In this document: one piece after another, positions 1-64,000 of the stretch
Layout: each line of letters starts with the position of its first letter
Position numbering within the stretch: the stretch's first letter is position 1
Assembly (NCBI RefSeq): GCF_016863035.1
Contig: NZ_BOOC01000001.1
Location: forward strand, 248,001 to 312,000
Length of the DNA stretch: 64,000 bases
Direction of reading: 5' to 3'
Source: Microbispora corallina
Lineage (GTDB): Bacteria > Actinomycetota > Actinomycetes > Streptosporangiales > Streptosporangiaceae
The notes under the pieces: model-generated
What the model saw: only the letters and a program-made list of their open reading frames with translations
Database searches by the model: none
What the model was told of the DNA's origin: nothing
Position numbers and translations under genes: made by a program

Positions 1-2
1 CG

Positions 3-443
3 GTCGCCATCAAGGAGGCCCTGACCAAGGCCGGCTTCAACGTCGTGGCCAAGCCGCTCAACCCGGCGACGTACTATGACGCGATCGGCCCGGTGGACAA
101 CAAGTACGACGTCTACTGGGGCGGCTGGGCGGCCGACTGGCCGACCGGCTCGACCGCGATCCAGCCGCAGTTCGACGGCCGTCTCATCACGGACAACTCG
201 CCGAACTACACGCACCTGAACGACCCGGCGATCAACGACGCCATCGACAAGGCCAACGCCATCACCGACGCCGCGGCGGCCGGTAAGGCGTGGGCCGCGA
301 TCGACCGGCAGATCATGGAGCAGGCGGCGATCGTCCCCGAGTACTACCAGACCTACTTCGGCCTCTACGGCTCCGGCCTCGGCGGCGTGAAGATGGACCC
401 GATCGAGGGCGAGCAGTCCGCGCTCGACATCTGGGTCAAGTAG
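3..443 (+). CDS. Peptide/nickel-type ABC transporter substrate-binding protein, C-terminal part
   Basis: Only the last 146 codons lie in the window, and the reading frame is open to the left edge. The residues seen (YDVYWGGWAADWPTGS, then a tail ending LDIWVK) resemble the C-terminal lobe of family 5 (DppA/OppA) extracellular binding proteins, where aromatic residues line the peptide pocket. It would be a lipoprotein outside the membrane that delivers oligopeptides or similar ligands to the permease encoded next. The signal peptide and lipobox are outside the window. It is the first of four co-oriented transporter genes, separated from the permease by 87 bases holding a GC-rich hairpin. Confidence 0.85.
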   Translation, partial: VAIKEALTKAGFNVVAKPLNPATYYDAIGPVDNKYDVYWGGWAADWPTGSTAIQPQFDGRLITDNSPNYTHLNDPAINDAIDKANAITDAAAAGKAWAAIDRQIMEQAAIVPEYYQTYFGLYGSGLGGVKMDPIEGEQSALDIWVK

Positions 444-456
444 CAGTCCTCCGGGT

Positions 457-490
457 CCGCCGCCTCCGCCCCCTCGGGGCGGGGCGGCGG
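457..490 (+). terminator. Intercistronic hairpin between binding protein and permease
   Basis: A GC-rich inverted repeat of about 15 bp with one bulge and a short loop (CCGCCGCCTCCGCCCC against GGGGCGGGGCGGCGG). No T-run follows. Such hairpins after binding-protein genes commonly let the binding protein accumulate above the membrane components, by partial termination or 3'-end protection. That role is inferred here. Confidence 0.5.
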
Positions 491-530
491 GCCCCCGGCC
501 CGTTCCGCCCGCTGGAGCAAGTGCGACGCC

Positions 531-1511
531 ATGACCGGTTTTCTGGTACGCCGAATCCTCGGCGCCCTGGTGATCCTCCTGATCATCAGTGCCGTCACGT
601 TCTACCTCTTCTACGCCATCCCTCGCGACCCGGCGCGGGCGTTCTGCGGCAAGATCTGCCGTCCTGAGACGCTCACACTGATCCGGCACAACCTGGGGAT
701 GGACGAGCCGCTGTTCGTGCAGTACTGGCACTGGCTGGTGGGCATCTTCGCCGGGCGGGACTTCGTCCAGTTCGGCGCCTGCCCGGCGCCCTGCCTGGGC
801 TACTCCTTCGCCACGCAGGAGCCGGTGTTCGGCGCGATCGTCGACCGCTTCCCGGTGACGCTGTCGCTCACCATCGGCGCCTCGGCGGTGATCCTCTCCT
901 TCGGCATCCTGACCGGCATGCTCGCGGCCTGGAAGGTCGGCCAGCCGCTCGACAAGATCGCCAGCGCCTCGTCCGTCGTCGGCGCGTCGCTGCAGATCTA
1001 CTTCGTCGGCCCGCTGCTCGCCTTCTACCTCGTGGACACGGCGGGCCTGCTGCCGCGCCCCTCGTACGTGGCCTTCACCGAGGACCCGCTGGGCTGGTTC
1101 ACCCATCTGCTGCTGCCGTGGGTCGTGCTGTCGATCATCTTCACCGCCAACTACACCCGCATGACGCGCTCCCAGATGGTCGAGCAGCTCGCCGAGGACT
1201 ACGTCCGGACGGCGCGGGCCAAGGGCATGTCGAGCCGGTCGGTGTTCTTCCGGTTCGCCTGGCGGGGCGCGATGATCCCCATCATCACGATCTTCGGCGT
1301 CGACCTCGCCACGCTCCTGGGCGGCGCGATCATCACCGAGCAGACGTTCAGCCTCCACGGCATCGGCGAGCTCGCCGTACGGGCCGTGCAGAACACCGAC
1401 CTGCCGATGCTGCTCGGCGTGACGATCGTGGGCGCGGCGGCCATCGTGGTGCTGAACATCGTGGTGGACGTCCTGTACGCCGTCATCGACCCGCGCGTGC
1501 GGATCGGCTGA
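531..1511 (+). CDS. ABC transporter permease, DppB/OppB type
   Basis: 326 residues. It begins with a membrane segment (VILLIISAVTFYLFYAIP) and a long extracytoplasmic loop with four cysteines (about residues 36-90), followed by five more hydrophobic segments. The EAA-type loop near residues 222-240 (YVRTARAKGMSSRSVFFRFA) is the contact site for the ATPases. This is the B-type membrane subunit of a peptide importer. A GGAG motif precedes the ATG by about 15 bases. No C-type partner permease follows: the next genes are both ATPases, so the second permease must lie upstream of the window or elsewhere. Confidence 0.92.
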   Translation: MTGFLVRRILGALVILLIISAVTFYLFYAIPRDPARAFCGKICRPETLTLIRHNLGMDEPLFVQYWHWLVGIFAGRDFVQFGACPAPCLGYSFATQEPVFGAIVDRFPVTLSLTIGASAVILSFGILTGMLAAWKVGQPLDKIASASSVVGASLQIYFVGPLLAFYLVDTAGLLPRPSYVAFTEDPLGWFTHLLLPWVVLSIIFTANYTRMTRSQMVEQLAEDYVRTARAKGMSSRSVFFRFAWRGAMIPIITIFGVDLATLLGGAIITEQTFSLHGIGELAVRAVQNTDLPMLLGVTIVGAAAIVVLNIVVDVLYAVIDPRVRIG

Positions 1512-1552
1512 GGCCGGGCCATGCACCACAGAACGAGGAACAGGAGCAGCAA

Positions 1553-2617
1553 GTGACCACCGTGTCGTGGAGCGGCGAGCAGGGCACCTCGCGCGGCCCC
1601 GGGCCGTTCCTGTCCGTCCGCGACCTCAGCGTCGAGTTCAGCACCGAGGACGGCGTCGTCCACGCCGTGGACGGCCTCTCCTTCGACGTGGAGAAGGGCA
1701 CCACCCTCGGCATCGTCGGCGAGTCCGGGTCGGGCAAGTCGGTCACCAACCTCGCCATCCTCGGCCTGCACGACCCCGCGCACACGAAGATCGCCGGTGA
1801 GATCTGGCTGGAGGACCAGGAGCTGCTGTCGGCCGGCCGCGGGACGATGGAGCGGCTGCGCGGCGACCGGGTCGCCATGATCTTCCAGGACCCGCTGACC
1901 TCGCTGTCGCCCTTCCACACCATCGGCCGGCAGATCGGCGAGGTCTACCGCAAGCACAAGGGCGCGAGCAAGAAGGAGGCCCGCGAGCGGGCCGTCGAGA
2001 TGCTCGACCGCGTCGGCATCCCGCAGCCGAAGACGCGGGTGGACCACTACCCGCACGAGTTCTCCGGCGGTATGCGCCAGCGCGCGATGATCGCGATGGC
2101 CCTCGTCTGCGACCCCGACCTGCTGATCGCCGACGAGCCGACGACCGCGCTCGACGTGACCGTCCAGGCCCAGATCCTCGACCTGCTGAAGGACCTCCAG
2201 CAGCAGTTCGGGACGGCGATCATCCTGATCACCCACGACCTCGGCGTCGTCGCCAACACCGCCGACAACGTGCTGGTCATGTACGCCGGGCGGGCCGCCG
2301 AGCGCGGCACGGTCCGCGAGGTGCTCCGGGAGCCCCGCCACCCCTACACGTGGGGCCTGCTCTCGTCGATGCCCCGCCTGAACGCGGCCGTCGACGAGCC
2401 GCTGCACCCGGTGCGCGGCACGCCCCCGAGCCTGCTCACCCCGCCGCCCGGGTGCCCGTTCCACCCCCGCTGCGACTACCCGCAACTGGCCGGCCCGGAG
2501 CTGTGCTTCCACCAGCGCCCCGACATCTCGCCCGAGTCGGGTCACGGCGACGCCTGCTACCTCACCCTCCAGCAGAAGAAGGACATCCGTACCGCCCAGA
2601 TCGAGGAACCGGCATGA
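1553..2617 (+). CDS. Oligopeptide ABC transporter ATP-binding protein, OppD/DppD type
   Basis: 354 residues from a GTG start with GGAG six bases upstream. The frame is open far upstream, but that stretch lies over the permease gene. Walker [10 protein letters not shown]-loop IFQDP, signature FSGGMRQR, Walker [13 protein letters not shown] and H-loop THD are all present. The C-terminal oligopeptide-transporter extension carries cysteines ([11 protein letters not shown], with further Cys later) typical of an iron-sulfur-binding tail. It would energise the importer as a heterodimer with the next gene product, whose start overlaps its stop codon (ATGA). Confidence 0.93.
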
Positions 2618-3645
2618 ACGAGACCCTCCTGGAGCTCCAGGGGCTGGTGAAGCACTTCCCCATCCGCGGCGGCGTACTGGTCAAGCACCAGGTCGGGGCC
2701 GTCCACGCCGTGGACGGGATCGACCTCACGGTGGCGGAGGGCGAGACGGTCGGCCTCGTGGGCGAGTCGGGCTGCGGCAAGTCCACCACCGGACGGCTGG
2801 CCGCCCGGCTCCTCGAACCCACCGGGGGCAAGGTCCTCTACCGCGGCCGTGACATCAGCCACAGCTCGCGCCGGGAGCTCAAGCCGATCCGGCCCGAGAT
2901 CCAGATGATCTTCCAGGACCCGTACAGCTCGCTCAACCCGCGCCAGACGGTCGGCACGATCATCCGCGGCCCGATGGACATCAACGGGATCAACCCCGCC
3001 GGCGGGCGGCACAAGCGCGTCCAGGAGCTTCTGGAGATCGTCGGCCTCAACCCCGAGCACTACAACCGGTTCCCCCACGAGTTCTCCGGAGGACAGCGGC
3101 AGCGCATCGGCATCGCCCGCGCGCTGGCGCTCGACCCCAAGCTGATCGTGGCGGACGAGCCGGTGTCGGCCCTCGACGTGTCGATCCAGGCCCAGGTCGT
3201 CAACCTGCTGCAGCAACTGCAGCGGGACCTCGGCATCGCGTTCCTGTTCATCGCGCACGACCTGGCCGTGGTGCGGCACTTCTCGCAGCGGGTCGCCGTG
3301 ATGTACCTCGGGAAGATCATGGAGGTCGGCGACCGCCAGTCGATCTACGAGCGGCCCCGGCACCCGTACACGCACGCCCTGCTGTCGGCCGTGCCCGAGC
3401 CGGACGTGGCGGCCGAGCCCCGCGAGCGGATCCGCCTGGCCGGCGACGTGCCCTCGCCGATCGACCCGCCGTCCGGCTGCCGGTTCCGCACCCGCTGCTG
3501 GAAGGCGCAGGACAAGTGCGCCCAGGAGGTGCCGCCGCTGGTCCGGCTCAGCGGCAACCGGGAGGGCCACCTGACGGCCTGCCACTTCCCCGAGGCCCCC
3601 ACCGTCCACGGCGAGGACGTCGTCCTCGACCCGGCCCTGGCCTGA
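2614..3645 (+). CDS. Oligopeptide ABC transporter ATP-binding protein, OppF/DppF type
   Basis: 343 residues, translationally coupled to the preceding ATPase by an ATGA overlap. Walker [11 protein letters not shown]-loop [12 protein letters not shown], signature [10 protein letters not shown], Walker [13 protein letters not shown] and the switch histidine (IAHD) are visible. It ends with the oligopeptide-transporter C-terminal domain ([16 protein letters not shown]). It is the last gene of the transporter operon, closed by a strong hairpin 13 bases after the stop. Substrate specificity cannot be read from the ATPases. Confidence 0.93.
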
Positions 3646-3657
3646 GGCCTTCCGTGA

Positions 3658-3683
3658 GGGGGCGCCGGCCGATCGGCGCCCCC
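3658..3683. terminator. Bidirectional terminator between oppF-like gene and rpe
   Basis: A perfect 9-bp stem, GGGGGCGCC / GGCGCCCCC, with an 8-nt loop, sits between two convergent genes. Its symmetric position suits termination from both sides. It has no U-tract, as is usual in actinobacteria. Confidence 0.7.
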
Positions 3684-3711
3684 GCCGGCCTCTGCCAGGC
3701 GTGAGGGCCGG

Positions 3712-4371
3712 TCAGGCGTTCTCGGCCAGCGCCCGCAGCGCGCGTACGGCGGCGGCGGGGTCGTCGGCGCCGTAGACGGCGTTGCCGGCCACGAAGACGT
3801 CGGCGCCGGCCTCGGCGCACCGCTCGATGGTCTCGTCCGACACGCCGCCGTCGACCTGGAGCCAGACCTGGCCGCCGTGCTTGTCGATGAGCGAACGGGC
3901 CCGGGACACCTTGGGCAGCACCATGTCGAGGAACCGCTGCCCGCCGAACCCGGGCTCCACGGTCATCACGAGCAGCATGTCGATCTCGGGCAGCAGGTCC
4001 TCGTAGCCGTCCACGGCCGTCGCCGGGTTCAGCGCGAGCCCGGCCCTGGCCCCGGCCGCCCGGATGGTCCGCAGCGTCCGTACGGCCGCCTTGGCGGCCT
4101 CCGCGTGGATGGTCACGCTGGCCGCGCCCGCCTCCGCGTACCCCGGGGCCCAGCGGTCGGGGTCGTCGATCATGAGGTGGCAGTCGATCGGCGTCGAGGT
4201 GGCCTTCAGCAGCGCCTCGACGACCGGCAGGCCGAGCGTCAAATTAGGCACGAAGTGGTAGTCCATGACGTCCACGTGGAGCCAGTCGGCGACGCCCTCC
4301 ACCCGGGCGGCCTCGTCGGCGAGGCGGGCGAAGTCGGCGGACAGGATGCTGGGCGAGATCTGTACGGCCAT
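3712..4371 (-). CDS. rpe: Ribulose-phosphate 3-epimerase
   Basis: 219 residues. It interconverts ribulose 5-phosphate and xylulose 5-phosphate in the pentose phosphate pathway. The TIM-barrel motifs are clear: [13 protein letters not shown] at the N-terminus, the metal/catalytic site [31 protein letters not shown] and VDGGVS. It lies 48 bases downstream of rsmB on the same strand, the usual actinobacterial fmt-rsmB-rpe order. A TAGACT box nine bases before the ATG may give rpe its own short-leader transcript. Confidence 0.96.
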
Positions 4372-4419
4372 AGTGCCTGCAGTCTATTCAGACCGGCGCG
4401 TCCGCCGGGAGCGACGGGG

Positions 4420-5817
4420 TCAGCGCCGGCGCAGGAGCGCGAGGAACATGGCGTCGGTCCCGTGCCGGTGCGGCCAGAACTGGACGTACGGCCCGTCGCC
4501 GAGATCGGGCACCTCGGGGAGGTACTCCCGCGCGTCCAGCGTCTCGGCCCGGTCGCCCAGGTCCCCCACCACGGCGCGGGTCTCGTCGAGGTGCGGGGAG
4601 CAGGTGACGTACGCCACGACGCCGCCGGGCCGCACCGCGTCCAGCGCCGAGACCAGCAGGTGGCGCTGCAGCCGCGTCAGCTCAGGGACGCTGCGGGGGT
4701 CGCGCCGCCACCGGGCCTCCGGCCGCCTGCGCAGCGCGCCGAGGCCGGTGCAGGGGGCGTCGAGCATGACCCGGTCGAACGCCCCGGGGCGCCAGGCGGG
4801 CTCGGTGCCGTCGGCGGTGACGACCGCCGCCTCGCGGGTGGCGTTCCACACCAGCCGGGCGCGGTGGTACTGCACGTCGGACGCGAGCAGCCGCGCCTCC
4901 CGCTGCGTCGCGAGGGCGTCGAGGAGCCCGGCCTTGCCGCCCGGGCCGGCGCACATGTCGAGCCAGCTCCGGTCGCGCTCCAGCGGCACGCGGGCGAGGG
5001 CCAGCGCGACCAGCTGGCTCGCCTCGTCCTGCACGGCCGCCCTGGCCTCGCCGACGGCCCGGATCGAGCCCGGGTCCCCCTCCGGCAGATAGGCCGCGTA
5101 CGGCGAGTAGGCGGCCGGCTCGGCCCCTGCCTCGACGAGCTCGTCGAGCGTGGCGCGGCCCGGGCGGGCCACCAGGGCGACGCGCGGCCGCTCGTTGTCG
5201 GCCTCCAGCAGGGCGGCCGTCTCGCCGAGGTCGCCGCCGAGGGCGTCGCGCATGGCCGACACGATCCAGCGGGGGTGGCTGTGGGTCACGGCGAGGTTGC
5301 CGATCGGGTCCTCGTCGGCGGGCGGGGCGACGATCTCCAGCCACTGCTCCAGCGTCCGCCCGGCGACCTTGCGCAGCACCGCGTTGGCGTACCGGGACGG
5401 CCCGGGGCCGACGCGGAGCCTGACCAGGTCGATGGTGGCGCTCACCGCCGCGTGGGGCGGGATGCGGGTGCGCAGCAACTGGTGGACGCCGAGCCGGATC
5501 GCGTCGAGCAGCGGCGGGTCGACGTCCTCCGGGGCGCGGTCGCTGCACGCGGCGATGACCTCGTCGTAGGTGCCCAGCCCGCGCAGCGTGCCGTAGGCGA
5601 GCTCGGTGGCGAGGGCGGCGTCGCGTCCGGAGATCCGGCGCTGCCTGAGCAGGGTCGGCATCAGCAGGTTGGCGTACGCGTCGCGCTCGTCCACCGCGCG
5701 CATGAGGTCGTACGCGGCGTTGCGGGCCTCGTCCCTGCGCGGCCGCGCGCGTCCCTGGGCGGCCGGCGGACGGCCTCCCGGCCCGCGTCCGGTGCCCCTG
5801 TCACCCCGCCTGGTCAT
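4420..5817 (-). CDS. rsmB: 16S rRNA (cytosine-C5)-methyltransferase, RsmB/Sun family
   Basis: 465 residues from the ATG chosen because GGGAG lies about eight bases upstream; a GTG 15 bases earlier is possible. The N-terminal NusB-like RNA-binding domain (about residues 25-160; ARNAAYDLMRAV, YANAVLRKV) is followed by the SAM-dependent methyltransferase domain with DMCAGPGGK (SAM site), DAPCTGLG (first catalytic Cys motif) and VTCSPHLDE (second Cys motif). It would methylate cytosine 967 (E. coli numbering) of 16S rRNA. It sits 19 bases after fmt in the same direction. Confidence 0.94.
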   Translation of the reverse strand: MTRRGDRGTGRGPGGRPPAAQGRARPRRDEARNAAYDLMRAVDERDAYANLLMPTLLRQRRISGRDAALATELAYGTLRGLGTYDEVIAACSDRAPEDVDPPLLDAIRLGVHQLLRTRIPPHAAVSATIDLVRLRVGPGPSRYANAVLRKVAGRTLEQWLEIVAPPADEDPIGNLAVTHSHPRWIVSAMRDALGGDLGETAALLEADNERPRVALVARPGRATLDELVEAGAEPAAYSPYAAYLPEGDPGSIRAVGEARAAVQDEASQLVALALARVPLERDRSWLDMCAGPGGKAGLLDALATQREARLLASDVQYHRARLVWNATREAAVVTADGTEPAWRPGAFDRVMLDAPCTGLGALRRRPEARWRRDPRSVPELTRLQRHLLVSALDAVRPGGVVAYVTCSPHLDETRAVVGDLGDRAETLDAREYLPEVPDLGDGPYVQFWPHRHGTDAMFLALLRRR

Positions 5818-5836
5818 GCCGCCCGCTCCCACCGGG

Positions 5837-6766
5837 TCACGCGAAGCTCTCCCCGCCGGTGAAGCGGACGCCCCGGGCCCACTCGGCGGCGTCCATGACG
5901 CGCTTGCCCTGCGGCTGGACCTCGGTCAGCTCGACGGGGTGGGTGCCGGTGCCGACGCGGACGGCGCTCCTGGTGGCGGCGATCTCGCCGGGCGCGAGCT
6001 TGTCCGCCTCGGGGGCGGGCCGCACCGGGCCGATCTTGACCCGCTGGCCGTGGAGCTCGGTCCAGGCCCCGGGCGCGGGGGTGCACGCGCGGACCAGGCG
6101 GTCCACCCGCATGGCGGGGGCGCCCCAGTCGATCCGGGCGTCGTCGACCTCGATCTTGGGCGCCAGGCTGACGCCCTCGGCGGGCTGCGGCCGGGCCTCG
6201 AGCGTGCCGTCCTCGATGCCGTCGAGCGTGCCGACCAGGAGCCCCGCCCCGGCGTCGGCGAGCCGCGCGAGCAGGATGCCGCTCGTGTCGTCGGGCCGCA
6301 CGGCCTCGGTCAGCACCCCGAACACCGGGCCCGCGTCCAGCTCCTTCACGATCCGGAACGTCGAGGCGCCGGTGATCTCGTCGCCGTGCAGGACCGCGTG
6401 CTGCACGGGGGCCGCGCCCCGCCAGGCGGGCAGCAGCGAGAAGTGCAGGTTGACCCAGCCGTGGCGCGGGATGTCGAGGGCCGCCTGGGGGAGCAGGGCG
6501 CCGTACGCGACGACCGGGCAGCAGTCGGGCGCGATCGCCCGCAGCCGGTCGAGGAACTCCGGATCTCCGGCCTTCGGCGGCTTGAGCACCTCGATGCCCG
6601 ACTCCTCGGCCAGCTGGGCCACCGGGCTGGGGTGGACCTTCCGCCCCCGGCCGGACTGCGCGTCCGGCCGGGTGACGACGGCGGCCACCTCGTGGCGGGG
6701 CGAGTCCAGCAGGGCGCGCAGCGACGGCAGCGCGGTCTCGGGAGTGCCGGCGAAGACCAGGCGCAC
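5837..6766 (-). CDS. fmt: Methionyl-tRNA formyltransferase
   Basis: 309 residues. It formylates initiator Met-tRNA using 10-formyl-tetrahydrofolate. The N-terminal formyltransferase domain carries [23 protein letters not shown] (the SLLP formyl-donor motif) and an N-terminal VFAGTPE; the C-terminal OB-fold domain follows from about residue 205. The GTG start shares one base with the TAG stop of def (TAGTG), so the two genes, which act in sequence on N-formylmethionine, are coupled. Confidence 0.95.
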
Positions 6767-7314
6767 TACAGGGCCCTCCCACCCGTGACGTGCGGGGACA
6801 CCTTGACGACGGGGGCCGACAGGCCACTCCACTCGGCCTCGCGGATGGCCTTCATCGCGAGCTTGCGCTGCGCGGAGTCCATGCGGTCGATGAACAGCAC
6901 GCCGTCGAGGTGGTCGGTCTCGTGCTGGAAGCACCGCGCCATGAGGTCGGTGCCCTCGAGCGTGATCGGCTCGCCGTACATGGTGAAGCCCTTGGCCACG
7001 GCGCGGATCGCCCGGGGCGTGGGATAGGTCAGCCCGGGGAACGACAGGCAGCCCTCCTCGCCCTCGGTGTCCAGCTCGTCGGACAGGTCGAGGTCGGGGT
7101 TGATCAGGTGACCGAGCTGATCGTCGACGTAGTAGGTGAAGACCCGCAGCCCGACGCCGATCTGGGGGGCGGCCAGGCCGGCGCCCGGCGCGTCCATCAT
7201 CGTGTCGGTCAGGTCCTTGACGAGCTTGCGCAGCTCCTTGTCGAAGTCGACCACCGGCGCCGCCGGTGTGCGAAGCACGGGGTCGCCGAACAGTCGGATC
7301 GGCTGGATGGCCAA
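6766..7314 (-). CDS. def: Peptide deformylase
   Basis: 182 residues, a metalloenzyme removing formyl groups from nascent proteins. All three signature motifs are present: [18 protein letters not shown] (metal-ligand Cys) and QHETDHLDG (HExxH metal and catalytic Glu). The N-terminal [14 protein letters not shown] is typical. A GGAG motif lies about ten bases before the ATG. It is the first gene of the def-fmt-rsmB-rpe group. Confidence 0.96.
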
Positions 7315-7357
7315 CGGCGGGCTCCGTTCACGTCACGTTCTGCGGGATCACCACAGT

Positions 7358-8572
7358 CTACGGGCGTGAACGGGCCTTCATCGCCGTCTTCCTCGCCGTC
7401 TTGGCGATCAGGGGGTCGGGGTGGTGCCGTCCGAGCAGCTCCAGCACGGCGAGGGCGTCGGGATGGTCGACCCGGCCCATGTCGGGCACCAGCGTGAGCA
7501 GGTCCTCGCCGAGGATGTCGAAGTGGGCGACCGAGTCCACCGGCGCGCCCAGGTAGAGCAGGGCGGCGAGCGTGTCGACCGCCACCCAGGCGCCGTCGCC
7601 CTCACCGAGGGCCGGCGCCTCCAGGTCGCGCACGCCCAGCCAGGCCGCGGCGTAGCGCCACATCATCGGCTCGTCGAGCGCCTCGCGCACCGCCTGCTCC
7701 GCCTCCGGGCCGAGCTCCTCAAGGACGGTCCCCGCGGTGCCGCGCTGGGCGGCGTTGCCGGACGCGGCGATCTTGATGAGCTCGCGGGCCGCGTCCTCGG
7801 GCATGCGCCGCTCCAGCCACAGCGTGGCGGCGCTGGCGGACGCCTTCCCGGCGAGCATGGCGTCGATCAGCTCGGCCGCGCCCTGCTGGGCGAAGGCGGC
7901 GACCTCCCGCAGCGACGGCGCGTCGTGGCCCTCGCGGAGGAGGTCGCGGCGGACGGCCCACACGCCCGGCCCGGTCAGCCGGACGAAGTCGCCCGACACC
8001 TCGATCAGGCCGCAGTACTCCAGCAGCCGCATGGCCTCGGCCAGCTCGGCGGGCAGGGTCATCCGCAGCCGCCGCAGCTCGGGCTGGCGGGCCTCGCAGC
8101 CGATCTCGTGGGCCTGCAGGATGCCCCCGGCCAGGGCGGCCAGCGGCATGCCCTCCTTCACGCTGTAGATCGTGGCGAGGATCTCGGTGAGGTGCTCGTC
8201 GACCACGGCGGAGCCGGTCAGTCCCTCCTCCGTACGGTCGAGGACGTCCATCACCACGCCGTCCCAGAACTCCAGCGGGTCGGGCACGCCCGGCCCCGGA
8301 CGGGCGCCGTGGCGGGTGACCTCGACGAGGCGCCCGTTGACCGCGACGACCCACAGCAGGCGCAGCCGGCTCGCCTCCAGGCCCAGCTCGCCCACGGCCG
8401 CCGCGGCGTCGCCGTCGGTCAGCAGCCCGTGCTCGTCGACCTCGCGCTCGCCGGTCCACGCGGCCAGGCGCTCGGCGTCCCGGACGAGCGGGACCGTCCG
8501 CACCACCCGGACGATCTCCTCCTCGGGGGCGAGCTCGACCGGCGGGAATGTGAGCACGTCGCTGTCGGCCAT
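7358..8572 (-). CDS. Conserved hypothetical protein, paralogue of the next upstream gene
   Basis: 404 residues, acidic, with no signal peptide or membrane segment. I do not recognise a named domain. It is clearly homologous to the C-terminal two thirds of its neighbour at 8596-10272: both share an RAVR/VPLL-type block near the start of the common region, a helical repeat-like middle and the same ending, LELLG...(P)D..AK.ARK.A.KARSR. The middle (VLEELGPEAEQAVREALDEP) reads like HEAT-type helical repeats, a weak impression. Only 23 bases separate the two genes, so they probably arose by tandem duplication and are co-transcribed. Confidence 0.75.
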   Translation of the reverse strand: MADSDVLTFPPVELAPEEEIVRVVRTVPLVRDAERLAAWTGEREVDEHGLLTDGDAAAAVGELGLEASRLRLLWVVAVNGRLVEVTRHGARPGPGVPDPLEFWDGVVMDVLDRTEEGLTGSAVVDEHLTEILATIYSVKEGMPLAALAGGILQAHEIGCEARQPELRRLRMTLPAELAEAMRLLEYCGLIEVSGDFVRLTGPGVWAVRRDLLREGHDAPSLREVAAFAQQGAAELIDAMLAGKASASAATLWLERRMPEDAARELIKIAASGNAAQRGTAGTVLEELGPEAEQAVREALDEPMMWRYAAAWLGVRDLEAPALGEGDGAWVAVDTLAALLYLGAPVDSVAHFDILGEDLLTLVPDMGRVDHPDALAVLELLGRHHPDPLIAKTARKTAMKARSRP

Positions 8573-8595
8573 TCCAGCAACTTACTCCACAGCAG

Positions 8596-10272
8596 TCACC
8601 GAATGCCCCGCGAACGTGCCTTGAAGGCGGCTTTCCGGGCGGCCTTCGCGGCGGCCCGGTCGGGCAGCGTGTTGCCCAGCAGTTCCAGAACCTCGACCAC
8701 GTCGGGGTGCTCGACGCGCCACATGTCCTCGATCAGGTGGGCGGGCGGCCCGGAGGCCGCGATGTTCTCCGCGAAGCCCTCCGGGTCGGCCTCGGCCGCC
8801 GGCAGCGCGAGCGCCAGCATGTCGACGCTGACCCACAGCACCTCCTCCGGGGTCAGGGCCGGCGCGTCGAGCCCGCGCGACGACAGCCAGTGGATGGCGT
8901 GCGGGCGCAGCTCCGCGTCGTCCAGGTACGACCGGACCACCTCGGCGGCCTCGGGGCCCAGCCGGTCGACGATGGTCACGGCGATCCCCCGCACCTCGGC
9001 GGGGGCGCCGGCCACCGCGGCCAGCAGCTCGGCGGCCGCCTGCTCCGGCGCCCGGCGCGACAGCCAGGAGACGATCTCCCGCTCGGCGGCGTCGGCCGGC
9101 AGGCCGTCGGTGATGAGCCCGGCGATCAGACCGCTCGCGTCGCCCTCCGCCAGCTCGGGGGCGAGCGGGGCCTCCATGCCCATCCCGGTGTACAGCTCGC
9201 GCAGCCCCCACAGGCCGTGGGGGGTGAGGCACAGGCCGTCCTCGCTCCACTGGACCGTTCCCGTGTACGTGAGCCCGGTCAGCGCCTCGTCCAGCGGCCC
9301 CACCGGCCGGTCGGGCGCCACCTCGCGGAGGTAGTCGGCCAGCGCCTCGACGGGCACCGGCGACTGGAGCCGGTAGAGCAGGTCGTGGATCGAGGACATC
9401 CCCCCGTCCACCACGTCCTCCCCGGTGAGGGCCGCCTGCCCCTCGATCAGGAACTCCAGGGTGCCCGCCCACAGGTCGAGCAGCTCCTCGTCCGCCCGGG
9501 CGTCCAGCGGGCGAAAGCCCTCGGCCGCGGCGACGGCCGTGCCGTCCAGCCGGGCCAGCCCGAGCTCGACGGCGAGCCGCCACACCAGGGCGGGCCGCCC
9601 GATGCCCAGCTCCTCGGCGATCACCCGGGCGTCGCGCACCCGCAGGGCCCGCCTGACCGTGGTCGTGCGGCCGCCCTCGGCCATCCACGTCACCACCCGG
9701 TGGGCGTCCAGCAGCAGCGGCACCTCCCGCACGGCGCGGACGACCTCCTCCCGCGCCGGGAGCCGTACGGCGGGCAGCGGCGCGCAGCCGGGGCAGTCGC
9801 AGCCGGGCCCGTCCTCGCCGCCGGACTCCCCCGTCCCGGTCCTGGACGACGGGCCGGGCAGGTCCAGGGAGTCGGGACCGATCGCGCTGAACAGGCTCTT
9901 GGCCATGCCGAACTTCGTCGTGTCGGCCAGCGCCCGCGGCATCTCGGGCTCGATCTCGTCGATGGTCGCCCGCATCCGCTCGGCCGTCTTGCTGCCGATC
10001 TCGCCCGTCTCCAGCAGGAACTCGACCAGCGTGCGGGCCGCGGCCACGGTCTCGGGGGCGCTCTCCGGCGGGGCGATGACCTTCCGCGGGTAGATCTCGA
10101 GCAGGAGCTCCTCGAACGTGCCAGGCCGGAAATCGCCCAGCTCGTTCACCTCGAGGTAGTCGCTGGCGTAGTCGCAGAGCAGACGCACCTCGTCGACGTC
10201 GACCTCGACGTCCTTGTCCCGCCCCCACGCGCGAAGGCCGTCGATGGCCCGGTTCACCCATTCGATCGACAC
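8596..10272 (-). CDS. Conserved hypothetical protein with extra N-terminal domain and Cys motif
   Basis: 558 residues from a GTG. A TAGCGT box ends six bases before the GTG and no Shine-Dalgarno is visible, so the mRNA may be leaderless. About 150 N-terminal residues (YLEVNELGDFRPGTFEELL and onward) have no counterpart in the downstream paralogue. A linker with CDCPGC (about residues 168-173), a possible metal-binding knuckle, joins it to the shared C-terminal region. The ending LELLGNTLPD...KARSRG matches the paralogue. No enzymatic motif is visible. Its position upstream of def-fmt does not reveal its job. Confidence 0.75.
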   Translation of the reverse strand: MSIEWVNRAIDGLRAWGRDKDVEVDVDEVRLLCDYASDYLEVNELGDFRPGTFEELLLEIYPRKVIAPPESAPETVAAARTLVEFLLETGEIGSKTAERMRATIDEIEPEMPRALADTTKFGMAKSLFSAIGPDSLDLPGPSSRTGTGESGGEDGPGCDCPGCAPLPAVRLPAREEVVRAVREVPLLLDAHRVVTWMAEGGRTTTVRRALRVRDARVIAEELGIGRPALVWRLAVELGLARLDGTAVAAAEGFRPLDARADEELLDLWAGTLEFLIEGQAALTGEDVVDGGMSSIHDLLYRLQSPVPVEALADYLREVAPDRPVGPLDEALTGLTYTGTVQWSEDGLCLTPHGLWGLRELYTGMGMEAPLAPELAEGDASGLIAGLITDGLPADAAEREIVSWLSRRAPEQAAAELLAAVAGAPAEVRGIAVTIVDRLGPEAAEVVRSYLDDAELRPHAIHWLSSRGLDAPALTPEEVLWVSVDMLALALPAAEADPEGFAENIAASGPPAHLIEDMWRVEHPDVVEVLELLGNTLPDRAAAKAARKAAFKARSRGIR

Positions 10273-10312
10273 AGGGAGACGCTAACGGGTTACTTTCGGC
10301 ATCGCGAATCGG

Positions 10313-12577
10313 TCAGATGAGGTCGAGCGGATCAATGCTCACTCGCACCACGTCAGCCGCCTTCCGCGCCGACCGCACCCCGCTCGCCCCCTTCAGCGCG
10401 CCGGCCAGGGCCGACCCCCGGTGCCGGGACACCCGGACCATGGCGCGCTCCAGCCCGCCCTCGACCGGGACGGGCCCGAGCACCTGGGCGCCGCCGGGCA
10501 GCGCGGTGTCGTCCAGCATCTCGCGGACAGCCGGCCCCGTACCGGTCAGCGTGGCCATCCGCACGGCCGGCGGGAAGCCCAGCTCCGCCCGCTCGTCGAG
10601 CTCGCGCTCGGCGAAGGTGACCGGGTCCCAGCGCAGCAGCGCCTGCACGACCGGGATCCGGCCGTCGGCCAGCACCACGACCTCGGCGCCCGGCCGTGCC
10701 AGGGCGGCGGCGTTCATCCACCGCCGCAGCGCCTCCTCGGCCACCCGCAGGTCGGGGCGGCCGAGCAGCGCCCACCCGTCGAGCAGGACGACGGCCGCGT
10801 AGCCGCCGTCCGGCACCGGCTCGGCCCCGGGCGTCGCCACGACGAGCGCCGGCGCGGCCCCCACCGTGGCCAGCACGCCGTCCCTGCCGGACGTCCGCAC
10901 GGCCACCGAGGGGAACGCCCGGCCGAGCTCCTCCGCCGTGCGCCGGGCCCCCACGATCACCGCGCGCACCCGGGGGCTCCCGCAGTGCGGGCAGCGCCAG
11001 TCGCCGGCGATCCGCCCGCACCAGCGGCAGTACGGCACGGCGTGCCCGCCGCGCAGCGCCAGAGGACCCGAGCACACCGGCCCGGGGGTCTCCCCACCGT
11101 CGTCGCGGCCCGCGGCTCCGGGGAGCCGCGCCCTGGCCCCCGTACGGCGGCCTGAGGAGGCGTCGAGGCTGATCGGGGGCGAGCCGGAGCACCGGGCGGG
11201 GGCGCGGCAGTGCTGGCAGGCCAGGGCGGGCAGGTAGCCCCGGCGCGGCACCTGCACGAGCACCGGGCCGCGCTCCAGGCCCTGGCGCAGGGCCCGCCAG
11301 GCGAGGCTGGGCAGCCGGGCGGCCCGGGCGGCCTCGTCGCGGGCCAGCTCCATGTCGTCGCCGATCGGGCGCACCCGCGGCAGGCTCGCCCGCAGCTCGT
11401 CGTGGCCGGGCAGCAGCGGCGCGGCCCATCCGGTGGCGATGAGCAGCGCGGCCTCGGCCGTCTGCGCGAACCCCCCGACGAGCATGGCCGCGTCGGCCCG
11501 CTGCGCCCGGATCCCGAGGACCTCGCGCGCGTGCGGGTACGGCGCGTGCCGCTCGGCGTGCAGGTCGTCGCCGTCGTCCCAGATCACGGCCAGCCCGAGG
11601 TCGCGCACCGGGGCGAAGGCGGCGGGGCGGTTGCCGACGACGATCCTGGCCTCTCCGCGCAGGGCCTTGAGCCACCGGCGGTACCGCTCGGCCGGGCCGA
11701 GGTCGGCCGTGACGGCGACGTGGGGGGTGTCGCCCAGCGCGTCGACGACCAGCGCCACGTCCTTGCCGTCGGGGACCACGACCACGGCGCCGCGGCCGCC
11801 CGCCGCGGTCGCGCGCACAGCCGCCGCCACCGCGTGCGGCCAGGTCGCCCCCTCCGGGCCGACGCCGGGGATGGCGGTCCAGACGGCCCGCGGCGAGCGG
11901 CCCTCGGCCAGCGCCGACAGGAACGACGCGCCCGTGGGGTAGCCGTCCCAGGCGCCGCCCCCGACGGCCTGCCGGTACAGCCCCCAGGACTCGGCGTCGG
12001 GGCCGTGGCGCACGGGCTCGTCGCCCTCCTCCTCCGCTTCGCCGTCCGCGTCCGGGCCCGTTCCGGGCTCGGACGGGCGGGCGTCCGCGCGGCGGACCAG
12101 GGAGCGCCCCTCGGCCTCCACGCGGGCGTGGCGGGGCGGCACGGCCAGGCGCAGGACGTCGGACATCGTCCCGGCGTACCGGTCGGCCACGGCCCGTGCC
12201 AGTCCGGCGATCTCCGGGGTGAGGACCGGCTCCGGCGAGACGACCCGGTCGAGGAACGCCAGCCGCCCCGTGTGCTCGCTCGCCTCGGCCCGCTCCAGCA
12301 GGAACCCGTCGGCGAGCTGCCCCGCGAAGCGGACCCGGACCCGGCAGCCGGGGACGGCCTCGGCGTCCATCGAGGCGGGCACGAGGTAGTCGAACGGGCG
12401 GTCGAGGTGGGGCAGCGGGGTGTCGACCACGACCCGGGCGACCGGCAGCCGCTCGGCGGCCTCCCGCGCCCCCCTGGCGGCGCGCGCCCGGGGACGGCCG
12501 GGAGCGGGCGCGGGGGCCTGCTCCGGCACCGGGAGGAGCGCCTCCTGCGGGTAGGGTGCGCTGGTCGGCTCGGTCAC
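10313..12577 (-). CDS. priA: Primosomal protein N' (PriA), actinobacterial type without ATPase motifs
   Basis: 754 residues. The N-terminal 3'-DNA-binding domain is present (LPHLDRPFDYLVPA, GCRVRVRFAGQ). A glycine-rich Walker A is absent where it belongs, and the DEEH box is replaced by VIWDDGDDLHAE (about 331-342), so helicase activity is unlikely; this loss is a known feature of actinobacterial PriA. Zinc ligands are C454, C457, C463, C502, C517, C520, C529 and C532. The C463-C502 spacing is abnormal because of a 38-residue Gly/Arg-rich insertion. Residues 165-190 also form an acidic low-complexity linker. It would help restart collapsed replication forks. Confidence 0.9.
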   Translation of the reverse strand: MTEPTSAPYPQEALLPVPEQAPAPAPGRPRARAARGAREAAERLPVARVVVDTPLPHLDRPFDYLVPASMDAEAVPGCRVRVRFAGQLADGFLLERAEASEHTGRLAFLDRVVSPEPVLTPEIAGLARAVADRYAGTMSDVLRLAVPPRHARVEAEGRSLVRRADARPSEPGTGPDADGEAEEEGDEPVRHGPDAESWGLYRQAVGGGAWDGYPTGASFLSALAEGRSPRAVWTAIPGVGPEGATWPHAVAAAVRATAAGGRGAVVVVPDGKDVALVVDALGDTPHVAVTADLGPAERYRRWLKALRGEARIVVGNRPAAFAPVRDLGLAVIWDDGDDLHAERHAPYPHAREVLGIRAQRADAAMLVGGFAQTAEAALLIATGWAAPLLPGHDELRASLPRVRPIGDDMELARDEAARAARLPSLAWRALRQGLERGPVLVQVPRRGYLPALACQHCRAPARCSGSPPISLDASSGRRTGARARLPGAAGRDDGGETPGPVCSGPLALRGGHAVPYCRWCGRIAGDWRCPHCGSPRVRAVIVGARRTAEELGRAFPSVAVRTSGRDGVLATVGAAPALVVATPGAEPVPDGGYAAVVLLDGWALLGRPDLRVAEEALRRWMNAAALARPGAEVVVLADGRIPVVQALLRWDPVTFAERELDERAELGFPPAVRMATLTGTGPAVREMLDDTALPGGAQVLGPVPVEGGLERAMVRVSRHRGSALAGALKGASGVRSARKAADVVRVSIDPLDLI

Positions 12578-12658
12578 GTCTACGTCCTACCAGACCCGGC
12601 CGACCGCGAGGGCACGGGAACCGGTTGGCGGTGGACGGACGATGGACGGTCGAGGGAG

Positions 12659-13327
12659 ATGACGGGCGGCGAGGTGCCCGTCTGGCTGCGGGAGACCGAG
12701 GCGGAGGGACGGTGGACGGCCGCGGGCGCCGTCATCCTGGTGATCCTCATCCACATCTGGCTGCCGGACACGCTCGACGTCCAGCCGCCCTGGCTGATGC
12801 CGGTCCTGGAGTCCGCCCTGCTGGTCGGCCTGGTCGCGGCCAACCCGATCACGCTGACGCGGGAGAGCCGCCTGACCCGGACGGCCAGCCTCACGCTCAT
12901 CGGCGCGATCAGCGCGGCCAACGCCTGGATCATCCTCCGCGAGGTCGTCCGCCTGGTGAACGGCGTGGAGCACGACGCGATGCGGCTGCTCACCACGGGG
13001 GCGGCCGTGTGGACGGTCAACGTGCTGCTGTTCGCGCTGTGGTACTGGGAGCTCGACCGGGGCGGCCCGGTCGCCAGGGCCAAGGGCAGGGGGCTCTACC
13101 CCGCGTTCCTGTTCCCACAGATGGACGAGCAGACCCTCGCCCGGCCGGGGTGGCGGGCGACCTTCGTCGACTACCTGTACCTGGCCTTCACGAACGCGAC
13201 CGCCTTCAGCCCCACCGACGTGATGCCGCTCACCCGATGGGCCAAGATCATGATGATGCTGCAGTCGGCGCTGTCGCTGGTCGTCGTGGCCCTGGTGATC
13301 GCCCGGGCCATCAATGTCCTCGGCTAG
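12659..13327 (+). CDS. Membrane protein resembling the DUF1345 family
   Basis: 222 residues with five or six hydrophobic segments. The C-terminal end, DYLYLAFTNATAFSPTDVMP followed by a final membrane helix, resembles the ion-channel-like end of DUF1345 proteins. The function is unknown and the family assignment is by eye. The ATG abuts GGGAG with no spacing, so either the mRNA is leaderless or a GTG 15 bases downstream is used. It is the only + strand gene between 3.7 and 28 kb, divergent from priA and convergent with metK. Confidence 0.75.
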   Translation: MTGGEVPVWLRETEAEGRWTAAGAVILVILIHIWLPDTLDVQPPWLMPVLESALLVGLVAANPITLTRESRLTRTASLTLIGAISAANAWIILREVVRLVNGVEHDAMRLLTTGAAVWTVNVLLFALWYWELDRGGPVARAKGRGLYPAFLFPQMDEQTLARPGWRATFVDYLYLAFTNATAFSPTDVMPLTRWAKIMMMLQSALSLVVVALVIARAINVLG

Positions 13328-13348
13328 AGGCCGGCCGCCGGGAACGGC

Positions 13349-13381
13349 GGACGGCGCCCGCCGCGGGGGCGGGCGCCGTCC
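13349..13381. terminator. Bidirectional terminator between the membrane protein gene and metK
   Basis: A perfect 14-bp stem, GGACGGCGCCCGCC / GGCGGGCGCCGTCC, with a 5-nt loop lies between convergent stop codons. Confidence 0.8.
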
Positions 13382-13404
13382 GGCGCCGCGAGGAGTGCTC
13401 TGAC

Positions 13405-14592
13405 TCAGAGGCCGGCGGCCTGGCGCAGGGCGTCGGCCCGGTCCACCGACTCCCAGGAGAAGCCCTCGCGGCCGAAGTGGCCGTACGCGGCGGTCTCCGA
13501 GTAGATGGGCCGGAGCAGGTCGAGGTCGCGGATGATCGCGGCCGGCCGCAGGTCGAAGACCTGGAGCACGGCGTCCTGGATCTGCTCGATGGCGACCTTC
13601 TCGGTGCCGAAGGTCTCGACGAACAGGCCGACCGGCTGGGCCTTGCCGATGGCGTAGGCGACCTGGACCTCGCAGCGGTCGGCGAGACCGGCCGCGACGA
13701 CGTTCTTGGCGACCCAGCGCATGGCGTAGGCGGCCGAGCGGTCCACCTTGGACGGGTCCTTGCCAGAGAAGGCGCCGCCGCCGTGGCGGGCCATGCCACC
13801 GTACGTGTCGATGATGATCTTGCGGCCGGTGAGGCCGGCGTCGCCCATCGGGCCGCCGATCTCGAAGCGGCCGGTCGGGTTCACCAGCAGGCGGTAGCCG
13901 TCGGTGTCGATGGACAGCTCGGCCAGCACGGGCTCGACCACGTGCTCGCGGATGTCGGGGGTCAGCATCTCCTTGAGGTCGATCTCCGGAGCGTGCTGGG
14001 TGGAGACGACGACCGTGTCGAGGCGGACCGGCTGGTCGCCGTCGTACTCGATCGTGACCTGGGTCTTGCCGTCGGGGCGCAGGTACGGCACGGTGCCGTT
14101 CTTGCGGACCTCGCTCAGCCGCCGGGCCATGCGGTGCGCGAGCGTGATCGGCAGCGGCATCAGCTCGGGGGTCTCGCGGCAGGCGTACCCGAACATCAGG
14201 CCCTGGTCGCCGGCGCCCTGGCGGTCGAAGTCGTCGGCGCCCTCGCCCTCGCGGTGCTCGTAGGCGTCGTCGACGCCCTGGGCGATGTCCGGCGACTGCG
14301 CGCCGATCGAGACCGAGACGCCGCAGGAGGCGCCGTCGAAGCCCTTGTGCGAGGCGTCGTAGCCGATCTCCAGGATCTTCTCGCGGATCAGGGCGGGGAT
14401 GTCGACGTAGGTCTCCGTCGTCACCTCGCCGGCGACGTGGACCTGGCCAGTGGTGATCAGCGTCTCGACGGCGACCCGGCTCTTCGGGTCGTCCTTGAGC
14501 ATGGCGTCGAGAATCGCGTCACTGATCTGGTCGGCGATCTTGTCCGGGTGGCCCTCGGTGACCGACTCGGAGGTGAACAGGCGACGGGACAA
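13405..14592 (-). CDS. metK: S-adenosylmethionine synthetase
   Basis: 395 residues. It makes SAM from methionine and ATP. Motifs are [15 protein letters not shown] (ATP/methionine site), [12 protein letters not shown] and [19 protein letters not shown] (P-loop-like). The start is taken as TTG at 14592: AGGAG lies seven bases upstream and the product then begins MSRRLFTSE as in relatives. An ATG 15 bases earlier contains that AGGAG in its own second and third codons and has no Shine-Dalgarno of its own. The leader carries a strong hairpin. Confidence 0.95.
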
Positions 14593-14629
14593 CTCAGGGC
14601 TCCTCATGCAGCGGCTGCTGACGTGTCGA

Positions 14630-14662
14630 GAGTGGCGGCGATATGCCCTATCGCGGCCACTC
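14630..14662 (-). promoter_or_regulatory. Leader hairpin and putative promoter of metK
   Basis: A 13-bp inverted repeat with one mismatch and a 7-nt loop (GAGTGGCCGCGAT ... ATCGCCGCCACTC on the minus strand) lies 38 bases before the TTG. A TACACT box on the minus strand (14681-14676) would place the transcript start near 14669, so the hairpin would open the 5' UTR. It does not match a SAM riboswitch class that I can recognise. Between it and the next gene, 14748-14769 holds a smaller hairpin that may end the upstream gene. Confidence 0.45.
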
Positions 14663-14772
14663 CCATGCTCAGGCGAGTGTAGCCTCACCGGCTGCGGCGG
14701 GGCGAAGCCGTCCGCATTGCGGCGCGACGTTGAGCAACCTGGGAGTGCGGCAATCGGGGATTGCGGACGCCC

Positions 14773-15141
14773 TCACAGGTCCGGTAAGGGGTCCCTCGGG
14801 AGGTCGCCCGGCGAGAACGCCTCCGCGTCGGCCGCGGCGATCACCGCGATGTACTCGTCGTCCACCTCGAACACCATCCCGCCGAGCTCGATCCGCGGCC
14901 CGGCGCCGAACTCGATCGGGCCCAGCCGCGTACGGCGGGGGTAGGTGGCCCAAACCCCGGACGGCTCGTCGCGCCGGAACATCTTCGTCGACAGCAGCGT
15001 GATCGAACGGTCGGTCACCACGACCAGGAACCCGATCGTCGCGGGGGGCGGCAGCGACAGGGCGGGGAAGACGTAGCGGATGTCCTCACCCGGGCCCAGC
15101 ATCGCCCGGCAGCGCTCCCTGATCGCGGCGGACACCGGCAT
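14773..15141 (-). CDS. Small hypothetical protein, possibly PH-like
   Basis: 122 residues without signal peptide. The pattern of beta-strands (IGFLVVVTDRSITLLST, then RIELGGMVFEVDDEYIAVI) resembles small PH-domain-like proteins that begin with a helical segment containing LGPGEDIRYVFPA. No catalytic motif is seen. A GGGAG nine bases before the ATG supports the start. It lies between coaBC and metK on the same strand. The function is unknown. Confidence 0.7.
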   Translation of the reverse strand: MPVSAAIRERCRAMLGPGEDIRYVFPALSLPPPATIGFLVVVTDRSITLLSTKMFRRDEPSGVWATYPRRTRLGPIEFGAGPRIELGGMVFEVDDEYIAVIAAADAEAFSPGDLPRDPLPDL

Positions 15142-15176
15142 GGCGATCGCTCCCTCGCAAAAGCCCGACCCGTGAT

Positions 15177-15194
15177 GGCGGGCGGCGGCCCGCC
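15177..15194 (-). terminator. Hairpin after coaBC
   Basis: A perfect 7-bp stem, GGCGGGC / GCCCGCC, with a 4-nt loop lies 26 bases beyond the coaBC stop, before the next co-directional gene. It may terminate weakly or attenuate. Confidence 0.5.
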
Positions 15195-15220
15195 GAGAAC
15201 CGTGCGGGGAGACGCGGGGA

Positions 15221-16432
15221 TCAGGCGAGGCGCTCGGCCACCAGGTCCCACACTACGTCGGCGAGATCCTCTTTGGGACCCCGTGGAACCTCCACGCTCC
15301 CGCCCCCGGCCAGGAGCACCACGGCCGCGTTGTCGGGCGTGCCGAAGGCGAGCCCCTCCCCCACCTGGTTGACCACGAGCAGGTCGCAGCCCTTGCGCTC
15401 CAGCTTGGCCCGCCCGTTGGCGAGGACGTCGTCGGTCTCCGCCGCGAACCCGGCGATCACCCGCGGGTACGGCCCGCTCTCCGCCGCCCGCCGCTCCCGG
15501 CGGACCTCGCCGAGCTCGGCCAGCACGTCGGGGTTCTTCGCCAGGCGGATGGGGTCGGGCTCGGCCGCCGACTTCTTGATCTTCGTGTCGCTCGCCCGCA
15601 CGGGCCGGAAGTCGGCGACGGCGGCGGCCATCACCACCGCGTCGGCGTGGTCGGCCGCGGCCAGCACGGCGTCGCGGAGAGCGCGGGCCGACTCGACCCT
15701 GACGACCTTCGCGCCCGCCGGGTCGGGCAGCGCGACGTTGGCCGACACCAGCGTCACCTCGGCCCCCCGGGCCACGGCGGTGCGGGCCAGGGCGTACCCC
15801 TGCAGGCCGGACGAGCGGTTGCCGATGAACCTGACCGGGTCGATCGCCTCCCGGGTGCCGCCCGCGGAGATCACCACGTGCCTGCCGGCGAGGTCGGCGG
15901 GACGCCCGGCGAGCACGCGACGGCAGACCTCGAAGATCTCGGCTGGGTCGGGCAGCCGCCCCGGGCCGGAGTCGGCGCCGGTGAGCCGGCCGACGGCGGG
16001 GTCGAGCACGATCGCGCCGCGCTCGCGCAGCGTCGCGACGTTGGCGCGGGTGGCCGGGTGCTCCCACATCTCGGTGTGCATGGCCGGCGCGAACACGACC
16101 GGGCAGCGCGCCGTCAGCAGCGTGTTCGTGAGCAGGTCGTTCGCCAGGCCGTGGGCGGCCCGCGCGAGCACGTCGGCGGTGGCGGGCGCGACGACGACGA
16201 GGTCGGCGTGCTGCCCGATGCGCACGTGCGGCACCTCGTGGACCGACTCCCAGACCTCGGTGGTCACCGGGTTGCCGGACAGCGCCGCCCACGTGGGCTC
16301 GCCGACGAACCGCAGCGCGTCCCTCGTGGGCACCACGCGGACGTCGTGGCCGGACTCCGTGAACAGGCGCAGCAGCTCGCAGGACTTGTAGACCGCGATG
16401 CCCGCGCTGACCCCCAGCACGACGGACGTCAT
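15221..16432 (-). CDS. coaBC: Bifunctional phosphopantothenoylcysteine decarboxylase / phosphopantothenate-cysteine ligase
   Basis: 403 residues, two steps of coenzyme A synthesis. The N-terminal flavoprotein CoaC domain begins VLGVSAGIAVYKSCELLR, with the catalytic His region ESVHEVPHVRIGQ and FAPAMHTEMWEHPA. The C-terminal CoaB domain contains ISAGGTREAIDPVRFIGNRSS and DAVVMAAAVADF, with the Lys-rich KIKK site. It follows rpoZ, the usual actinobacterial order mihF-gmk-rpoZ-coaBC-metK. Confidence 0.95.
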   Translation of the reverse strand: MTSVVLGVSAGIAVYKSCELLRLFTESGHDVRVVPTRDALRFVGEPTWAALSGNPVTTEVWESVHEVPHVRIGQHADLVVVAPATADVLARAAHGLANDLLTNTLLTARCPVVFAPAMHTEMWEHPATRANVATLRERGAIVLDPAVGRLTGADSGPGRLPDPAEIFEVCRRVLAGRPADLAGRHVVISAGGTREAIDPVRFIGNRSSGLQGYALARTAVARGAEVTLVSANVALPDPAGAKVVRVESARALRDAVLAAADHADAVVMAAAVADFRPVRASDTKIKKSAAEPDPIRLAKNPDVLAELGEVRRERRAAESGPYPRVIAGFAAETDDVLANGRAKLERKGCDLLVVNQVGEGLAFGTPDNAAVVLLAGGGSVEVPRGPKEDLADVVWDLVAERLA

Positions 16433-16492
16433 CGCAACGAATCCCTCACCGGTTCACACACGGCCCCGACCGGCCGTCTCCAACGAACGGGG

Positions 16493-16756
16493 TCAGCCCT
16501 CGATGGGCTCGGAGGTGAGCAGGCCCTCGGCCACCTCGCGCAGCGCGATGGACAGCGGCTTCTCCTGCGCGTGGGTCTCGACGAGCGGGCCGACGTACTC
16601 GAGCAGGCCCTCGCCGAGCTGGGAGTAGTAGGCGTTGATCTGGCGCGCCCGCTTCGCACCCATGATCACGAGGCTGTACTTGCTGTCGACGATGTCGAGA
16701 AGCGTGTCGATAGGCGGGTTGGTGATGCCTTCCGCGTAAGCGGAGCTGCTTGCCAC
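16493..16756 (-). CDS. rpoZ: RNA polymerase omega subunit
   Basis: 87 residues of the RpoZ family: [35 protein letters not shown] and a final [13 protein letters not shown] are characteristic. It stabilises the beta-prime subunit. A GTG start is preceded by AGGGGA about nine bases away. It lies 12 bases downstream of gmk, which suggests co-transcription. Confidence 0.95.
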
Positions 16757-16768
16757 GTCGTGATTCCC

Positions 16769-17416
16769 CTAGCTAGGTGAGTTTCCCATCAAGGTTATCA
16801 GCCGGCGGCACACGTCCTTGACGGAAGTGTTGACCAGGGTGAGGTCGAATTCCTTTTCCGCCGCCATCTCGTCGCGGCCGACCTCCAGCCGGCGGGCGAT
16901 GACGTCGGGCGGCTCGGTGCCCCGGCCGCGCAGCCGCCGCTCCAGCTCCTCCCAGCTCGGGGGGGCCAGGAAGACGAGCAGCGCCTCGGGCATGGTGGCA
17001 CGCACCTGCCGCGCGCCCTGGAGGTCGATCTCCAGCAGCGTCGGCGTCCCGGCGGCCAGCATCTCCAGCACCGGGCGGCGGGGAGTGCCGTACCGGTTGC
17101 CGGCGAACTCGGCCCACTCCAGAAGCTCTCCCGAGGAGATCAGCCGGTCGAACTCGGCGTCGTCGGCGAAGAAGTACTCCACGCCGTGCGTCTCCCCCGG
17201 GCGGGGCTTCCGGGTTGTCACCGAGACCGACAGCCACACCTCGGGGTGGGACCGCCGGAGCTCGGCGACGACCGTGGACTTCCCGACGCCCGACGGACCG
17301 GACAGGACCGTCAGGCGCCGGCTGGGGGGCGAGGGGTCACCGCCCGCCGCCCGGGATCCGCTGGTAGCGGCTGCCTCGTGGGCCCGATCGCCAGCGGACC
17401 AGGACGTGTCGGTCAC
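16769..17416 (-). CDS. gmk: Guanylate kinase
   Basis: 215 residues. It phosphorylates GMP to GDP. The P-loop GPSGVGKST (about residues 39-47) and the GMP-binding segment [19 protein letters not shown] are intact. The N-terminal 30 residues form a polar, poorly conserved extension. A GTG start has GGGGG upstream. It stands between mihF and rpoZ, linking nucleotide supply with transcription genes. Confidence 0.95.
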
Positions 17417-17452
17417 TCTCTACCCCCGTGGAACGTTCGTGCTTTGCCGAGA

Positions 17453-17776
17453 TCAGCTCTCGGCGCCGCCGAACTCGCGCTCCAGGGAGGCGCGCTGGTT
17501 GGCGCCGAGACCCCGCACACGGCGGGATTCGGCGATACCAAGGCGCTCCATGAGCTGCTTGGCGCGGACCTTGCCGACGCCAGGGAGCGACTCCAGCAGA
17601 GCCGAGACCTTCATCTTGCCGATGACGTCGTCGGTCTGCCCATCCTTCAGCACCTCAGCCAGAGAAACCGCGCCGTGCTTGAGCCGGTTCTTGACCTCGG
17701 CACGCTCCTTGCGTGCCTTGGCAGCCTTCTCAAGAGCTGCGGCGCGCTGCTCGGGGGTCAGGGGAGGAAGAGCCAC
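17453..17776 (-). CDS. mihF: Actinobacterial integration host factor
   Basis: 107 residues. This nucleoid-associated protein is unrelated to the proteobacterial IHF heterodimer. A basic helical N-terminus (LTPEQRAAALEKAAKARKER) is followed by a helix-two-turn-helix-like region (LESLPGVGKVRAKQLMERLG) that contacts the DNA backbone, and a conserved RRVRGLGANQR. The GTG start lies 8-14 bases downstream of a weak GAGGTGA. Its upstream region is unusually AT-rich. Confidence 0.95.
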   Translation of the reverse strand: MALPPLTPEQRAAALEKAAKARKERAEVKNRLKHGAVSLAEVLKDGQTDDVIGKMKVSALLESLPGVGKVRAKQLMERLGIAESRRVRGLGANQRASLEREFGGAES

Positions 17777-17871
17777 GCCGGGTCACCTCGAATTTCTTGT
17801 CGATGTACTCGGACGGGAGGGGAAACTAGCTGGTCCATGCCCCGTCCGGCAACGTCAAGGCACGTTTCTCT

Positions 17872-17935
17872 GACTACAAAATTGATTTTACTACTTTTGG
17901 TAATGGAAAAGTTACTCCTTGTCGATCAAAACGGC
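17872..17935 (-). promoter_or_regulatory. AT-rich promoter region of mihF
   Basis: About 60 bases that are mostly A/T in an otherwise very GC-rich sequence, lying in the 219-base gap between pyrF and mihF. On the minus strand it contains a TAAAAT -10-like box, with TTTTCC upstream at promoter-like spacing. The low melting stability and position suggest a strong or nucleoid-protein-regulated promoter for mihF. Its exact start site is not evident. Confidence 0.45.
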
Positions 17936-17995
17936 CTCATCAGCGGCTCGACCACATGACGCTTGGTAACCGGCCGAGAGCGCGTCCCCGGCGGG

Positions 17996-18694
17996 TCAGG
18001 GGCTCACGCGCCGCAGGGCCGCGGCGATCCCGGCCGCGGCGGCGCCGGGATCGGGGGAGCCGGTGATCGGCCGGCCGATCACGAGAAGATCGGCCCCGTG
18101 CGCGATCGCCTCCTCCGGAGTCGCTACCCTTGCCTGGTCCTGGGAGTCGGCGCCGACCGGCCGCACGCCCGGGGTGATGAGCGTCACGCCGGGGCCCACC
18201 TCCGCCCGCACGGCGGCCACCTCGCGGGGCGAGCACACCAGCGCCTGCGCGCCCGCCCCCACGGCCACGGCGGCCATACGGCGCACCGCGTCGGCCGGGG
18301 GTCCCTGGATGCCGATCCCGGCGAGATCGGCCTCCGACAGCGACGTCAGGAGCGTCACGGCCGCGATTTTCGCGTTCGGGGCCGCGTCGACGGCCGCCCG
18401 GATCATCGCGGGACCGCCCGCCGCGTGCACGGTCAGGATCGTCGGCTTGAGCCGCGCCACCGCGCGGGCGGCGGCGGACACGGTGTTCGGGATGTCGTGG
18501 AGCTTCAGGTCGAGGAACACGTTCACGCCGCTGGCGCCGCGCACCGACGCGATCACGTCCGGTCCGTACCGGAGGTAGAGCTCCAGCCCCACCTTGACCG
18601 TGGAGACGTGGGGCGTCACCAGGCCGGCCCAGCGGGCCGCGGTCTCCAGGTCGGGCGCGTCCAGGGCGACGGCGATGGGAGCGGGCGTGGTCAC
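17996..18694 (-). CDS. pyrF: Orotidine 5'-phosphate decarboxylase
   Basis: 232 residues. It is the last step of UMP synthesis and of type 2 (PyrF_b-like) length. The DLKLHDIPNT catalytic segment (Asp-Lys-His-Asp) and the end TPGVRP / VIGRPIT are present. Its GTG start overlaps the pyrD stop (GTGA). It is the last gene of the pyr operon. Confidence 0.95.
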   Translation of the reverse strand: MTTPAPIAVALDAPDLETAARWAGLVTPHVSTVKVGLELYLRYGPDVIASVRGASGVNVFLDLKLHDIPNTVSAAARAVARLKPTILTVHAAGGPAMIRAAVDAAPNAKIAAVTLLTSLSEADLAGIGIQGPPADAVRRMAAVAVGAGAQALVCSPREVAAVRAEVGPGVTLITPGVRPVGADSQDQARVATPEEAIAHGADLLVIGRPITGSPDPGAAAAGIAAALRRVSP

Positions 18695-19632
18695 AGGGAA
18701 CTCTCCTCGAGATCGGTTCTGGTGCGCGGCTGCGCCCCCGCGGGCCTGTGAGCCAGTCCCACGGCGTCGGCGAGCCGGTCGAAGCCGCGCTCCTGCAGGA
18801 GCTCCTCGAGCTCCCTCAGGACGCGCTGGCACGCGTACGGGTCGTGGAACAGGGCGGTGCCCACGGCGACGGCGCAGGCGCCCGCGAGGACGAGCTCCAG
18901 CGCGTCCCTGCCGGACGTCACGCCGCCCATGCCGACGAGGGGGACGCCGGGGAGGGCCGCGTGCACCTGCCACACGCAGCGGACCGCCAGGGGCCGCACG
19001 GCGGGCCCCGACAGGCCGCCGGTGCCGGCGGCGAGTGCGGGGCGCATCGTGTCCACGTCGATGCTCATCCCCACGGGGGTGTTGATCATGGCGAGGGCGT
19101 CGGCGCCGCCGTCCACGCACGCCCGGGCGACCGCCACGACGTCGGCCACGTCCGGGGACAGCTTGGCGATCACCGGCACGTCGTACCGGGTGGCGGCGCG
19201 CACGGACGCGACCACCTCGGCAGCGGCCGACCCGTCCCGGGCGAACACCCGGCCCCGGTCCTCGACGTTAGGGCAGGACAGGTTGACCTCGACGGCCGTG
19301 ATGCCGGTCTCGGCGGCCAGGCGGCGGGCCAGCGCGGTGTACTCCGCGACCGTGCCGCCGCCGATCGACACGACGGTCCGCGCGCCGCGCTCGGCCAGCC
19401 AGGGCAGCTCCCGCTCCAGGAACGCCTCGACCCCGGGGCCCTGGAGCCCCACGGCGTTCAGCAGGCCGGAGGGCGTCTCGGCCATCCTCGGCGTGGGCCG
19501 GCCGGCCCGCGGCGCCATCGTGACGGACCGCGTGGTGAACGCGCCGAGCCGCGCCACGTCGGCGAACTGCGCGAGCTCCCGCCCGGTCCCCCCGCAGCCG
19601 CTCGCGGTCAGCACGGGGTTGGGCAGCTCCAC
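18691..19632 (-). CDS. pyrD: Dihydroorotate dehydrogenase, catalytic subunit (class 1B)
   Basis: At least 313 residues. FMN-binding DHODH with LTASGCGGTGRE, NLSCPNVEDRG (catalytic-Cys loop), VIAKLSPDV and GMGGVTSGRDALE. Adjacency to pyrK marks the NAD-linked heterotetramer. The first ordinary start in frame, GTG at 19632, has no Shine-Dalgarno. The frame remains open for 13 more codons upstream (..ADLRTYLAH, plausible family sequence) with only ATA and CTG as possible starts, so the true N-terminus may be longer. Confidence 0.93.
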   Translation of the reverse strand: MELPNPVLTASGCGGTGRELAQFADVARLGAFTTRSVTMAPRAGRPTPRMAETPSGLLNAVGLQGPGVEAFLERELPWLAERGARTVVSIGGGTVAEYTALARRLAAETGITAVEVNLSCPNVEDRGRVFARDGSAAAEVVASVRAATRYDVPVIAKLSPDVADVVAVARACVDGGADALAMINTPVGMSIDVDTMRPALAAGTGGLSGPAVRPLAVRCVWQVHAALPGVPLVGMGGVTSGRDALELVLAGACAVAVGTALFHDPYACQRVLRELEELLQERGFDRLADAVGLAHRPAGAQPRTRTDLEESSL

Positions 19633-19686
19633 GTGTGCCAGGTAGGTCCGGAGGTCGGCCGCTATCGCCGCTCACCCCGCTCAGGG

Positions 19687-20544
19687 TCAGGCATGCCGTC
19701 CCCCCGGCGCCCCGAAGGCGTCGAACGGGATCGTCCCGACGTCGTCGAAGCGGACCCGCTCCCCACGGAAGACCGGGCCCTCCACGCAGGCCCGGACCAT
19801 CCGGGTCACGCCGTCGTCGCCGATCACGGGGACCACGCACGTCATGCAGACGCCGATTCCGCAGGCCATGGCCTCCTCGACCGCGACCTGCACCGGGATG
19901 CCGAACTCCGCGGCCACGGCGGTGACGCCGCGCAGCATCGGCATCGGCCCGCACGCGTAGACCACGTCGGCCCGCGCGTCGGCGATCACCCCGGGCAGCA
20001 CGTCGGTCACCGTGCCGCGCATGCCCAGCGAGCCGTCCTCGGTGGTGAGCGTCGTGGTCTCGCCCATCCGGCGGGCGCGCAGCGCCCCGAACACGCGGTC
20101 GGCGCTCGGCGCGCCCAGCACGAAGTCGATCCGGCAGCCCCGCTGCTGCAGGGCGTCCGCCAGCGCGAACAGCGACGCGGAGCCGTACTCCCCGCCGACG
20201 AGCACGCAGGTGCAGGGGTCGCGCGGCAGCGGGAACGGCCGGCCGAGCGGGCCCACCAGGTCGAGCGTGTCCCGCGCGCGCAGGTCGGCCAGCCAGGCCG
20301 TGCCCCTGCCGCGCACGCCGAAGACCAGCTCCACCGTGCCACCGTAGTCGGGCTTGACGTCGTGCACGGCGAAGGCCCGCCGGGCGAGCATCGAGGTGGT
20401 CGGCCCCCCGACGGCGACCGTGACGAAGTGGCCGGGCCTGGACCGGTCGGCGATGGCCGGCGCGACGACGGTGAGCGCGTGGTAGGCGTCCACGCGGCGC
20501 GTCGTCAGCACCGTTCCCGTCACCTGAACCGGACTCCCGGCCAC
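19687..20544 (-). CDS. pyrK: Dihydroorotate dehydrogenase electron-transfer subunit
   Basis: 285 residues. A ferredoxin-reductase-like flavoprotein passes electrons from PyrD FMN to NAD. The NAD/FAD domain contains VLVGGEYGSASLFALADAL, and the C-terminal 2Fe-2S cluster has CGIGVCMTC plus a later Cys (RACVEGPVF). The GTG start is supported by AAGGAGG six bases upstream. A 12-bp hairpin separates it from carB. Confidence 0.94.
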   Translation of the reverse strand: MAGSPVQVTGTVLTTRRVDAYHALTVVAPAIADRSRPGHFVTVAVGGPTTSMLARRAFAVHDVKPDYGGTVELVFGVRGRGTAWLADLRARDTLDLVGPLGRPFPLPRDPCTCVLVGGEYGSASLFALADALQQRGCRIDFVLGAPSADRVFGALRARRMGETTTLTTEDGSLGMRGTVTDVLPGVIADARADVVYACGPMPMLRGVTAVAAEFGIPVQVAVEEAMACGIGVCMTCVVPVIGDDGVTRMVRACVEGPVFRGERVRFDDVGTIPFDAFGAPGGRHA

Positions 20545-20576
20545 TCCCTTCCTCCTTGCTCGATGGCGCCCCGGCC

Positions 20577-20603
20577 GGCGGGCGCGCCGTCGGCGCGCCC
20601 GCC
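20577..20603 (-). terminator. Intra-operon hairpin between carB and pyrK
   Basis: A perfect 12-bp stem, GGCGGGCGCGCC / GGCGCGCCCGCC, with a 3-nt loop lies inside the pyr operon. It could attenuate pyrK-pyrD-pyrF relative to carAB or protect the carB 3' end. Confidence 0.55.
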
Positions 20604-20608
20604 GACGC

Positions 20609-23879
<3,271 letters not shown>

Positions 23880-23887
<8 letters not shown>

Positions 23888-25001
23888 CCTTCCCCCCCTT
23901 TGTCTCCATCAGCTCGCAGAACTCGTCGAACAGGTACGCCGCGTCGTGCGGGCCGGCCGCGGCCTCCGGGTGGTACTGGACGCTGAACGCCGGCCGGTCC
24001 AGCAGCCGCAGCCCCTCGACGCAGTCGTCGTTGAGGTTGACGTGGCTGACCTCGGCCCGGCCGTACGGCGTCTCGAACGGGCCGTCGAGCGGCGCCGCGA
24101 CGGCGAAGCCGTGGTTGTGCGCGGAGATCTCGACCTTGCCGGTCCTGCGGTCCTGGACCGGCTGGTTGACCCCGCGGTGGCCGTACCGCAGCTTGTACGT
24201 GCCGAGGCCGAGCGCCCGCCCGAGGATCTGGTTGCCGAAGCAGATGCCGAAGAACGGGCGGCCCTCGGCGAGCACCCCGCGCAGGGCCTCGACCGCGTAG
24301 TCGGCCGTCGCCGGGTCGCCCGGGCCGTTCGAGAAGAACACGCCGTCCGGCTCGACGGCGAGGATGTCCGCCGCGGTCGCGCCGGCCGGCAGGACGTGCA
24401 CCTCGCAGCCGCGCTCGGCCATCCGCTGCGGCGTCATGGCCTTGATGCCGAGGTCGACCGCCGCCACCGTGAAGCGCCTGCGGCCCACGGCCGGCACGAC
24501 GTACGGCTCGGCCGTGCTCACCTCGCGCGCGAGGTCGGCGCCCTCCATCCCGGGCGAGCGGCGCACCCGCTCGACCAGGTCCTCCACCGGGCCCGCGGCG
24601 TCGCCCGAGAAGATCCCGGCCCGCATGGCGCCGCGCTCGCGCAGATGGCGGGTGAGCGCGCGGGTGCCGGGCATCGCGATGCCGACGACGCCCTGGTCGC
24701 GCAGGTAGTCGTCAAGCGTGCGGGTGGACCGCCAGTTGGAGGGGACGCGCGCGGGCTCGCGCACCACGTAGCCGGCGACCCACACGCGCCGCGACTCCGG
24801 GTCCTCCTCGTTGACGCCGGTGTTGCCGATGTGCGGCGCCGTCATCGCGACGATCTGGCGGTGGTACGAGGGGTCGGTGAGGGTCTCCTGGTAGCCGGTC
24901 ATGCCGGTGTTGAAGACCATCTCGCCGAGCGTCTCGCCCACGGCGCCGTACGGCGTCCCCTCGAAGACGCGGCCGTCCTCGAGCACGAGCAGGGCTGTCA
25001 T
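23880..25001 (-). CDS. carA: Carbamoyl-phosphate synthase, small (glutaminase) subunit
   Basis: 373 residues. The N-terminal CPSase domain ([23 protein letters not shown]) is followed by a class I glutamine amidotransferase domain with nucleophile motif FFGICFGNQ and catalytic YHPEA. It supplies ammonia to CarB. Its ATG overlaps the pyrC stop (ATGA). Confidence 0.97.
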
Positions 25002-26298
25002 ACGAGCTTCCCTTCCAGAACGGTGGGGCGGCCGCGCAGGAACGTGGCCACGACCCGGCCGGGCAGGGCCATCCCCTCGTACGGCGTGTTGCGGCTGCGC
25101 GACGCCATCGAGGAGGGGTCCACCGGGAGCCGGACGGACGGGTCGTACAGGGTGATGTTGGCCGGGGCGCCGGGCTCGATCGGGCGGCCGTGCCCGGGGA
25201 GGCGCCCGATCGTCGCGGGCCTGGCGGACATCCGGTCGGCGACGCCGGCCCAGTCGAGCAGCCCGGTGTCGACCATGGCCTCCTGGACCACGGACAGCGC
25301 CGTCTCCAGCCCGATCATGCCCATCGCCGCGGCCGCCCACTCGGTCTCCTTGTCCTCGACCGGGTGGGGGGCGTGGTCGGTGGCCACGCAGTCGATCGTG
25401 CCGTCCGCGAGGGCCTCGCGCAGCGCGCGCACGTCCTCCGCGGTCCGCAGCGGCGGGTTGACCTTGTAGATCGGGTTGTACGGCCCGAGCGGCGAGCGCT
25501 CCGCGCAGGAGTCGGTCAGCAGCAGGTGGTGCGGGGTGACCTCGGCGGTCACGTCCCAGCCCTTCGACTTGGCCCAGCGGATGATCTCCACCGAGCCCGC
25601 GGTCGAGACGTGGCACACGTGCAGCCGGGAGCCGACATGCGCCGCGAGCAGGCAGTCGCGGGCGATGATCGCCTCCTCGGCCACCGCCGGCCAGCCCGTG
25701 AGGCCGAGCCGCGCCGACACCTCGCCCTCGTTGAGCTGGGCGCCCTCGGTCAGCCGGGGCTCCTGGGCGTGCTGGGCCACCACGCCGTCGAACGCCTTGA
25801 CGTACTCCAGCGCCCGGCGCATCAGCACCGCGTCGGACACGCACCTGCCGTCGTCGGAGAAGACCCGCACCCGGGCCGCGGAGTCGGCCATCGCCCCGAG
25901 CTCGGCGAGCTGCCTGCCCTCCAGCCCGGACGTCACCGCGCCGACCGGCTGCACGTCGCAGTGGCCGTATTCCTGGCCGAGCCGCCAGACCTGTTCCACC
26001 ACGCCGGCGGTGTCGGCCACCGGGGAGGTGTTGGCCATCGCGTGGACGGCCGTGTAGCCGCCCCGCGCCGCCGCCTGGGTGCCGGTCTCGACGGTCTCGG
26101 CGTCCTCCCGGCCGGGCTCGCGCAGGTGGGTGTGCAGGTCGACCAGGCCGGGCAGGGCGATCAGGCCGCCGGCCTCGACCGTCTGGCCGGCGGCCGTGCC
26201 GGCCAGGTCGCCGACCTCGGCGACGACGCCGTCGCGGACGAGGATGTCGCGCGGCCCGCCTCCGAGGATCCGGGCGCCGGTGATGAGGATGGTCGTGC

Positions 26299-26302
<4 letters not shown>
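24998..26302 (-). CDS. pyrC: Dihydroorotase
   Basis: 434 residues, cyclic amidohydrolase. Metal-binding [10 protein letters not shown], substrate loop [19 protein letters not shown] and ATDHAPH are all intact. It closes carbamoyl-aspartate to dihydroorotate. The GTG start overlaps the pyrB stop (GTGA). The long upstream open frame belongs to the shadow of pyrB. Confidence 0.96.
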
Positions 26303-27863
<1,561 letters not shown>

Positions 27864-28042
27864 TCTTAAAAGGGTGTGCAGCCGCTCAAGCGTATCAGCA
27901 GGGCCGGGCACCCCCTCCCGCCAGCGGCGATGCCGGGGCGAGACCCCCGCGAGGGGTAGGGAAGCCGCATCCCAGGGGGTGTCGGTGATTTCGGGGAGAG
28001 CACTGTTTGACGCTCTTTTTTCCAATCAGCTTGACCTTTGGG

Positions 28043-28158
28043 AGTGACGGCTTTACCGTCACTGTCCGTAACCACAACACGCGACCTTCCTGGGTAAAAC
28101 CCGACGCAGTGGTCACCGAAGGTGCCTGTCGGGGCGCCAACCCCGGTGTTCGGAACAC
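28043..28158. promoter_or_regulatory. Divergent pyrR-bldD intergenic region with two palindromes
   Basis: The 388-base gap between pyrR and bldD holds, besides the PyrR hairpin, two perfect inverted repeats: AGTGACGG-CTTTA-CCGTCACT (28043-28063) and GTGTTC-G-GAACAC (28146-28158). Either may be an operator. The first does not have the half-site spacing of a BldD box. A TTGACC at 28031 with TTTACC at 28052 is a weak promoter candidate toward bldD. I see no open frame of value in the gap. Confidence 0.4.
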
Positions 28159-28215
28159 TTAGGACAAGGACGCACAATCAGGTGAGAAGAGACATAGAAA
28201 GCCGGGGGCCACACG

Positions 28216-28710
28216 ATGCCGTCTGACTACGCCAAGTCGCTGGGCGCACGCCTGCGCGCGATCCGGACCCAGCAGGGGCTGTCCCTGCACGGTGTCGAAG
28301 AGAAGTCGCGGGGCCGGTGGAAGGCCGTCGTCGTGGGCTCCTACGAGCGTGGCGACCGCGCCGTGACCGTGCAGAAGCTCGCCGAGCTGGCCGATTTCTA
28401 CGGGGTGCCGGTGTCGGAGCTCCTCCCGGGCGGAGCCGCCCCCAGCCCGCTCGCCCCCGCCCCGAAGCTTGTCATCGACCTGGAGCGGCTGTCCCAGCTG
28501 CCCAAGGACAAGGCCGGCCCGCTGGCCCGCTACGCGGCCACCATCCAGAGCCAGCGCGGCGACTACAACGGCAAGGTGCTGTCGATCCGCCAGGAGGACC
28601 TGCGTTCCCTGGCCGTGATCTACGACAAGTCGCCGGTGGAGCTGACCGAGGAGTTCATCAGCTGGGGCGTGCTCGACGCGGAGGCCCGCCGCGCCGTCGA
28701 GTCCTTCTGA
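28216..28710 (+). CDS. bldD: BldD, c-di-GMP-responsive developmental master regulator
   Basis: 164 residues. The N-terminal XRE-type helix-turn-helix (residues 5-70; LGARLRAIRTQQGLSLHGVE, VGSYERGDRAVTV) is followed by the C-terminal BldD domain. The c-di-GMP signature RxD-X8-RxxD is exact and at the same numbering as Streptomyces BldD: R114-G-D116 and R125-Q-E-D128. Bound to tetrameric c-di-GMP it dimerises and represses sporulation genes. This implies a sporulating, mycelial actinomycete. Confidence 0.96.
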   Translation: MPSDYAKSLGARLRAIRTQQGLSLHGVEEKSRGRWKAVVVGSYERGDRAVTVQKLAELADFYGVPVSELLPGGAAPSPLAPAPKLVIDLERLSQLPKDKAGPLARYAATIQSQRGDYNGKVLSIRQEDLRSLAVIYDKSPVELTEEFISWGVLDAEARRAVESF

Positions 28711-28732
28711 TCCGGCCACGCCTTTCTCGCCC

Positions 28733-28800
28733 GCGTCCGTCCCGGTCCGTTCCGTTCCGGGCCCGTCCCGCGTCCGTTCTGCGTCCGTTCCGGGCTCGTG
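28733..28800 (+). repeat. Short GTCCGT(T/C)CCG repeats after bldD
   Basis: The region just after the bldD stop contains at least five imperfect copies of a roughly 10-base unit CGTCCGTTCC in direct orientation. It is non-coding and of simple-sequence character, with no obvious regulatory meaning. Confidence 0.5.
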
Positions 28801-28812
28801 CCCGTGTCCGCC

Positions 28813-28861
28813 CCGGGCCGGGCTCGCCCCCCGCACACGCGTGCCGGCGAGCCCGGCCCGG
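28813..28861 (+). terminator. Terminator-like hairpin of bldD
   Basis: A perfect 16-bp inverted repeat, CCGGGCCGGGCTCGCC / GGCGAGCCCGGCCCGG, with a 17-nt loop lies 100 bases after the bldD stop and about 50 before the next gene. Confidence 0.7.
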
Positions 28862-28908
28862 CCGGCGGTGAACGTGAGATGCGCGACTGAATCCTGCTAT
28901 GTGGGGAT

Positions 28909-30162
28909 ATGCAGGAGATGACGTTCTACGTGGGATCCGAGGTGGGCCGGCTTCGCCAGGTCCTGGTTCACGTCCCCGAGCTGGCGCTCAAGCGGCTCAC
29001 CCCGAGCAACAAGGACGACCTGCTCTTCGACGACGTGCTGTGGGTGCACCGCGCGCTCGAGGAGCACCAGGAGTGGCGGCAGACCCTGGCCGCCCACGGA
29101 GTCCGGGTCCATCTGCTGGGCGACCTGCTGGAGGAGACGATCGCCGTCCCCGAGGCCAGGAAGCACATCCTCGACGGGACCGTCGACGAGCACTGGTTCG
29201 GCCCGGTGGCGGCCGACGCGATCAGGAACACCCTCGACTCTCTCGACGGCGCGGAGCTCGCCCCGCTGCTGACCGGCGGGGTCACCAAGCGCGAGATCAT
29301 GGAGCTGGGCTGCGCCCCCGACTCGGTCACCATGCACACGCTCGGCCTGGACGACTTCGTCCTCCCCCCGCTGCCCAACCACCTGTACTCCCGCGACACC
29401 TCCTGCTGGGTGTACGACGGGGTGTCCATCAACGCGATGCGCAAGAAGGCCCGGCGGCGCGAGACCGTCAACTACGAGGCCGTGTACCGGTGGCACCCCC
29501 TTTTCGCCTCGGGGTACGACCGTCCCGCCGACGGCGGCTTCAACGTCTGGTACCGGGGCACGCAGATGGCCCCCGCCACGATCGAGGGCGGCGACGTCCT
29601 CGTCCTGGGGGGCGGCGCGGTCCTGGTCGGGATGAGCGAGCGCACCCAGCCGCAGGCCGTCGAGATGCTCGCGATGAACCTGTTCCGGGCCGGCTCCGCC
29701 ACCCGGATCGTCGCGCTCGACATGCCGAAGGCCCGGGCGTTCATGCACCTCGACACGGTGATGACCAACGTCGACGTCGGCGTGTTCACCAAGTACGCCG
29801 GTCTCGGCATGCTGCCGTCGTACACGATCGAGCCCGGCGACACCGAGAAGGAGCTGAAGGTCACCGACCACCCGCCGGAGGACATGCACAAGACCATCGC
29901 CCGCGCTCTGGGCCTCGACGACATCAAGGTCCTCACCCCGACCCAGGACGTGCACGCGGCGGAGCGCGAGCAGTGGGACGACGGCTGCAACGTGCTGGCG
30001 CTGGAGCCCGGCGTCGTGATCGCCTACGAGCGCAACACGACGACCAACAACCACCTGCGGCGGCACGGGATCGAGGTCGTCACCGTCCGCGGGAGCGAGC
30101 TCGGGCGGGGCCGCGGCGGCCCCCGCTGCATGAGCTGCCCCCTCGAACGCGACCCCGTCTGA
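28909..30162 (+). CDS. arcA: Arginine deiminase
   Basis: 417 residues. It converts arginine to citrulline and ammonia. Family motifs are VLWVHRALEEHQ (near the N-terminus), SRDTSCW, IEGGDVLVLG (catalytic Glu/Asp region) and the nucleophile Cys near the end in GGPRCMSCPL. An ATG nine bases further in is an alternative start. No ornithine carbamoyltransferase, carbamate kinase or antiporter gene is nearby, so it is not a complete ADI operon; it may serve arginine turnover or pH balance. Confidence 0.93.
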   Translation: MQEMTFYVGSEVGRLRQVLVHVPELALKRLTPSNKDDLLFDDVLWVHRALEEHQEWRQTLAAHGVRVHLLGDLLEETIAVPEARKHILDGTVDEHWFGPVAADAIRNTLDSLDGAELAPLLTGGVTKREIMELGCAPDSVTMHTLGLDDFVLPPLPNHLYSRDTSCWVYDGVSINAMRKKARRRETVNYEAVYRWHPLFASGYDRPADGGFNVWYRGTQMAPATIEGGDVLVLGGGAVLVGMSERTQPQAVEMLAMNLFRAGSATRIVALDMPKARAFMHLDTVMTNVDVGVFTKYAGLGMLPSYTIEPGDTEKELKVTDHPPEDMHKTIARALGLDDIKVLTPTQDVHAAEREQWDDGCNVLALEPGVVIAYERNTTTNNHLRRHGIEVVTVRGSELGRGRGGPRCMSCPLERDPV

Positions 30163-30243
30163 TCCTCACGAGATCCCCCACCCCACCCCCGGCGGGTGGC
30201 GGGCGGGACACCTTTCCCGGCGGGCGTCCGGTAAGGTGCCGCT

Positions 30244-30546
30244 GTGGCGATCTTCCTCGTCGGGCTCACCCGTACCGGCCCGCTGTGGGACTCCTCGCGG
30301 CCGATGGAGGAGCAGGCGGACTGGTCGGCGCACGCCTCGTACATGGACGGGCTCGTCGACGCCGGCTTCGTGATCCTGGGCGGCCCGCTGGCCGACGAGA
30401 TCCGCGTCGTGCTCGCCGTGGAGGCCGGGTCGGCCGACGAGGTGCGCGCCACCTTGGGACGCGACCCCTGGAGCGGGACGCATCTGGTCGTCGACACGAT
30501 CGAGCCCTGGACCATCCGCCTCGACGCCCGCGAGGCGCGCAGGTGA
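30244..30546 (+). CDS. YciI-like protein
   Basis: 100 residues of the YCII (dimeric alpha/beta barrel) fold. FLVGLTRTGPLWDSS is followed by AHASYMDGLVDAGFVILGGPL, where the His-Asp pair is the conserved putative active site of the family. The GTG start lies six bases after a TAAGGT box, which suggests a leaderless mRNA. The function is unknown; some relatives are dechlorinases or tailoring enzymes. Confidence 0.8.
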   Translation: MAIFLVGLTRTGPLWDSSRPMEEQADWSAHASYMDGLVDAGFVILGGPLADEIRVVLAVEAGSADEVRATLGRDPWSGTHLVVDTIEPWTIRLDAREARR

Positions 30547-30560
30547 CGCCGAACGGCGAT

Positions 30561-30637
30561 CGACCCGGCCGGCGAGCGACGTGGATGGCACGCGCCTCAG
30601 GCACAGGGCGACCCGGGCGGCGAACGACCTGGATCGC
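30561..30637 (+). repeat. Imperfect 29-bp direct repeat in a 327-base gene-free gap
   Basis: CGACCCGGCCGGCGAGCGAC... at 30561-30589 recurs at 30609-30637 with 25 of 29 bases the same (48-base offset). The whole stretch 30547-30873, between convergent YciI and HEPN genes, carries no credible gene. Its remaining sequence is GC-rich and repeats CCGGCGGGCG-like words. Confidence 0.55.
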
Positions 30638-30873
30638 GGCGAGCCGGCCGGCGGGCGGTGCGAGTGGCAGGATCCGGTGCGCGGGAGCGGGCGCACGGGG
30701 TCTGACCACGGCCATTTCATGACCGGGGTCGCCGGAGCGTCGACCATGCCCGGCCTGATCCGGCCGGCGGGCGAGATCGGCGGTTCGGCCGGCGTCCGTC
30801 CGGTCTCGGCGGGACGCGGGGCGGGATCCGGCGCGCCTCCCGTGGGGCGGGCTGGTCCGGGGGGAGGGCGGCC

Positions 30874-31311
30874 TCAGCCGGCCATGGGAAGCGTCGGCTT
30901 TCCGGGGACGCCGAGGATGGACTCGACCTCGCCCACGAACTTGTCGGCCTCGGCGATCAGTTCCTCGGCGTCGGTGGGGGTGACGACGCGCACCATGCCG
31001 GCCTCGGCCGCCGCGCGCTTGGTCGCGCTGACCGCGAAGTAGGCCGCCCAGTCGGCCAGCTTCGGCTCGGCCTCGGGCAGCAACTCCCACGCGCTGCGCA
31101 GCCGGCGCCTGCGCCCGTCCATCGGACGCGGCCGGGCCGCGAGGATCCCGGCCGCCGCGCGAAGCGCCGCCAGATGGGCCGACACGTACCGGTCGGCGGG
31201 GGTCGGCCCCATCGACGCGTCCGCGAGGCACGCCCTGGCGTCCGCGAGATGCGCCAGGACCGTCTGCGAGAGCCGTGGCCCGTTCCGCTGCTCTCCGCTC
31301 TGTTCCGTCAT
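30874..31311 (-). CDS. SAV_6107-type HEPN domain protein
   Basis: 145 residues, all-helical. The sequence from LAHLADARACLADA to ADRYVSAHLAALRAAAGILA and SAWELLPEAEPKLADWAAYF matches the actinobacterial SAV_6107 HEPN family. The ATG is fixed by GAGGAGG five bases upstream. The HEPN superfamily includes RNases, but I do not see the classical RxxxxH motif here, so activity is uncertain. The nearest upstream promoter, about 260 bases away, carries two LexA boxes, which suggests DNA-damage induction. Confidence 0.8.
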   Translation of the reverse strand: MTEQSGEQRNGPRLSQTVLAHLADARACLADASMGPTPADRYVSAHLAALRAAAGILAARPRPMDGRRRRLRSAWELLPEAEPKLADWAAYFAVSATKRAAAEAGMVRVVTPTDAEELIAEADKFVGEVESILGVPGKPTLPMAG

Positions 31312-31432
31312 GCCCGCCTCCTCGAGTCGTGGCATCCGGCGAGGCTCGCCGGTGACATCACAGTCGCAGACCCCACCGACAATTCCGCCGGACGGACGAT
31401 CCCGTGGTGCCGGCGAGGGACCGCCCGATGCT

Positions 31433-31573
31433 TCAGGCTCCCGTGGGCGGCCGGACGAGGAGCTTCCCCTCTCCCCGTCCGGCCCACGCCGCGGGCCGTG
31501 CCGCGTTCGTCTCCGCCGACGACGAGGGCACGGTTCCAACGGGGTGGGCGCAGGCCGCGAGTCCCACGCCCAC
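31433..31573 (-). CDS. Candidate 46-codon leaderless SOS-controlled small protein
   Basis: An open frame from a GTG lying exactly seven bases after the TATGTT box of the LexA-box promoter, the spacing seen at other apparent leaderless starts in this window. The product (ending GEGKLLVRPPTGA) has no signal or membrane segment that I can see. Codon third positions are mostly G/C, as in real genes here, but that is weak evidence in such DNA. It would be the first ORF of the transcript leading to the HEPN gene. No function is proposed. Confidence 0.35.
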   Translation of the reverse strand: MGVGLAACAHPVGTVPSSSAETNAARPAAWAGRGEGKLLVRPPTGA

Positions 31574-31577
31574 TGCA

Positions 31578-31593
31578 TCGAACATAGATTCGA
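31578..31593 (-). promoter_or_regulatory. LexA (SOS) box 1
   Basis: TCGAACATAGATTCGA matches the actinobacterial SOS box TCGAAC-N4-GTTCGA at 11 of 12 positions. It covers the -10 element of the minus-strand promoter, the ideal place for repression. Confidence 0.75.
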
Positions 31594-31610
31594 TCATGCC
31601 TCACTGTCAA
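31581..31610 (-). promoter_or_regulatory. Housekeeping-type promoter between two LexA boxes
   Basis: On the minus strand TTGACA (31610-31605) and TATGTT (31586-31581) are separated by 18 bases, the best -35/-10 pair that I see in the window. A second TTGACA (31619-31614) sits nine bases upstream in tandem. Transcription should start near 31573 and run toward the HEPN gene. Confidence 0.7.
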
Positions 31611-31618
31611 GACTGTCA

Positions 31619-31634
31619 ACGAACAAGGGTTCGA
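31619..31634 (-). promoter_or_regulatory. LexA (SOS) box 2
   Basis: ACGAACAAGGGTTCGA, again 11 of 12 matches to the SOS consensus, is centred 41 bases (about four helical turns) upstream of box 1 and abuts the tandem -35 elements. Paired boxes suggest tight or cooperative repression. Confidence 0.7.
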
Positions 31635-31669
31635 GGACCGGCCCCAAGAACGGTCCCGGAACAGCCGAA

Positions 31670-31697
31670 ACCCCCGCACGACGAATCGTGCGGGGGT
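31670..31697 (-). terminator. Terminator of the L,D-transpeptidase gene
   Basis: A perfect 12-bp stem, ACCCCCGCACGA / TCGTGCGGGGGT, with a 4-nt loop lies 93 bases beyond the transpeptidase stop. It shields the SOS promoter from read-through. The gene-free stretch 31312-31789 thus holds this terminator, the promoter, both boxes and a possible small ORF. Confidence 0.8.
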
Positions 31698-31789
31698 CTC
31701 ACGACGACTCCCGGCCAGGGGCCCCTCGGGCGTTCTACGCCATCCCGGGGTCGCGGCGCGGCCTCAGGCCACCCCCGGCGCCGTACGGG

Positions 31790-32590
31790 TCAGCGGACGA
31801 ACCGGCCGCGGACGTGGACGGGGACCCCGGTCCCGAGCAGGCCGGGCAGGATCTCCGCCACGTGCATCGGCAGCCGGACGCAGCCGTGCGACGCCGGGTA
31901 GAGCGGCACCGACAGCGCGCCGTGCAGGGCGATGCCGCCGTTGAAGAAGATCGGGTTGTAGAGCTGGCCCAGGTAGGAGCGGTGCCAGCCGCTGACCCGC
32001 CAAGTGGTCTTGAAGTCGCCGGTGGGCGTGCGGGCGCTGCCGCTGAACTGCTGCCGCTTGCCGTTCCACATCGCGTACTCGGTGTACGGGATGCCGCTGC
32101 CGCTGGAGATGTGGCTGATCAGGCGGGGCACGCCGTTCCGGTAGAGGACCATGACCTGCTTGGTCAGGTTCACCTCCACGCGGTCGGGCTTGCCGCGCGG
32201 GACCAGGACCGCGGGCGCCTTCGGGTTCTCCAGCGCCTTCCAGGTCCTCTTGGCCACGGTGCTCGTCGGCGTGATGCCCTGGACCTTCTGGAAGGCCCAC
32301 ACGGCCGTCAGCGTGGCGCCGCCATACCGGCCGTCGATCGAGCCCGGTACGTACCCGAGCTGCTTCAGGCGGGTCTGCAGCGCCTTCACCGCCGAGCCCT
32401 TGGCGCCCAGCTTCAGCGTCTTGTACGGCGCGGTGAACGGCGGGTAGGCCGCCGATACGGCGGACGACACCGGGACGGCGCCCGTGCGGACCTGCGTGCT
32501 CGCCTGCGCGGCCTCCGGGACCCCTGCCGTGGCGAGGGCCAGTGCCCCCGCCATCACGAGCGCGGCGACCGCCTGCCGTCGACCCCCCAT
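31790..32590 (-). CDS. Secreted L,D-transpeptidase (peptidoglycan-binding plus YkuD)
   Basis: 266 residues. An N-terminal signal peptide (RRQAVAALVMAGALALATAG) is followed by a PG_binding_1 domain (about residues 57-115; LGAKGSAVKALQTRLKQLGY) and a YkuD catalytic domain ending in the nucleophile motif HGCVRLP. It would make 3-3 cross-links or anchor proteins in the wall. The ATG at 32590 is preferred because GAGGGG lies eight to nine bases upstream; a TTG nine bases earlier is the alternative. Confidence 0.92.
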   Translation of the reverse strand: MGGRRQAVAALVMAGALALATAGVPEAAQASTQVRTGAVPVSSAVSAAYPPFTAPYKTLKLGAKGSAVKALQTRLKQLGYVPGSIDGRYGGATLTAVWAFQKVQGITPTSTVAKRTWKALENPKAPAVLVPRGKPDRVEVNLTKQVMVLYRNGVPRLISHISSGSGIPYTEYAMWNGKRQQFSGSARTPTGDFKTTWRVSGWHRSYLGQLYNPIFFNGGIALHGALSVPLYPASHGCVRLPMHVAEILPGLLGTGVPVHVRGRFVR

Positions 32591-32708
32591 CGTGACCAAC
32601 CCCTCATTCTTCCCAAGCGCGAATCAAAGGACCTTAGCGTACGGCCCTCGTGGCCGAGGAGAAGGCAATTGACCGGCCTCGTCCTCGCCATCCGTTTAGA
32701 GTGTCCGC

Positions 32709-33185
32709 GTGCCGGAAAAGTTGCATCCCAACATCGCCCGGGTGGAGGCGGCCCTGCGCGCGCAGGGCGTGACGGGCGAGATCGTCGTGCTCGACGAGGC
32801 CACGCCGACGGCGGCGACGGCGGCCGCGCGGCTCGGCTGCGAGATCGGGGCGATCGCCAACAGCCTGATCTTCGACGCCGACGGCGCCCCGCTGCTCGTG
32901 CTGACCAGCGGCGCCCACCGGGTGGACACGGCCCTGGTGGCGCGGCTCGTCGGCGTCGCGAAGGTCAGGCGCGCCACCCCGGAGTTCGTGCGCGAGCACA
33001 CCGGCCAGCCCATCGGCGGCGTCGCCCCGGTGGGCCACCCCGCCCCGGTCCGGACATTGGTGGACGCCTGGCTCGGCAAGCACGAGGTCGTGTGGGCGGC
33101 CGCGGGACATCCGCACTCGGTCTTCCCCACCAGCTTCGACGAACTGGTGCGGATCACCGGCGGTACGCCGGCCGAGGTGGAGTGA
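32709..33185 (+). CDS. YbaK/EbsC-type aminoacyl-tRNA editing domain protein
   Basis: 158 residues of the YbaK fold. The N-terminus carries VVLDEATPTAATAAARLGCE, followed by IANSLIFDADGAPLLVLTSG and GGVAPVGHP (substrate loop), and ends with HPHSVFPTSFDELVRIT. Relatives deacylate mischarged Cys-tRNAPro or similar. The GTG start lies seven bases after TAGAGT, so the mRNA is probably leaderless. It is divergent from the transpeptidase gene. Confidence 0.88.
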   Translation: MPEKLHPNIARVEAALRAQGVTGEIVVLDEATPTAATAAARLGCEIGAIANSLIFDADGAPLLVLTSGAHRVDTALVARLVGVAKVRRATPEFVREHTGQPIGGVAPVGHPAPVRTLVDAWLGKHEVVWAAAGHPHSVFPTSFDELVRITGGTPAEVE

Positions 33186-33234
33186 ACCTCCGGTGGCCGC
33201 CTCGCCTCCGGAACGCTTTGCTAGTCTCCGATGA

Positions 33235-33783
33235 GTGATCCAGCTGCGACGCGTGGGGCCAGACACGTTCATCACCGTCATCGACACGGTGCTGGACATC
33301 TACACCGAGGCCATGCGCCCGCCGACGGACCAGCTCACCGGTCGTTTGGCGATAATGCGCAACCACGCGACGCATCCCGACTTCGTCTGCCTGCTCGCGG
33401 AGTCGCCCGACATCGTCGGGTTCGCGTACGGCTTCCACGGCGCGCCCGGGCAGTGGTGGCATGACGTGGTCCGCCGCGCCCTGCAGGACCAGGCGGGGCC
33501 GGGGGCAGCGCAGAGGTGGTTCGGCGACGCCCTGGAGATCGCGGAGGTCCACGTTCGGCCCGACTACCAGGGCAAGGGCATCGGGCGCAGCCTGATCCAC
33601 GCCATCTGCGAGGGCCGCCCGGAGCGGACGGCCGTGCTGTCGACCCACGACGCCCCGACGGCGGCCCGCCACCTCTACGGGGACATCGGGTTCGTCGACC
33701 TCCTGACGCGGTTCGTGTTCCCCGGCGGCTACGAGAACTACGTCATCGCGGGCGTCCCGCTGCCGCTGCCGCCGCAGCGGTGA
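33235..33783 (+). CDS. GNAT-family N-acetyltransferase
   Basis: 182 residues. The acetyl-CoA pyrophosphate loop is YQGKGIGRSLIHAI (about residues 116-129), preceded by the beta-4 strand EIAEVHVRP. The substrate is unknown. The GTG lies seven bases after a TAGTCT box with no Shine-Dalgarno, again a leaderless pattern. It is separated by 49 bases from the YbaK gene. Confidence 0.85.
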   Translation: MIQLRRVGPDTFITVIDTVLDIYTEAMRPPTDQLTGRLAIMRNHATHPDFVCLLAESPDIVGFAYGFHGAPGQWWHDVVRRALQDQAGPGAAQRWFGDALEIAEVHVRPDYQGKGIGRSLIHAICEGRPERTAVLSTHDAPTAARHLYGDIGFVDLLTRFVFPGGYENYVIAGVPLPLPPQR

Positions 33784-33822
33784 GCCCCCGATCCCCGCGC
33801 CGCCGAGAGGCCCGCGGTCCTT

Positions 33823-34752
33823 TCAGGAGCCCGCGGGCGCCGGCGCCTGCTGCAGCGCCTGGAACACCTCGCGCGTCGCGCTCGACCGGTTGAACGTGAT
33901 GAAGTGGATGCCGGGCGCGCCCTCCTCGAGGAGGGCGCGGCACATGTCCACGGCGTGCTCGATGCCCAGGCGCCGCACGGCGACGGGGTCGTCGGCGACC
34001 GCCTCGAAGCGGGCCGCGACCTCCGGCGGGAACGGCGCCCCCGACAGCTGCTCGGACCGGGCGATCGTGCTCATCTGGGTGACCGGCATGACGCCCGGGA
34101 TGATCGGGGTGTCGCAGCCCTTGGCCGCCACCCGGTCCCGCAGGCGCAGGTAGTCGTCCGCGCGGAAGAACATCTGGGTGATCGCGTAGTCGGCGCCCGC
34201 CCGGCACTTCTGCACGAAGAACTCGGTGTCCGACTCGATGGACGGCGAGCGCGGATGCTTGTAGGGGAAGGCCGCGACCCCCACGCAGAAGTCGCCGGCC
34301 TGCCGGATGAGCCGCACCAGCTCCTCCGCGTACAGGACGCCCTCGGGGTGCTTGATCCAATCGTCGAGGGGGTCGCCCCCGCGGGGGTCGCCGCGGACCG
34401 CGAGGATGTTGCGCACGCCGGCGTCGGCGAACCTGCCGACCAGGTGGCGCAGCTCGCGGATCGAGTGGTCGACCGCGGTGAAGTGGGCGACCGGCGTGAG
34501 CGTCGTCTCGTGGGCGAGGCGCTCGACGATCTGGACGGTGCGGTCGCGGGTGGAGCCGCCGGCGCCGTACGTGACGGAGACGAACGTCGGGCGGAGTGCC
34601 TCGAGCTCGCGGATGGCGCGCCAGAGCTGACGCTCGCCCTCGTCGGTCTTGGGCGGGAAGAACTCGAAGGAGAACGACCGCTCGCCCGCCGCCAGGAGCT
34701 CGCGAACGGTGGGGACGCGATCGGGGCGGCGTGAGGGCAGACCGAGAGCCAT
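33823..34752 (-). CDS. metF: Methylenetetrahydrofolate reductase
   Basis: 309 residues. The FAD TIM-barrel carries [13 protein letters not shown] (with the conserved Glu), [25 protein letters not shown] and [13 protein letters not shown]. It reduces methylene-THF to methyl-THF for methionine synthesis. The ATG at 34752 lies seven bases after TACCCT, which suggests a leaderless transcript; a GTG six bases earlier also fits. It is divergent from the polyprenyl synthase gene, the order seen around mycobacterial Rv2172c-Rv2173. Confidence 0.94.
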
Positions 34753-34893
34753 GGTCACAAGGGTACAGGGCCGATCCTTTTCGCCGAAGTCCGAGATCTC
34801 AACATGTGGACGTCAAGCGGTCCACATGGCGATCGCGAAGCTGGGGCCCCTTCCCCCATCGGCGGCGGGATCACCGCCCCGTAAGCTCAAGAC

Positions 34894-35961
34894 ATGACCA
34901 CTTCCGTCGCCCCGCTCGACCTCGTCCGCCAGGAGGTGGACCGCTCGCTCCGGGAGTTCCTGGACCGGCAGCGCCCGATGTTCGGCGACCCCCACCTGGC
35001 CGCGCTGCTGTCGGCCGCGACGGACTTCCTGGCCGGCGGCAAACGGCTGCGCCCCGCCTTCTGCTACTGGGGCTGGCGCGCGGCGGGAGGCGGCGAGGAG
35101 CCGGGCCTGTACGCCGCGGCGGCCTCGCTCGAACTGCTGCAGGCGAGCGCGCTGGTCCACGACGACGTGATGGACGCGAGCGACGTGCGGCGCGGGATGC
35201 CCTCGGCGCACCGGCGGTTCGAGCGGATGCACGCCGACGCCGGCTGGCACGGGTCGGCCGGGCAGTTCGGCGAGGGAGCCGCGGTCCTGCTGGGCAACCT
35301 GCTGCTGGTGTGGTCGGGCCAGATGTGGCGCGGCAGCGGGCTCGACCCGCGGGCCCTGGCGGCGGCCCAGCCCGTGCACGACCACATGCTGACCGAGCTG
35401 ATGTGCGGCCAGTACCTCGACCTGCTGGAGCAGGCGCGGGGTGAGAACACCTTCGACAGCGCCCTGCGGGTCGCCCTGTACAAGAGCGGGAAGTACTCGG
35501 TGGAGCAGCCGCTGCGGCTGGGGCTCGTCCTCGCCGCCCGCAGCCGCGACCCGTGGATCGACCGGCTCTGCGCCCAGTACGGCCAGCAGGTGGGCATCGC
35601 CTTCCAGCTGCGCGACGACGTCCTGGGGGTGTTCGGCGACCCGGCCGAGACCGGCAAGCCGGCCGGGGACGACCTGCGCGAGGGCAAGCGCACCATGCTC
35701 ATCGCCCGGACGCTCGCCGAGGCGTCGCCCGCCCAGGCCGCCGCCGTACGCGACCTGCTGGGCGACCCCGCCCTCGATGAGCAGGGGGTCGAGCGGCTCC
35801 GGACGGTCATCGAGGAGACGGGCGCGCTGGCGGCGTGCGAAGGAATGATCAAGCGGTACCTCGAGGAGGCCCTGGCCGCCCTCGACCAAGCCCCGATCGA
35901 GGAGACGGCCCGCGCCGCCCTGGCCGCCCTGGCCGTGGCCGCCACCGCCCGCCGCACCTGA
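34894..35961 (+). CDS. Polyprenyl (geranylgeranyl-type) diphosphate synthase
   Basis: 355 residues. GKRLRP (49-54), first Asp-rich motif DDVMD (90-94) and second motif [12 protein letters not shown] identify a trans-prenyl chain elongation enzyme. Bulky residues before the first motif ([11 protein letters not shown]) give no clear chain length. TAAGCT six bases before the ATG suggests a leaderless mRNA. Its stop codon lies inside the first of two 30-base-spaced terminator repeats. It is a likely source of precursors for menaquinone, carotenoid or polyprenyl carriers. Confidence 0.92.
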
Positions 35962-36007
35962 CCCGCAGGAGGGGTCGGGCGCGGCGCCTGACCCGCAGGA
36001 GGGTCAG
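35957..36007. terminator. Tandem duplicated terminator between convergent genes
   Basis: CCTGACCCGCAGGAGGGGTC (35957-35976) is repeated as CCTGACCCGCAGGAGGGTC (35987-36005). Each copy can fold; the second has a perfect 7-bp stem, CTGACCC / GGGTCAG. Copy 1 contains the TGA of the prenyl synthase and copy 2 contains the TGA of thiE on the other strand. Confidence 0.65.
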
Positions 36008-36657
36008 AGCGGGACGGCGGCGAGGCGGGCCTTGAGCTCGGCGGCGGCGGCGCCGGGGTCCGGCGCCTCGGTGACGGCGCGCACGACCACCACGCGGCGG
36101 GCGCCGTGCGCGACGACCTGGTCGAGCGTGCCGAGGTCGACGCCGCCGATGGCGAACCAGGGCCGTCCCGAGCCGAGGCGGGCGGCGTGCTCCAGCAGGG
36201 GCGTCCCGGGCGCGGGACGCCCGGGCTTGGTCGGCGTCGGCCAGACGGGGCCGCAGCAGAAGTAGTCGACGCCCGGCTCCCCGGCGGCTGTCGTCGCCTC
36301 GGCCTCGGCATGCGTCGACCTGCCGATGAGCACGTCGGGGCCGAGGATCTCCCGGGCCACGGACACCGGGAGGTCGTCCTGACCGAGGTGGAGGACGTCG
36401 GGGCGGGCCGCGTACGCCACGTCGGCCCGGTCGTTGACGGCCAGCAGGGCGCCGTGCCTGTCGCAGGCCGCGCGGAAGACCTCGAGGAGCTCCAGCTCCT
36501 CGCGGGCCTCCAGGCCCTTCTCCCGCAGCTGGACGATGTCCACACCGCCGGCGAGGACCGCGTCGAGGAATTTCTCCAGGTCGCCGCGGTCCCGCCTGCC
36601 GTCCGTGCAGAGGTAGAGCCTGGCACGCGCCAGTCGCTGTCGCCGGGTGTCGCTCAC
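36004..36657 (-). CDS. thiE: Thiamine-phosphate synthase
   Basis: 217 residues. It joins the pyrimidine and thiazole halves of thiamine. TIM-barrel motifs are [37 protein letters not shown] and FAIGGVD. The GTG start follows directly on the intergenic sequence. It lies near, but is not transcribed with, thiO-thiS-thiG; its own upstream region shows no thi-box, so it is probably read from the Rv2175c-like gene's promoter or a weak local one. Confidence 0.95.
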
Positions 36658-36684
36658 CCGACCACAATGCCATGCGCCCGCGGC

Positions 36685-37059
36685 TCAGAAGCCCAGGGCC
36701 TGCGCCCTGCGCTTGACCTCGGTGTGCCGACCGGCGGCGATGGCGTCGATCGGCGATCCGGGGAGCGAGTCGTCGGCCGTGAACAGCCAGCGGATCGACT
36801 CGACCTCGTCGTATCCGGCGTCCGCCAGGACGGTGAGCGTGCCCGGGAGCCCCTTCAGCACGTCGCCGCCGGCGATGAACACCGCGGGGATCTGGGGCTC
36901 GCCGCCGCCGCGGCGGACGCCGACGAGCTTCTTGTCCTTGAGGAGCTGCTTGACCCGCCCGATACTGATCTCCAGCCTCTTGGCGGCCTCCGAGATGGGG
37001 AGCCATTCCCCTACGAGCTGGTCGGTGTCCCGGTCGATCTGCGCAACAGTAAGCGTCAC
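36685..37059 (-). CDS. Rv2175c-like DNA-binding protein
   Basis: 124 residues. A winged-helix-like N-terminal half with WLPISEAAKRLEISIGRVKQLLKDKKLVG is followed by the Rv2175c C-terminal domain (GTLTVLADAGYDEVESIRWLFT, PIDAIAAGRHTEVKRRAQALGF). In M. tuberculosis the homologue binds DNA and is phosphorylated by the neighbouring PASTA kinase PknL; here a PASTA kinase lies 3.8 kb away. The GTG is seven bases after TAATGG, a leaderless pattern. Confidence 0.88.
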   Translation of the reverse strand: MTLTVAQIDRDTDQLVGEWLPISEAAKRLEISIGRVKQLLKDKKLVGVRRGGGEPQIPAVFIAGGDVLKGLPGTLTVLADAGYDEVESIRWLFTADDSLPGSPIDAIAAGRHTEVKRRAQALGF

Positions 37060-37102
37060 GGATCCACCATTACCACAGGCGAGCAGCCGGGAAACACCTC
37101 GA

Positions 37103-38278
37103 TTACGCCATAATGCAGTCGCGGAGCGGCACGGCCGGGTCGGTCAGGCGGGCCGGGTCGAGCCGGTGCCCGGCCTCGACGATCCGCCGCCCCTGCACCA
37201 CGTCGCGCGGCCGGTCGACGGTCAGGATGGCCGCGAGCCGGTCGCCGGCCGTGAGCCAGCAGGCCGCCCACTTCCCCTCGCCCCGCGGGTCGCCGCGCAG
37301 CAGCACCCGCTCCGCCGCCGGGTGGTGCCCCGCGAACTGGACCATGTGGCCGAACTGCTCCGACCAGAAGTACGGCACCGGGTCGTAGACGGCGTCCTCG
37401 CCCAGCAGGGCCGCGGCGGCCGTGTCGGGCGCCTGCAGGGCGGTGTCCCAGTGCTCGACCCGCAGCCGCGTGCCGAACCTGCGCGACCACCAGCTGGCGC
37501 AGTCGCCGACCGCGACGACGCCGGGCAGGCGGGTGCGCAGGTGCTCGTCGACCACGACCCCGTTGTCCACCTCGACGGCCGAGCCCTTCAGCCACTCGAC
37601 CGCGGGCCGCACGCCGACGCCGGTGACCACGACGTCCGCCTTCACCCGGGCGCCCGACATGAGCGTGAGCCCGTCGGCGTCGATCGTGCCGACCTTCGCC
37701 CCAAGTCGCAGCTCAACGCCCGCCTGGGCGTACCAGGGGATGGTGTGCCCGCCGACCGCCCCCAGCGCGGCGGCCAGCGGGGTCTCGCCCGCCTCGACCA
37801 CGGTGACCGCGCAGCCGGCGCGGGCGGCCGCGGTGGCGACCTCGGCGCCGATCCAGCCCGCGCCGATCACGGCGACCCGGGCCCCGGGGACCAGCCGCTC
37901 GCGCAGCGCGAGCGCGTCGTCGATCGTGCGCAGCACGTGCTGGCGGCCCTCGCCGCGCAACCGCACCGGCGTCGCGCCGGTCGCGATCACCAGGCCGTCG
38001 TACTCCAGCTCGCCCTCGGTCGTCTCCAGCACGCCCTCGCGCAGGCCCTTGGCCGCGGCGCCCAGGCACAGCCGTACGTCGAGGGCGTCGAGGTCGGAGT
38101 CGACCACCGTGGAGTCGGTCTCGCCGAGCAGCACCGCCTTCGACAGCGGCGGCCTGTCGTAGGGGCGATGACGTTCCTCGCCGATCAGCGTGATCCGGCC
38201 CGCGAAACCGTGGGCCCGCAGAGCCTCGACACTTCGCACGCCGGCCAGGCCGGCCCCCACCACCACGACGTGATCCAC
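37103..38278 (-). CDS. FAD-dependent ferredoxin/rubredoxin-type reductase
   Basis: 391 residues. There are two Rossmann motifs: VVVGAGLAGVRSVEALR for FAD and VAVIGAGWIGAEVATAAARAG for NAD(P)H, plus VAVGDCASW. The C-terminal reductase domain is of the BphA4/putidaredoxin-reductase type. The start is ambiguous: two consecutive GTG codons (38281, 38278) follow a TATGGT box, and the second sits seven bases after it. It is divergent from the thi operon. The electron partner is unknown. Confidence 0.9.
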   Translation of the reverse strand: MDHVVVVGAGLAGVRSVEALRAHGFAGRITLIGEERHRPYDRPPLSKAVLLGETDSTVVDSDLDALDVRLCLGAAAKGLREGVLETTEGELEYDGLVIATGATPVRLRGEGRQHVLRTIDDALALRERLVPGARVAVIGAGWIGAEVATAAARAGCAVTVVEAGETPLAAALGAVGGHTIPWYAQAGVELRLGAKVGTIDADGLTLMSGARVKADVVVTGVGVRPAVEWLKGSAVEVDNGVVVDEHLRTRLPGVVAVGDCASWWSRRFGTRLRVEHWDTALQAPDTAAAALLGEDAVYDPVPYFWSEQFGHMVQFAGHHPAAERVLLRGDPRGEGKWAACWLTAGDRLAAILTVDRPRDVVQGRRIVEAGHRLDPARLTDPAVPLRDCIMA

Positions 38279-38415
38279 CACCTGACCATAGATTGTCCAC
38301 CGGGCATGCCGCCAATGCAGGTGCCATAACGACTTGGGCAACTACTGCGCACACCGGCCGTGCCGCCCGTTGTGCGTGACGCGCGGCCGCAGGGCTAGGC
38401 TGAGGGGCGTAAGAC

Positions 38416-38505
38416 GCGCGGGAGCCCGGCGGCCGGGCTGAGAGGAGAGCGGAGGCTCTCGACCGCCAGACGACCTGATCCGGGTAATGCCGGCGAAGGG
38501 AGCGC
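38416..38505 (+). ncRNA. TPP riboswitch (thi-box) controlling thiO-thiS-thiG
   Basis: The conserved core is evident: GGGAGCCC...GGGCTGAGAGGAG, then ACCTGATCCGGGTAATGCCG and GCGAAGGGAG. The closing helix can form between GCGC at 38416-38419 and GCGC at 38502-38505. The thiO ribosome-binding site (GAAGGGAG) is part of the riboswitch 3' strand, four bases before the GTG, so ligand binding should block translation directly. A TAGGCT box at 38396 is a likely -10. Confidence 0.93.
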
Positions 38506-38506
38506 T

Positions 38507-40670
<2,164 letters not shown>

Positions 40671-40736
40671 CCCCGGCGGTCCGACCGCGGCCGCTGCGGT
40701 GAAACCGGAATGGCGGCATCCGGTAGCTCCGGTTAT

Positions 40737-40833
40737 CGGATTCCGTAGGGCATTCCGATGGTACGGAAAGCTCCGCGAATAGGTCTCGGTTTGGGATTCC
40801 GTAACACTGCGGGTGGCAAATCACCCGTAAACT
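40737..40833 (+). promoter_or_regulatory. Promoter region of the PASTA kinase with repeated GATTCCG words
   Basis: TAAACT (40828-40833) lies seven bases before the GTG start, which predicts a leaderless mRNA. Upstream, GGATTCCGTA-like words occur at 40738 and 40790, with related CATTCCG and GTACGGAAA words between them. The first two form a direct repeat about 52 bases apart that may bind a regulator. Confidence 0.4.
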
Positions 40834-40840
40834 CGGGCGA

Positions 40841-42820
40841 GTGGACACGACGCTAACCGATCCGCTCGTAGGGCAGGTGCTCGACGGGCGCTATCGCGTC
40901 GAGTCCCGGATCGCCCGGGGCGGCATGGCCTCCGTCTACCTGGCTCTGGACGTCCGGCTCGACCGCACGGTCGCCGTCAAGGTGATGCACCGCTCGCTCG
41001 CCGAGGACCCGCAGTTCGTCCGGCGCTTCATCGGCGAGGCCAAGTCCGTGGCCAGCCTCTCCCACCCCAACATCGTCCATGTCTTCGACCAGGGCACCGA
41101 CGGGGCGCACGTCTACCTCTCGATGGAGTACGTGCCGGGCAAGACCCTGCGGGACGTCCTGCGCCTGCGCGGCCGGCTCCCGGCCCGCGAGGCGCTGGAG
41201 ATGGTCATCCCGGTGCTCGCCGCGCTCGGCGCGGCCCACCAGGCGGGGATGGTCCACCGGGACGTCAAGCCGGAGAACGTGCTACTCACCGACGACGGCC
41301 GGGTCAAGGTCGTGGACTTCGGCCTCGCCAGGGCCGTCGAGGCCACCAACCAGACCAAGACCGGCATGATGATCGGCACGATCGGCTACATGTCGCCCGA
41401 GCAGGTCACGACCGGCACGGCCGACGTCCGCAGCGACGTCTACGCCACCGGCATCATGCTGTTCGAGCTGCTCACGGGACGCCAGCCGTACGCGGGCGAG
41501 ACCCCGATGTCGGTCGCGTACCGGCACGTGCACGAGACCGTCCCGGCGCCGTCCTCAGTCGTGCCGGACATCCCGCCGTCGATCGACGCGCTGGTGGCGG
41601 CGGCCACGGACAAGGACCCGGCCCGCCGCCCGGCCGACGCGACCGCCATGCTGGTCGCCGCCGTCGAGGCCCACCGGTCGCTGCCGAGGACCGGCGCCAC
41701 GGGCTCCTACACCGGGCCGACCGGCCTGCAGCCCGGGGCGCTCACCGGCCCCACCGCTCCCCCGCCGGCCGCCGCCGCCGGGACGGCCCCGCCGTACGGG
41801 ACGGGGCAGTACCTGTCGCCGGGCGCGCAGCCGGGGGCGTCGCACACGATGATCCAGCCGCGGTCGGACCTGCCGATCGGGCACGACGGCGAGCCCGCGG
41901 CCCGGCGCCGCCGCTTCCGGCCCAACTGGCTGGTGCTCGGCCTCGCCCTCGTGATGGTGGCCGGCGTCGCCCTCACCGGGTGGTGGTTCTCCCAGGGGCG
42001 GTACGTGAAGGTGCCCGACCTGGTCGGCCGGAACGTCAAGGTGGCCAGGCAGCAGGCGCAGCAGGCCGGGTTCGAGGTGCGGATCGGCAAGGCCCGTTTC
42101 GACGACAAGGCCGCGAAGGACACGGTGCTCGACACCGACCCCGGGGCGGGCGCCGAGATCGCCCGGGGGTCGGTGGTGACGCTGATCCCGTCGGCGGGCC
42201 CGGAGACCATCCCGGTGCCCAAGGTCGAGGGCCTCACCGAGGCCGACGCGCGGGCCCAGGTCGCCGAGGTCGGGCTGGTCGTCGGCCGGGTGAGCAAGAG
42301 CGCGAGCGACACGGTGCCGCGCGGCCAGGTCATCCGCACCAGCCCGATGGTGGGCAAGCGGATCAAGAAGGGCGGCACGGTCAACCTCGTCATCAGCGCC
42401 GGCCTGCTCATGCCGGACGTGACGCAGATGATGCGCGACCAGGCCGAGAAGTTCCTGCGGGACAAGGGGTTCAACGTCCAGATCGACGAGACGGCCGACA
42501 ACACCCCGCCCGGCACCGTCATCGCGCAGGACCCGTCGGGCGGCTCCGAGGTGGCGGCCGGTGCGGTCGTCCACCTGACCGTCTCGAAGGGGCCCGACAC
42601 GGGCTGGCACTGGCCGTGGGAGAACGACAACTCCGAGGCCCCGCCGGACTTCGTGGTCGTCCCCGACGTCCGGTTCAAAGACGTGAACGACGCGGTCAGC
42701 GAGCTGAAGGCCGCCGGGTTCCAGGTCAAGGTCCGCAACCTGGTCGGCACCCGGCGGGTGGTCGGGGAGAACCCGCTCGGCCAGCAGCCCATGGGCACCC
42801 GCATCACCATCTGGCACTGA
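40841..42820 (+). CDS. Membrane serine/threonine protein kinase with PASTA domains
   Basis: 659 residues. Kinase domain 18-285: glycine loop ARGGMASVY (25-33), Lys47, catalytic HRDVKPEN (139-146, Asp141) and DFG (159-161), with activation-loop threonines around 172-180. A Pro/Gly/Thr-rich linker is followed by one membrane helix (363-384) and four PASTA repeats from 388 to the C-terminus; the fourth is set off by a Trp-rich spacer (GWHWPWENDN). It would sense muropeptides or lipid II and adjust wall growth. Its order with an Rv2175c-like gene recalls pknL. Confidence 0.95.
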   Translation: MDTTLTDPLVGQVLDGRYRVESRIARGGMASVYLALDVRLDRTVAVKVMHRSLAEDPQFVRRFIGEAKSVASLSHPNIVHVFDQGTDGAHVYLSMEYVPGKTLRDVLRLRGRLPAREALEMVIPVLAALGAAHQAGMVHRDVKPENVLLTDDGRVKVVDFGLARAVEATNQTKTGMMIGTIGYMSPEQVTTGTADVRSDVYATGIMLFELLTGRQPYAGETPMSVAYRHVHETVPAPSSVVPDIPPSIDALVAAATDKDPARRPADATAMLVAAVEAHRSLPRTGATGSYTGPTGLQPGALTGPTAPPPAAAAGTAPPYGTGQYLSPGAQPGASHTMIQPRSDLPIGHDGEPAARRRRFRPNWLVLGLALVMVAGVALTGWWFSQGRYVKVPDLVGRNVKVARQQAQQAGFEVRIGKARFDDKAAKDTVLDTDPGAGAEIARGSVVTLIPSAGPETIPVPKVEGLTEADARAQVAEVGLVVGRVSKSASDTVPRGQVIRTSPMVGKRIKKGGTVNLVISAGLLMPDVTQMMRDQAEKFLRDKGFNVQIDETADNTPPGTVIAQDPSGGSEVAAGAVVHLTVSKGPDTGWHWPWENDNSEAPPDFVVVPDVRFKDVNDAVSELKAAGFQVKVRNLVGTRRVVGENPLGQQPMGTRITIWH

Positions 42821-42856
42821 ACCGACGGGCACCGAACCGACTGGCACCGAACCGTC
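42812..42856 (+). repeat. Three 15-bp tandem repeats across the kinase stop codon
   Basis: TGGCACTGAACCGAC, GGGCACCGAACCGAC and TGGCACCGAACCGTC follow one another without gaps. The kinase TGA lies in unit 1, and a single T-to-C change there would let the frame continue through the array. Confidence 0.8.
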
Positions 42857-42901
42857 CGAGCGGGCCTCCGCGCGGGCCGGGGCCGGGTCGCCCCGCGCCG
42901 C

Positions 42902-43867
42902 TCAGGTGGTGAGCCTGCCCAGCAGGCGCAGCCGGGCCATGCCGCCGTCCGGGTAGACGTCGAGCCGGGCGTGGGTGACCGTACGGTCCGAGTCGAGCCG
43001 GAACCGGTGCCGGGTGTCGGGCTGCAGTCGCGTCCGCGGCAGCAGCGGGAACCAGGCGTCCCGGTCGTCCGGCGACGCCTTCCTCGCGTCGACGCCGCTG
43101 ACCGCGGCCCAGCCGGGGGCGTTGAACAGCAGGTTCGAGGTGTCCAGCTCCGCCACCGCGACCGTGCCCGGCCCGGCGAGGGCCACCACGAGCCAGTCGT
43201 TGCCGCCGTCCCGCCGCCGGGCGGTCTCCCAGCCCTCCGACTGGTTGCGCGCCGGCCCGGGGGCGATGACGTTGTTCGGCGAGGAGTAGAACTCATTGGA
43301 GCAGGCGACCACCAGCCCCCCGTTCTCCAGGGCGGCGAGGTCGACGGTGAGCCCGTCCAGGAACGCCGGGTCGGGGACGACCTCCCCGTGGACGCGCAGC
43401 CGGGCCACGCCGCCGTCGGGGAAGATGTTGAGCCGCACATGCGTGAACCGCCGCTCGCCGGTCACGGCGAACTCGTGCGCCGCGTCCCCGGAGAGCGGGC
43501 TCCTCGGCACGATCTCCACCCAGCCGTCCAGCTCGTCCGGCGCCGGGTGCCCCTCGGCCTCGCACGCCTCCACGGACGCGTACGGCGGGTAGTTGCCCTT
43601 GAACCACGCCGTGTCGACGACCACGCCCCGGATCACCCCGGGCAGGCCCAGCCGCACGATCGCCCAGTCGTGGCCGGGCTCGCGCCGCCGCCGGGTCTCC
43701 CAGCCGTCGTACACCTGGCCCTTCGCGCCGAAGGTATGCGGGCGGAACTCGGGGGGCCCGGGCCGGATGAGGGCCTCCCGCTCGGCGAACGACTCGTCGT
43801 TGGCCGCCACGACCGAGCCGCCGTACGTGCGCAGGGCCAGGTCGGGCAGACGGGTGAACGCGCTCAT
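42902..43867 (-). CDS. alc: Allantoicase
   Basis: 321 residues with two homologous jelly-roll halves: [20 protein letters not shown] and [14 protein letters not shown] in the first, [14 protein letters not shown] and [14 protein letters not shown] in the second, plus [14 protein letters not shown] / [14 protein letters not shown]. It splits allantoate into ureidoglycolate and urea. The ATG overlaps the allB stop. It is the last gene of the purine-degradation run. Confidence 0.94.
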
Positions 43868-45177
43868 CGGGACGCTCCTTTCAGCAGCCGCCCCCGGGGG
43901 GTGGCGAAGTCGACCGGGACGCCCCGCAGCCAGGTGGTCCGGACGACGCCCGTCAGGGCGTGCCCGTCGTACGGCGAGACCGGGTTGCGGTGGTGCAGGG
44001 CGGCCACGTCGACGGTGAACCCGGCGTCCGGGTCGAAGGCCACCAGGTCGGCGTCGGCGCCCTCCCTGATCACCCCCTTGTACGGCAGGCCGGCCAGCCG
44101 GGCCGGGCCCGCGGCCATCCACCGCACCACGTCGGCCAGGCCGTGCCCGCGCTCCCTGGCGGCCGTCCAGACCGCGGGCAGCCCGAGCTGGAGCGAGGAG
44201 ATCCCGCCCCAGGCCGCGGCGAAGTCGGGCACCTTGAGATCGGGCGTCGAGGGCGAATGGTCGGAGACCACGCCGATGAGCACCCCCTCCGCGAGGGCCC
44301 GCCACAGGGCGTCGCGGTTGGCCGCCTCCCTGATCGGCGGGCAGCACTTGTACGCCGGGCCGCGCACCTCCTCCGCGCTCAGCGTGAGGTAGTGGGGGCA
44401 GGTCTCGGCCGTGACGCGCACCCCGTCGCGCTGGGCGCGCCGCAGCGGCTCCAGGCAGGCGGCGGCCGACACGTGCACGATGTGGGCGCGCGCACCGGTC
44501 TCCGCGGCCAGCTCGACGACCTGCTCGACGGCCCGCCGCTCGGCGTCCTGCGGCCGGGACCGCAGGAACTCGGCGTACGTCGGACCGGCGGGCTCGGCCA
44601 GCAGACCCGGGTCCTCCGCGTGCGCGATCAGCAGGCCGTCGAACGAGGCCACCTCTGCCAGCGCCGCCCGCAGCCCCTCCCGGTCGAGCGCCGGGAACTC
44701 GTCCACCCCCGACGGCGACAGGAAGCACTTCACGCCGATCACACCGGCCTCGTGCAGCGGACGCAGGTCCGCCAGGTTGCCGGGGATCGCGCCGCCCCAG
44801 AACGCCACGTCGACGTGGCACTGGCCCTCGGCGGCCCGGCGCTTGGTCTCCAGCGCGGCGACCGAGACCGTCGGGGGCAGCGAGTTGAGCGGCATGTCCA
44901 CGATCGCCGTCACGCCGCCGGCCGCCGCCGCCCGGGTGGCCGAGGCGAACCCCTCCCAGTGGGTGCGGCCCGGCTCGTTCACGTGGACGTGGGTGTCCAC
45001 CAGGCCCGGCAGCAGCGCGAGGTCGCCGAGGTCGACGGTCTCCAGGGCGGGCAGGGGGTCGTCGTACGCGCCGACCTCCGCGATCCTCCCGTCCCGCACG
45101 GCCACGGCCGCCGGCCGCTCGCCCTCGGGCGTCACCGCGCGCCGCGACCGCACCACCAGCTCGTACGGCGAGCTCAT
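43864..45177 (-). CDS. allB: Allantoinase
   Basis: 437 residues, cyclic amidohydrolase. [17 protein letters not shown] (metal site), [11 protein letters not shown] (carbamylated Lys), [21 protein letters not shown] and SDHSPSTP are all present. It opens allantoin to allantoate. The ATG is fixed by GAGGAGGTGGC directly upstream, a sequence that also ends a tiny coupled ORF. Confidence 0.95.
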
Positions 45178-45257
45178 GCCACCTCCTCGCCTGACGGCTC
45201 GGAGCCGCATTCGCGAAACGCACAGTGCCTACTGATTCGCTCGCTCCGCTCGCTCAT
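45174..45257 (-). CDS. 27-codon micro-ORF in a dispersed-repeat-like spacer
   Basis: ATG at 45257 overlaps the glycerate kinase TGA (ATGA) and its own TGA overlaps the allB ATG (ATGA). The product [18 protein letters not shown]... derives from a GAGCGAGCGGAGCGAGCG sequence that looks like a dispersed actinobacterial repeat, and a CGGCTC-G-GAGCCG palindrome lies at 45195-45207. It may serve only to carry ribosomes from one gene to the next. A peptide function is doubtful. Confidence 0.35.
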
Positions 45258-46510
45258 GCCGCACCGCCGGGGGCGGGGGGCGGCAGGTGCGCGGCGGCGA
45301 CCCGGCGGGCCAGCCGTTCGAGCAGCGGCCCGGCCTCCGCCATGCACCGCCGGACGTCGGGCTCGATGTCGGTCAGCGCGTACGCCGCCTCGATCCCGGC
45401 CGCCCGCAGGTCGTCGTCGCCGATCTCGCGCCGCCCGCACACGGCGACCACCGGCACGCCGTGCTTGGCCGCCGCCGTCGCCACCCCGACCGGGGCCTTG
45501 CCGCGCAGGGACTGCTCGTCGAGCGACCCCTCCCCCGTGATCACCAGCCGGGCTCCCTCGGCGTGCCGGTCGAAGTCCTGCAGCTCAAGGAGGTACTCGA
45601 TGCCCGAGCGAATCTCGGCGTGGAGGAAGGCGAGCGCGGCGAAGCCCACGCCGCCCGCCGCGCCGGCCCCCGGCGTCCCGGCCACGCCCATGCTCCGGAC
45701 CACCCCGTCGTGCTCGGCCGCCCCGGCCAGGCCGTGGGTGTGCGCCGCGACCGCGGCCAGCCGGGCCAGCCCCGCCTCCAGCACCGCCACGTCGTCGGGG
45801 GCCGCGCCCTTCTGCGGGCCGTACACGGCCGCCGCGCCGTACGGGCCGAGCAGCGGGTTGTCCACGTCGCTCGCGACGATCACCTCGGCCCCCCGCAGCA
45901 CGCCCGAGGCGTCGATCTTGTCGAGCGCGCGCAGGGCGGCGCCGCCGTGCGGCAGGTCGGCCCCGCCGGCGTCGAGCAGCCGCGCCCCGAGGGCCTGGGC
46001 CATGCCCGCGCCGCCGTCGGTGCAGGCGCTGCCGCCGAGCCCCAGGACGACCCGGGTCGCCCCGTGCCGAACGGCATGGGCGATCAGCTCACCGGTGCCA
46101 TAGCTGGTCGCCGTGAGCGGGGCCGGCCCCTCGCCCTCCGGCAGCCTCCGCAGCCCGGACGCCTCGGCCAGCTCGACCACGGCCACACGGCCGCCGCCCG
46201 GCTCGTCGCGCACCGCGTAGGAGGCGCGGACCGGCAGGCCCGTCGGCCCGGTGACCTCGACCTCCACCCGGGTGAAGCCGCAGGCGACGACCGCGTCGAC
46301 GGTACCGTCCCCGCCGTCGGCCACCGGGAGCCGCACGACCGGGACGTCCCCGAGCCCGGCGGCCACGTGCTCGACCACCTCCGGCGAGGTGAGCGAGCCG
46401 CGGAACTTGTCCGGCGCGATGACCACGTGCCCGGACGCGTGCCCGGACGCCGGCGCGGACGCGTGGCCGGCCGTCTCCCTGGCGACGTGACCGGACGCCT
46501 GCCCGCTCAT
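45254..46510 (-). CDS. glxK: Glycerate kinase
   Basis: 418 residues, GlxK family. VVIAPDKFRGSLTSPEVVEH, VADGGDGTVDAV, LGLGGSACTDGGAGMAQALG and ITGEGSLDEQSLRGKAPVGV are diagnostic. It phosphorylates glycerate made from glyoxylate, the end product of allantoin breakdown. The first 28 residues are an odd Ala-Ser-Gly-His repeat encoded by a 12-bp tandem repeat, so the true start could lie just before GHVVIAPDK. Confidence 0.93.
   Translation of the reverse strand: MSGQASGHVARETAGHASAPASGHASGHVVIAPDKFRGSLTSPEVVEHVAAGLGDVPVVRLPVADGGDGTVDAVVACGFTRVEVEVTGPTGLPVRASYAVRDEPGGGRVAVVELAEASGLRRLPEGEGPAPLTATSYGTGELIAHAVRHGATRVVLGLGGSACTDGGAGMAQALGARLLDAGGADLPHGGAALRALDKIDASGVLRGAEVIVASDVDNPLLGPYGAAAVYGPQKGAAPDDVAVLEAGLARLAAVAAHTHGLAGAAEHDGVVRSMGVAGTPGAGAAGGVGFAALAFLHAEIRSGIEYLLELQDFDRHAEGARLVITGEGSLDEQSLRGKAPVGVATAAAKHGVPVVAVCGRREIGDDDLRAAGIEAAYALTDIEPDVRRCMAEAGPLLERLARRVAAAHLPPPAPGGAA
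46427..46474 (-). repeat. 12-bp tandem repeat in the 5' end of the glycerate kinase gene
   Basis: GTGCCCGGACGC appears twice exactly (46427-46438, 46439-46450), with two degenerate copies after it. It encodes the Ala-Ser-Gly-His N-terminal extension and would vary in frame. Confidence 0.7.
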
Positions 46511-46621
46511 GCCCGCTCCCCGCCCGCCGGCCGGGCGCCGCGTCCGCGCGTCGCCCCCCGCCTCGTCATGGGCTGCCTGTCCATGTCCCGTCCCTCCGTG
46601 CCGCGACCACGACCCTGTCGT

Positions 46622-47989
46622 CTAGAAATGATCGCTGGCCAGGAGACGGCGGTGGGCACGGGCCCCCGCTTCAGCGGCGGCCTGGTCGGAGACGGTGCGC
46701 AGCTCGCCGTCCGCGACGACGGTACGGCCGCCGACGAGCAGCCGGGCCAGCGGCGGGGTCTGGCCGTAGGCGAACGCGACGACCGGGTCGTCGACGCCGT
46801 CGTAGTAGCCGCCGAGCCGCCACAGGGCGACGTCGGCCAGCTTCCCCGGCTCCAGCGAGCCGATCTCCCCCTCCCGTCCGAGGCAGCGGGCGCCGCCGAG
46901 GGTGGCCATCTCCAGCGCCTGGCGGGCCGTGAGGGCGCGGGGGCCGTACCGGGCGCGCTGCATGAGCATCGCCATCCGGATCTCCCCGGCGAGCGGGGTC
47001 ATCTCGCTGGAGGCGGCGCCGTCGACGCCGAGCCCGACCGGCGCGCCGGCCCGCAGCAGGTCGCTGACGCGGGCGATGCCGGCCCCGAGGCGGCCGTTGG
47101 ACGAGGGGCAGTGGGCGGTCCCGGTCCCGGTGTCCGCGAAGCGGCGCACGTCCTTGTCGGTCAGGTGCACGCAGTGGGCGAGCCACACGTCGGGACCGAG
47201 CCAGCCGAGCCGGTCCAGGTACTCCACGGGGAGCATGCCGAACTGCTCCCGGCAGTGCTCGTCCTCGTCGGCCGTCTCGGCCACGTGCGTGTGCAGGCGG
47301 ACGCCGAGAGACCGGGCCAGCTCCGCCGACCTGACCATCAGGTCTCCCGTGACCGAGAACGGCGAGCACGGCGCCACCGCGATCCGCAGCATCGATCCGA
47401 ACGACGGGTCGTGATATTTCCGGACGGCCTCCTCGGTGGCCCGGAGGATCTCGTCGGCCTCCTCCACCACTTCGTCCGGCGGGAGGCCGCCCCCAGACCG
47501 GCCCCGGTCCATCGACCCCCGGCAGGGGTGGAACCGCAGGCCCACCTGCCGGGCCGCCTCGATCTCCGCCTCGAACAGGTCGCCCCTGCCCTTGGGGAAG
47601 ACGTAATGGTGGTCGGTCGAGGTCGTGCAGCCTGAGCGGGCCAGCCAGGCGAGCCCGGCGGTGGCGGCGCCCCCGACGACCTCGGCGTCCATCCGCGCCC
47701 ACAGCCGGTAGCTGGCCACCAGCCACTCGAACAGCGTGCCGTCCGGGGTCACCCCCTGGGAGGCCCACTGGTAGAGGTGGTGATGGGTGTTGACGAGCCC
47801 GGGGGTGGCCAGGCAGCCGGCGCCGTCGACCCGCTCCGCGCCCTCCGGCGCGGACGGCGCGGGCCCGGGGCCGACCGCGGTGATCCGGTCCCCCTCGATC
47901 ACGATGTGCCCGGACGGGATCTCCTCCCCCGCCACCGGCACGATGTAGGCGTTCTCGATGACCACGGGCGGGGTCGTCGCATCAGGCAC
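46622..47989 (-). CDS. 8-oxoguanine/guanine deaminase-type amidohydrolase
   Basis: 455 residues, amidohydrolase superfamily. Metal ligands are in VNTHHHLYQW, HTHVAETADEDEHC and WLAHCVHLT, with VGLGVDGAASSE (catalytic Asp). The pattern fits the 8-oxoguanine deaminase group rather than cytosine or S-adenosylhomocysteine deaminases. Product (urate or xanthine) would feed the neighbouring xanthine dehydrogenase and urate oxidase. The substrate is inferred from family and context. Confidence 0.85.
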   Translation of the reverse strand: MPDATTPPVVIENAYIVPVAGEEIPSGHIVIEGDRITAVGPGPAPSAPEGAERVDGAGCLATPGLVNTHHHLYQWASQGVTPDGTLFEWLVASYRLWARMDAEVVGGAATAGLAWLARSGCTTSTDHHYVFPKGRGDLFEAEIEAARQVGLRFHPCRGSMDRGRSGGGLPPDEVVEEADEILRATEEAVRKYHDPSFGSMLRIAVAPCSPFSVTGDLMVRSAELARSLGVRLHTHVAETADEDEHCREQFGMLPVEYLDRLGWLGPDVWLAHCVHLTDKDVRRFADTGTGTAHCPSSNGRLGAGIARVSDLLRAGAPVGLGVDGAASSEMTPLAGEIRMAMLMQRARYGPRALTARQALEMATLGGARCLGREGEIGSLEPGKLADVALWRLGGYYDGVDDPVVAFAYGQTPPLARLLVGGRTVVADGELRTVSDQAAAEAGARAHRRLLASDHF

Positions 47990-48035
47990 GGAAGCCTCCG
48001 GAGCGGGCGCGGGCGGCCGGGGTGCGGGGACGGGC

Positions 48036-48173
48036 GTTCACGCCCACGGCCCGGGGGACGGCGCGGCCGTGCGGCGGTCCCCCGGCGCGGGAACAGGCGC
48101 CATTCACGGCGGGACCGTGCGGCGGTCCCCCGTTCACGCCGACGATCCGGGGGAGGGCGCGACCGCGCGGGCG
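48036..48173 (-). repeat. Repeats in the spacer between the deaminase and xanthine dehydrogenase FeS genes
   Basis: The block GTTCACGCC..CGGGGGA.GGCGCG.CCG at 48036-48074 recurs at 48132-48170 with about 33 of 39 matches; the second copy contains the FeS-subunit stop codon. In addition an exact 18-mer, CCGTGCGGCGGTCCCCCG, occurs at 48067-48084 and 48115-48132. The spacer looks like a duplicated gene end. Confidence 0.7.
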
Positions 48174-48625
48174 GCGGCCAGGCGCACGGCGTCGAGGATC
48201 TTCTCGTATCCCGTGCAGCGGCAGAGGTTGCCCGCGAGGGCCTCGCGGATCTCGGCGTCGCCCGGAACCCCGTCCGCGGCGGCGATCAGCGCGTGCGCCT
48301 GGACGACGAGGCCCGGCGTGCAGAACCCGCACTGCACGGCGCCCGCCTCCACGAACGCCCGCTGCACCTCGTCGAGGTCGTCCCCGGACGCCAGGCCCTC
48401 GACCGTGACGACCTCCCGGCCCTCGGCCTGCCCGGCCGCGACGAGACAGGCGCACACCGGGGTGCCGTCCAGGTAGACCGTGCAGGAGCCGCACTCGCCC
48501 TGTTCGCAGGCGTTCTTCGCGCCGGGCAGGCCGAGCCGCTCCCGCAGGACGTAGAGCAGGCTCTCCCCCTCCCAGACGTCGTCGGCCGCGGCCGGGCGGC
48601 CGTTGACCGTGAGGCTCACCCTCAT
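48134..48625 (-). CDS. Xanthine dehydrogenase-type 2Fe-2S subunit
   Basis: 163 residues. The first cluster binds at CEQGECGSC with a later Cys (TPVCACL); the second at CGFCTPG and CRCTG. This is the small electron-transfer subunit of molybdenum hydroxylases. Its ATG overlaps the stop of the FAD subunit. The expected large molybdopterin subunit gene does not follow. Confidence 0.93.
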   Translation of the reverse strand: MRVSLTVNGRPAAADDVWEGESLLYVLRERLGLPGAKNACEQGECGSCTVYLDGTPVCACLVAAGQAEGREVVTVEGLASGDDLDEVQRAFVEAGAVQCGFCTPGLVVQAHALIAAADGVPGDAEIREALAGNLCRCTGYEKILDAVRLAAARAVAPSPGSSA

Positions 48626-49485
48626 GCCGCTGCCCTCCCCGTGTAGTCGTTCCAGGCCCAGCCGAGCGTCCGGCGGGCCATGACGGCCAGGGCGTGCAGG
48701 CGGTAGTCCGCCCGGCCCCGGACGTCGTCGATGGGCGACGCGGCGCCGGCCACGAGCTCGCCGAAGCGGCGGGCGAGGCCGGGGTCGAGCGGCCCGCGGC
48801 CCTCCCAGTCGAGCCCCCCGGCCAGCAGTTCCTCGGCCTCGGCGGCCCGCCGGGGCGTGGGCGCGGCCGAGCCGATGCCGGTCCCCGCCCGCCGTTCCCC
48901 AGGGTGCAGCGCGACCGCGAACGAGCACACCGCGATCACCATCGCGTTCCTCGTACCGATCTTGGAGAAGTACTGCGGGCCGGCGGCGACGGGGACGCGC
49001 ACCGCGCGGATCAGCTCGTCGGGGGCCAGCGCGTTGCGCTTCACGCCGGTGTAGAACGCGTCGATCGGGATCGTGCGCGTGCCGCGGACCGACGCCGCCT
49101 CGACGACGGCGCCGGAGGCGAGCAGCGGCGGGTGGCTGTCCCCGGCCGGGCTGGCCGCCCCGAGGTTGCCGGCGACGGTGCCGCGGTTGCGGATCTGCGG
49201 CGAGCCCACGGTGCGGGACGCCTGGGCCAGCCCCGGCAACTCGGCCCCCAGCTCGGCGATCAGCCGCGCGTACGTGAGCCCGGCGCCCAGGCGCACCTCG
49301 CCGCCCTCGCGGGTCCAGTCGTCCAGGCCGGGCACGGCGGTGAGGTCGAGCAGCGCGGCGGGCCGCCCCTTGTCCAGGTTGATCTCCACCATGACGTCGG
49401 TGCCGCCCTGGATGGGCGTCGCGTCGGGCCGCTCGGCCTTGAAGGCGAGCGCCTCGTCCCAGGTGCGGGGGCGGAGGAAGTCCAT
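48622..49485 (-). CDS. Xanthine dehydrogenase-type FAD-binding subunit
   Basis: 287 residues. MDFLRPRTWDEALAF, the FAD loop PIQGGTDVMVEINL and QIRNRGTVAGNLGAASPAGD identify the medium subunit of molybdenum hydroxylases. The ATG is preferred because GGGAG is six bases upstream; a GTG two codons earlier overlaps the urate oxidase stop. It transfers electrons from the FeS subunit to NAD. Confidence 0.92.
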   Translation of the reverse strand: MDFLRPRTWDEALAFKAERPDATPIQGGTDVMVEINLDKGRPAALLDLTAVPGLDDWTREGGEVRLGAGLTYARLIAELGAELPGLAQASRTVGSPQIRNRGTVAGNLGAASPAGDSHPPLLASGAVVEAASVRGTRTIPIDAFYTGVKRNALAPDELIRAVRVPVAAGPQYFSKIGTRNAMVIAVCSFAVALHPGERRAGTGIGSAAPTPRRAAEAEELLAGGLDWEGRGPLDPGLARRFGELVAGAASPIDDVRGRADYRLHALAVMARRTLGWAWNDYTGRAAA

Positions 49486-49487
49486 GG

Positions 49488-50372
49488 TCACTCCCAGGCC
49501 GGTCCGGCGTCGGGCGCGTCCTCGCGCAGCACGGTCCCCTCGATGAGCCCGTACGGCCGGTCGGCGGCGAGGTAGACCTCGCCGTCGTTGTCGAGGCCGA
49601 AGGGCGTCAGGTCCACCACGAAGTGGTGCTTGTTGGGCAGCGAGAGCCGCACCTCGCAGACGCCGGGGCAGTCCCCGAGCACCCGGCTGCCCATGGCGTA
49701 CAGGGTCTGCTGCAGCGAGAGGCTGTAGGTCTCGGCGAAGGCGGCGAGCAGGGCCTGCCTGGCCCTGTCGTACGCCTTGTCCCAGTCGCCCGAGGGCCAC
49801 GCCTCGGACGGGCCTGCGGGGGCGTCGTGCCGCCAGGACGCGTTGACGGCGGTGGCGAGCATGCGGTCGCGGGTCTCGGGCAGCGTCGTGTACTCGTCCT
49901 TGATGTAGCCCCAGAACTCCGAGTTCGTGGTGTTGAGCACCACGAGGTCGCGCAGCCCGGAGACCACGTGCGCCCGTTCGCCGTCGTAGTGGGCGACGCA
50001 CGTGCGCACCTCTCCTCCCGCGCGGACGAACGAGTGCCCGGACGCGCCGTTGCGCTCCCAGGCGTACTCCTCGATCGCCACCCTGGCGTGGTGGACGGTG
50101 GGCTGGGAGTCCGCGAAGTGGCGGGCGAGCAGCAGCGCGAAGTCCTCGATCGCCCCGATCCCGTGCCGCCTGGCCAGCGCGTAGACCGCGTTCTTCTGGC
50201 TGTCTGTGGGGAGCACCGCGGAGTTGTCGCCGCTGAGGTGGACCTCGTCCATGTCCCCGGACAGCGCCGTGCTGACGTTGAGGTCCTTCACGCGATGGGC
50301 GTCCCCGTGCCGGGTGACGCGGACGATCCTGGTCTCGGCCTTGCCGTATCTGTTGGGTCCGAGGACGACCAC
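49488..50372 (-). CDS. Urate oxidase
   Basis: 294 residues, cofactor-free uricase (T-fold). VVLGPNRYGKAETRIVRV, VLPTDSQKNAVYALAR (catalytic Thr region) and NTTNSEFWGYIKDEYTTLPE are diagnostic, as is LPNKHHFVVDL. It makes 5-hydroxyisourate for the next enzyme, UraH, whose gene ends two bases before this GTG. GGGGGAG upstream supports the start. Confidence 0.96.
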   Translation of the reverse strand: MVVLGPNRYGKAETRIVRVTRHGDAHRVKDLNVSTALSGDMDEVHLSGDNSAVLPTDSQKNAVYALARRHGIGAIEDFALLLARHFADSQPTVHHARVAIEEYAWERNGASGHSFVRAGGEVRTCVAHYDGERAHVVSGLRDLVVLNTTNSEFWGYIKDEYTTLPETRDRMLATAVNASWRHDAPAGPSEAWPSGDWDKAYDRARQALLAAFAETYSLSLQQTLYAMGSRVLGDCPGVCEVRLSLPNKHHFVVDLTPFGLDNDGEVYLAADRPYGLIEGTVLREDAPDAGPAWE

Positions 50373-50374
50373 TG

Positions 50375-50722
50375 CTAGCTCCCCCGGTAGGTCGAGTAGG
50401 CGAACGGGCTCAGCAGCAGGGGCACGTGGTGGTGCTCCCCCGCCGCGCGGACGGTGAAGACGACGCTGACCTCGGGGAAGAACGCCTCGTCCCCGAGGTA
50501 GGCGGCGGTGTCGAAGACGAGCCGGTAGGTGCCCGGGCGCGGGTCCTCCTCCGCGATCCACTCCCGGCCCAGCGGCGTCCAGTCGCGGATGCGGCCGTCG
50601 TCGTCGGTGCGGCCCTCGGCCACCGGCACGAAGCCGTGCGCGGCCCGGCGCGACAGGCGGACGAACACGTCCGCGGCCGGCCGCCCCGCCGCGGTGTCCA
50701 GCACGTGCGTCGACAGGCTCAC
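50375..50722 (-). CDS. uraH: 5-hydroxyisourate hydrolase
   Basis: 115 residues, transthyretin-like. The N-terminal LSTHVLDTAAGRPA (active His), RIRDW (catalytic Arg region), FPEVSVVFTV and the C-terminal SPFAYSTYRGS tetrapeptide motif are complete. It converts hydroxyisourate to OHCU. The GTG overlaps the uraD stop. Confidence 0.96.
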   Translation of the reverse strand: MSLSTHVLDTAAGRPAADVFVRLSRRAAHGFVPVAEGRTDDDGRIRDWTPLGREWIAEEDPRPGTYRLVFDTAAYLGDEAFFPEVSVVFTVRAAGEHHHVPLLLSPFAYSTYRGS

Positions 50723-51192
50723 CGGCCCTCCCACAGCTTGGCCAGGCGCAGTGCCACGATCTTCGCGAGCTCCTCGCGGACGACCCCGCGCTCGGTCTCG
50801 TCGTCGTTGTCCAGCCGGGCGCGCAGCAGCGCGAGCATCTCCCCGGCGCCGCGCCCGGTGGCGCACACGAGGTAGACGTGGCCGAACCTCGCCTCGTAGG
50901 CGGCGTTGCCCTCGCGGATCGCGTCCAGGACGGCGGTGTCGGCCCCGGCGGCGCCCGACTGCTCCGACCGCGACCAGGCGCCCTCCCTGCCGCCGCCCGC
51001 CGGCCGCTCGCCGATGCGGGGGTGCGCCGCCAGGGCCTCCTCCACGTCGGCCCAGCCGAGCCCCGCGAGCGCCGTCCGCCCCGCGTCCAGCAGCGCGCCG
51101 AGGTCCGGGTACGGCCCCCGCGCGGCCACCGCGTCCGCCCAGGCGGCGGACGCGCAGCAGGCGCGCAGGTCCTCCCGGCCGAGTTCTCGCAT
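50719..51192 (-). CDS. uraD: 2-oxo-4-hydroxy-4-carboxy-5-ureidoimidazoline decarboxylase
   Basis: 157 residues. The catalytic His is in AAHPRIGE, followed by the YEARFGHVYLVCATGRGA signature. It gives (S)-allantoin, the substrate of allB at the far end of this run. It is the first gene of the cluster and divergent from nfo. No cluster-specific regulator is seen in the window. Confidence 0.94.
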   Translation of the reverse strand: MRELGREDLRACCASAAWADAVAARGPYPDLGALLDAGRTALAGLGWADVEEALAAHPRIGERPAGGGREGAWSRSEQSGAAGADTAVLDAIREGNAAYEARFGHVYLVCATGRGAGEMLALLRARLDNDDETERGVVREELAKIVALRLAKLWEGR

Positions 51193-51316
51193 GCCCGCCA
51201 GTCAACCCCCGGCCGTACGGCGAGGTCTATCAGCGCGAGGTCCGAACCGCGCGCGTCCGGCGCCGCGCCGGTTTGTACGTTGGCACAAAGGGCGGCCAAC
51301 TACTCTGGAGGTCACC

Positions 51317-52156
51317 ATGACTCCTTCCACTCTCGTCGGCGGCCACGTGTTCGTCGCGGGCGGCCTGGCCAAGGGCGGCCTGAAGTACGCCGGGGACATC
51401 GGCGCCGAGGTGATCCAGGTCTTCGTGACCAACCCGCGGGGCTGGGCGCTGAGCGCGGGCGACCCGTCCGAGGACGCGAAGCTGCGGGAGTCGGGCGTGC
51501 CCGTCTTCCTGCACGCCGCCTATTTGGTGAACTTCGGCTCGCCCACGGCGGCCACGCTGGACAACTCGGTGGCCGTCGTCCGCCACACCCTGCGCCGGGG
51601 TGTGGAGACCGGGGCGCGCGGGGTCGTCGTCCACACCGGCTCGGCCGTGAGCCAGCCCCGGGAGGACGCGCTGCGCCAGGTTCGGGAGCACGTGCTGCCG
51701 CTGCTCGACGAGCTTCCCGACGACGGGCCCGACCTGCTGCTGGAGCCGATGGCCGGGCAGGGCCAGATGCTGTGCGCGACCGTCCAGGAGCTCGGCCCGT
51801 ACCTGGAGGCGCTGGAGGGTCATCCGAAGGTCGGCGTGTGCCTGGACACCTGCCACGCCTTCTCCGCCGGGCACGACCTCGCGTCGCCGGAGGGCGTGCG
51901 GGAGACGTTCGACGCGCTGGGCGAGCTCGCGCCGGGCCGGCTGAAGCTGATCCACGCCAACGACTCGAAGGACGCGTGCGGCTCGAAGAAGGACCGGCAC
52001 GAGAACATCGGCTCCGGCCACATCGGCGCCCAGGCGTTCGGAGAGATCATGCGGCACCCGGTCGCGGCCGGGGTGCCGGTCTGCATCGAGACGCCCGGCA
52101 AGGTGGAGGCCCACCGCCAGGACATCGAGACCCTCAAGAAGCTGCGCGGCGCCTGA
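51317..52156 (+). CDS. nfo: Endonuclease IV (deoxyribonuclease IV)
   Basis: 279 residues, AP endonuclease 2 family. Metal ligands and motifs are VFLHAAYLVNFGSP, VVHTGS, LLLEPMAGQG, VCLDTCHAFSAGHD and LKLIHANDSKDACGS, then HENIGSGHIG. It cuts at abasic sites in base-excision repair. The ATG follows CTGGAGGTCACC. The short promoter region shared with uraD contains TTGGCA and TACTCT. Confidence 0.95.
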   Translation: MTPSTLVGGHVFVAGGLAKGGLKYAGDIGAEVIQVFVTNPRGWALSAGDPSEDAKLRESGVPVFLHAAYLVNFGSPTAATLDNSVAVVRHTLRRGVETGARGVVVHTGSAVSQPREDALRQVREHVLPLLDELPDDGPDLLLEPMAGQGQMLCATVQELGPYLEALEGHPKVGVCLDTCHAFSAGHDLASPEGVRETFDALGELAPGRLKLIHANDSKDACGSKKDRHENIGSGHIGAQAFGEIMRHPVAAGVPVCIETPGKVEAHRQDIETLKKLRGA

Positions 52157-52158
52157 GG

Positions 52159-52183
52159 CCGGCGTCGCCCCTCGGGACGCCGG
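52159..52183 (+). terminator. First terminator hairpin of nfo
   Basis: CCGGCGTC / GACGCCGG, an 8-bp perfect stem with a 9-nt loop, starts two bases after the stop codon. Confidence 0.65.
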
Positions 52184-52245
52184 GGGTCCGCGGCGATCCG
52201 GCGCCCCCGTTCGGCCGGATCGCTCCGCGGACTCCCCCGTCACGC

Positions 52246-52282
52246 GGGGCGGGGCCCTTCCCCCCCGAGAGGGCCCCGCCCC
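52246..52282 (+). terminator. Second, strong terminator hairpin after nfo
   Basis: GGGGCGGGGCCCT / AGGGCCCCGCCCC, a 13-bp perfect stem with an 11-nt C-rich loop. Confidence 0.75.
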
Positions 52283-52766
52283 GGTAACCCTGAGGTGAGA
52301 CTGTGCTCACCTTCGAGGCTACCCCGCGTGTCTTGCGACGGGCCAAACACTACGAGGAGTAATCGCGGGGGCGGATGGGGCTTCGGACGAGCGGTCCCTA
52401 GTTAGCGCCATGCGGACCGCTCCGGCGCGATGAGCGGGGCGTGGACGCCGACGAACGGTCGCCCGGGGGGCACACCGGCCCGCGGGGGCGGTTCCCGCGG
52501 GCGGTCCGGGCGCGCCGCACGCCCGTCCGGCGGCCGGCATCCGGCCGGTCCCGTGATCACGAAGAGTGACCGTCCGGCCCTCGTACGGCGTCCTGGGCGG
52601 CCGTCGCCTCCCGCCTGCCCCCGAGGAGCCGGTCCGCCCCTCCCGTCGCCGCAGCGGCGCGTACAGCGTGCGCCACGGGCCCCGTGGCACGACGGGCGAA
52701 CGCTCCCGCCGCCGGATCGCCCTCAGGCGGGCGGTTCAAGGCAGGAGAGGCGGCCCGGGACGGGGG
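52283..52766. other. Gene-free gap between nfo and the LytTR regulator
   Basis: About 480 bases. It holds one more small hairpin, AGGTGAG-ACTGTG-CTCACCT (52293-52312). The remainder is GC-rich with no frame that shows recognisable protein sequence, and the 123-codon minus-strand frame at 52319-52690 reads as Arg/Pro/Gly noise. I see no RNA gene. Confidence 0.5.
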
Positions 52767-53504
52767 TCAGGCGCCCGGGGCGCGGAACTGGCGCACCAGC
52801 TGCTCGCGCACCTGACGGGTGTGCCGGCGGCTCACCGGCAGCGTCTCGGTCCCGACCTGGAGGACGACGCGACCGGCGTCGAACCTGAGCTCGCTCACGT
52901 GGCGGGCGTTCACGAGCGTGCTGCGGTGGGCCCGGATGAAGCCCGAGCCGCCCCAGCGGCGCTCCAGCGCGGCCAGGGACATCCGCACGAGGTAGGCGGC
53001 GTCGACCGTGTGCAGGCGGACGTAGTCGCCCTGGGCCTCGGCGTACCGGACGTCCTGCTGGGCCACGAACTTGGTGCGGCCCCCCAGCTCGACCGGGATG
53101 ACGTCCTCGTCCTCCTCGGCGGAGGCGGGGGCGACGGCCGCGGAGAGCCTGCGCACGGCCTCGGCGAGGCGTTCGGGACGGACGGGCTTGAGCAGGTAGT
53201 CGACCGCCTCCAGCTCGAACGCCTGGACCGCGCAGTCGTGCGCGCTGACGAAGACGAGCCGGGGCGGCGCGGGGAAGCCGCCGATCAGCCGGGCGAGGTC
53301 GAGCCCGTCCAGCCCGGGCATCCGGATGTCGAGGAACACCCCGTCGAGCCGCTCGCCGTCGGCGATCATCTGCACCATGTCGTGCAGGGCGGCCCCGCCG
53401 TCCGAGGCCGTGCTCACGTGCTCGACCCGGGAGTCCTGCCGCAGCAGGTAGGCGAGCTCTGACAGGGCGGGGACCTCGTCGTCGACGGCAAGGACGCGCA
53501 GCAT
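52767..53504 (-). CDS. LytTR-family response regulator
   Basis: 245 residues. The receiver domain has RVLAVDDEVPAL, phospho-Asp in GVFLDIRMPG, Ser/Thr in LVFVSAHD and Lys in DYLLKPVRP. A LytTR DNA-binding domain begins about residue 140 (TKFVAQQDVRYAEAQGDYVR, FIRAHRSTLVNARHV). The sensor kinase lies upstream. The ATG at 53504 follows GGTGGTGA closely. Targets are unknown; LytTR sites are usually pairs of short direct repeats. Confidence 0.93.
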   Translation of the reverse strand: MLRVLAVDDEVPALSELAYLLRQDSRVEHVSTASDGGAALHDMVQMIADGERLDGVFLDIRMPGLDGLDLARLIGGFPAPPRLVFVSAHDCAVQAFELEAVDYLLKPVRPERLAEAVRRLSAAVAPASAEEDEDVIPVELGGRTKFVAQQDVRYAEAQGDYVRLHTVDAAYLVRMSLAALERRWGGSGFIRAHRSTLVNARHVSELRFDAGRVVLQVGTETLPVSRRHTRQVREQLVRQFRAPGA

Positions 53505-53581
53505 GGTCACCACCGTGCCGCGCGTCCCCCCGGCGGCGCAAGAGTCGGGACCACGAAGAGTGCCCGATCAGGCACCCACGG

Positions 53582-54703
53582 TCACATCGGATCGAGCTCG
53601 GGACGGACCTTCGGCACGCGGAGGCGGATCCGGGTGCCCTTGCCCGGCGCGGTCTCCACGGCGAGCCCGTAGGCCTGCCCGTAGAGGTGGCGCATCCGCG
53701 TGTCGACGTTGCTCAGCCCGATCCCCGCCTTGGGCTCCTCGCCCAGGACGGCCCTGAGGTGATCGGGGTCCATGCCGATCCCGTCGTCCTCGACCGAGAT
53801 GTGCGCCTCGGGCCCGGCGTCCTCGATCACCACCCGCACCTCTCCCGGCATGCCGTGCTTGATCGCGTTCTCGACCAGCGGCTGCAGGCACAGGAACGGC
53901 ACGTTCACCCGCAGGACCTCCGGCGCGACCTGCACGGTGAACCGCAGCCGGTCGCCGAACCGCGCCCGCTCCAGCAGCAGGTAGCGGTCGACGCAGCTCA
54001 GCTCGTCGGCCAGGGTGGTGAAGTCGCGGGCCCGGCGCAGGGCGTAGCGCGTGTAGTCGGCGAAGTCGAGCAGCAGCTCGCGGGCCCGCTCGGGGTCGGT
54101 CCGGACGAACGACGCGATCGTGGTGAGCGAGTTGTAGACGAAATGGGGGGAGATCTGCGCCCGCAGGGCCCGCGTCTCCGCCTCCAGGGTGCGCCTGCGG
54201 GAGGAGTCCAGCTCGGCGAGCTCCAGCTGCCCGGAGACCCAGCGGCCCACCTCGGCCGCCGTCCGCACCCGGGACGCGCTGACCTCCGGGTCGTACGCCG
54301 CGAGCGTGCCGACGACGCGGCCGTCCACGGTCAGCGGGACGATCACGCCACCGGGCTCGCCGGCCACGAGATGGGTCCGGCCGCCGGACATGACGGGCCG
54401 CACCTGGCCGAGGAGGGCCTCCTCCCCCGGCAGTCCGTCGCCGTCCCGGGCCAGGACCCGGTCGGCGGAGGTGACGGCGAGCCCGGACGTGCCGAGCAGC
54501 GTCCGCAGGTGCCGTACGGCCCGGCGGGCGGAGTCCCTGGTCAGGCCCGCGCGCAGGGAGGGCGCGGCGAGACCCGCGATGTGCAGGGCGAGGTAGGTCG
54601 TCTCACCCGGCGGCGCGCCGCGGCAGGGGCGCGTCCGGCGGGCCAGCGCGTACCCCAGGGCTCCGCAGAGCCCGCAGAGCGTCACCCATACGGCTGCAGA
54701 CAC
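53582..54703 (-). CDS. LytS-type sensor histidine kinase
   Basis: 373 residues. One N-terminal membrane segment (VWVTLCGLCGALGYALA) is followed by a GAF-like region (60-165), then the His_kinase dimerisation motif with phospho-His in QISPHFVYNSLTTIASF. The ATPase N-box is LVENAIKHG, with G-boxes DDGIGM and GIGLSNV. It pairs with the LytTR regulator 77 bases downstream. Only one membrane segment is present, unlike the multi-pass 5TM LytS proteins, so it probably senses a cytosolic signal. Confidence 0.92.
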   Translation of the reverse strand: MSAAVWVTLCGLCGALGYALARRTRPCRGAPPGETTYLALHIAGLAAPSLRAGLTRDSARRAVRHLRTLLGTSGLAVTSADRVLARDGDGLPGEEALLGQVRPVMSGGRTHLVAGEPGGVIVPLTVDGRVVGTLAAYDPEVSASRVRTAAEVGRWVSGQLELAELDSSRRRTLEAETRALRAQISPHFVYNSLTTIASFVRTDPERARELLLDFADYTRYALRRARDFTTLADELSCVDRYLLLERARFGDRLRFTVQVAPEVLRVNVPFLCLQPLVENAIKHGMPGEVRVVIEDAGPEAHISVEDDGIGMDPDHLRAVLGEEPKAGIGLSNVDTRMRHLYGQAYGLAVETAPGKGTRIRLRVPKVRPELDPM

Positions 54704-54730
54704 GCCGGAAACCGTAGCCGCTGCGCGGCC

Positions 54731-55342
54731 TCACGGCGGGCCGTCGCCGGGGTCCTCCTGATATGAGTAGCGCTGCTCCTTCCAGGGGTCGGCGACGTTG
54801 TGGTAGCCGCGCTCCTCCCAGAAGCCGCGCCGGTCCTCCAGCATGTACTCCACGCCGCGGACCCACTTCACGCTCTTCCACGCGTACAGGTGGGGGACGA
54901 CGAGCCGGAGGGGGTGCCCGCGCTCGGGCGACAGCGGCTTGTCGTCGAGGTGGGTGGCGAACAGCGTCGTGGGCCGGTCGAAGTCGCCGATCCGCAGGTT
55001 GGCGCTGTAGCCGTACTCGGCGTAGATCATGACGTGCCGCACGCCGGGGGCGGGCGGGACCCGGTCGAGCAGCGCCGCGGCCGGCACGCCCTCCCATTCG
55101 TTGCCCATGATGGAGAACTTGGTGACGCAGTGGAAGTCGGCGACGACGGTGCCGCGGGGCAGCCCGGAGAACTCCTCCCACCCGAACTCCTCTGCCCGGC
55201 CGGAGGCGGTGGCGCCGAACACCTGGAACCGCCAGGTCTGGGGGCGGAACGCCGGCACCCTGCCGTAATGGATGATGGGCCGTCCTCGCGGGATGTACTG
55301 CCCGGGGGGCAGGCGGTTCTCCTCCTCAGGAATCTCCGGCAC
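54731..55342 (-). CDS. Sulfite-oxidase-like molybdopterin oxidoreductase
   Basis: 203 residues of the oxidoreductase molybdopterin-binding domain. The molybdenum-ligating Cys is in VADFHCVTKFSI, and YGYSANLRIGDF and HGHPLRLVVPHLYAWK-like residues follow. No signal peptide is seen, so it seems cytosolic, unlike MsrP. The GTG start with CAGGA eight bases upstream begins the protein at PEIPEEENRLPPGQ. Physiological substrate unknown. Confidence 0.88.
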   Translation of the reverse strand: MPEIPEEENRLPPGQYIPRGRPIIHYGRVPAFRPQTWRFQVFGATASGRAEEFGWEEFSGLPRGTVVADFHCVTKFSIMGNEWEGVPAAALLDRVPPAPGVRHVMIYAEYGYSANLRIGDFDRPTTLFATHLDDKPLSPERGHPLRLVVPHLYAWKSVKWVRGVEYMLEDRRGFWEERGYHNVADPWKEQRYSYQEDPGDGPP

Positions 55343-55413
55343 GCCGCCATCCTGCCACCCGCCACGCGGCCGGCACCCACCGGTACCCGGAGCCGGCGGT
55401 GCCCGCGATGCGC

Positions 55414-55419
55414 TATATT
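55414..55419 (+). promoter_or_regulatory. -10 element of the aroF leader transcript
   Basis: TATATT is seven bases before the ATG of the leader peptide, so transcription probably starts at or next to the A of that ATG. The -35 region is weak. Such an AT run is rare in this DNA. Confidence 0.55.
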
Positions 55420-55426
55420 TCGGACC

Positions 55427-55498
55427 ATGCGCACCGCGTACGTGTTTTGGTACGGCGACGGACCCGTGAGGACCGTTCGCCTCCACGCGCTGCGCTGA
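55427..55498 (+). CDS. Aromatic-amino-acid leader peptide of aroF
   Basis: 23 codons, MRTAYVFWYGDGPVRTV and on to RLHALR, then TGA. The codons Tyr-Val-Phe-Trp-Tyr at positions 5-9 contain all three aromatic amino acids, expected only by design in so short an ORF. It lies just before an attenuator hairpin and the DAHP synthase gene. Starvation for any aromatic amino acid would stall the ribosome there. The mRNA appears leaderless at the peptide ATG. Confidence 0.8.
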   Translation: MRTAYVFWYGDGPVRTVRLHALR

Positions 55499-55548
55499 CA
55501 GCCACGGCGAACGAAGGCCCCGGGTCCACACGGACCCGGGGCCTTCGT
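55474..55548 (+). terminator. Attenuator of aroF with alternative pairings
   Basis: The terminator is a 17-bp perfect stem (55511-55527 with 55532-55548, ACAC loop), followed by CGTCGTTTCC. Two competing helices are possible: CGTTCGCC (55474-55481) with GGCGAACG (55506-55513), which overlaps the terminator base by three bases; and GGACCCG (55460-55466, in the peptide ORF) with CGGGTCC (55521-55527). Which acts as antiterminator is unproved. Confidence 0.75.
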
Positions 55549-55599
55549 CGTTTCCGGGACCGGCCGCCGGCGGGGCGGCCGGCCAGCGAAGGAGTTGAC

Positions 55600-56640
55600 A
55601 TGGTCATCGTCATGGCCCCGGAGGCCACGCAGGACGACGTCGAGGCGATCGTCGCCCTCGTCGCGACGGCGGGCGGGGAGGCGTTCGCCAGCCGCGGCGT
55701 GAGCCGCACGATCATCGGACTGATCGGCGACGTGGAGCAGTTCGCCGCGCTCAACCTGCGCGGCATGCGCGGGGTGGCGGACGTGGTGCGCGTGTCGACG
55801 CCGTACAAGCTCGTGAGCCGGGACAACCATCCCGAGCGGTCCACGGTGACGGTGCGCGGGGTGCCGATCGGGCCGGACACGGTGACGCTGATCGCCGGAC
55901 CGTGCGCCGTCGAGACGCCCCGGCAGACGCTGGAGGCGGCCGAGATGGCGAAGGCCGCCGGGGCGACCCTGCTGCGCGGCGGCGCCTACAAGCCGCGCAC
56001 CTCGCCGTACGCGTTCCAGGGGCTGGGCGAGGAGGGGCTGCGCATCCTCGCGGACGTGCGCGAGCAGACCGGGCTGCCGGTCGTGACCGAGGTGGTGGAC
56101 GCCCACGACGTGGCGCTCGTCGCGTCGTACGCCGACATGCTCCAGGTGGGCACCCGCAACGCGCAGAACTTCGCGCTGCTGCAGGCCGTCGGCGCCGCGG
56201 GCAAGCCGGTCATGCTCAAGCGCGGCATGACCGCCACGATCGAGGAGTGGCTGATGGCGGCCGAGTACATCGCGCAGCGCGGCAACCTCGACATCGTCCT
56301 GTGCGAGCGCGGCATCCGGACCTACGAGACCGCCACCAGGAACACCCTGGACATCTCCGCCGTGCCGGTCGCGCAGCGGCTGTCGCACCTCCCGGTGATC
56401 GTCGACCCCTCGCACTCCGGCGGCCGGCGGGACCTGGTCCTCCCGCTGAGCCGGGCGGCGGTCGCCGTCGGCGCCGACGGCGTGATCGTCGACGTGCACC
56501 CCAACCCGGAGCAGGCCCTGTGCGACGGGCCGCAGGCGCTCGTGGACGGCGACCTCGAGGCGCTCGCAGCCGTCATGCGGGACTTCCCTCCGCTGCTCGG
56601 CCGCACGCTCACCCGGCCCGCCCCGGCCGCCCTCGCCTGA
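55600..56640 (+). CDS. aroF: 3-deoxy-7-phosphoheptulonate (DAHP) synthase, type I with ferredoxin-like domain
   Basis: 346 residues. The N-terminal ferredoxin-like regulatory domain (1-70; MVIVMAPEATQDDVEAIV, IIGLIGD) is as in Thermotoga-type enzymes that are feedback-inhibited by Tyr/Phe. The barrel follows, with VTLIAGPCAVETPRQ, RGGAYKPRTSPYAFQG, MLKRGM and IVDPSHSGGRRDL (metal His). It begins the shikimate pathway. GAAGGAG precedes the ATG. Expression is predicted to be attenuated by the upstream leader peptide. Confidence 0.95.
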   Translation: MVIVMAPEATQDDVEAIVALVATAGGEAFASRGVSRTIIGLIGDVEQFAALNLRGMRGVADVVRVSTPYKLVSRDNHPERSTVTVRGVPIGPDTVTLIAGPCAVETPRQTLEAAEMAKAAGATLLRGGAYKPRTSPYAFQGLGEEGLRILADVREQTGLPVVTEVVDAHDVALVASYADMLQVGTRNAQNFALLQAVGAAGKPVMLKRGMTATIEEWLMAAEYIAQRGNLDIVLCERGIRTYETATRNTLDISAVPVAQRLSHLPVIVDPSHSGGRRDLVLPLSRAAVAVGADGVIVDVHPNPEQALCDGPQALVDGDLEALAAVMRDFPPLLGRTLTRPAPAALA

Positions 56641-56676
56641 CCCCGCCGTCCGGGTCCGGCCCGGACTCGGCACGGT

Positions 56677-56715
56677 TCCGGTACGGCCGCGCGTCCGTCG
56701 CGCGGCCGTACCGGA
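56677..56715. terminator. Bidirectional terminator between aroF and thiI
   Basis: A 17-bp perfect stem, starting TCCGGTACGGCCGCGCG, with a 5-nt loop lies between the convergent stop codons. Confidence 0.85.
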
Positions 56716-57912
56716 TCAGGCGTCGAGCTTGTACGGGCGGATCGAGTCGGCGAGCTGGGCCGCCAGGTCCTCCGCGTCGAGCCGCCGTTCGATCTGCTTG
56801 AGGTCCTCGATCTTCGCGCGGGTCTCGGCCGACCGGGGGGCGAGGAGCGTGCAGCAGTCCTCGTCCGGGAGCTCGGAGATCTCCAGCGTGCCGATCCGGC
56901 GGGCCTCGGCGATGATCTCGGTCTTGTCCAGGCCGATCAGCGGGCGCAGGACCGGCAGGTCCACGGCGTGGTCCTGCGCGGTGATGTTGGTGAGCGTCTG
57001 GGACGACACCTGGCCCAGCGAGTCGCCGGTGACGAGCGCCTCGGCGTGGATCCGGTGCGCGACCTCCTCGGCGGTCTTCAGCATGAGCCGCCGCTGGGCG
57101 ATGACCGCGAGCCGGTCCTGGCCGGAGTTCCTGATCGACTGCTGGGCCTTGCCGAACGGCACGACCCACAGCCGCGACTTGCCCTGGAACCGGTCGAGGT
57201 TGCGGACCAGCGCGTACGCCTTATAGATCGACTCGGAGGTGGTGTACGGGATGCCGGAGAAGTGGAGGAAGTCGACGCGCAGGCCGCGCCGCATCATCCG
57301 GTAGGCCGCGACCGGGGAGTCGATGCCGCCCGACAGCAGGGCCAGCGCCCGGCCGCTCGACCCGACCGGCAGCCCGCCCTGGCCGGGCCGCCCGCCGGTG
57401 AACAGGAACGCCTCGTCCTTGTCGATCTCGATGTTCACGGTCAGCTCGGGACGGCTGAGGTCGACCGGCAGGCCGTAGGTGTCGTTGATGGCGCCGCCCA
57501 CGAGGCGGTCGAGCTCGTTCGAGCGCAGGGGGAACCGCTTGTCCCTGCGCCGCGACCGGACCGCGAAGCGGGCCCCGCGGGCCACCTCCGGGGTGTCCTT
57601 GACGAGCTCGACGGCGGCCTTGGTGATCGTCTCCGGGTCCTTGGGCACCCGCCACGCGAGGTGGACCAGCACCAGGCCCGGCACGTCGGCCACCCGCGCG
57701 GCGATCACCTCGGCCTCCTCGACCGCGGTGCCCGCGGGCAGGAACAGGGCGATCACGCCGTGCCGCTGGCGGATGTCGACCCGGTGGTCCTTGAGCGCGC
57801 TCTTGATGTTGGCCCGCAGCCGCATCTCGAAGACCTCGCGGTTCCTGCCTTTCAGGACCACCTCGCCTAACTTGAGCAGCACGCAGGGCTCGCCGAGGGC
57901 GGTCATGGTCAT
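56716..57912 (-). CDS. thiI: tRNA 4-thiouridine synthase
   Basis: 398 residues. An N-terminal ferredoxin-like/THUMP domain (CVLLKLGEVVLKGRNR, then FAVRSRRRDKRFP) is followed by a PP-loop ATPase with LLSGGIDSPVAAYRMM. A Cys pair appears in LPDEDCCTLLAP. There is no C-terminal rhodanese domain, so it depends on an outside sulfur donor. The ATG at 57912 is eight to nine bases after GGAGG. It sulfurates uridine 8 of tRNA. Confidence 0.94.
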   Translation of the reverse strand: MTMTALGEPCVLLKLGEVVLKGRNREVFEMRLRANIKSALKDHRVDIRQRHGVIALFLPAGTAVEEAEVIAARVADVPGLVLVHLAWRVPKDPETITKAAVELVKDTPEVARGARFAVRSRRRDKRFPLRSNELDRLVGGAINDTYGLPVDLSRPELTVNIEIDKDEAFLFTGGRPGQGGLPVGSSGRALALLSGGIDSPVAAYRMMRRGLRVDFLHFSGIPYTTSESIYKAYALVRNLDRFQGKSRLWVVPFGKAQQSIRNSGQDRLAVIAQRRLMLKTAEEVAHRIHAEALVTGDSLGQVSSQTLTNITAQDHAVDLPVLRPLIGLDKTEIIAEARRIGTLEISELPDEDCCTLLAPRSAETRAKIEDLKQIERRLDAEDLAAQLADSIRPYKLDA

Positions 57913-58035
57913 CGGTGGAACCTCCGGAAGCGGACACGGGGCTGCGTCGCGCGGCTGGGCCGCCGCGTCGCCGCGCCACCACGAACACAACGCGCGGGCG
58001 CGGCGCGAACTTCCCCACTGTAGTCCCGCCGCCGC

Positions 58036-58118
58036 CCGTCCTGCCGCTGCGGTCCCGCCGCCGCCGTCCCCCGCCGCTGTCCTCCCGCCGCCGTCCTGCC
58101 GCTGCGGTCCCGCCGCCG
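58036..58118. repeat. 28-bp direct repeat in a C/G-skewed spacer
   Basis: CCGTCCTGCCGCTGCGGTCC... (28 bases) is perfectly repeated at 58036-58063 and 58091-58118 (55-base offset), with further partial copies to about 58155. The gap 57913-58189, between thiI and macR, is otherwise CCG-rich simple sequence with no gene. Confidence 0.8.
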
Positions 58119-58189
58119 TTCCCCCGCCGCGGTTTCCGCCTCTGCGGTCCCGCACCTGGACGGGGAGGCGCTCGCCTCCGCCCTCGTCG

Positions 58190-58906
58190 TCAGTCGAGCT
58201 CGGCGAGGCCGTTCTCGATCGCGTACCGCACCAGCTCGACCCGGTTGTGCAGCTGGAGTTTGCTCAGCGTGTTCTGCACGTGGTTCTGGACCGTCCGGTG
58301 CGACAGCACGAGCCGCTCGGCGATCTGACGGTAGGTCAGTCCCTTGGCGACCATCCGCAGCACCTCCGTCTCCCGCTCGGTCAGGCGCGGCCCGTCGCCG
58401 GGAGCCTCCGGCGTCCGGTGGGCGAGCCTGCGGTACTCCCCCAGCACGAGACCGGCCAGGCCCGGCGTGAAGACCGCGTCACCCTCGGCCGTCCGCCGTA
58501 CGGCGTCGAGGAACTCCTCGCGGCTCGCCGACTTGACCAGGTAACCGGAGGCGCCGGCCTTGACCGCCTCCAGCACGTCGTCCTCCTCCGCGCTGGCGGA
58601 CAACACGAGGACGCGCGGCGGGCTGCCGGACGCGCCCAGTCCCCGGGCCACCTCGACCCCGGCCAGGTCGGGCAGCCGCAGGTCCAGCACGACGACGTCC
58701 GGGCGCACGGCGGCGGCGATCCTGAGGGCCTGCCGGCCCTCGCCGGTGGTCGCCACCACGTCGTACCCGGCGTCCGCGAGGTCCCGGGCGACCCCGTCGC
58801 GCCACATCGGGTGGTCGTCCACCACCATCACCCGGACGCCGCCCACGTCCCCCCGGTCACCCACCGGCTCCCGCACCGGGCCACCCGCCGCCTCGTGGCC
58901 GTTCAC
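58190..58906 (-). CDS. macR: MacR-type NarL/LuxR response regulator
   Basis: 238 residues. The receiver domain begins at about residue 24 (RVMVVDDHPMWRDGVARDL), with phospho-Asp in VVVLDLRLPDL and Lys in GYLVKSASREE. The LuxR-type HTH is LTERETEVLRMVAKGLTYRQ and HRTVQNHVQNTLSKL. The GTG start with AGGAGG seven bases upstream overlaps the macS stop (GTGA). Synteny with macS and a phosphofructokinase gene matches Streptomyces MacRS, which affects development and lipoproteins. Confidence 0.88.
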   Translation of the reverse strand: MNGHEAAGGPVREPVGDRGDVGGVRVMVVDDHPMWRDGVARDLADAGYDVVATTGEGRQALRIAAAVRPDVVVLDLRLPDLAGVEVARGLGASGSPPRVLVLSASAEEDDVLEAVKAGASGYLVKSASREEFLDAVRRTAEGDAVFTPGLAGLVLGEYRRLAHRTPEAPGDGPRLTERETEVLRMVAKGLTYRQIAERLVLSHRTVQNHVQNTLSKLQLHNRVELVRYAIENGLAELD

Positions 58907-60168
58907 CGCGCCCTCCTTCCGGCCGCCGGTCCCGGGACCGGCACGGCCATCTCGACCTCCGTGCCGGTGCCCGACGAGGTGATCGTCACCGTGCCGCCGA
59001 GCTCGGCCACCCTCCCCCTGATCGACCGGGCCACGCCCATCCGGCCGACGGCCGCGGCCTCCTCCAGCCGCCCCTCGGGGATGCCCGGGCCGTCGTCGCG
59101 CACCGTCACGATCACCCTCCCGTCGTCCTCCTCCACGAGGATCCACGCCCGCGCCCCGTCCGGGCAGTGCCGGGCCACGTTGTCGAGGGCGGCGCCGACG
59201 GCCGCCCGGACCTCCCCCGCCGTCCCCGGGGGCAGCGGCAGGGGCGTCGCGGGGACGGAGAGGGTGACCCGGGCGCCGCCGTACGGCCGGAGCAGCTCGC
59301 GCAGGTCGACGGGCGGCTCGGGCGCGCCGCCGTCAGCGCCCGCCGCACCCCGGTCCCGGCCGCCGCCTCCGCCTCGGTCACGGTCACGCCCACCGCCTCC
59401 GCCAGGGTGCCGGCCGCCGGCCGTGCCGGCCCGGGTCCTGGCGGCCGCCTCCTGATCGGACGGCGCCTGGACCAGAGCGCGCAGCGCGGCCTCCTGCTCC
59501 CCCGCGAGCCTGCCGAGCCCGGCAGCCTCCCCGCCGATCTCCGCGCCCCTGCGCTGCACGAGTGCGAGCACCTGGAGGACGGAGTCGTGGATCCCCCGGG
59601 CCAGCCGCTCCCGCTCGCGCCCCGCGGCCTCCAGCTCGACGGCCCGCTGCACGCGCTCCTCGGCCTCCCGTGCGAGCTGGGCGACGTGCCCCACCACGAC
59701 GCCCGCCATGAACATGAGGACGGCGCCGTTCACCGGGAGCGAGGCGAGGTCCAGCCCGCCCCTGCCGCGCAGCCACAGGTCGGCCACGGACACCAGCGCG
59801 GCGGCGACGGCGCCCGCGCGGCGGCCGCGGGCCACGCCCCAGGCCAGCACCGGGCCCGCCACCCAGGTCGCCGTCAGCGGCATCGCGCCCGACTGCGCGG
59901 CGGCGTCCGTCTGCGCGTACGGCGTGGCCAGCAGGCACGCGGACGTGACCGCGAGGTCGGCGGCGAGCAGGACCCATCCGCGGAGACCGGGGCGGGCCGG
60001 GTAGAGGACGGCGGCGGCCGCCGTCCAGGCCGTCATCACGCCCAGCACGGCCCACGACACGACGGGCACGGCGTAGCCCCCGGCCCTGACCAGAAGGAGG
60101 GCCGCGTACGCGAGCGAGGCGGCGCGGAAGACGGCGAGCGCCCGCCAGAACGGCCCCTCGATCCCCAT
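58903..60168 (-). CDS. macS: MacS-family sensor histidine kinase
   Basis: 421 residues. The MacS-like N-terminus MGIEGPFWRALAVFRAASLA leads into five or six membrane segments (to about residue 165), then a HisKA_3 domain with RLARGIHDSVLQVLALVQRR and a degenerate HATPase (DNVARH, VRDDGPGI, GVARSIRGRV). A Gly/Arg/Asp repeat linker (about residues 245-275, GGGGGRDRDRG) between the two is unusual. The ATG at 60168 is preferred; an upstream GTG-type extension is Arg-rich and unlikely. Confidence 0.87.
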   Translation of the reverse strand: MGIEGPFWRALAVFRAASLAYAALLLVRAGGYAVPVVSWAVLGVMTAWTAAAAVLYPARPGLRGWVLLAADLAVTSACLLATPYAQTDAAAQSGAMPLTATWVAGPVLAWGVARGRRAGAVAAALVSVADLWLRGRGGLDLASLPVNGAVLMFMAGVVVGHVAQLAREAEERVQRAVELEAAGRERERLARGIHDSVLQVLALVQRRGAEIGGEAAGLGRLAGEQEAALRALVQAPSDQEAAARTRAGTAGGRHPGGGGGRDRDRGGGGGRDRGAAGADGGAPEPPVDLRELLRPYGGARVTLSVPATPLPLPPGTAGEVRAAVGAALDNVARHCPDGARAWILVEEDDGRVIVTVRDDGPGIPEGRLEEAAAVGRMGVARSIRGRVAELGGTVTITSSGTGTEVEMAVPVPGPAAGRRAR

Positions 60169-60285
60169 CGCGCGCCCCCGCCTCTCTCCCGCGCCGGCGC
60201 CGACCGCACGCGCGCACGGCTCCCGCACGCGCACGAGGCCCGGACGTGCTCACGGCTGTGGGCCGCGCCGCCCCCGGACACGCGA

Positions 60286-60317
60286 ACGGCTCCCGCGCAC
60301 ATGATCGCGGGAGCCGT
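60286..60317 (-). terminator. Terminator of the phosphofructokinase gene
   Basis: ACGGCTCCCGCG / CGCGGGAGCCGT, a 12-bp perfect stem with an 8-nt loop, starts 18 bases after the stop. The stop itself lies in a TAAAGGCCTTTA palindrome. Confidence 0.8.
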
Positions 60318-60334
60318 ACGGCGGGTAAAGGCCT

Positions 60335-61360
60335 TTAGCCGAAGAAGACCTCGGCCTCCTCGTAGCGGGAGACCGGCACGGTCTTCAGCTGCGCCGTGGC
60401 CTCGTCGAGGCCGGCGCGGACGATGTCGGTGCCGCGCAGCGCCACCATCTTGCCGTAGTCGCCCTCGTGCACGGCGTCGATCGCGCCGAGGCCGAACCGG
60501 GTGGCCAGCACGCGGTCGTAGGCGGTCGGCGTGCCGCCGCGCTGGATGTGGCCGAGGACCGTGGTGCGGGCCTCCTTGCCGGTCCGCTTCTCGATCTCCT
60601 GGGCCAGCACCTCGCCGATGCCGCCGAGGCGGACGTGGCCGAAGGCGTCCAGCTCGCCGGCCTGCAGCGCCATCTGCCCCTCCATCGGGTGGGCGCCCTC
60701 CGCGACGACGATGATCGGCGCGTAGCGGGTCTTGAACCGCGACTCCACGTAGGAGCAGACGCGGTCGATGTCGAACGGCTTCTCCGGGATGAGGATGACG
60801 TTCGCCCCGGCGGCCATGCCGGCGTGCAGGGCGATCCAGCCGGCGTGGCGGCCCATGACCTCGCAGATCAGGGCGCGGTGGTGCGACTCGGCGGTGGTGT
60901 GCAGCCGGTCGATCGCCTCCATGGCGATGTTGACGGCGGTGTCGAAGCCGAAGGTGTAGTCGGTCGCGTTGAGGTCGTTGTCGATCGTCTTGGGGACGCC
61001 GACGACCTTGACGCCGCGGTCGTACAGCTGCTTGGCGACGCCGAGGGTGTCCTCGCCGCCGATGGCGATGAGGGCGTCGACGCCGTAGGAGACGAGGTTC
61101 TCCTTGATGCGCTCGACACCGTTCTCGATCTTGATCGGGTTGGTGCGCGAGGAGCCGAGGAGGGTGCCGCCGCGCGGCAGGATCCCCCGGACGGCCTCGA
61201 TGTCAAGCGGCATGGTGTCGCCCTCGAGCGGGCCGCGCCAGCCGTCGCGGAATCCGACGAACTCGTGCCCGTACACGCCGACGCCCTTGCGGACGACGGC
61301 GCGGATCACCGCGTTGAGGCCGGGGCAGTCGCCGCCTCCGGTAAGGACTCCAATACGCAT
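60335..61360 (-). CDS. 6-phosphofructokinase with pyrophosphate-type signature
   Basis: 341 residues, PfkA family group III. LTGGGDCPGLNAVIR, the catalytic PKTIDNDL (Asp127) and MGRHAGWIA are complete. The phosphoryl-donor site reads IGGEDTLG with Asp104 and Lys124; in the family Gly104 marks ATP enzymes, whereas Asp104 with Lys124 marks pyrophosphate-dependent ones such as that of Amycolatopsis methanolica. So it probably uses PPi reversibly. GGAGG precedes the ATG. Adjacent to macRS as in streptomycetes. Confidence 0.92.
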   Translation of the reverse strand: MRIGVLTGGGDCPGLNAVIRAVVRKGVGVYGHEFVGFRDGWRGPLEGDTMPLDIEAVRGILPRGGTLLGSSRTNPIKIENGVERIKENLVSYGVDALIAIGGEDTLGVAKQLYDRGVKVVGVPKTIDNDLNATDYTFGFDTAVNIAMEAIDRLHTTAESHHRALICEVMGRHAGWIALHAGMAAGANVILIPEKPFDIDRVCSYVESRFKTRYAPIIVVAEGAHPMEGQMALQAGELDAFGHVRLGGIGEVLAQEIEKRTGKEARTTVLGHIQRGGTPTAYDRVLATRFGLGAIDAVHEGDYGKMVALRGTDIVRAGLDEATAQLKTVPVSRYEEAEVFFG

Positions 61361-61592
61361 GACGGGTTCCTCCATAGGGATGCGTGCAGGTGGGACGCGG
61401 GGCCGGACCGAGCGCACGCGGGCGCCTCACCGAACGGCAATTGTGCCCCAGCCGAGGGCAATGGTCTAGACCAACAGCTGAGGCTACGCGACCGAGCCGA
61501 CCACGGACAACACAGTCTCCCACGCCGAGATCCCGGTGGTGCTCACGACGGTCCCGGTCGAACCCCTTCCGCGCCGATCACCGCGAGAGTAT

Positions 61593-61609
61593 GTTTGACG
61601 CAGTCAAAC
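61593..61609 (+). promoter_or_regulatory. Palindromic operator before the MarR-GNAT gene
   Basis: GTTTGAC-GCA-GTCAAAC, a perfect 17-bp palindrome 22 bases before the ATG, sits where an autoregulating MarR dimer would block transcription. The rest of the 271-base gap to the phosphofructokinase gene shows no gene. Confidence 0.65.
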
Positions 61610-61631
61610 GATTCTTTGAGGTGAGCAAGCG

Positions 61632-62540
61632 ATGGACATGGTGACCGAGGTCAGGGCGTTCAACCGCTTCTACACGGAGGTGATCGGGGTCCTGGGAGCC
61701 GGGATGCACGACTCGCCCTACTCCCTCACGGAGGCCAGGGTGCTGTTCGAGCTGGGCAGCCGTCCCTCGGCCGAGGTGGCCGACGTACGCGAGCTGCTGG
61801 GCCTCGACCCCGGCTACCTCAGCAGGATCCTGTCCAGGTTCGAGGCGGACGGGCTGGCCGCCCGCGAGCGGTCGCCCGAGGACGGCCGCCGCCAGGTCGT
61901 CGCCCTCACCGACCGGGGGCGGGAGACGTACCGGATGCTCGACGAGCGCGCGGCCGAGTCGGTGGGGGCGATGCTCTCCGCGCTCTCCGCCGAGGACCGG
62001 CGCCGCCTCGTCGGGGCCATGGCCGCGATCAGGGGACTGCTCGACCCCGGCGAGCGGCGGGAGGCGTACGTCATCCGCCCGCCGCGGCCCGGCGAGCTCG
62101 GCTGGGTGGTGCACCGGCACGGCGTGCTCTACGCCGAGGAGTACGGCTGGGGCGAGGAGTTCGAGGCGCTGGTCGCCCGGATCGTCGCCGACTACGCGGG
62201 CGACCACGACCCCAAGCGGGAGGCGCTCTGGATCGCCGAGGCCGGAGGCGTCCCGGCCGGGTGCGTGTTCTGCGTGCGCAAGGACGACGAGACGGCCCAG
62301 CTCCGCCTGCTCCTCGTGGAGCCGTCCGCGCGCGGGATGGGCATCGGACGCCACCTGGTCGACGAGTGCCTGAACTTCGCGCGGCAGGCCGGCTACCGGA
62401 GGATCATCCTGTGGACCCGCGACCCGCTGACGGCCGCCCGGCGCATCTACCTGGGGGCCGGGTTCGAGCTGGTCGAGGAGCAGCCCGGGGAGGAGTCGGG
62501 CATCCCGCTCACCAACCAGATCTACGCCCGCGACCTCTGA
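61632..62540 (+). CDS. MarR-type regulator fused to GNAT acetyltransferase
   Basis: 302 residues. The N-terminal winged helix (residues 1-135) has LTEARVLFELGS, LLGLDPGYLSRILSRFEADG and RQVVALTDRGRETYRMLD. The C-terminal acetyltransferase (150-302) has LRLLLVEPSARGMGIGRHLVD and ARRIYLGAGFELVEEQ. Such fusions are widespread in actinobacteria and of unknown target. A likely self-operator lies directly upstream. Confidence 0.92.
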   Translation: MDMVTEVRAFNRFYTEVIGVLGAGMHDSPYSLTEARVLFELGSRPSAEVADVRELLGLDPGYLSRILSRFEADGLAARERSPEDGRRQVVALTDRGRETYRMLDERAAESVGAMLSALSAEDRRRLVGAMAAIRGLLDPGERREAYVIRPPRPGELGWVVHRHGVLYAEEYGWGEEFEALVARIVADYAGDHDPKREALWIAEAGGVPAGCVFCVRKDDETAQLRLLLVEPSARGMGIGRHLVDECLNFARQAGYRRIILWTRDPLTAARRIYLGAGFELVEEQPGEESGIPLTNQIYARDL

Positions 62541-62555
62541 CCGCCGAATTCCCAC

Positions 62556-62580
62556 TATTCCTGATAGGGATTATGGAATA
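62556..62580 (+). promoter_or_regulatory. Promoter-proximal palindromes before ssuD
   Basis: TATTCC-N13-GGAATA, overlapped by CTAT-TCCTG-ATAG (62555-62567), lies 44-69 bases before the ssuD ATG in a locally AT-rich stretch. It may be a sulfur-responsive operator. No match to a named regulator is claimed. Confidence 0.4.
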
Positions 62581-62624
62581 ACATCCGTGCAGCCACTCCT
62601 CCAGAGAACAAGGCGGCGCGGTCC

Positions 62625-63818
62625 ATGCGGTTCCACTGGTTCCTCCCCACGTCCGGTGACGGGCACTTCGTCCGGCCCGCGACCACCACGGTCGCGGCCG
62701 GGCGGGCGGCGTCCCGGGCTCCCTCGCTCGCGTACCTCACCCAGGTCGCCTCGGCAGCCGAGGCGGCCGGGTTCGACGCGGCGCTCACGCCGGTCGGCGC
62801 CGGCTGCCCCCACCCCCTCGTGCTCTGCGCCGCCGTGGCGGCCCGGACCGAGCGGCTGCGGCTCCTCGTGGCGTTCCGGCCCGGCTTCACGCTGCCGACC
62901 CTGCTCGCGCAGCAGGCGCAGGCGTTCCAGGAGATCAGCGGCGGCCGGATGCTGCTCAACGTGGTCACCGGCGGCGACCCGCAGGAGCAGCGGGCGTACG
63001 GCGACTTCCTCGGCCACGACGAGCGATACGCGCGGACGGCCGAGTACCTCCACGTGCTGCGGCGCGCCTGGGAGGGCGTGCCGTTCGACTTCGCGGGCGA
63101 CCACTACCGGGTGGAGGGCGGCGGCCTCGCGACGCCGCTGGCCGATCCGCCCGAGATCTACTTCGGCGGCGCCTCCCCCGCGGCCGAGCGCGTCGCGGCC
63201 GGGCACGCCGACGTCCACCTGATGTGGGGCGAGCCGCCGGCCATGGTCGCCGAGCGGCTCGGCCGGATGCGCGCCCTCGCCGCGGAGACCGGCCGCACCC
63301 TCCGGTACGGCATCCGGCTGCACATCATCGCCCGCGACACCTCCGAGGAGGCGTGGGCGCACGCCCGGCGGCTGCTCGACGGGATGGACCCGGAGCGGAT
63401 CGCCGCCGTGCAGGCCCGGTTCGCCCGGATGGACTCGGTCGGCCAGCGGCGGATGACCGGCCTGCACGGCGGGTCGGCCGACCGGCTGGAGATCTCCCCC
63501 AACCTGTGGGCCGGCGTCGGGCTCGTCCGCGAGGGCGCGGGCACCGCGCTGGTCGGCAGCTACGACGAGGTGGCCGAGCGGATCAGGGAGTACGCCGCGC
63601 TCGGGCTGGAGGAGTTCATCGTCTCCGGGTGGCCGCACCTGGAGGAGGCGCTGCGGGTCGGCGACTTCGTCCTGCCCCGCCTCACGGCGTCGCCGTCCGG
63701 GACCGGCGCGTCCACGACCGCCTCGCCCGATGGTCCCTCCCGTGCCGGCGCGGCGCCCGCTGCCGGGACCGCGGCGGCGGGAGCCGGGACCGGCGCCCCG
63801 GTCACCTCGGCGGCATGA
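62625..63818 (+). CDS. ssuD: Alkanesulfonate monooxygenase-type LLM flavin-dependent oxidoreductase
   Basis: 397 residues. The luciferase-like barrel follows SsuD: MRFHWFLPTSGDG, GGRMLLNVVTGGDPQEQRAY, HDERYARTAEYL and PEIYFGGASPAAERVAA. With reduced FMN it would release sulfite from alkanesulfonates during sulfur starvation. The last 45 residues are Ala/Gly/Ser/Pro-rich, lacking family similarity. The stop overlaps the start of a permease gene (ATGA), as in ssu operons. Confidence 0.9.
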   Translation: MRFHWFLPTSGDGHFVRPATTTVAAGRAASRAPSLAYLTQVASAAEAAGFDAALTPVGAGCPHPLVLCAAVAARTERLRLLVAFRPGFTLPTLLAQQAQAFQEISGGRMLLNVVTGGDPQEQRAYGDFLGHDERYARTAEYLHVLRRAWEGVPFDFAGDHYRVEGGGLATPLADPPEIYFGGASPAAERVAAGHADVHLMWGEPPAMVAERLGRMRALAAETGRTLRYGIRLHIIARDTSEEAWAHARRLLDGMDPERIAAVQARFARMDSVGQRRMTGLHGGSADRLEISPNLWAGVGLVREGAGTALVGSYDEVAERIREYAALGLEEFIVSGWPHLEEALRVGDFVLPRLTASPSGTGASTTASPDGPSRAGAAPAAGTAAAGAGTGAPVTSAA

Positions 63819-64000
63819 GCGCCGTCTCCCCGGGCCGCGCCCCGTCACCGGGTCGCTCCCTGTCCCCGGACGGCCACGGCGTCTCCCCGGCCGGCCGCGT
63901 CGCCTCCCCCGGCGGCCGTACGCGGACGGTGCGGCCCGCCCTGCTCACGCTGGCGTCGGTGGCCGTGCTCGTCGGGGTGTGGCAGGTCGTCGCCATGGCC
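63815..64000 (+). CDS. ABC transporter permease, probably SsuC type (N-terminal fragment)
   Basis: 62 codons are visible before the window ends. A 38-residue Ser-Pro-Gly-Arg-rich cytoplasmic head, encoded by repeated CCCCGG-rich words, leads to the first membrane helix (LLTLASVAVLVGVWQVVAMA), which resembles the start of SsuC/TauC permeases. Coupling to ssuD supports an alkanesulfonate importer. The rest lies outside. Confidence 0.75.
   Translation, partial: MSAVSPGRAPSPGRSLSPDGHGVSPAGRVASPGGRTRTVRPALLTLASVAVLVGVWQVVAMA

Follow-up and report, generated by a model that had tools for sequence, protein, structure and literature searches.

Organization of the aroF Leader Region

The window, by which we mean the whole 64,000-nucleotide stretch of Microbispora corallina DNA analyzed here, carries aroF at 55600–56640 on the forward strand, as are all features of the leader region described below. 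The gene encodes a 3-deoxy-7-phosphoheptulonate (DAHP) synthase of type I-beta, the Bacillus subtilis type (TIGR01361, 9.5e-116), whose product matches PF00793 at 2.2e-80 and contains a ferredoxin-like domain (PF18152) as well. A Shine-Dalgarno sequence, GAAGGAG, is recognizable by eye at 55588–55594. Farther upstream lies a leader ORF of 23 codons, MRTAYVFWYGDGPVRTVRLHALR (55427–55498), which runs from an ATG at 55427–55429 to a TGA at 55496–55498 and is preceded, at a distance of seven bases, by a −10 box, TATATT (55414–55419). Codon conservation and a folding model single out Tyr5 (TAC), Val6, Phe7 (TTT), Trp8 (TGG), and Tyr9 (TAC), at 55439–55453, as the putative regulatory codons. Three alternating helices can be drawn from the leader onward. 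The first is the P1 (1:2) hairpin at 55454–55481, in which 55454–55461 pair with 55473–55481 and base 55476 is bulged. The second, a candidate antiterminator spanning 55460–55527, consists of two nested helices, 55460–55466 with 55521–55527 and 55474–55481 with 55506–55513. The third is a terminator hairpin at 55511–55548, in which 55511–55527 form 17 perfect pairs with 55532–55548 around the loop ACAC, beginning 12 bases past the leader stop. The first-pass annotation of this DNA had placed the −10 box, the ORF, the perfect hairpin ahead of aroF, and both competing helices; its description is exact to the base, and the two helices pair as it drew them.

The gene upstream of the leader is oriented divergently, and its top NCBIfam match, to MsrP (2.9e-13), falls under the cut-off of that family. 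Because of this orientation, the reading of the hairpin as a terminator belonging to the upstream gene is rejected. A further G+C-rich hairpin (55560–55582) separates the terminator from the Shine-Dalgarno sequence of aroF; in some relatives, of which locus L005 is one, the spacer is too short to accommodate it. Elsewhere in the window, a TPP riboswitch (RF00059) is found at 38408–38518 with a score of 63.5 bits.

Conservation and Coding Signature of the Leader

A leader of 22–26 codons, a −10 box, and a terminator arm accompany aroF at 78 of 80 loci, taken as the best 80 of 383 relatives, the nearest of which include Planotetraspora and Microbispora loci at 89–92% identity. At these 78 loci and in the window, the terminator arm is of the CCCCGGG type and follows the leader stop by 16–23 nt. 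Recurrence of the aromatic codons and hairpin among relatives, on which the first-pass annotation had staked its proposal, is thus borne out. Conservation on this scale, together with the covariation described below, rules out an accidental hairpin. Inspection of the two remaining loci (L053 and L074) reveals no leader at aroF, and the genome of the window itself contains an aroF-like paralogue, 81% identical, at which scans detect no leader (L082; contig C11, 217787–218794). The proposition that a leader precedes every DAHP synthase gene is refuted by these loci.

A covariance model of the element, R1, matches 147 of 150 genomes drawn from the order at E-values up to 0.001. Within the family of the window, full-length matches are obtained in 144 of 146 genomes at E-values of 1.9e-12 or better, and the gene behind the leader is aroF in all 69 R1-matched family genomes whose locus was examined. 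The two non-matching members of the family (G022 and G093) are without this aroF and contain only a distant homologue, 35–40% identical over part of the sequence; outside the family, G001 has no aroF homologue at all. All three f3-family genomes contain aroF, each time behind a distinct leader (VRGTGWFYFYG..., VLGRWYFLYD..., and VTRWFFPYG...), and R1 has a match somewhere in one of these genomes and none in the other two.

The set used for the analyses of the leader comprises the window and the 78 loci above (n = 79). Selection for an open frame filtered little in assembling it, because failures amount to only 2 of 80 loci. Start codons are ATG in 63 leaders and GTG in 16, stop codons are TGA in 56, TAG in 22, and TAA in one, and the gaps that alignment A1 opens inside the ORF have lengths divisible by three. 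Beyond the ORF, the spacing from stop to terminator arm takes every value from 16 to 23 nt across the 79 leaders. Among 35 leaders selected by their peptide start, MRTA, synonymous variation is seen in the codons for Arg, Thr, and Ala. From the maintained reading frame we infer that the leader is translated. Phe and Tyr both occur in the first 13 residues of all 79 leaders and Trp occurs there in 74; the five Trp-less aroF leaders (L037, L045, L048, L051, and L065) have Phe and Tyr only. Additional in-frame aromatic codons are present in L009 and L047, and a second, early Tyr codon is found in the window (position 5) and in L108 (MRTVYAFWYG).

The 3′ end of the leader (55490–55498 and its equivalents) is also conserved. 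The last codon is CGC in 75 of 79 leaders, with CTG before CGC in 59 of 79, and this CTG CGC stop ending is kept at the nucleotide level though the residues before it vary. It perhaps pairs with the ATGCGC at the leader start.

Promoter and Predicted Leaderless Start

In all 79 leaders, a TANNNT box stands 6–9 nt upstream of the start codon. At a distance of 6–8 nt, such a box precedes 78 of 79 leader starts versus 2 of 548 other ATG or GTG triplets in those upstream regions, the former figure being inflated because the start codon was picked by the presence of an upstream −10 box. No −35 consensus was found upstream of the leaders at the 79 loci, and an ordinary sigma-70 promoter with a −35 element is rejected on that basis. 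Immediately ahead of the −10 box (55409–55413 and equivalents), the 79 loci share a conserved block, TGCGC TANNNT, in which the T five bases before the box is present in 97% and the G two bases before it in 96%.

The predicted first transcribed base of the aroF leader is the A of ATG 55427 or a neighbor of it, and the mRNA is therefore probably leaderless. The leaderless transcript proposed in the first-pass annotation is supported by the conserved spacing between −10 box and start codon, and the start itself retains the standing of a prediction.

RNA Structure and Covariation

The minimum free energy (MFE) of 55414–55600 corresponds to a z-score of −4.98, with none of 200 shuffles equally low, and that of the antiterminator stretch (55457–55527) to −2.64, with 3 of 200 equally low; 55427–55512 by itself folds no better than its shuffles (z 0.04). 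The arms of the helices have been swapped wholesale between clades and yet remain complementary, as in GGCGACGG...CCGNTCGCC, GACCAGCC...GGCTGGTC, and GACGAG...CTCGTC. In all three helices, matched arms out-pair mismatched ones, with 0 of 2000 permutations as good, these permutation tests being inflated by kinship of the sequences.

For alignment A1, 20 of the 79 leaders, mostly near-identical, were removed by hand, so that 59 remain. Its column 144, in the terminator 5′ arm, pairs with column 156 of the 3′ arm as U-A in 43 sequences and C-G in 16, and with column 66 of the leader segment as A-U in 39 and G-C in 15. Covariation of a single column with two alternative partners fits an attenuator with mutually exclusive helices. 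Three measures in A1 (paired cells, cells with changes in both partners, and the covariation score) are higher for both structures than in any of 500 shuffles or in any slid control. The two stricter counts, which the test software rates as least prone to false positives, do not rise above the shuffles; these are the number of pairs with changes in both partners and the number of different pair types. For the antiterminator in A1, 7 pairs have changes in both partners versus 7.6 in shuffles, with 434 of 500 shuffles reaching that count, and its number of pair types is reached by 267 of 500. For P1 and the terminator, the corresponding fractions are 43 of 500 and 418 of 500. The covarying stems sought since the first reading of this DNA are visible at column 144 and in the exchange of arms, and not in the two stricter pair counts.

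The helices of A1 also differ in completeness. The outer antiterminator helix is paired in 94.8% of cells and the inner (2:3) helix in only 72.6%, and P1 is paired in 81.1%, with rows of the Actinomadura type misaligned in this region. In the terminator, the upper 14 pairs are 99.3% paired and the lowest three 55.9% (59 sequences).

A Related Element before Chorismate Mutase

Full-length R1 matches are also found in genomes of another family, f20, which is probably Streptomyces. Leaders in this family, for example MLTQTTFLFTYGNRPTGCHGRAA, mostly have a CATACT box 6–7 nt upstream and are followed by a GGCGCCCCGGGCC terminator. The gene behind them is small and matches chorismate mutase (PF01817 at 1.8e-7 for L144, whose protein was used to identify the enzyme at other loci by tblastn). 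Related Phe/Tyr leaders with a terminator precede chorismate mutase at L141–L152, L155, L156, and L184–L227, mostly in one large-genome family. The divergent neighbor at five f20 loci resembles a gene that we take to be guaA.

A second covariance model, R2, built from 14 chorismate mutase leaders, matches 73 of 394 class genomes at 1e-5, of which 38 come from f20 (a count, not a share of that family). Its one match in the genome of the window is the aroF leader, at 4.7e-6. Since R1 and R2 each find the element of the other, the aroF and chorismate mutase elements are related. Alignment A2 of chorismate mutase leaders (n = 14) contains 4 pairs changed on both sides versus 1.1 in shuffles, with 0 of 500 shuffles as high. 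Among 20 class-wide R1 stretches, 14 lie before chorismate mutase, one before aroF, and five (L154 and L157–L160) before neither; partial R1 matches at the terminator end and the weak own-genome matches L087–L092 are excluded from these counts.

Examination of 47 chorismate mutase loci yielded a leader in 46 (from L184–L227, L155, and L156). Phe and Tyr without Trp occur in the first 14 residues of 43 of these, and three include Trp. At L230, chorismate mutase is present and a leader is absent by the rule applied; L231 and L232 have neither gene. By these codon counts, a Trp codon is common before aroF and rare before chorismate mutase, a pattern that tracks family lines and is not a tally of independent events. 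A strict rule of Trp only before aroF fails both ways at the edges, and further Trp-less aroF leaders are found at L127, L163 (core only), L228, and L229, the last two in another family.

The product of aroF feeds all three aromatic branches and chorismate mutase only those to Phe and Tyr. The aromatic codons of the leaders fit the place of the gene in the pathway, for aroF and chorismate mutase alike: the core is spelled TTT TGG TAT before aroF versus TTT ACC TAT before chorismate mutase. On balance, we lean toward the view that an ancestral aromatic attenuator serves as a portable module in actinomycetes, its codons retuned to the pathway position of the gene behind it and its RNA switch kept.

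Another leader, on the same contig as the window but outside it, belongs to a gene that fuses a DAHP-synthase-like part to chorismate mutase (PF00793 and PF01817; L183/L084, contig C1, 178344–179093 region). A −10 box precedes this leader, MARYFTFTWPAPGGPVARR, by seven nt, and its GCAGAGGC/GCCTCTGC hairpin has TTTTT behind it. Loci L237–L240 have leaders similar to it (VAKVYYAFTEPVRTGAAA and alike), and the same scan finds none at L236.

Proposed Attenuation Mechanism and Switch Point

Control of aroF by a ribosome-mediated transcription attenuator on a leaderless transcript is, in our judgment, highly probable. We infer stalling, termination, and a response to each amino acid from parts whose presence, conservation, and covariation are seen directly in the sequences. 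RNA polymerase would begin at the ATG of the leader ORF and a ribosome would follow it on the leaderless mRNA, the two probably being kept in step by a polymerase pause at P1. Scarcity of aminoacylated tRNA for Phe, Trp, or Tyr would make the ribosome wait in the Tyr-Val-Phe-Trp-Tyr run and cover the 5′ arm of P1, leaving 55460–55481 free to pair with 55506–55513 and with the terminator 5′ arm at 55521–55527, an arrangement that would permit read-through into aroF. When all three amino acids are plentiful, the ribosome would reach the stop codon and cover the segments within 55460–55481, upon which the 17-bp hairpin would form and terminate transcription. The first-pass annotation identified the element correctly, and its account of the mechanism is very probably correct as well.

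A folding model, in which the ribosome masks the RNA as far as 12 or 14 nt beyond its A-site codon and the rest is folded out to the last base of the terminator 5′ arm, supports the proposal that stalling at the regulatory codons would flip the structure. With the 12-nt footprint, the modeled antiterminator of the window is at 0.86–1.00 for a ribosome at codons 1–8, 0.13 at Tyr9, and 0.00 beyond; with the 14-nt footprint it is at 0.55 at Trp8 and 0.00 at Tyr9. In 57 of 79 leaders (12 nt), the change point coincides exactly with the final aromatic codon of the core, and it lies within two codons of that position in 73 of 79 (12 nt) or 71 of 79 (14 nt), compared with 25% for a uniform placement; among chorismate mutase leaders, it lies within two codons in 38 or 42 of 46. 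This measure was adopted after the result of an earlier, looser one, the last codon with pairing above 0.5, was known to be scattered and noisy. For the full RNA at equilibrium, the terminator forms whatever the position of the ribosome and the antiterminator is at 0.00, so control must be kinetic. For RNA ending at 55527 with no ribosome, the antiterminator is at 0.97 versus 0.02 for P1, and the untranslated state is therefore not clearly "off."

The claim that one peptide senses all three aromatic amino acids holds at the level of codons, with Phe, Trp, and Tyr together in 74 of 79 leaders; the response itself is predicted, and the folding model casts doubt on whether Tyr would be sensed at codon 9. 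A variant of the main explanation, not exclusive of it, is that genuine attenuation responds in effect to Phe and Trp alone, or chiefly to Phe, with the last Tyr codon lying too near the antiterminator and persisting as a structural leftover. We regard this as possible but the less likely outcome. The low modeled antiterminator at Tyr9 (0.13 or 0.00) speaks for it, as does Corynebacterium glutamicum aroR, which a review (PMC11802643) describes as unaffected by Tyr availability. Tyr is nevertheless encoded in 79 of 79 leaders, the window and L108 have an extra early Tyr codon, and the actual ribosome footprint may be shorter than the one modeled.

The codons themselves have a bearing on whether the core, UUUUGGUAU, might be kept as an RNA element, a protein- or pause-site, instead of as a peptide. 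The first 13 codons of the 79 leaders include TTT 80 times (as at 55445–55447 in the window), TTC 68 times, TAT 80 times, and TAC 10 times, and chorismate mutase leaders have TTT 48, TTC 44, TAT 41, and TAC 16. The adjacent aroF genes avoid the leader codons TTT and TAT, which account for 0 of 467 Phe codons and 0 of 356 Tyr codons in their first 335 codons (n = 79), a bias that an RNA element would accommodate. Slow decoding through wobble pairing, or pausing of the polymerase where the run is rich in U, may also explain why the leaders use TTT and TAT. A conserved RNA element is nonetheless very improbable: codon-sized gaps and exchanges of the stop codon preserve an open, aromatic-rich frame, Tyr-to-Phe changes (TTTTGGTTC) and the extra aromatic codons of L009 and L047 keep that frame, and W-to-S/T differences span several bases with the frame still open.

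The tail of the terminator bears on a further reading, in which the hairpin works via translation-level or Rho-linked polarity with no ribosome-stalling antiterminator. In keeping with this reading, the U-tract is poor. The window terminator has a strong stem and a T-poor tail and is absent from the list of a terminator scan, and 5–9 T occur within 16 nt past GGGG in 75 of 79 leaders, the GGGG pattern having located nothing in four. Actinobacteria are placed at the low end in predicted Rho-independent terminators in passages of PMC2965389. The terminator 5′ arm, however, also covaries with the leader segment, a relation for which a simple terminator has no need, and in the MFE structure of 55414–55600 the aroF Shine-Dalgarno sequence is enclosed only in the loop of a mere 4-bp stem; we consider polarity of this kind very improbable. 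A T-box or metabolite riboswitch has next to no likelihood and is rejected, since no Rfam family reaches its gathering threshold at the leader and a search at E-values up to 10 returns only matches far under gathering scores.

Relation to Known Attenuators

The preferred reading, ribosome-mediated attenuation, has several precedents. An aroR-aroF attenuator of C. glutamicum was reportedly described by Neshat et al. in 2014, and leaderless cysteine attenuators are said to have been described by Canestrari in 2020. The trpL, pheL, and ilvGMEDA leaders of Escherichia coli start with a Shine-Dalgarno sequence and follow a 1:2, 2:3, 3:4 logic, and the ilvGMEDA leader reads three amino acids. The aroF leader shares this logic; unlike the E. 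coli attenuators, its antiterminator would consist of two nested parts, one of them drawn from P1 and its loop. All three E. coli cases are among the attenuated operons listed in a portion of PMC1183508.

According to a review (PMC11802643), the aroR leader of C. glutamicum has Phe-Tyr-Phe and governs the aroF operon, with a response to Phe and none to Tyr; an attenuator before aroF is also described in part of PMC4046766. Like the window, this system has an aromatic-codon leader and an attenuator before an actinobacterial DAHP synthase gene. It differs from the window in its Phe-Tyr-Phe codon set, with Trp unmentioned in these accounts, and the two are likened here by description. Leader-peptide attenuators of Streptomyces lividans are mostly leaderless, several with terminators (excerpts of PMC8079986), and a leader-peptide attenuator at Corynebacterium diphtheriae ilvB, along with leaderless leaders, is described in excerpts of PMC5784534. 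In these accounts, as here, a leader ORF contains cognate codons, but the amino acids are Leu, Trp, Ala, Ile, Met, and Thr, and none of the eight S. lividans leaders covered in the excerpts of PMC8079986 stands before aroF or chorismate mutase. Passages of Seliverstov et al. 2005 (PMC1262725) report trp attenuators in actinobacteria and Phe and Tyr operons without conserved upstream structures, from a genome set that includes two Streptomyces and Thermobifida fusca.

In a search of open-licence papers, no report came up of an attenuator preceding chorismate mutase, or preceding aroF within this order. Given the known leaderless actinobacterial leaders and the Phe-Tyr-Phe attenuator of C. glutamicum, the aroF leader is less unusual than first thought. 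It probably belongs with the known leaderless ribosome-mediated attenuators, and the match of codons to pathway position between it and the chorismate mutase leaders is a notable pattern.

Biological Implications

If true, a three-way aromatic sensor at the entry to the pathway would be a new specificity for switches of this kind, and the aroF switch may interest strain builders seeking more aromatic precursors. Related leaders with differing aromatic codons stand before different genes of one pathway and therefore form a natural test series, from which it could be learned what codon set, codon position, and ribosome footprint each contribute to the specificity of an attenuator, probably on leaderless mRNA. 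For the organisms themselves, the leaders suggest that a large actinomycete family controls its supply of aromatic amino acids at the level of RNA, in contrast to the 2005 survey of actinobacteria, which in the passages concerned (PMC1262725) saw no conserved structure at Phe and Tyr operons.
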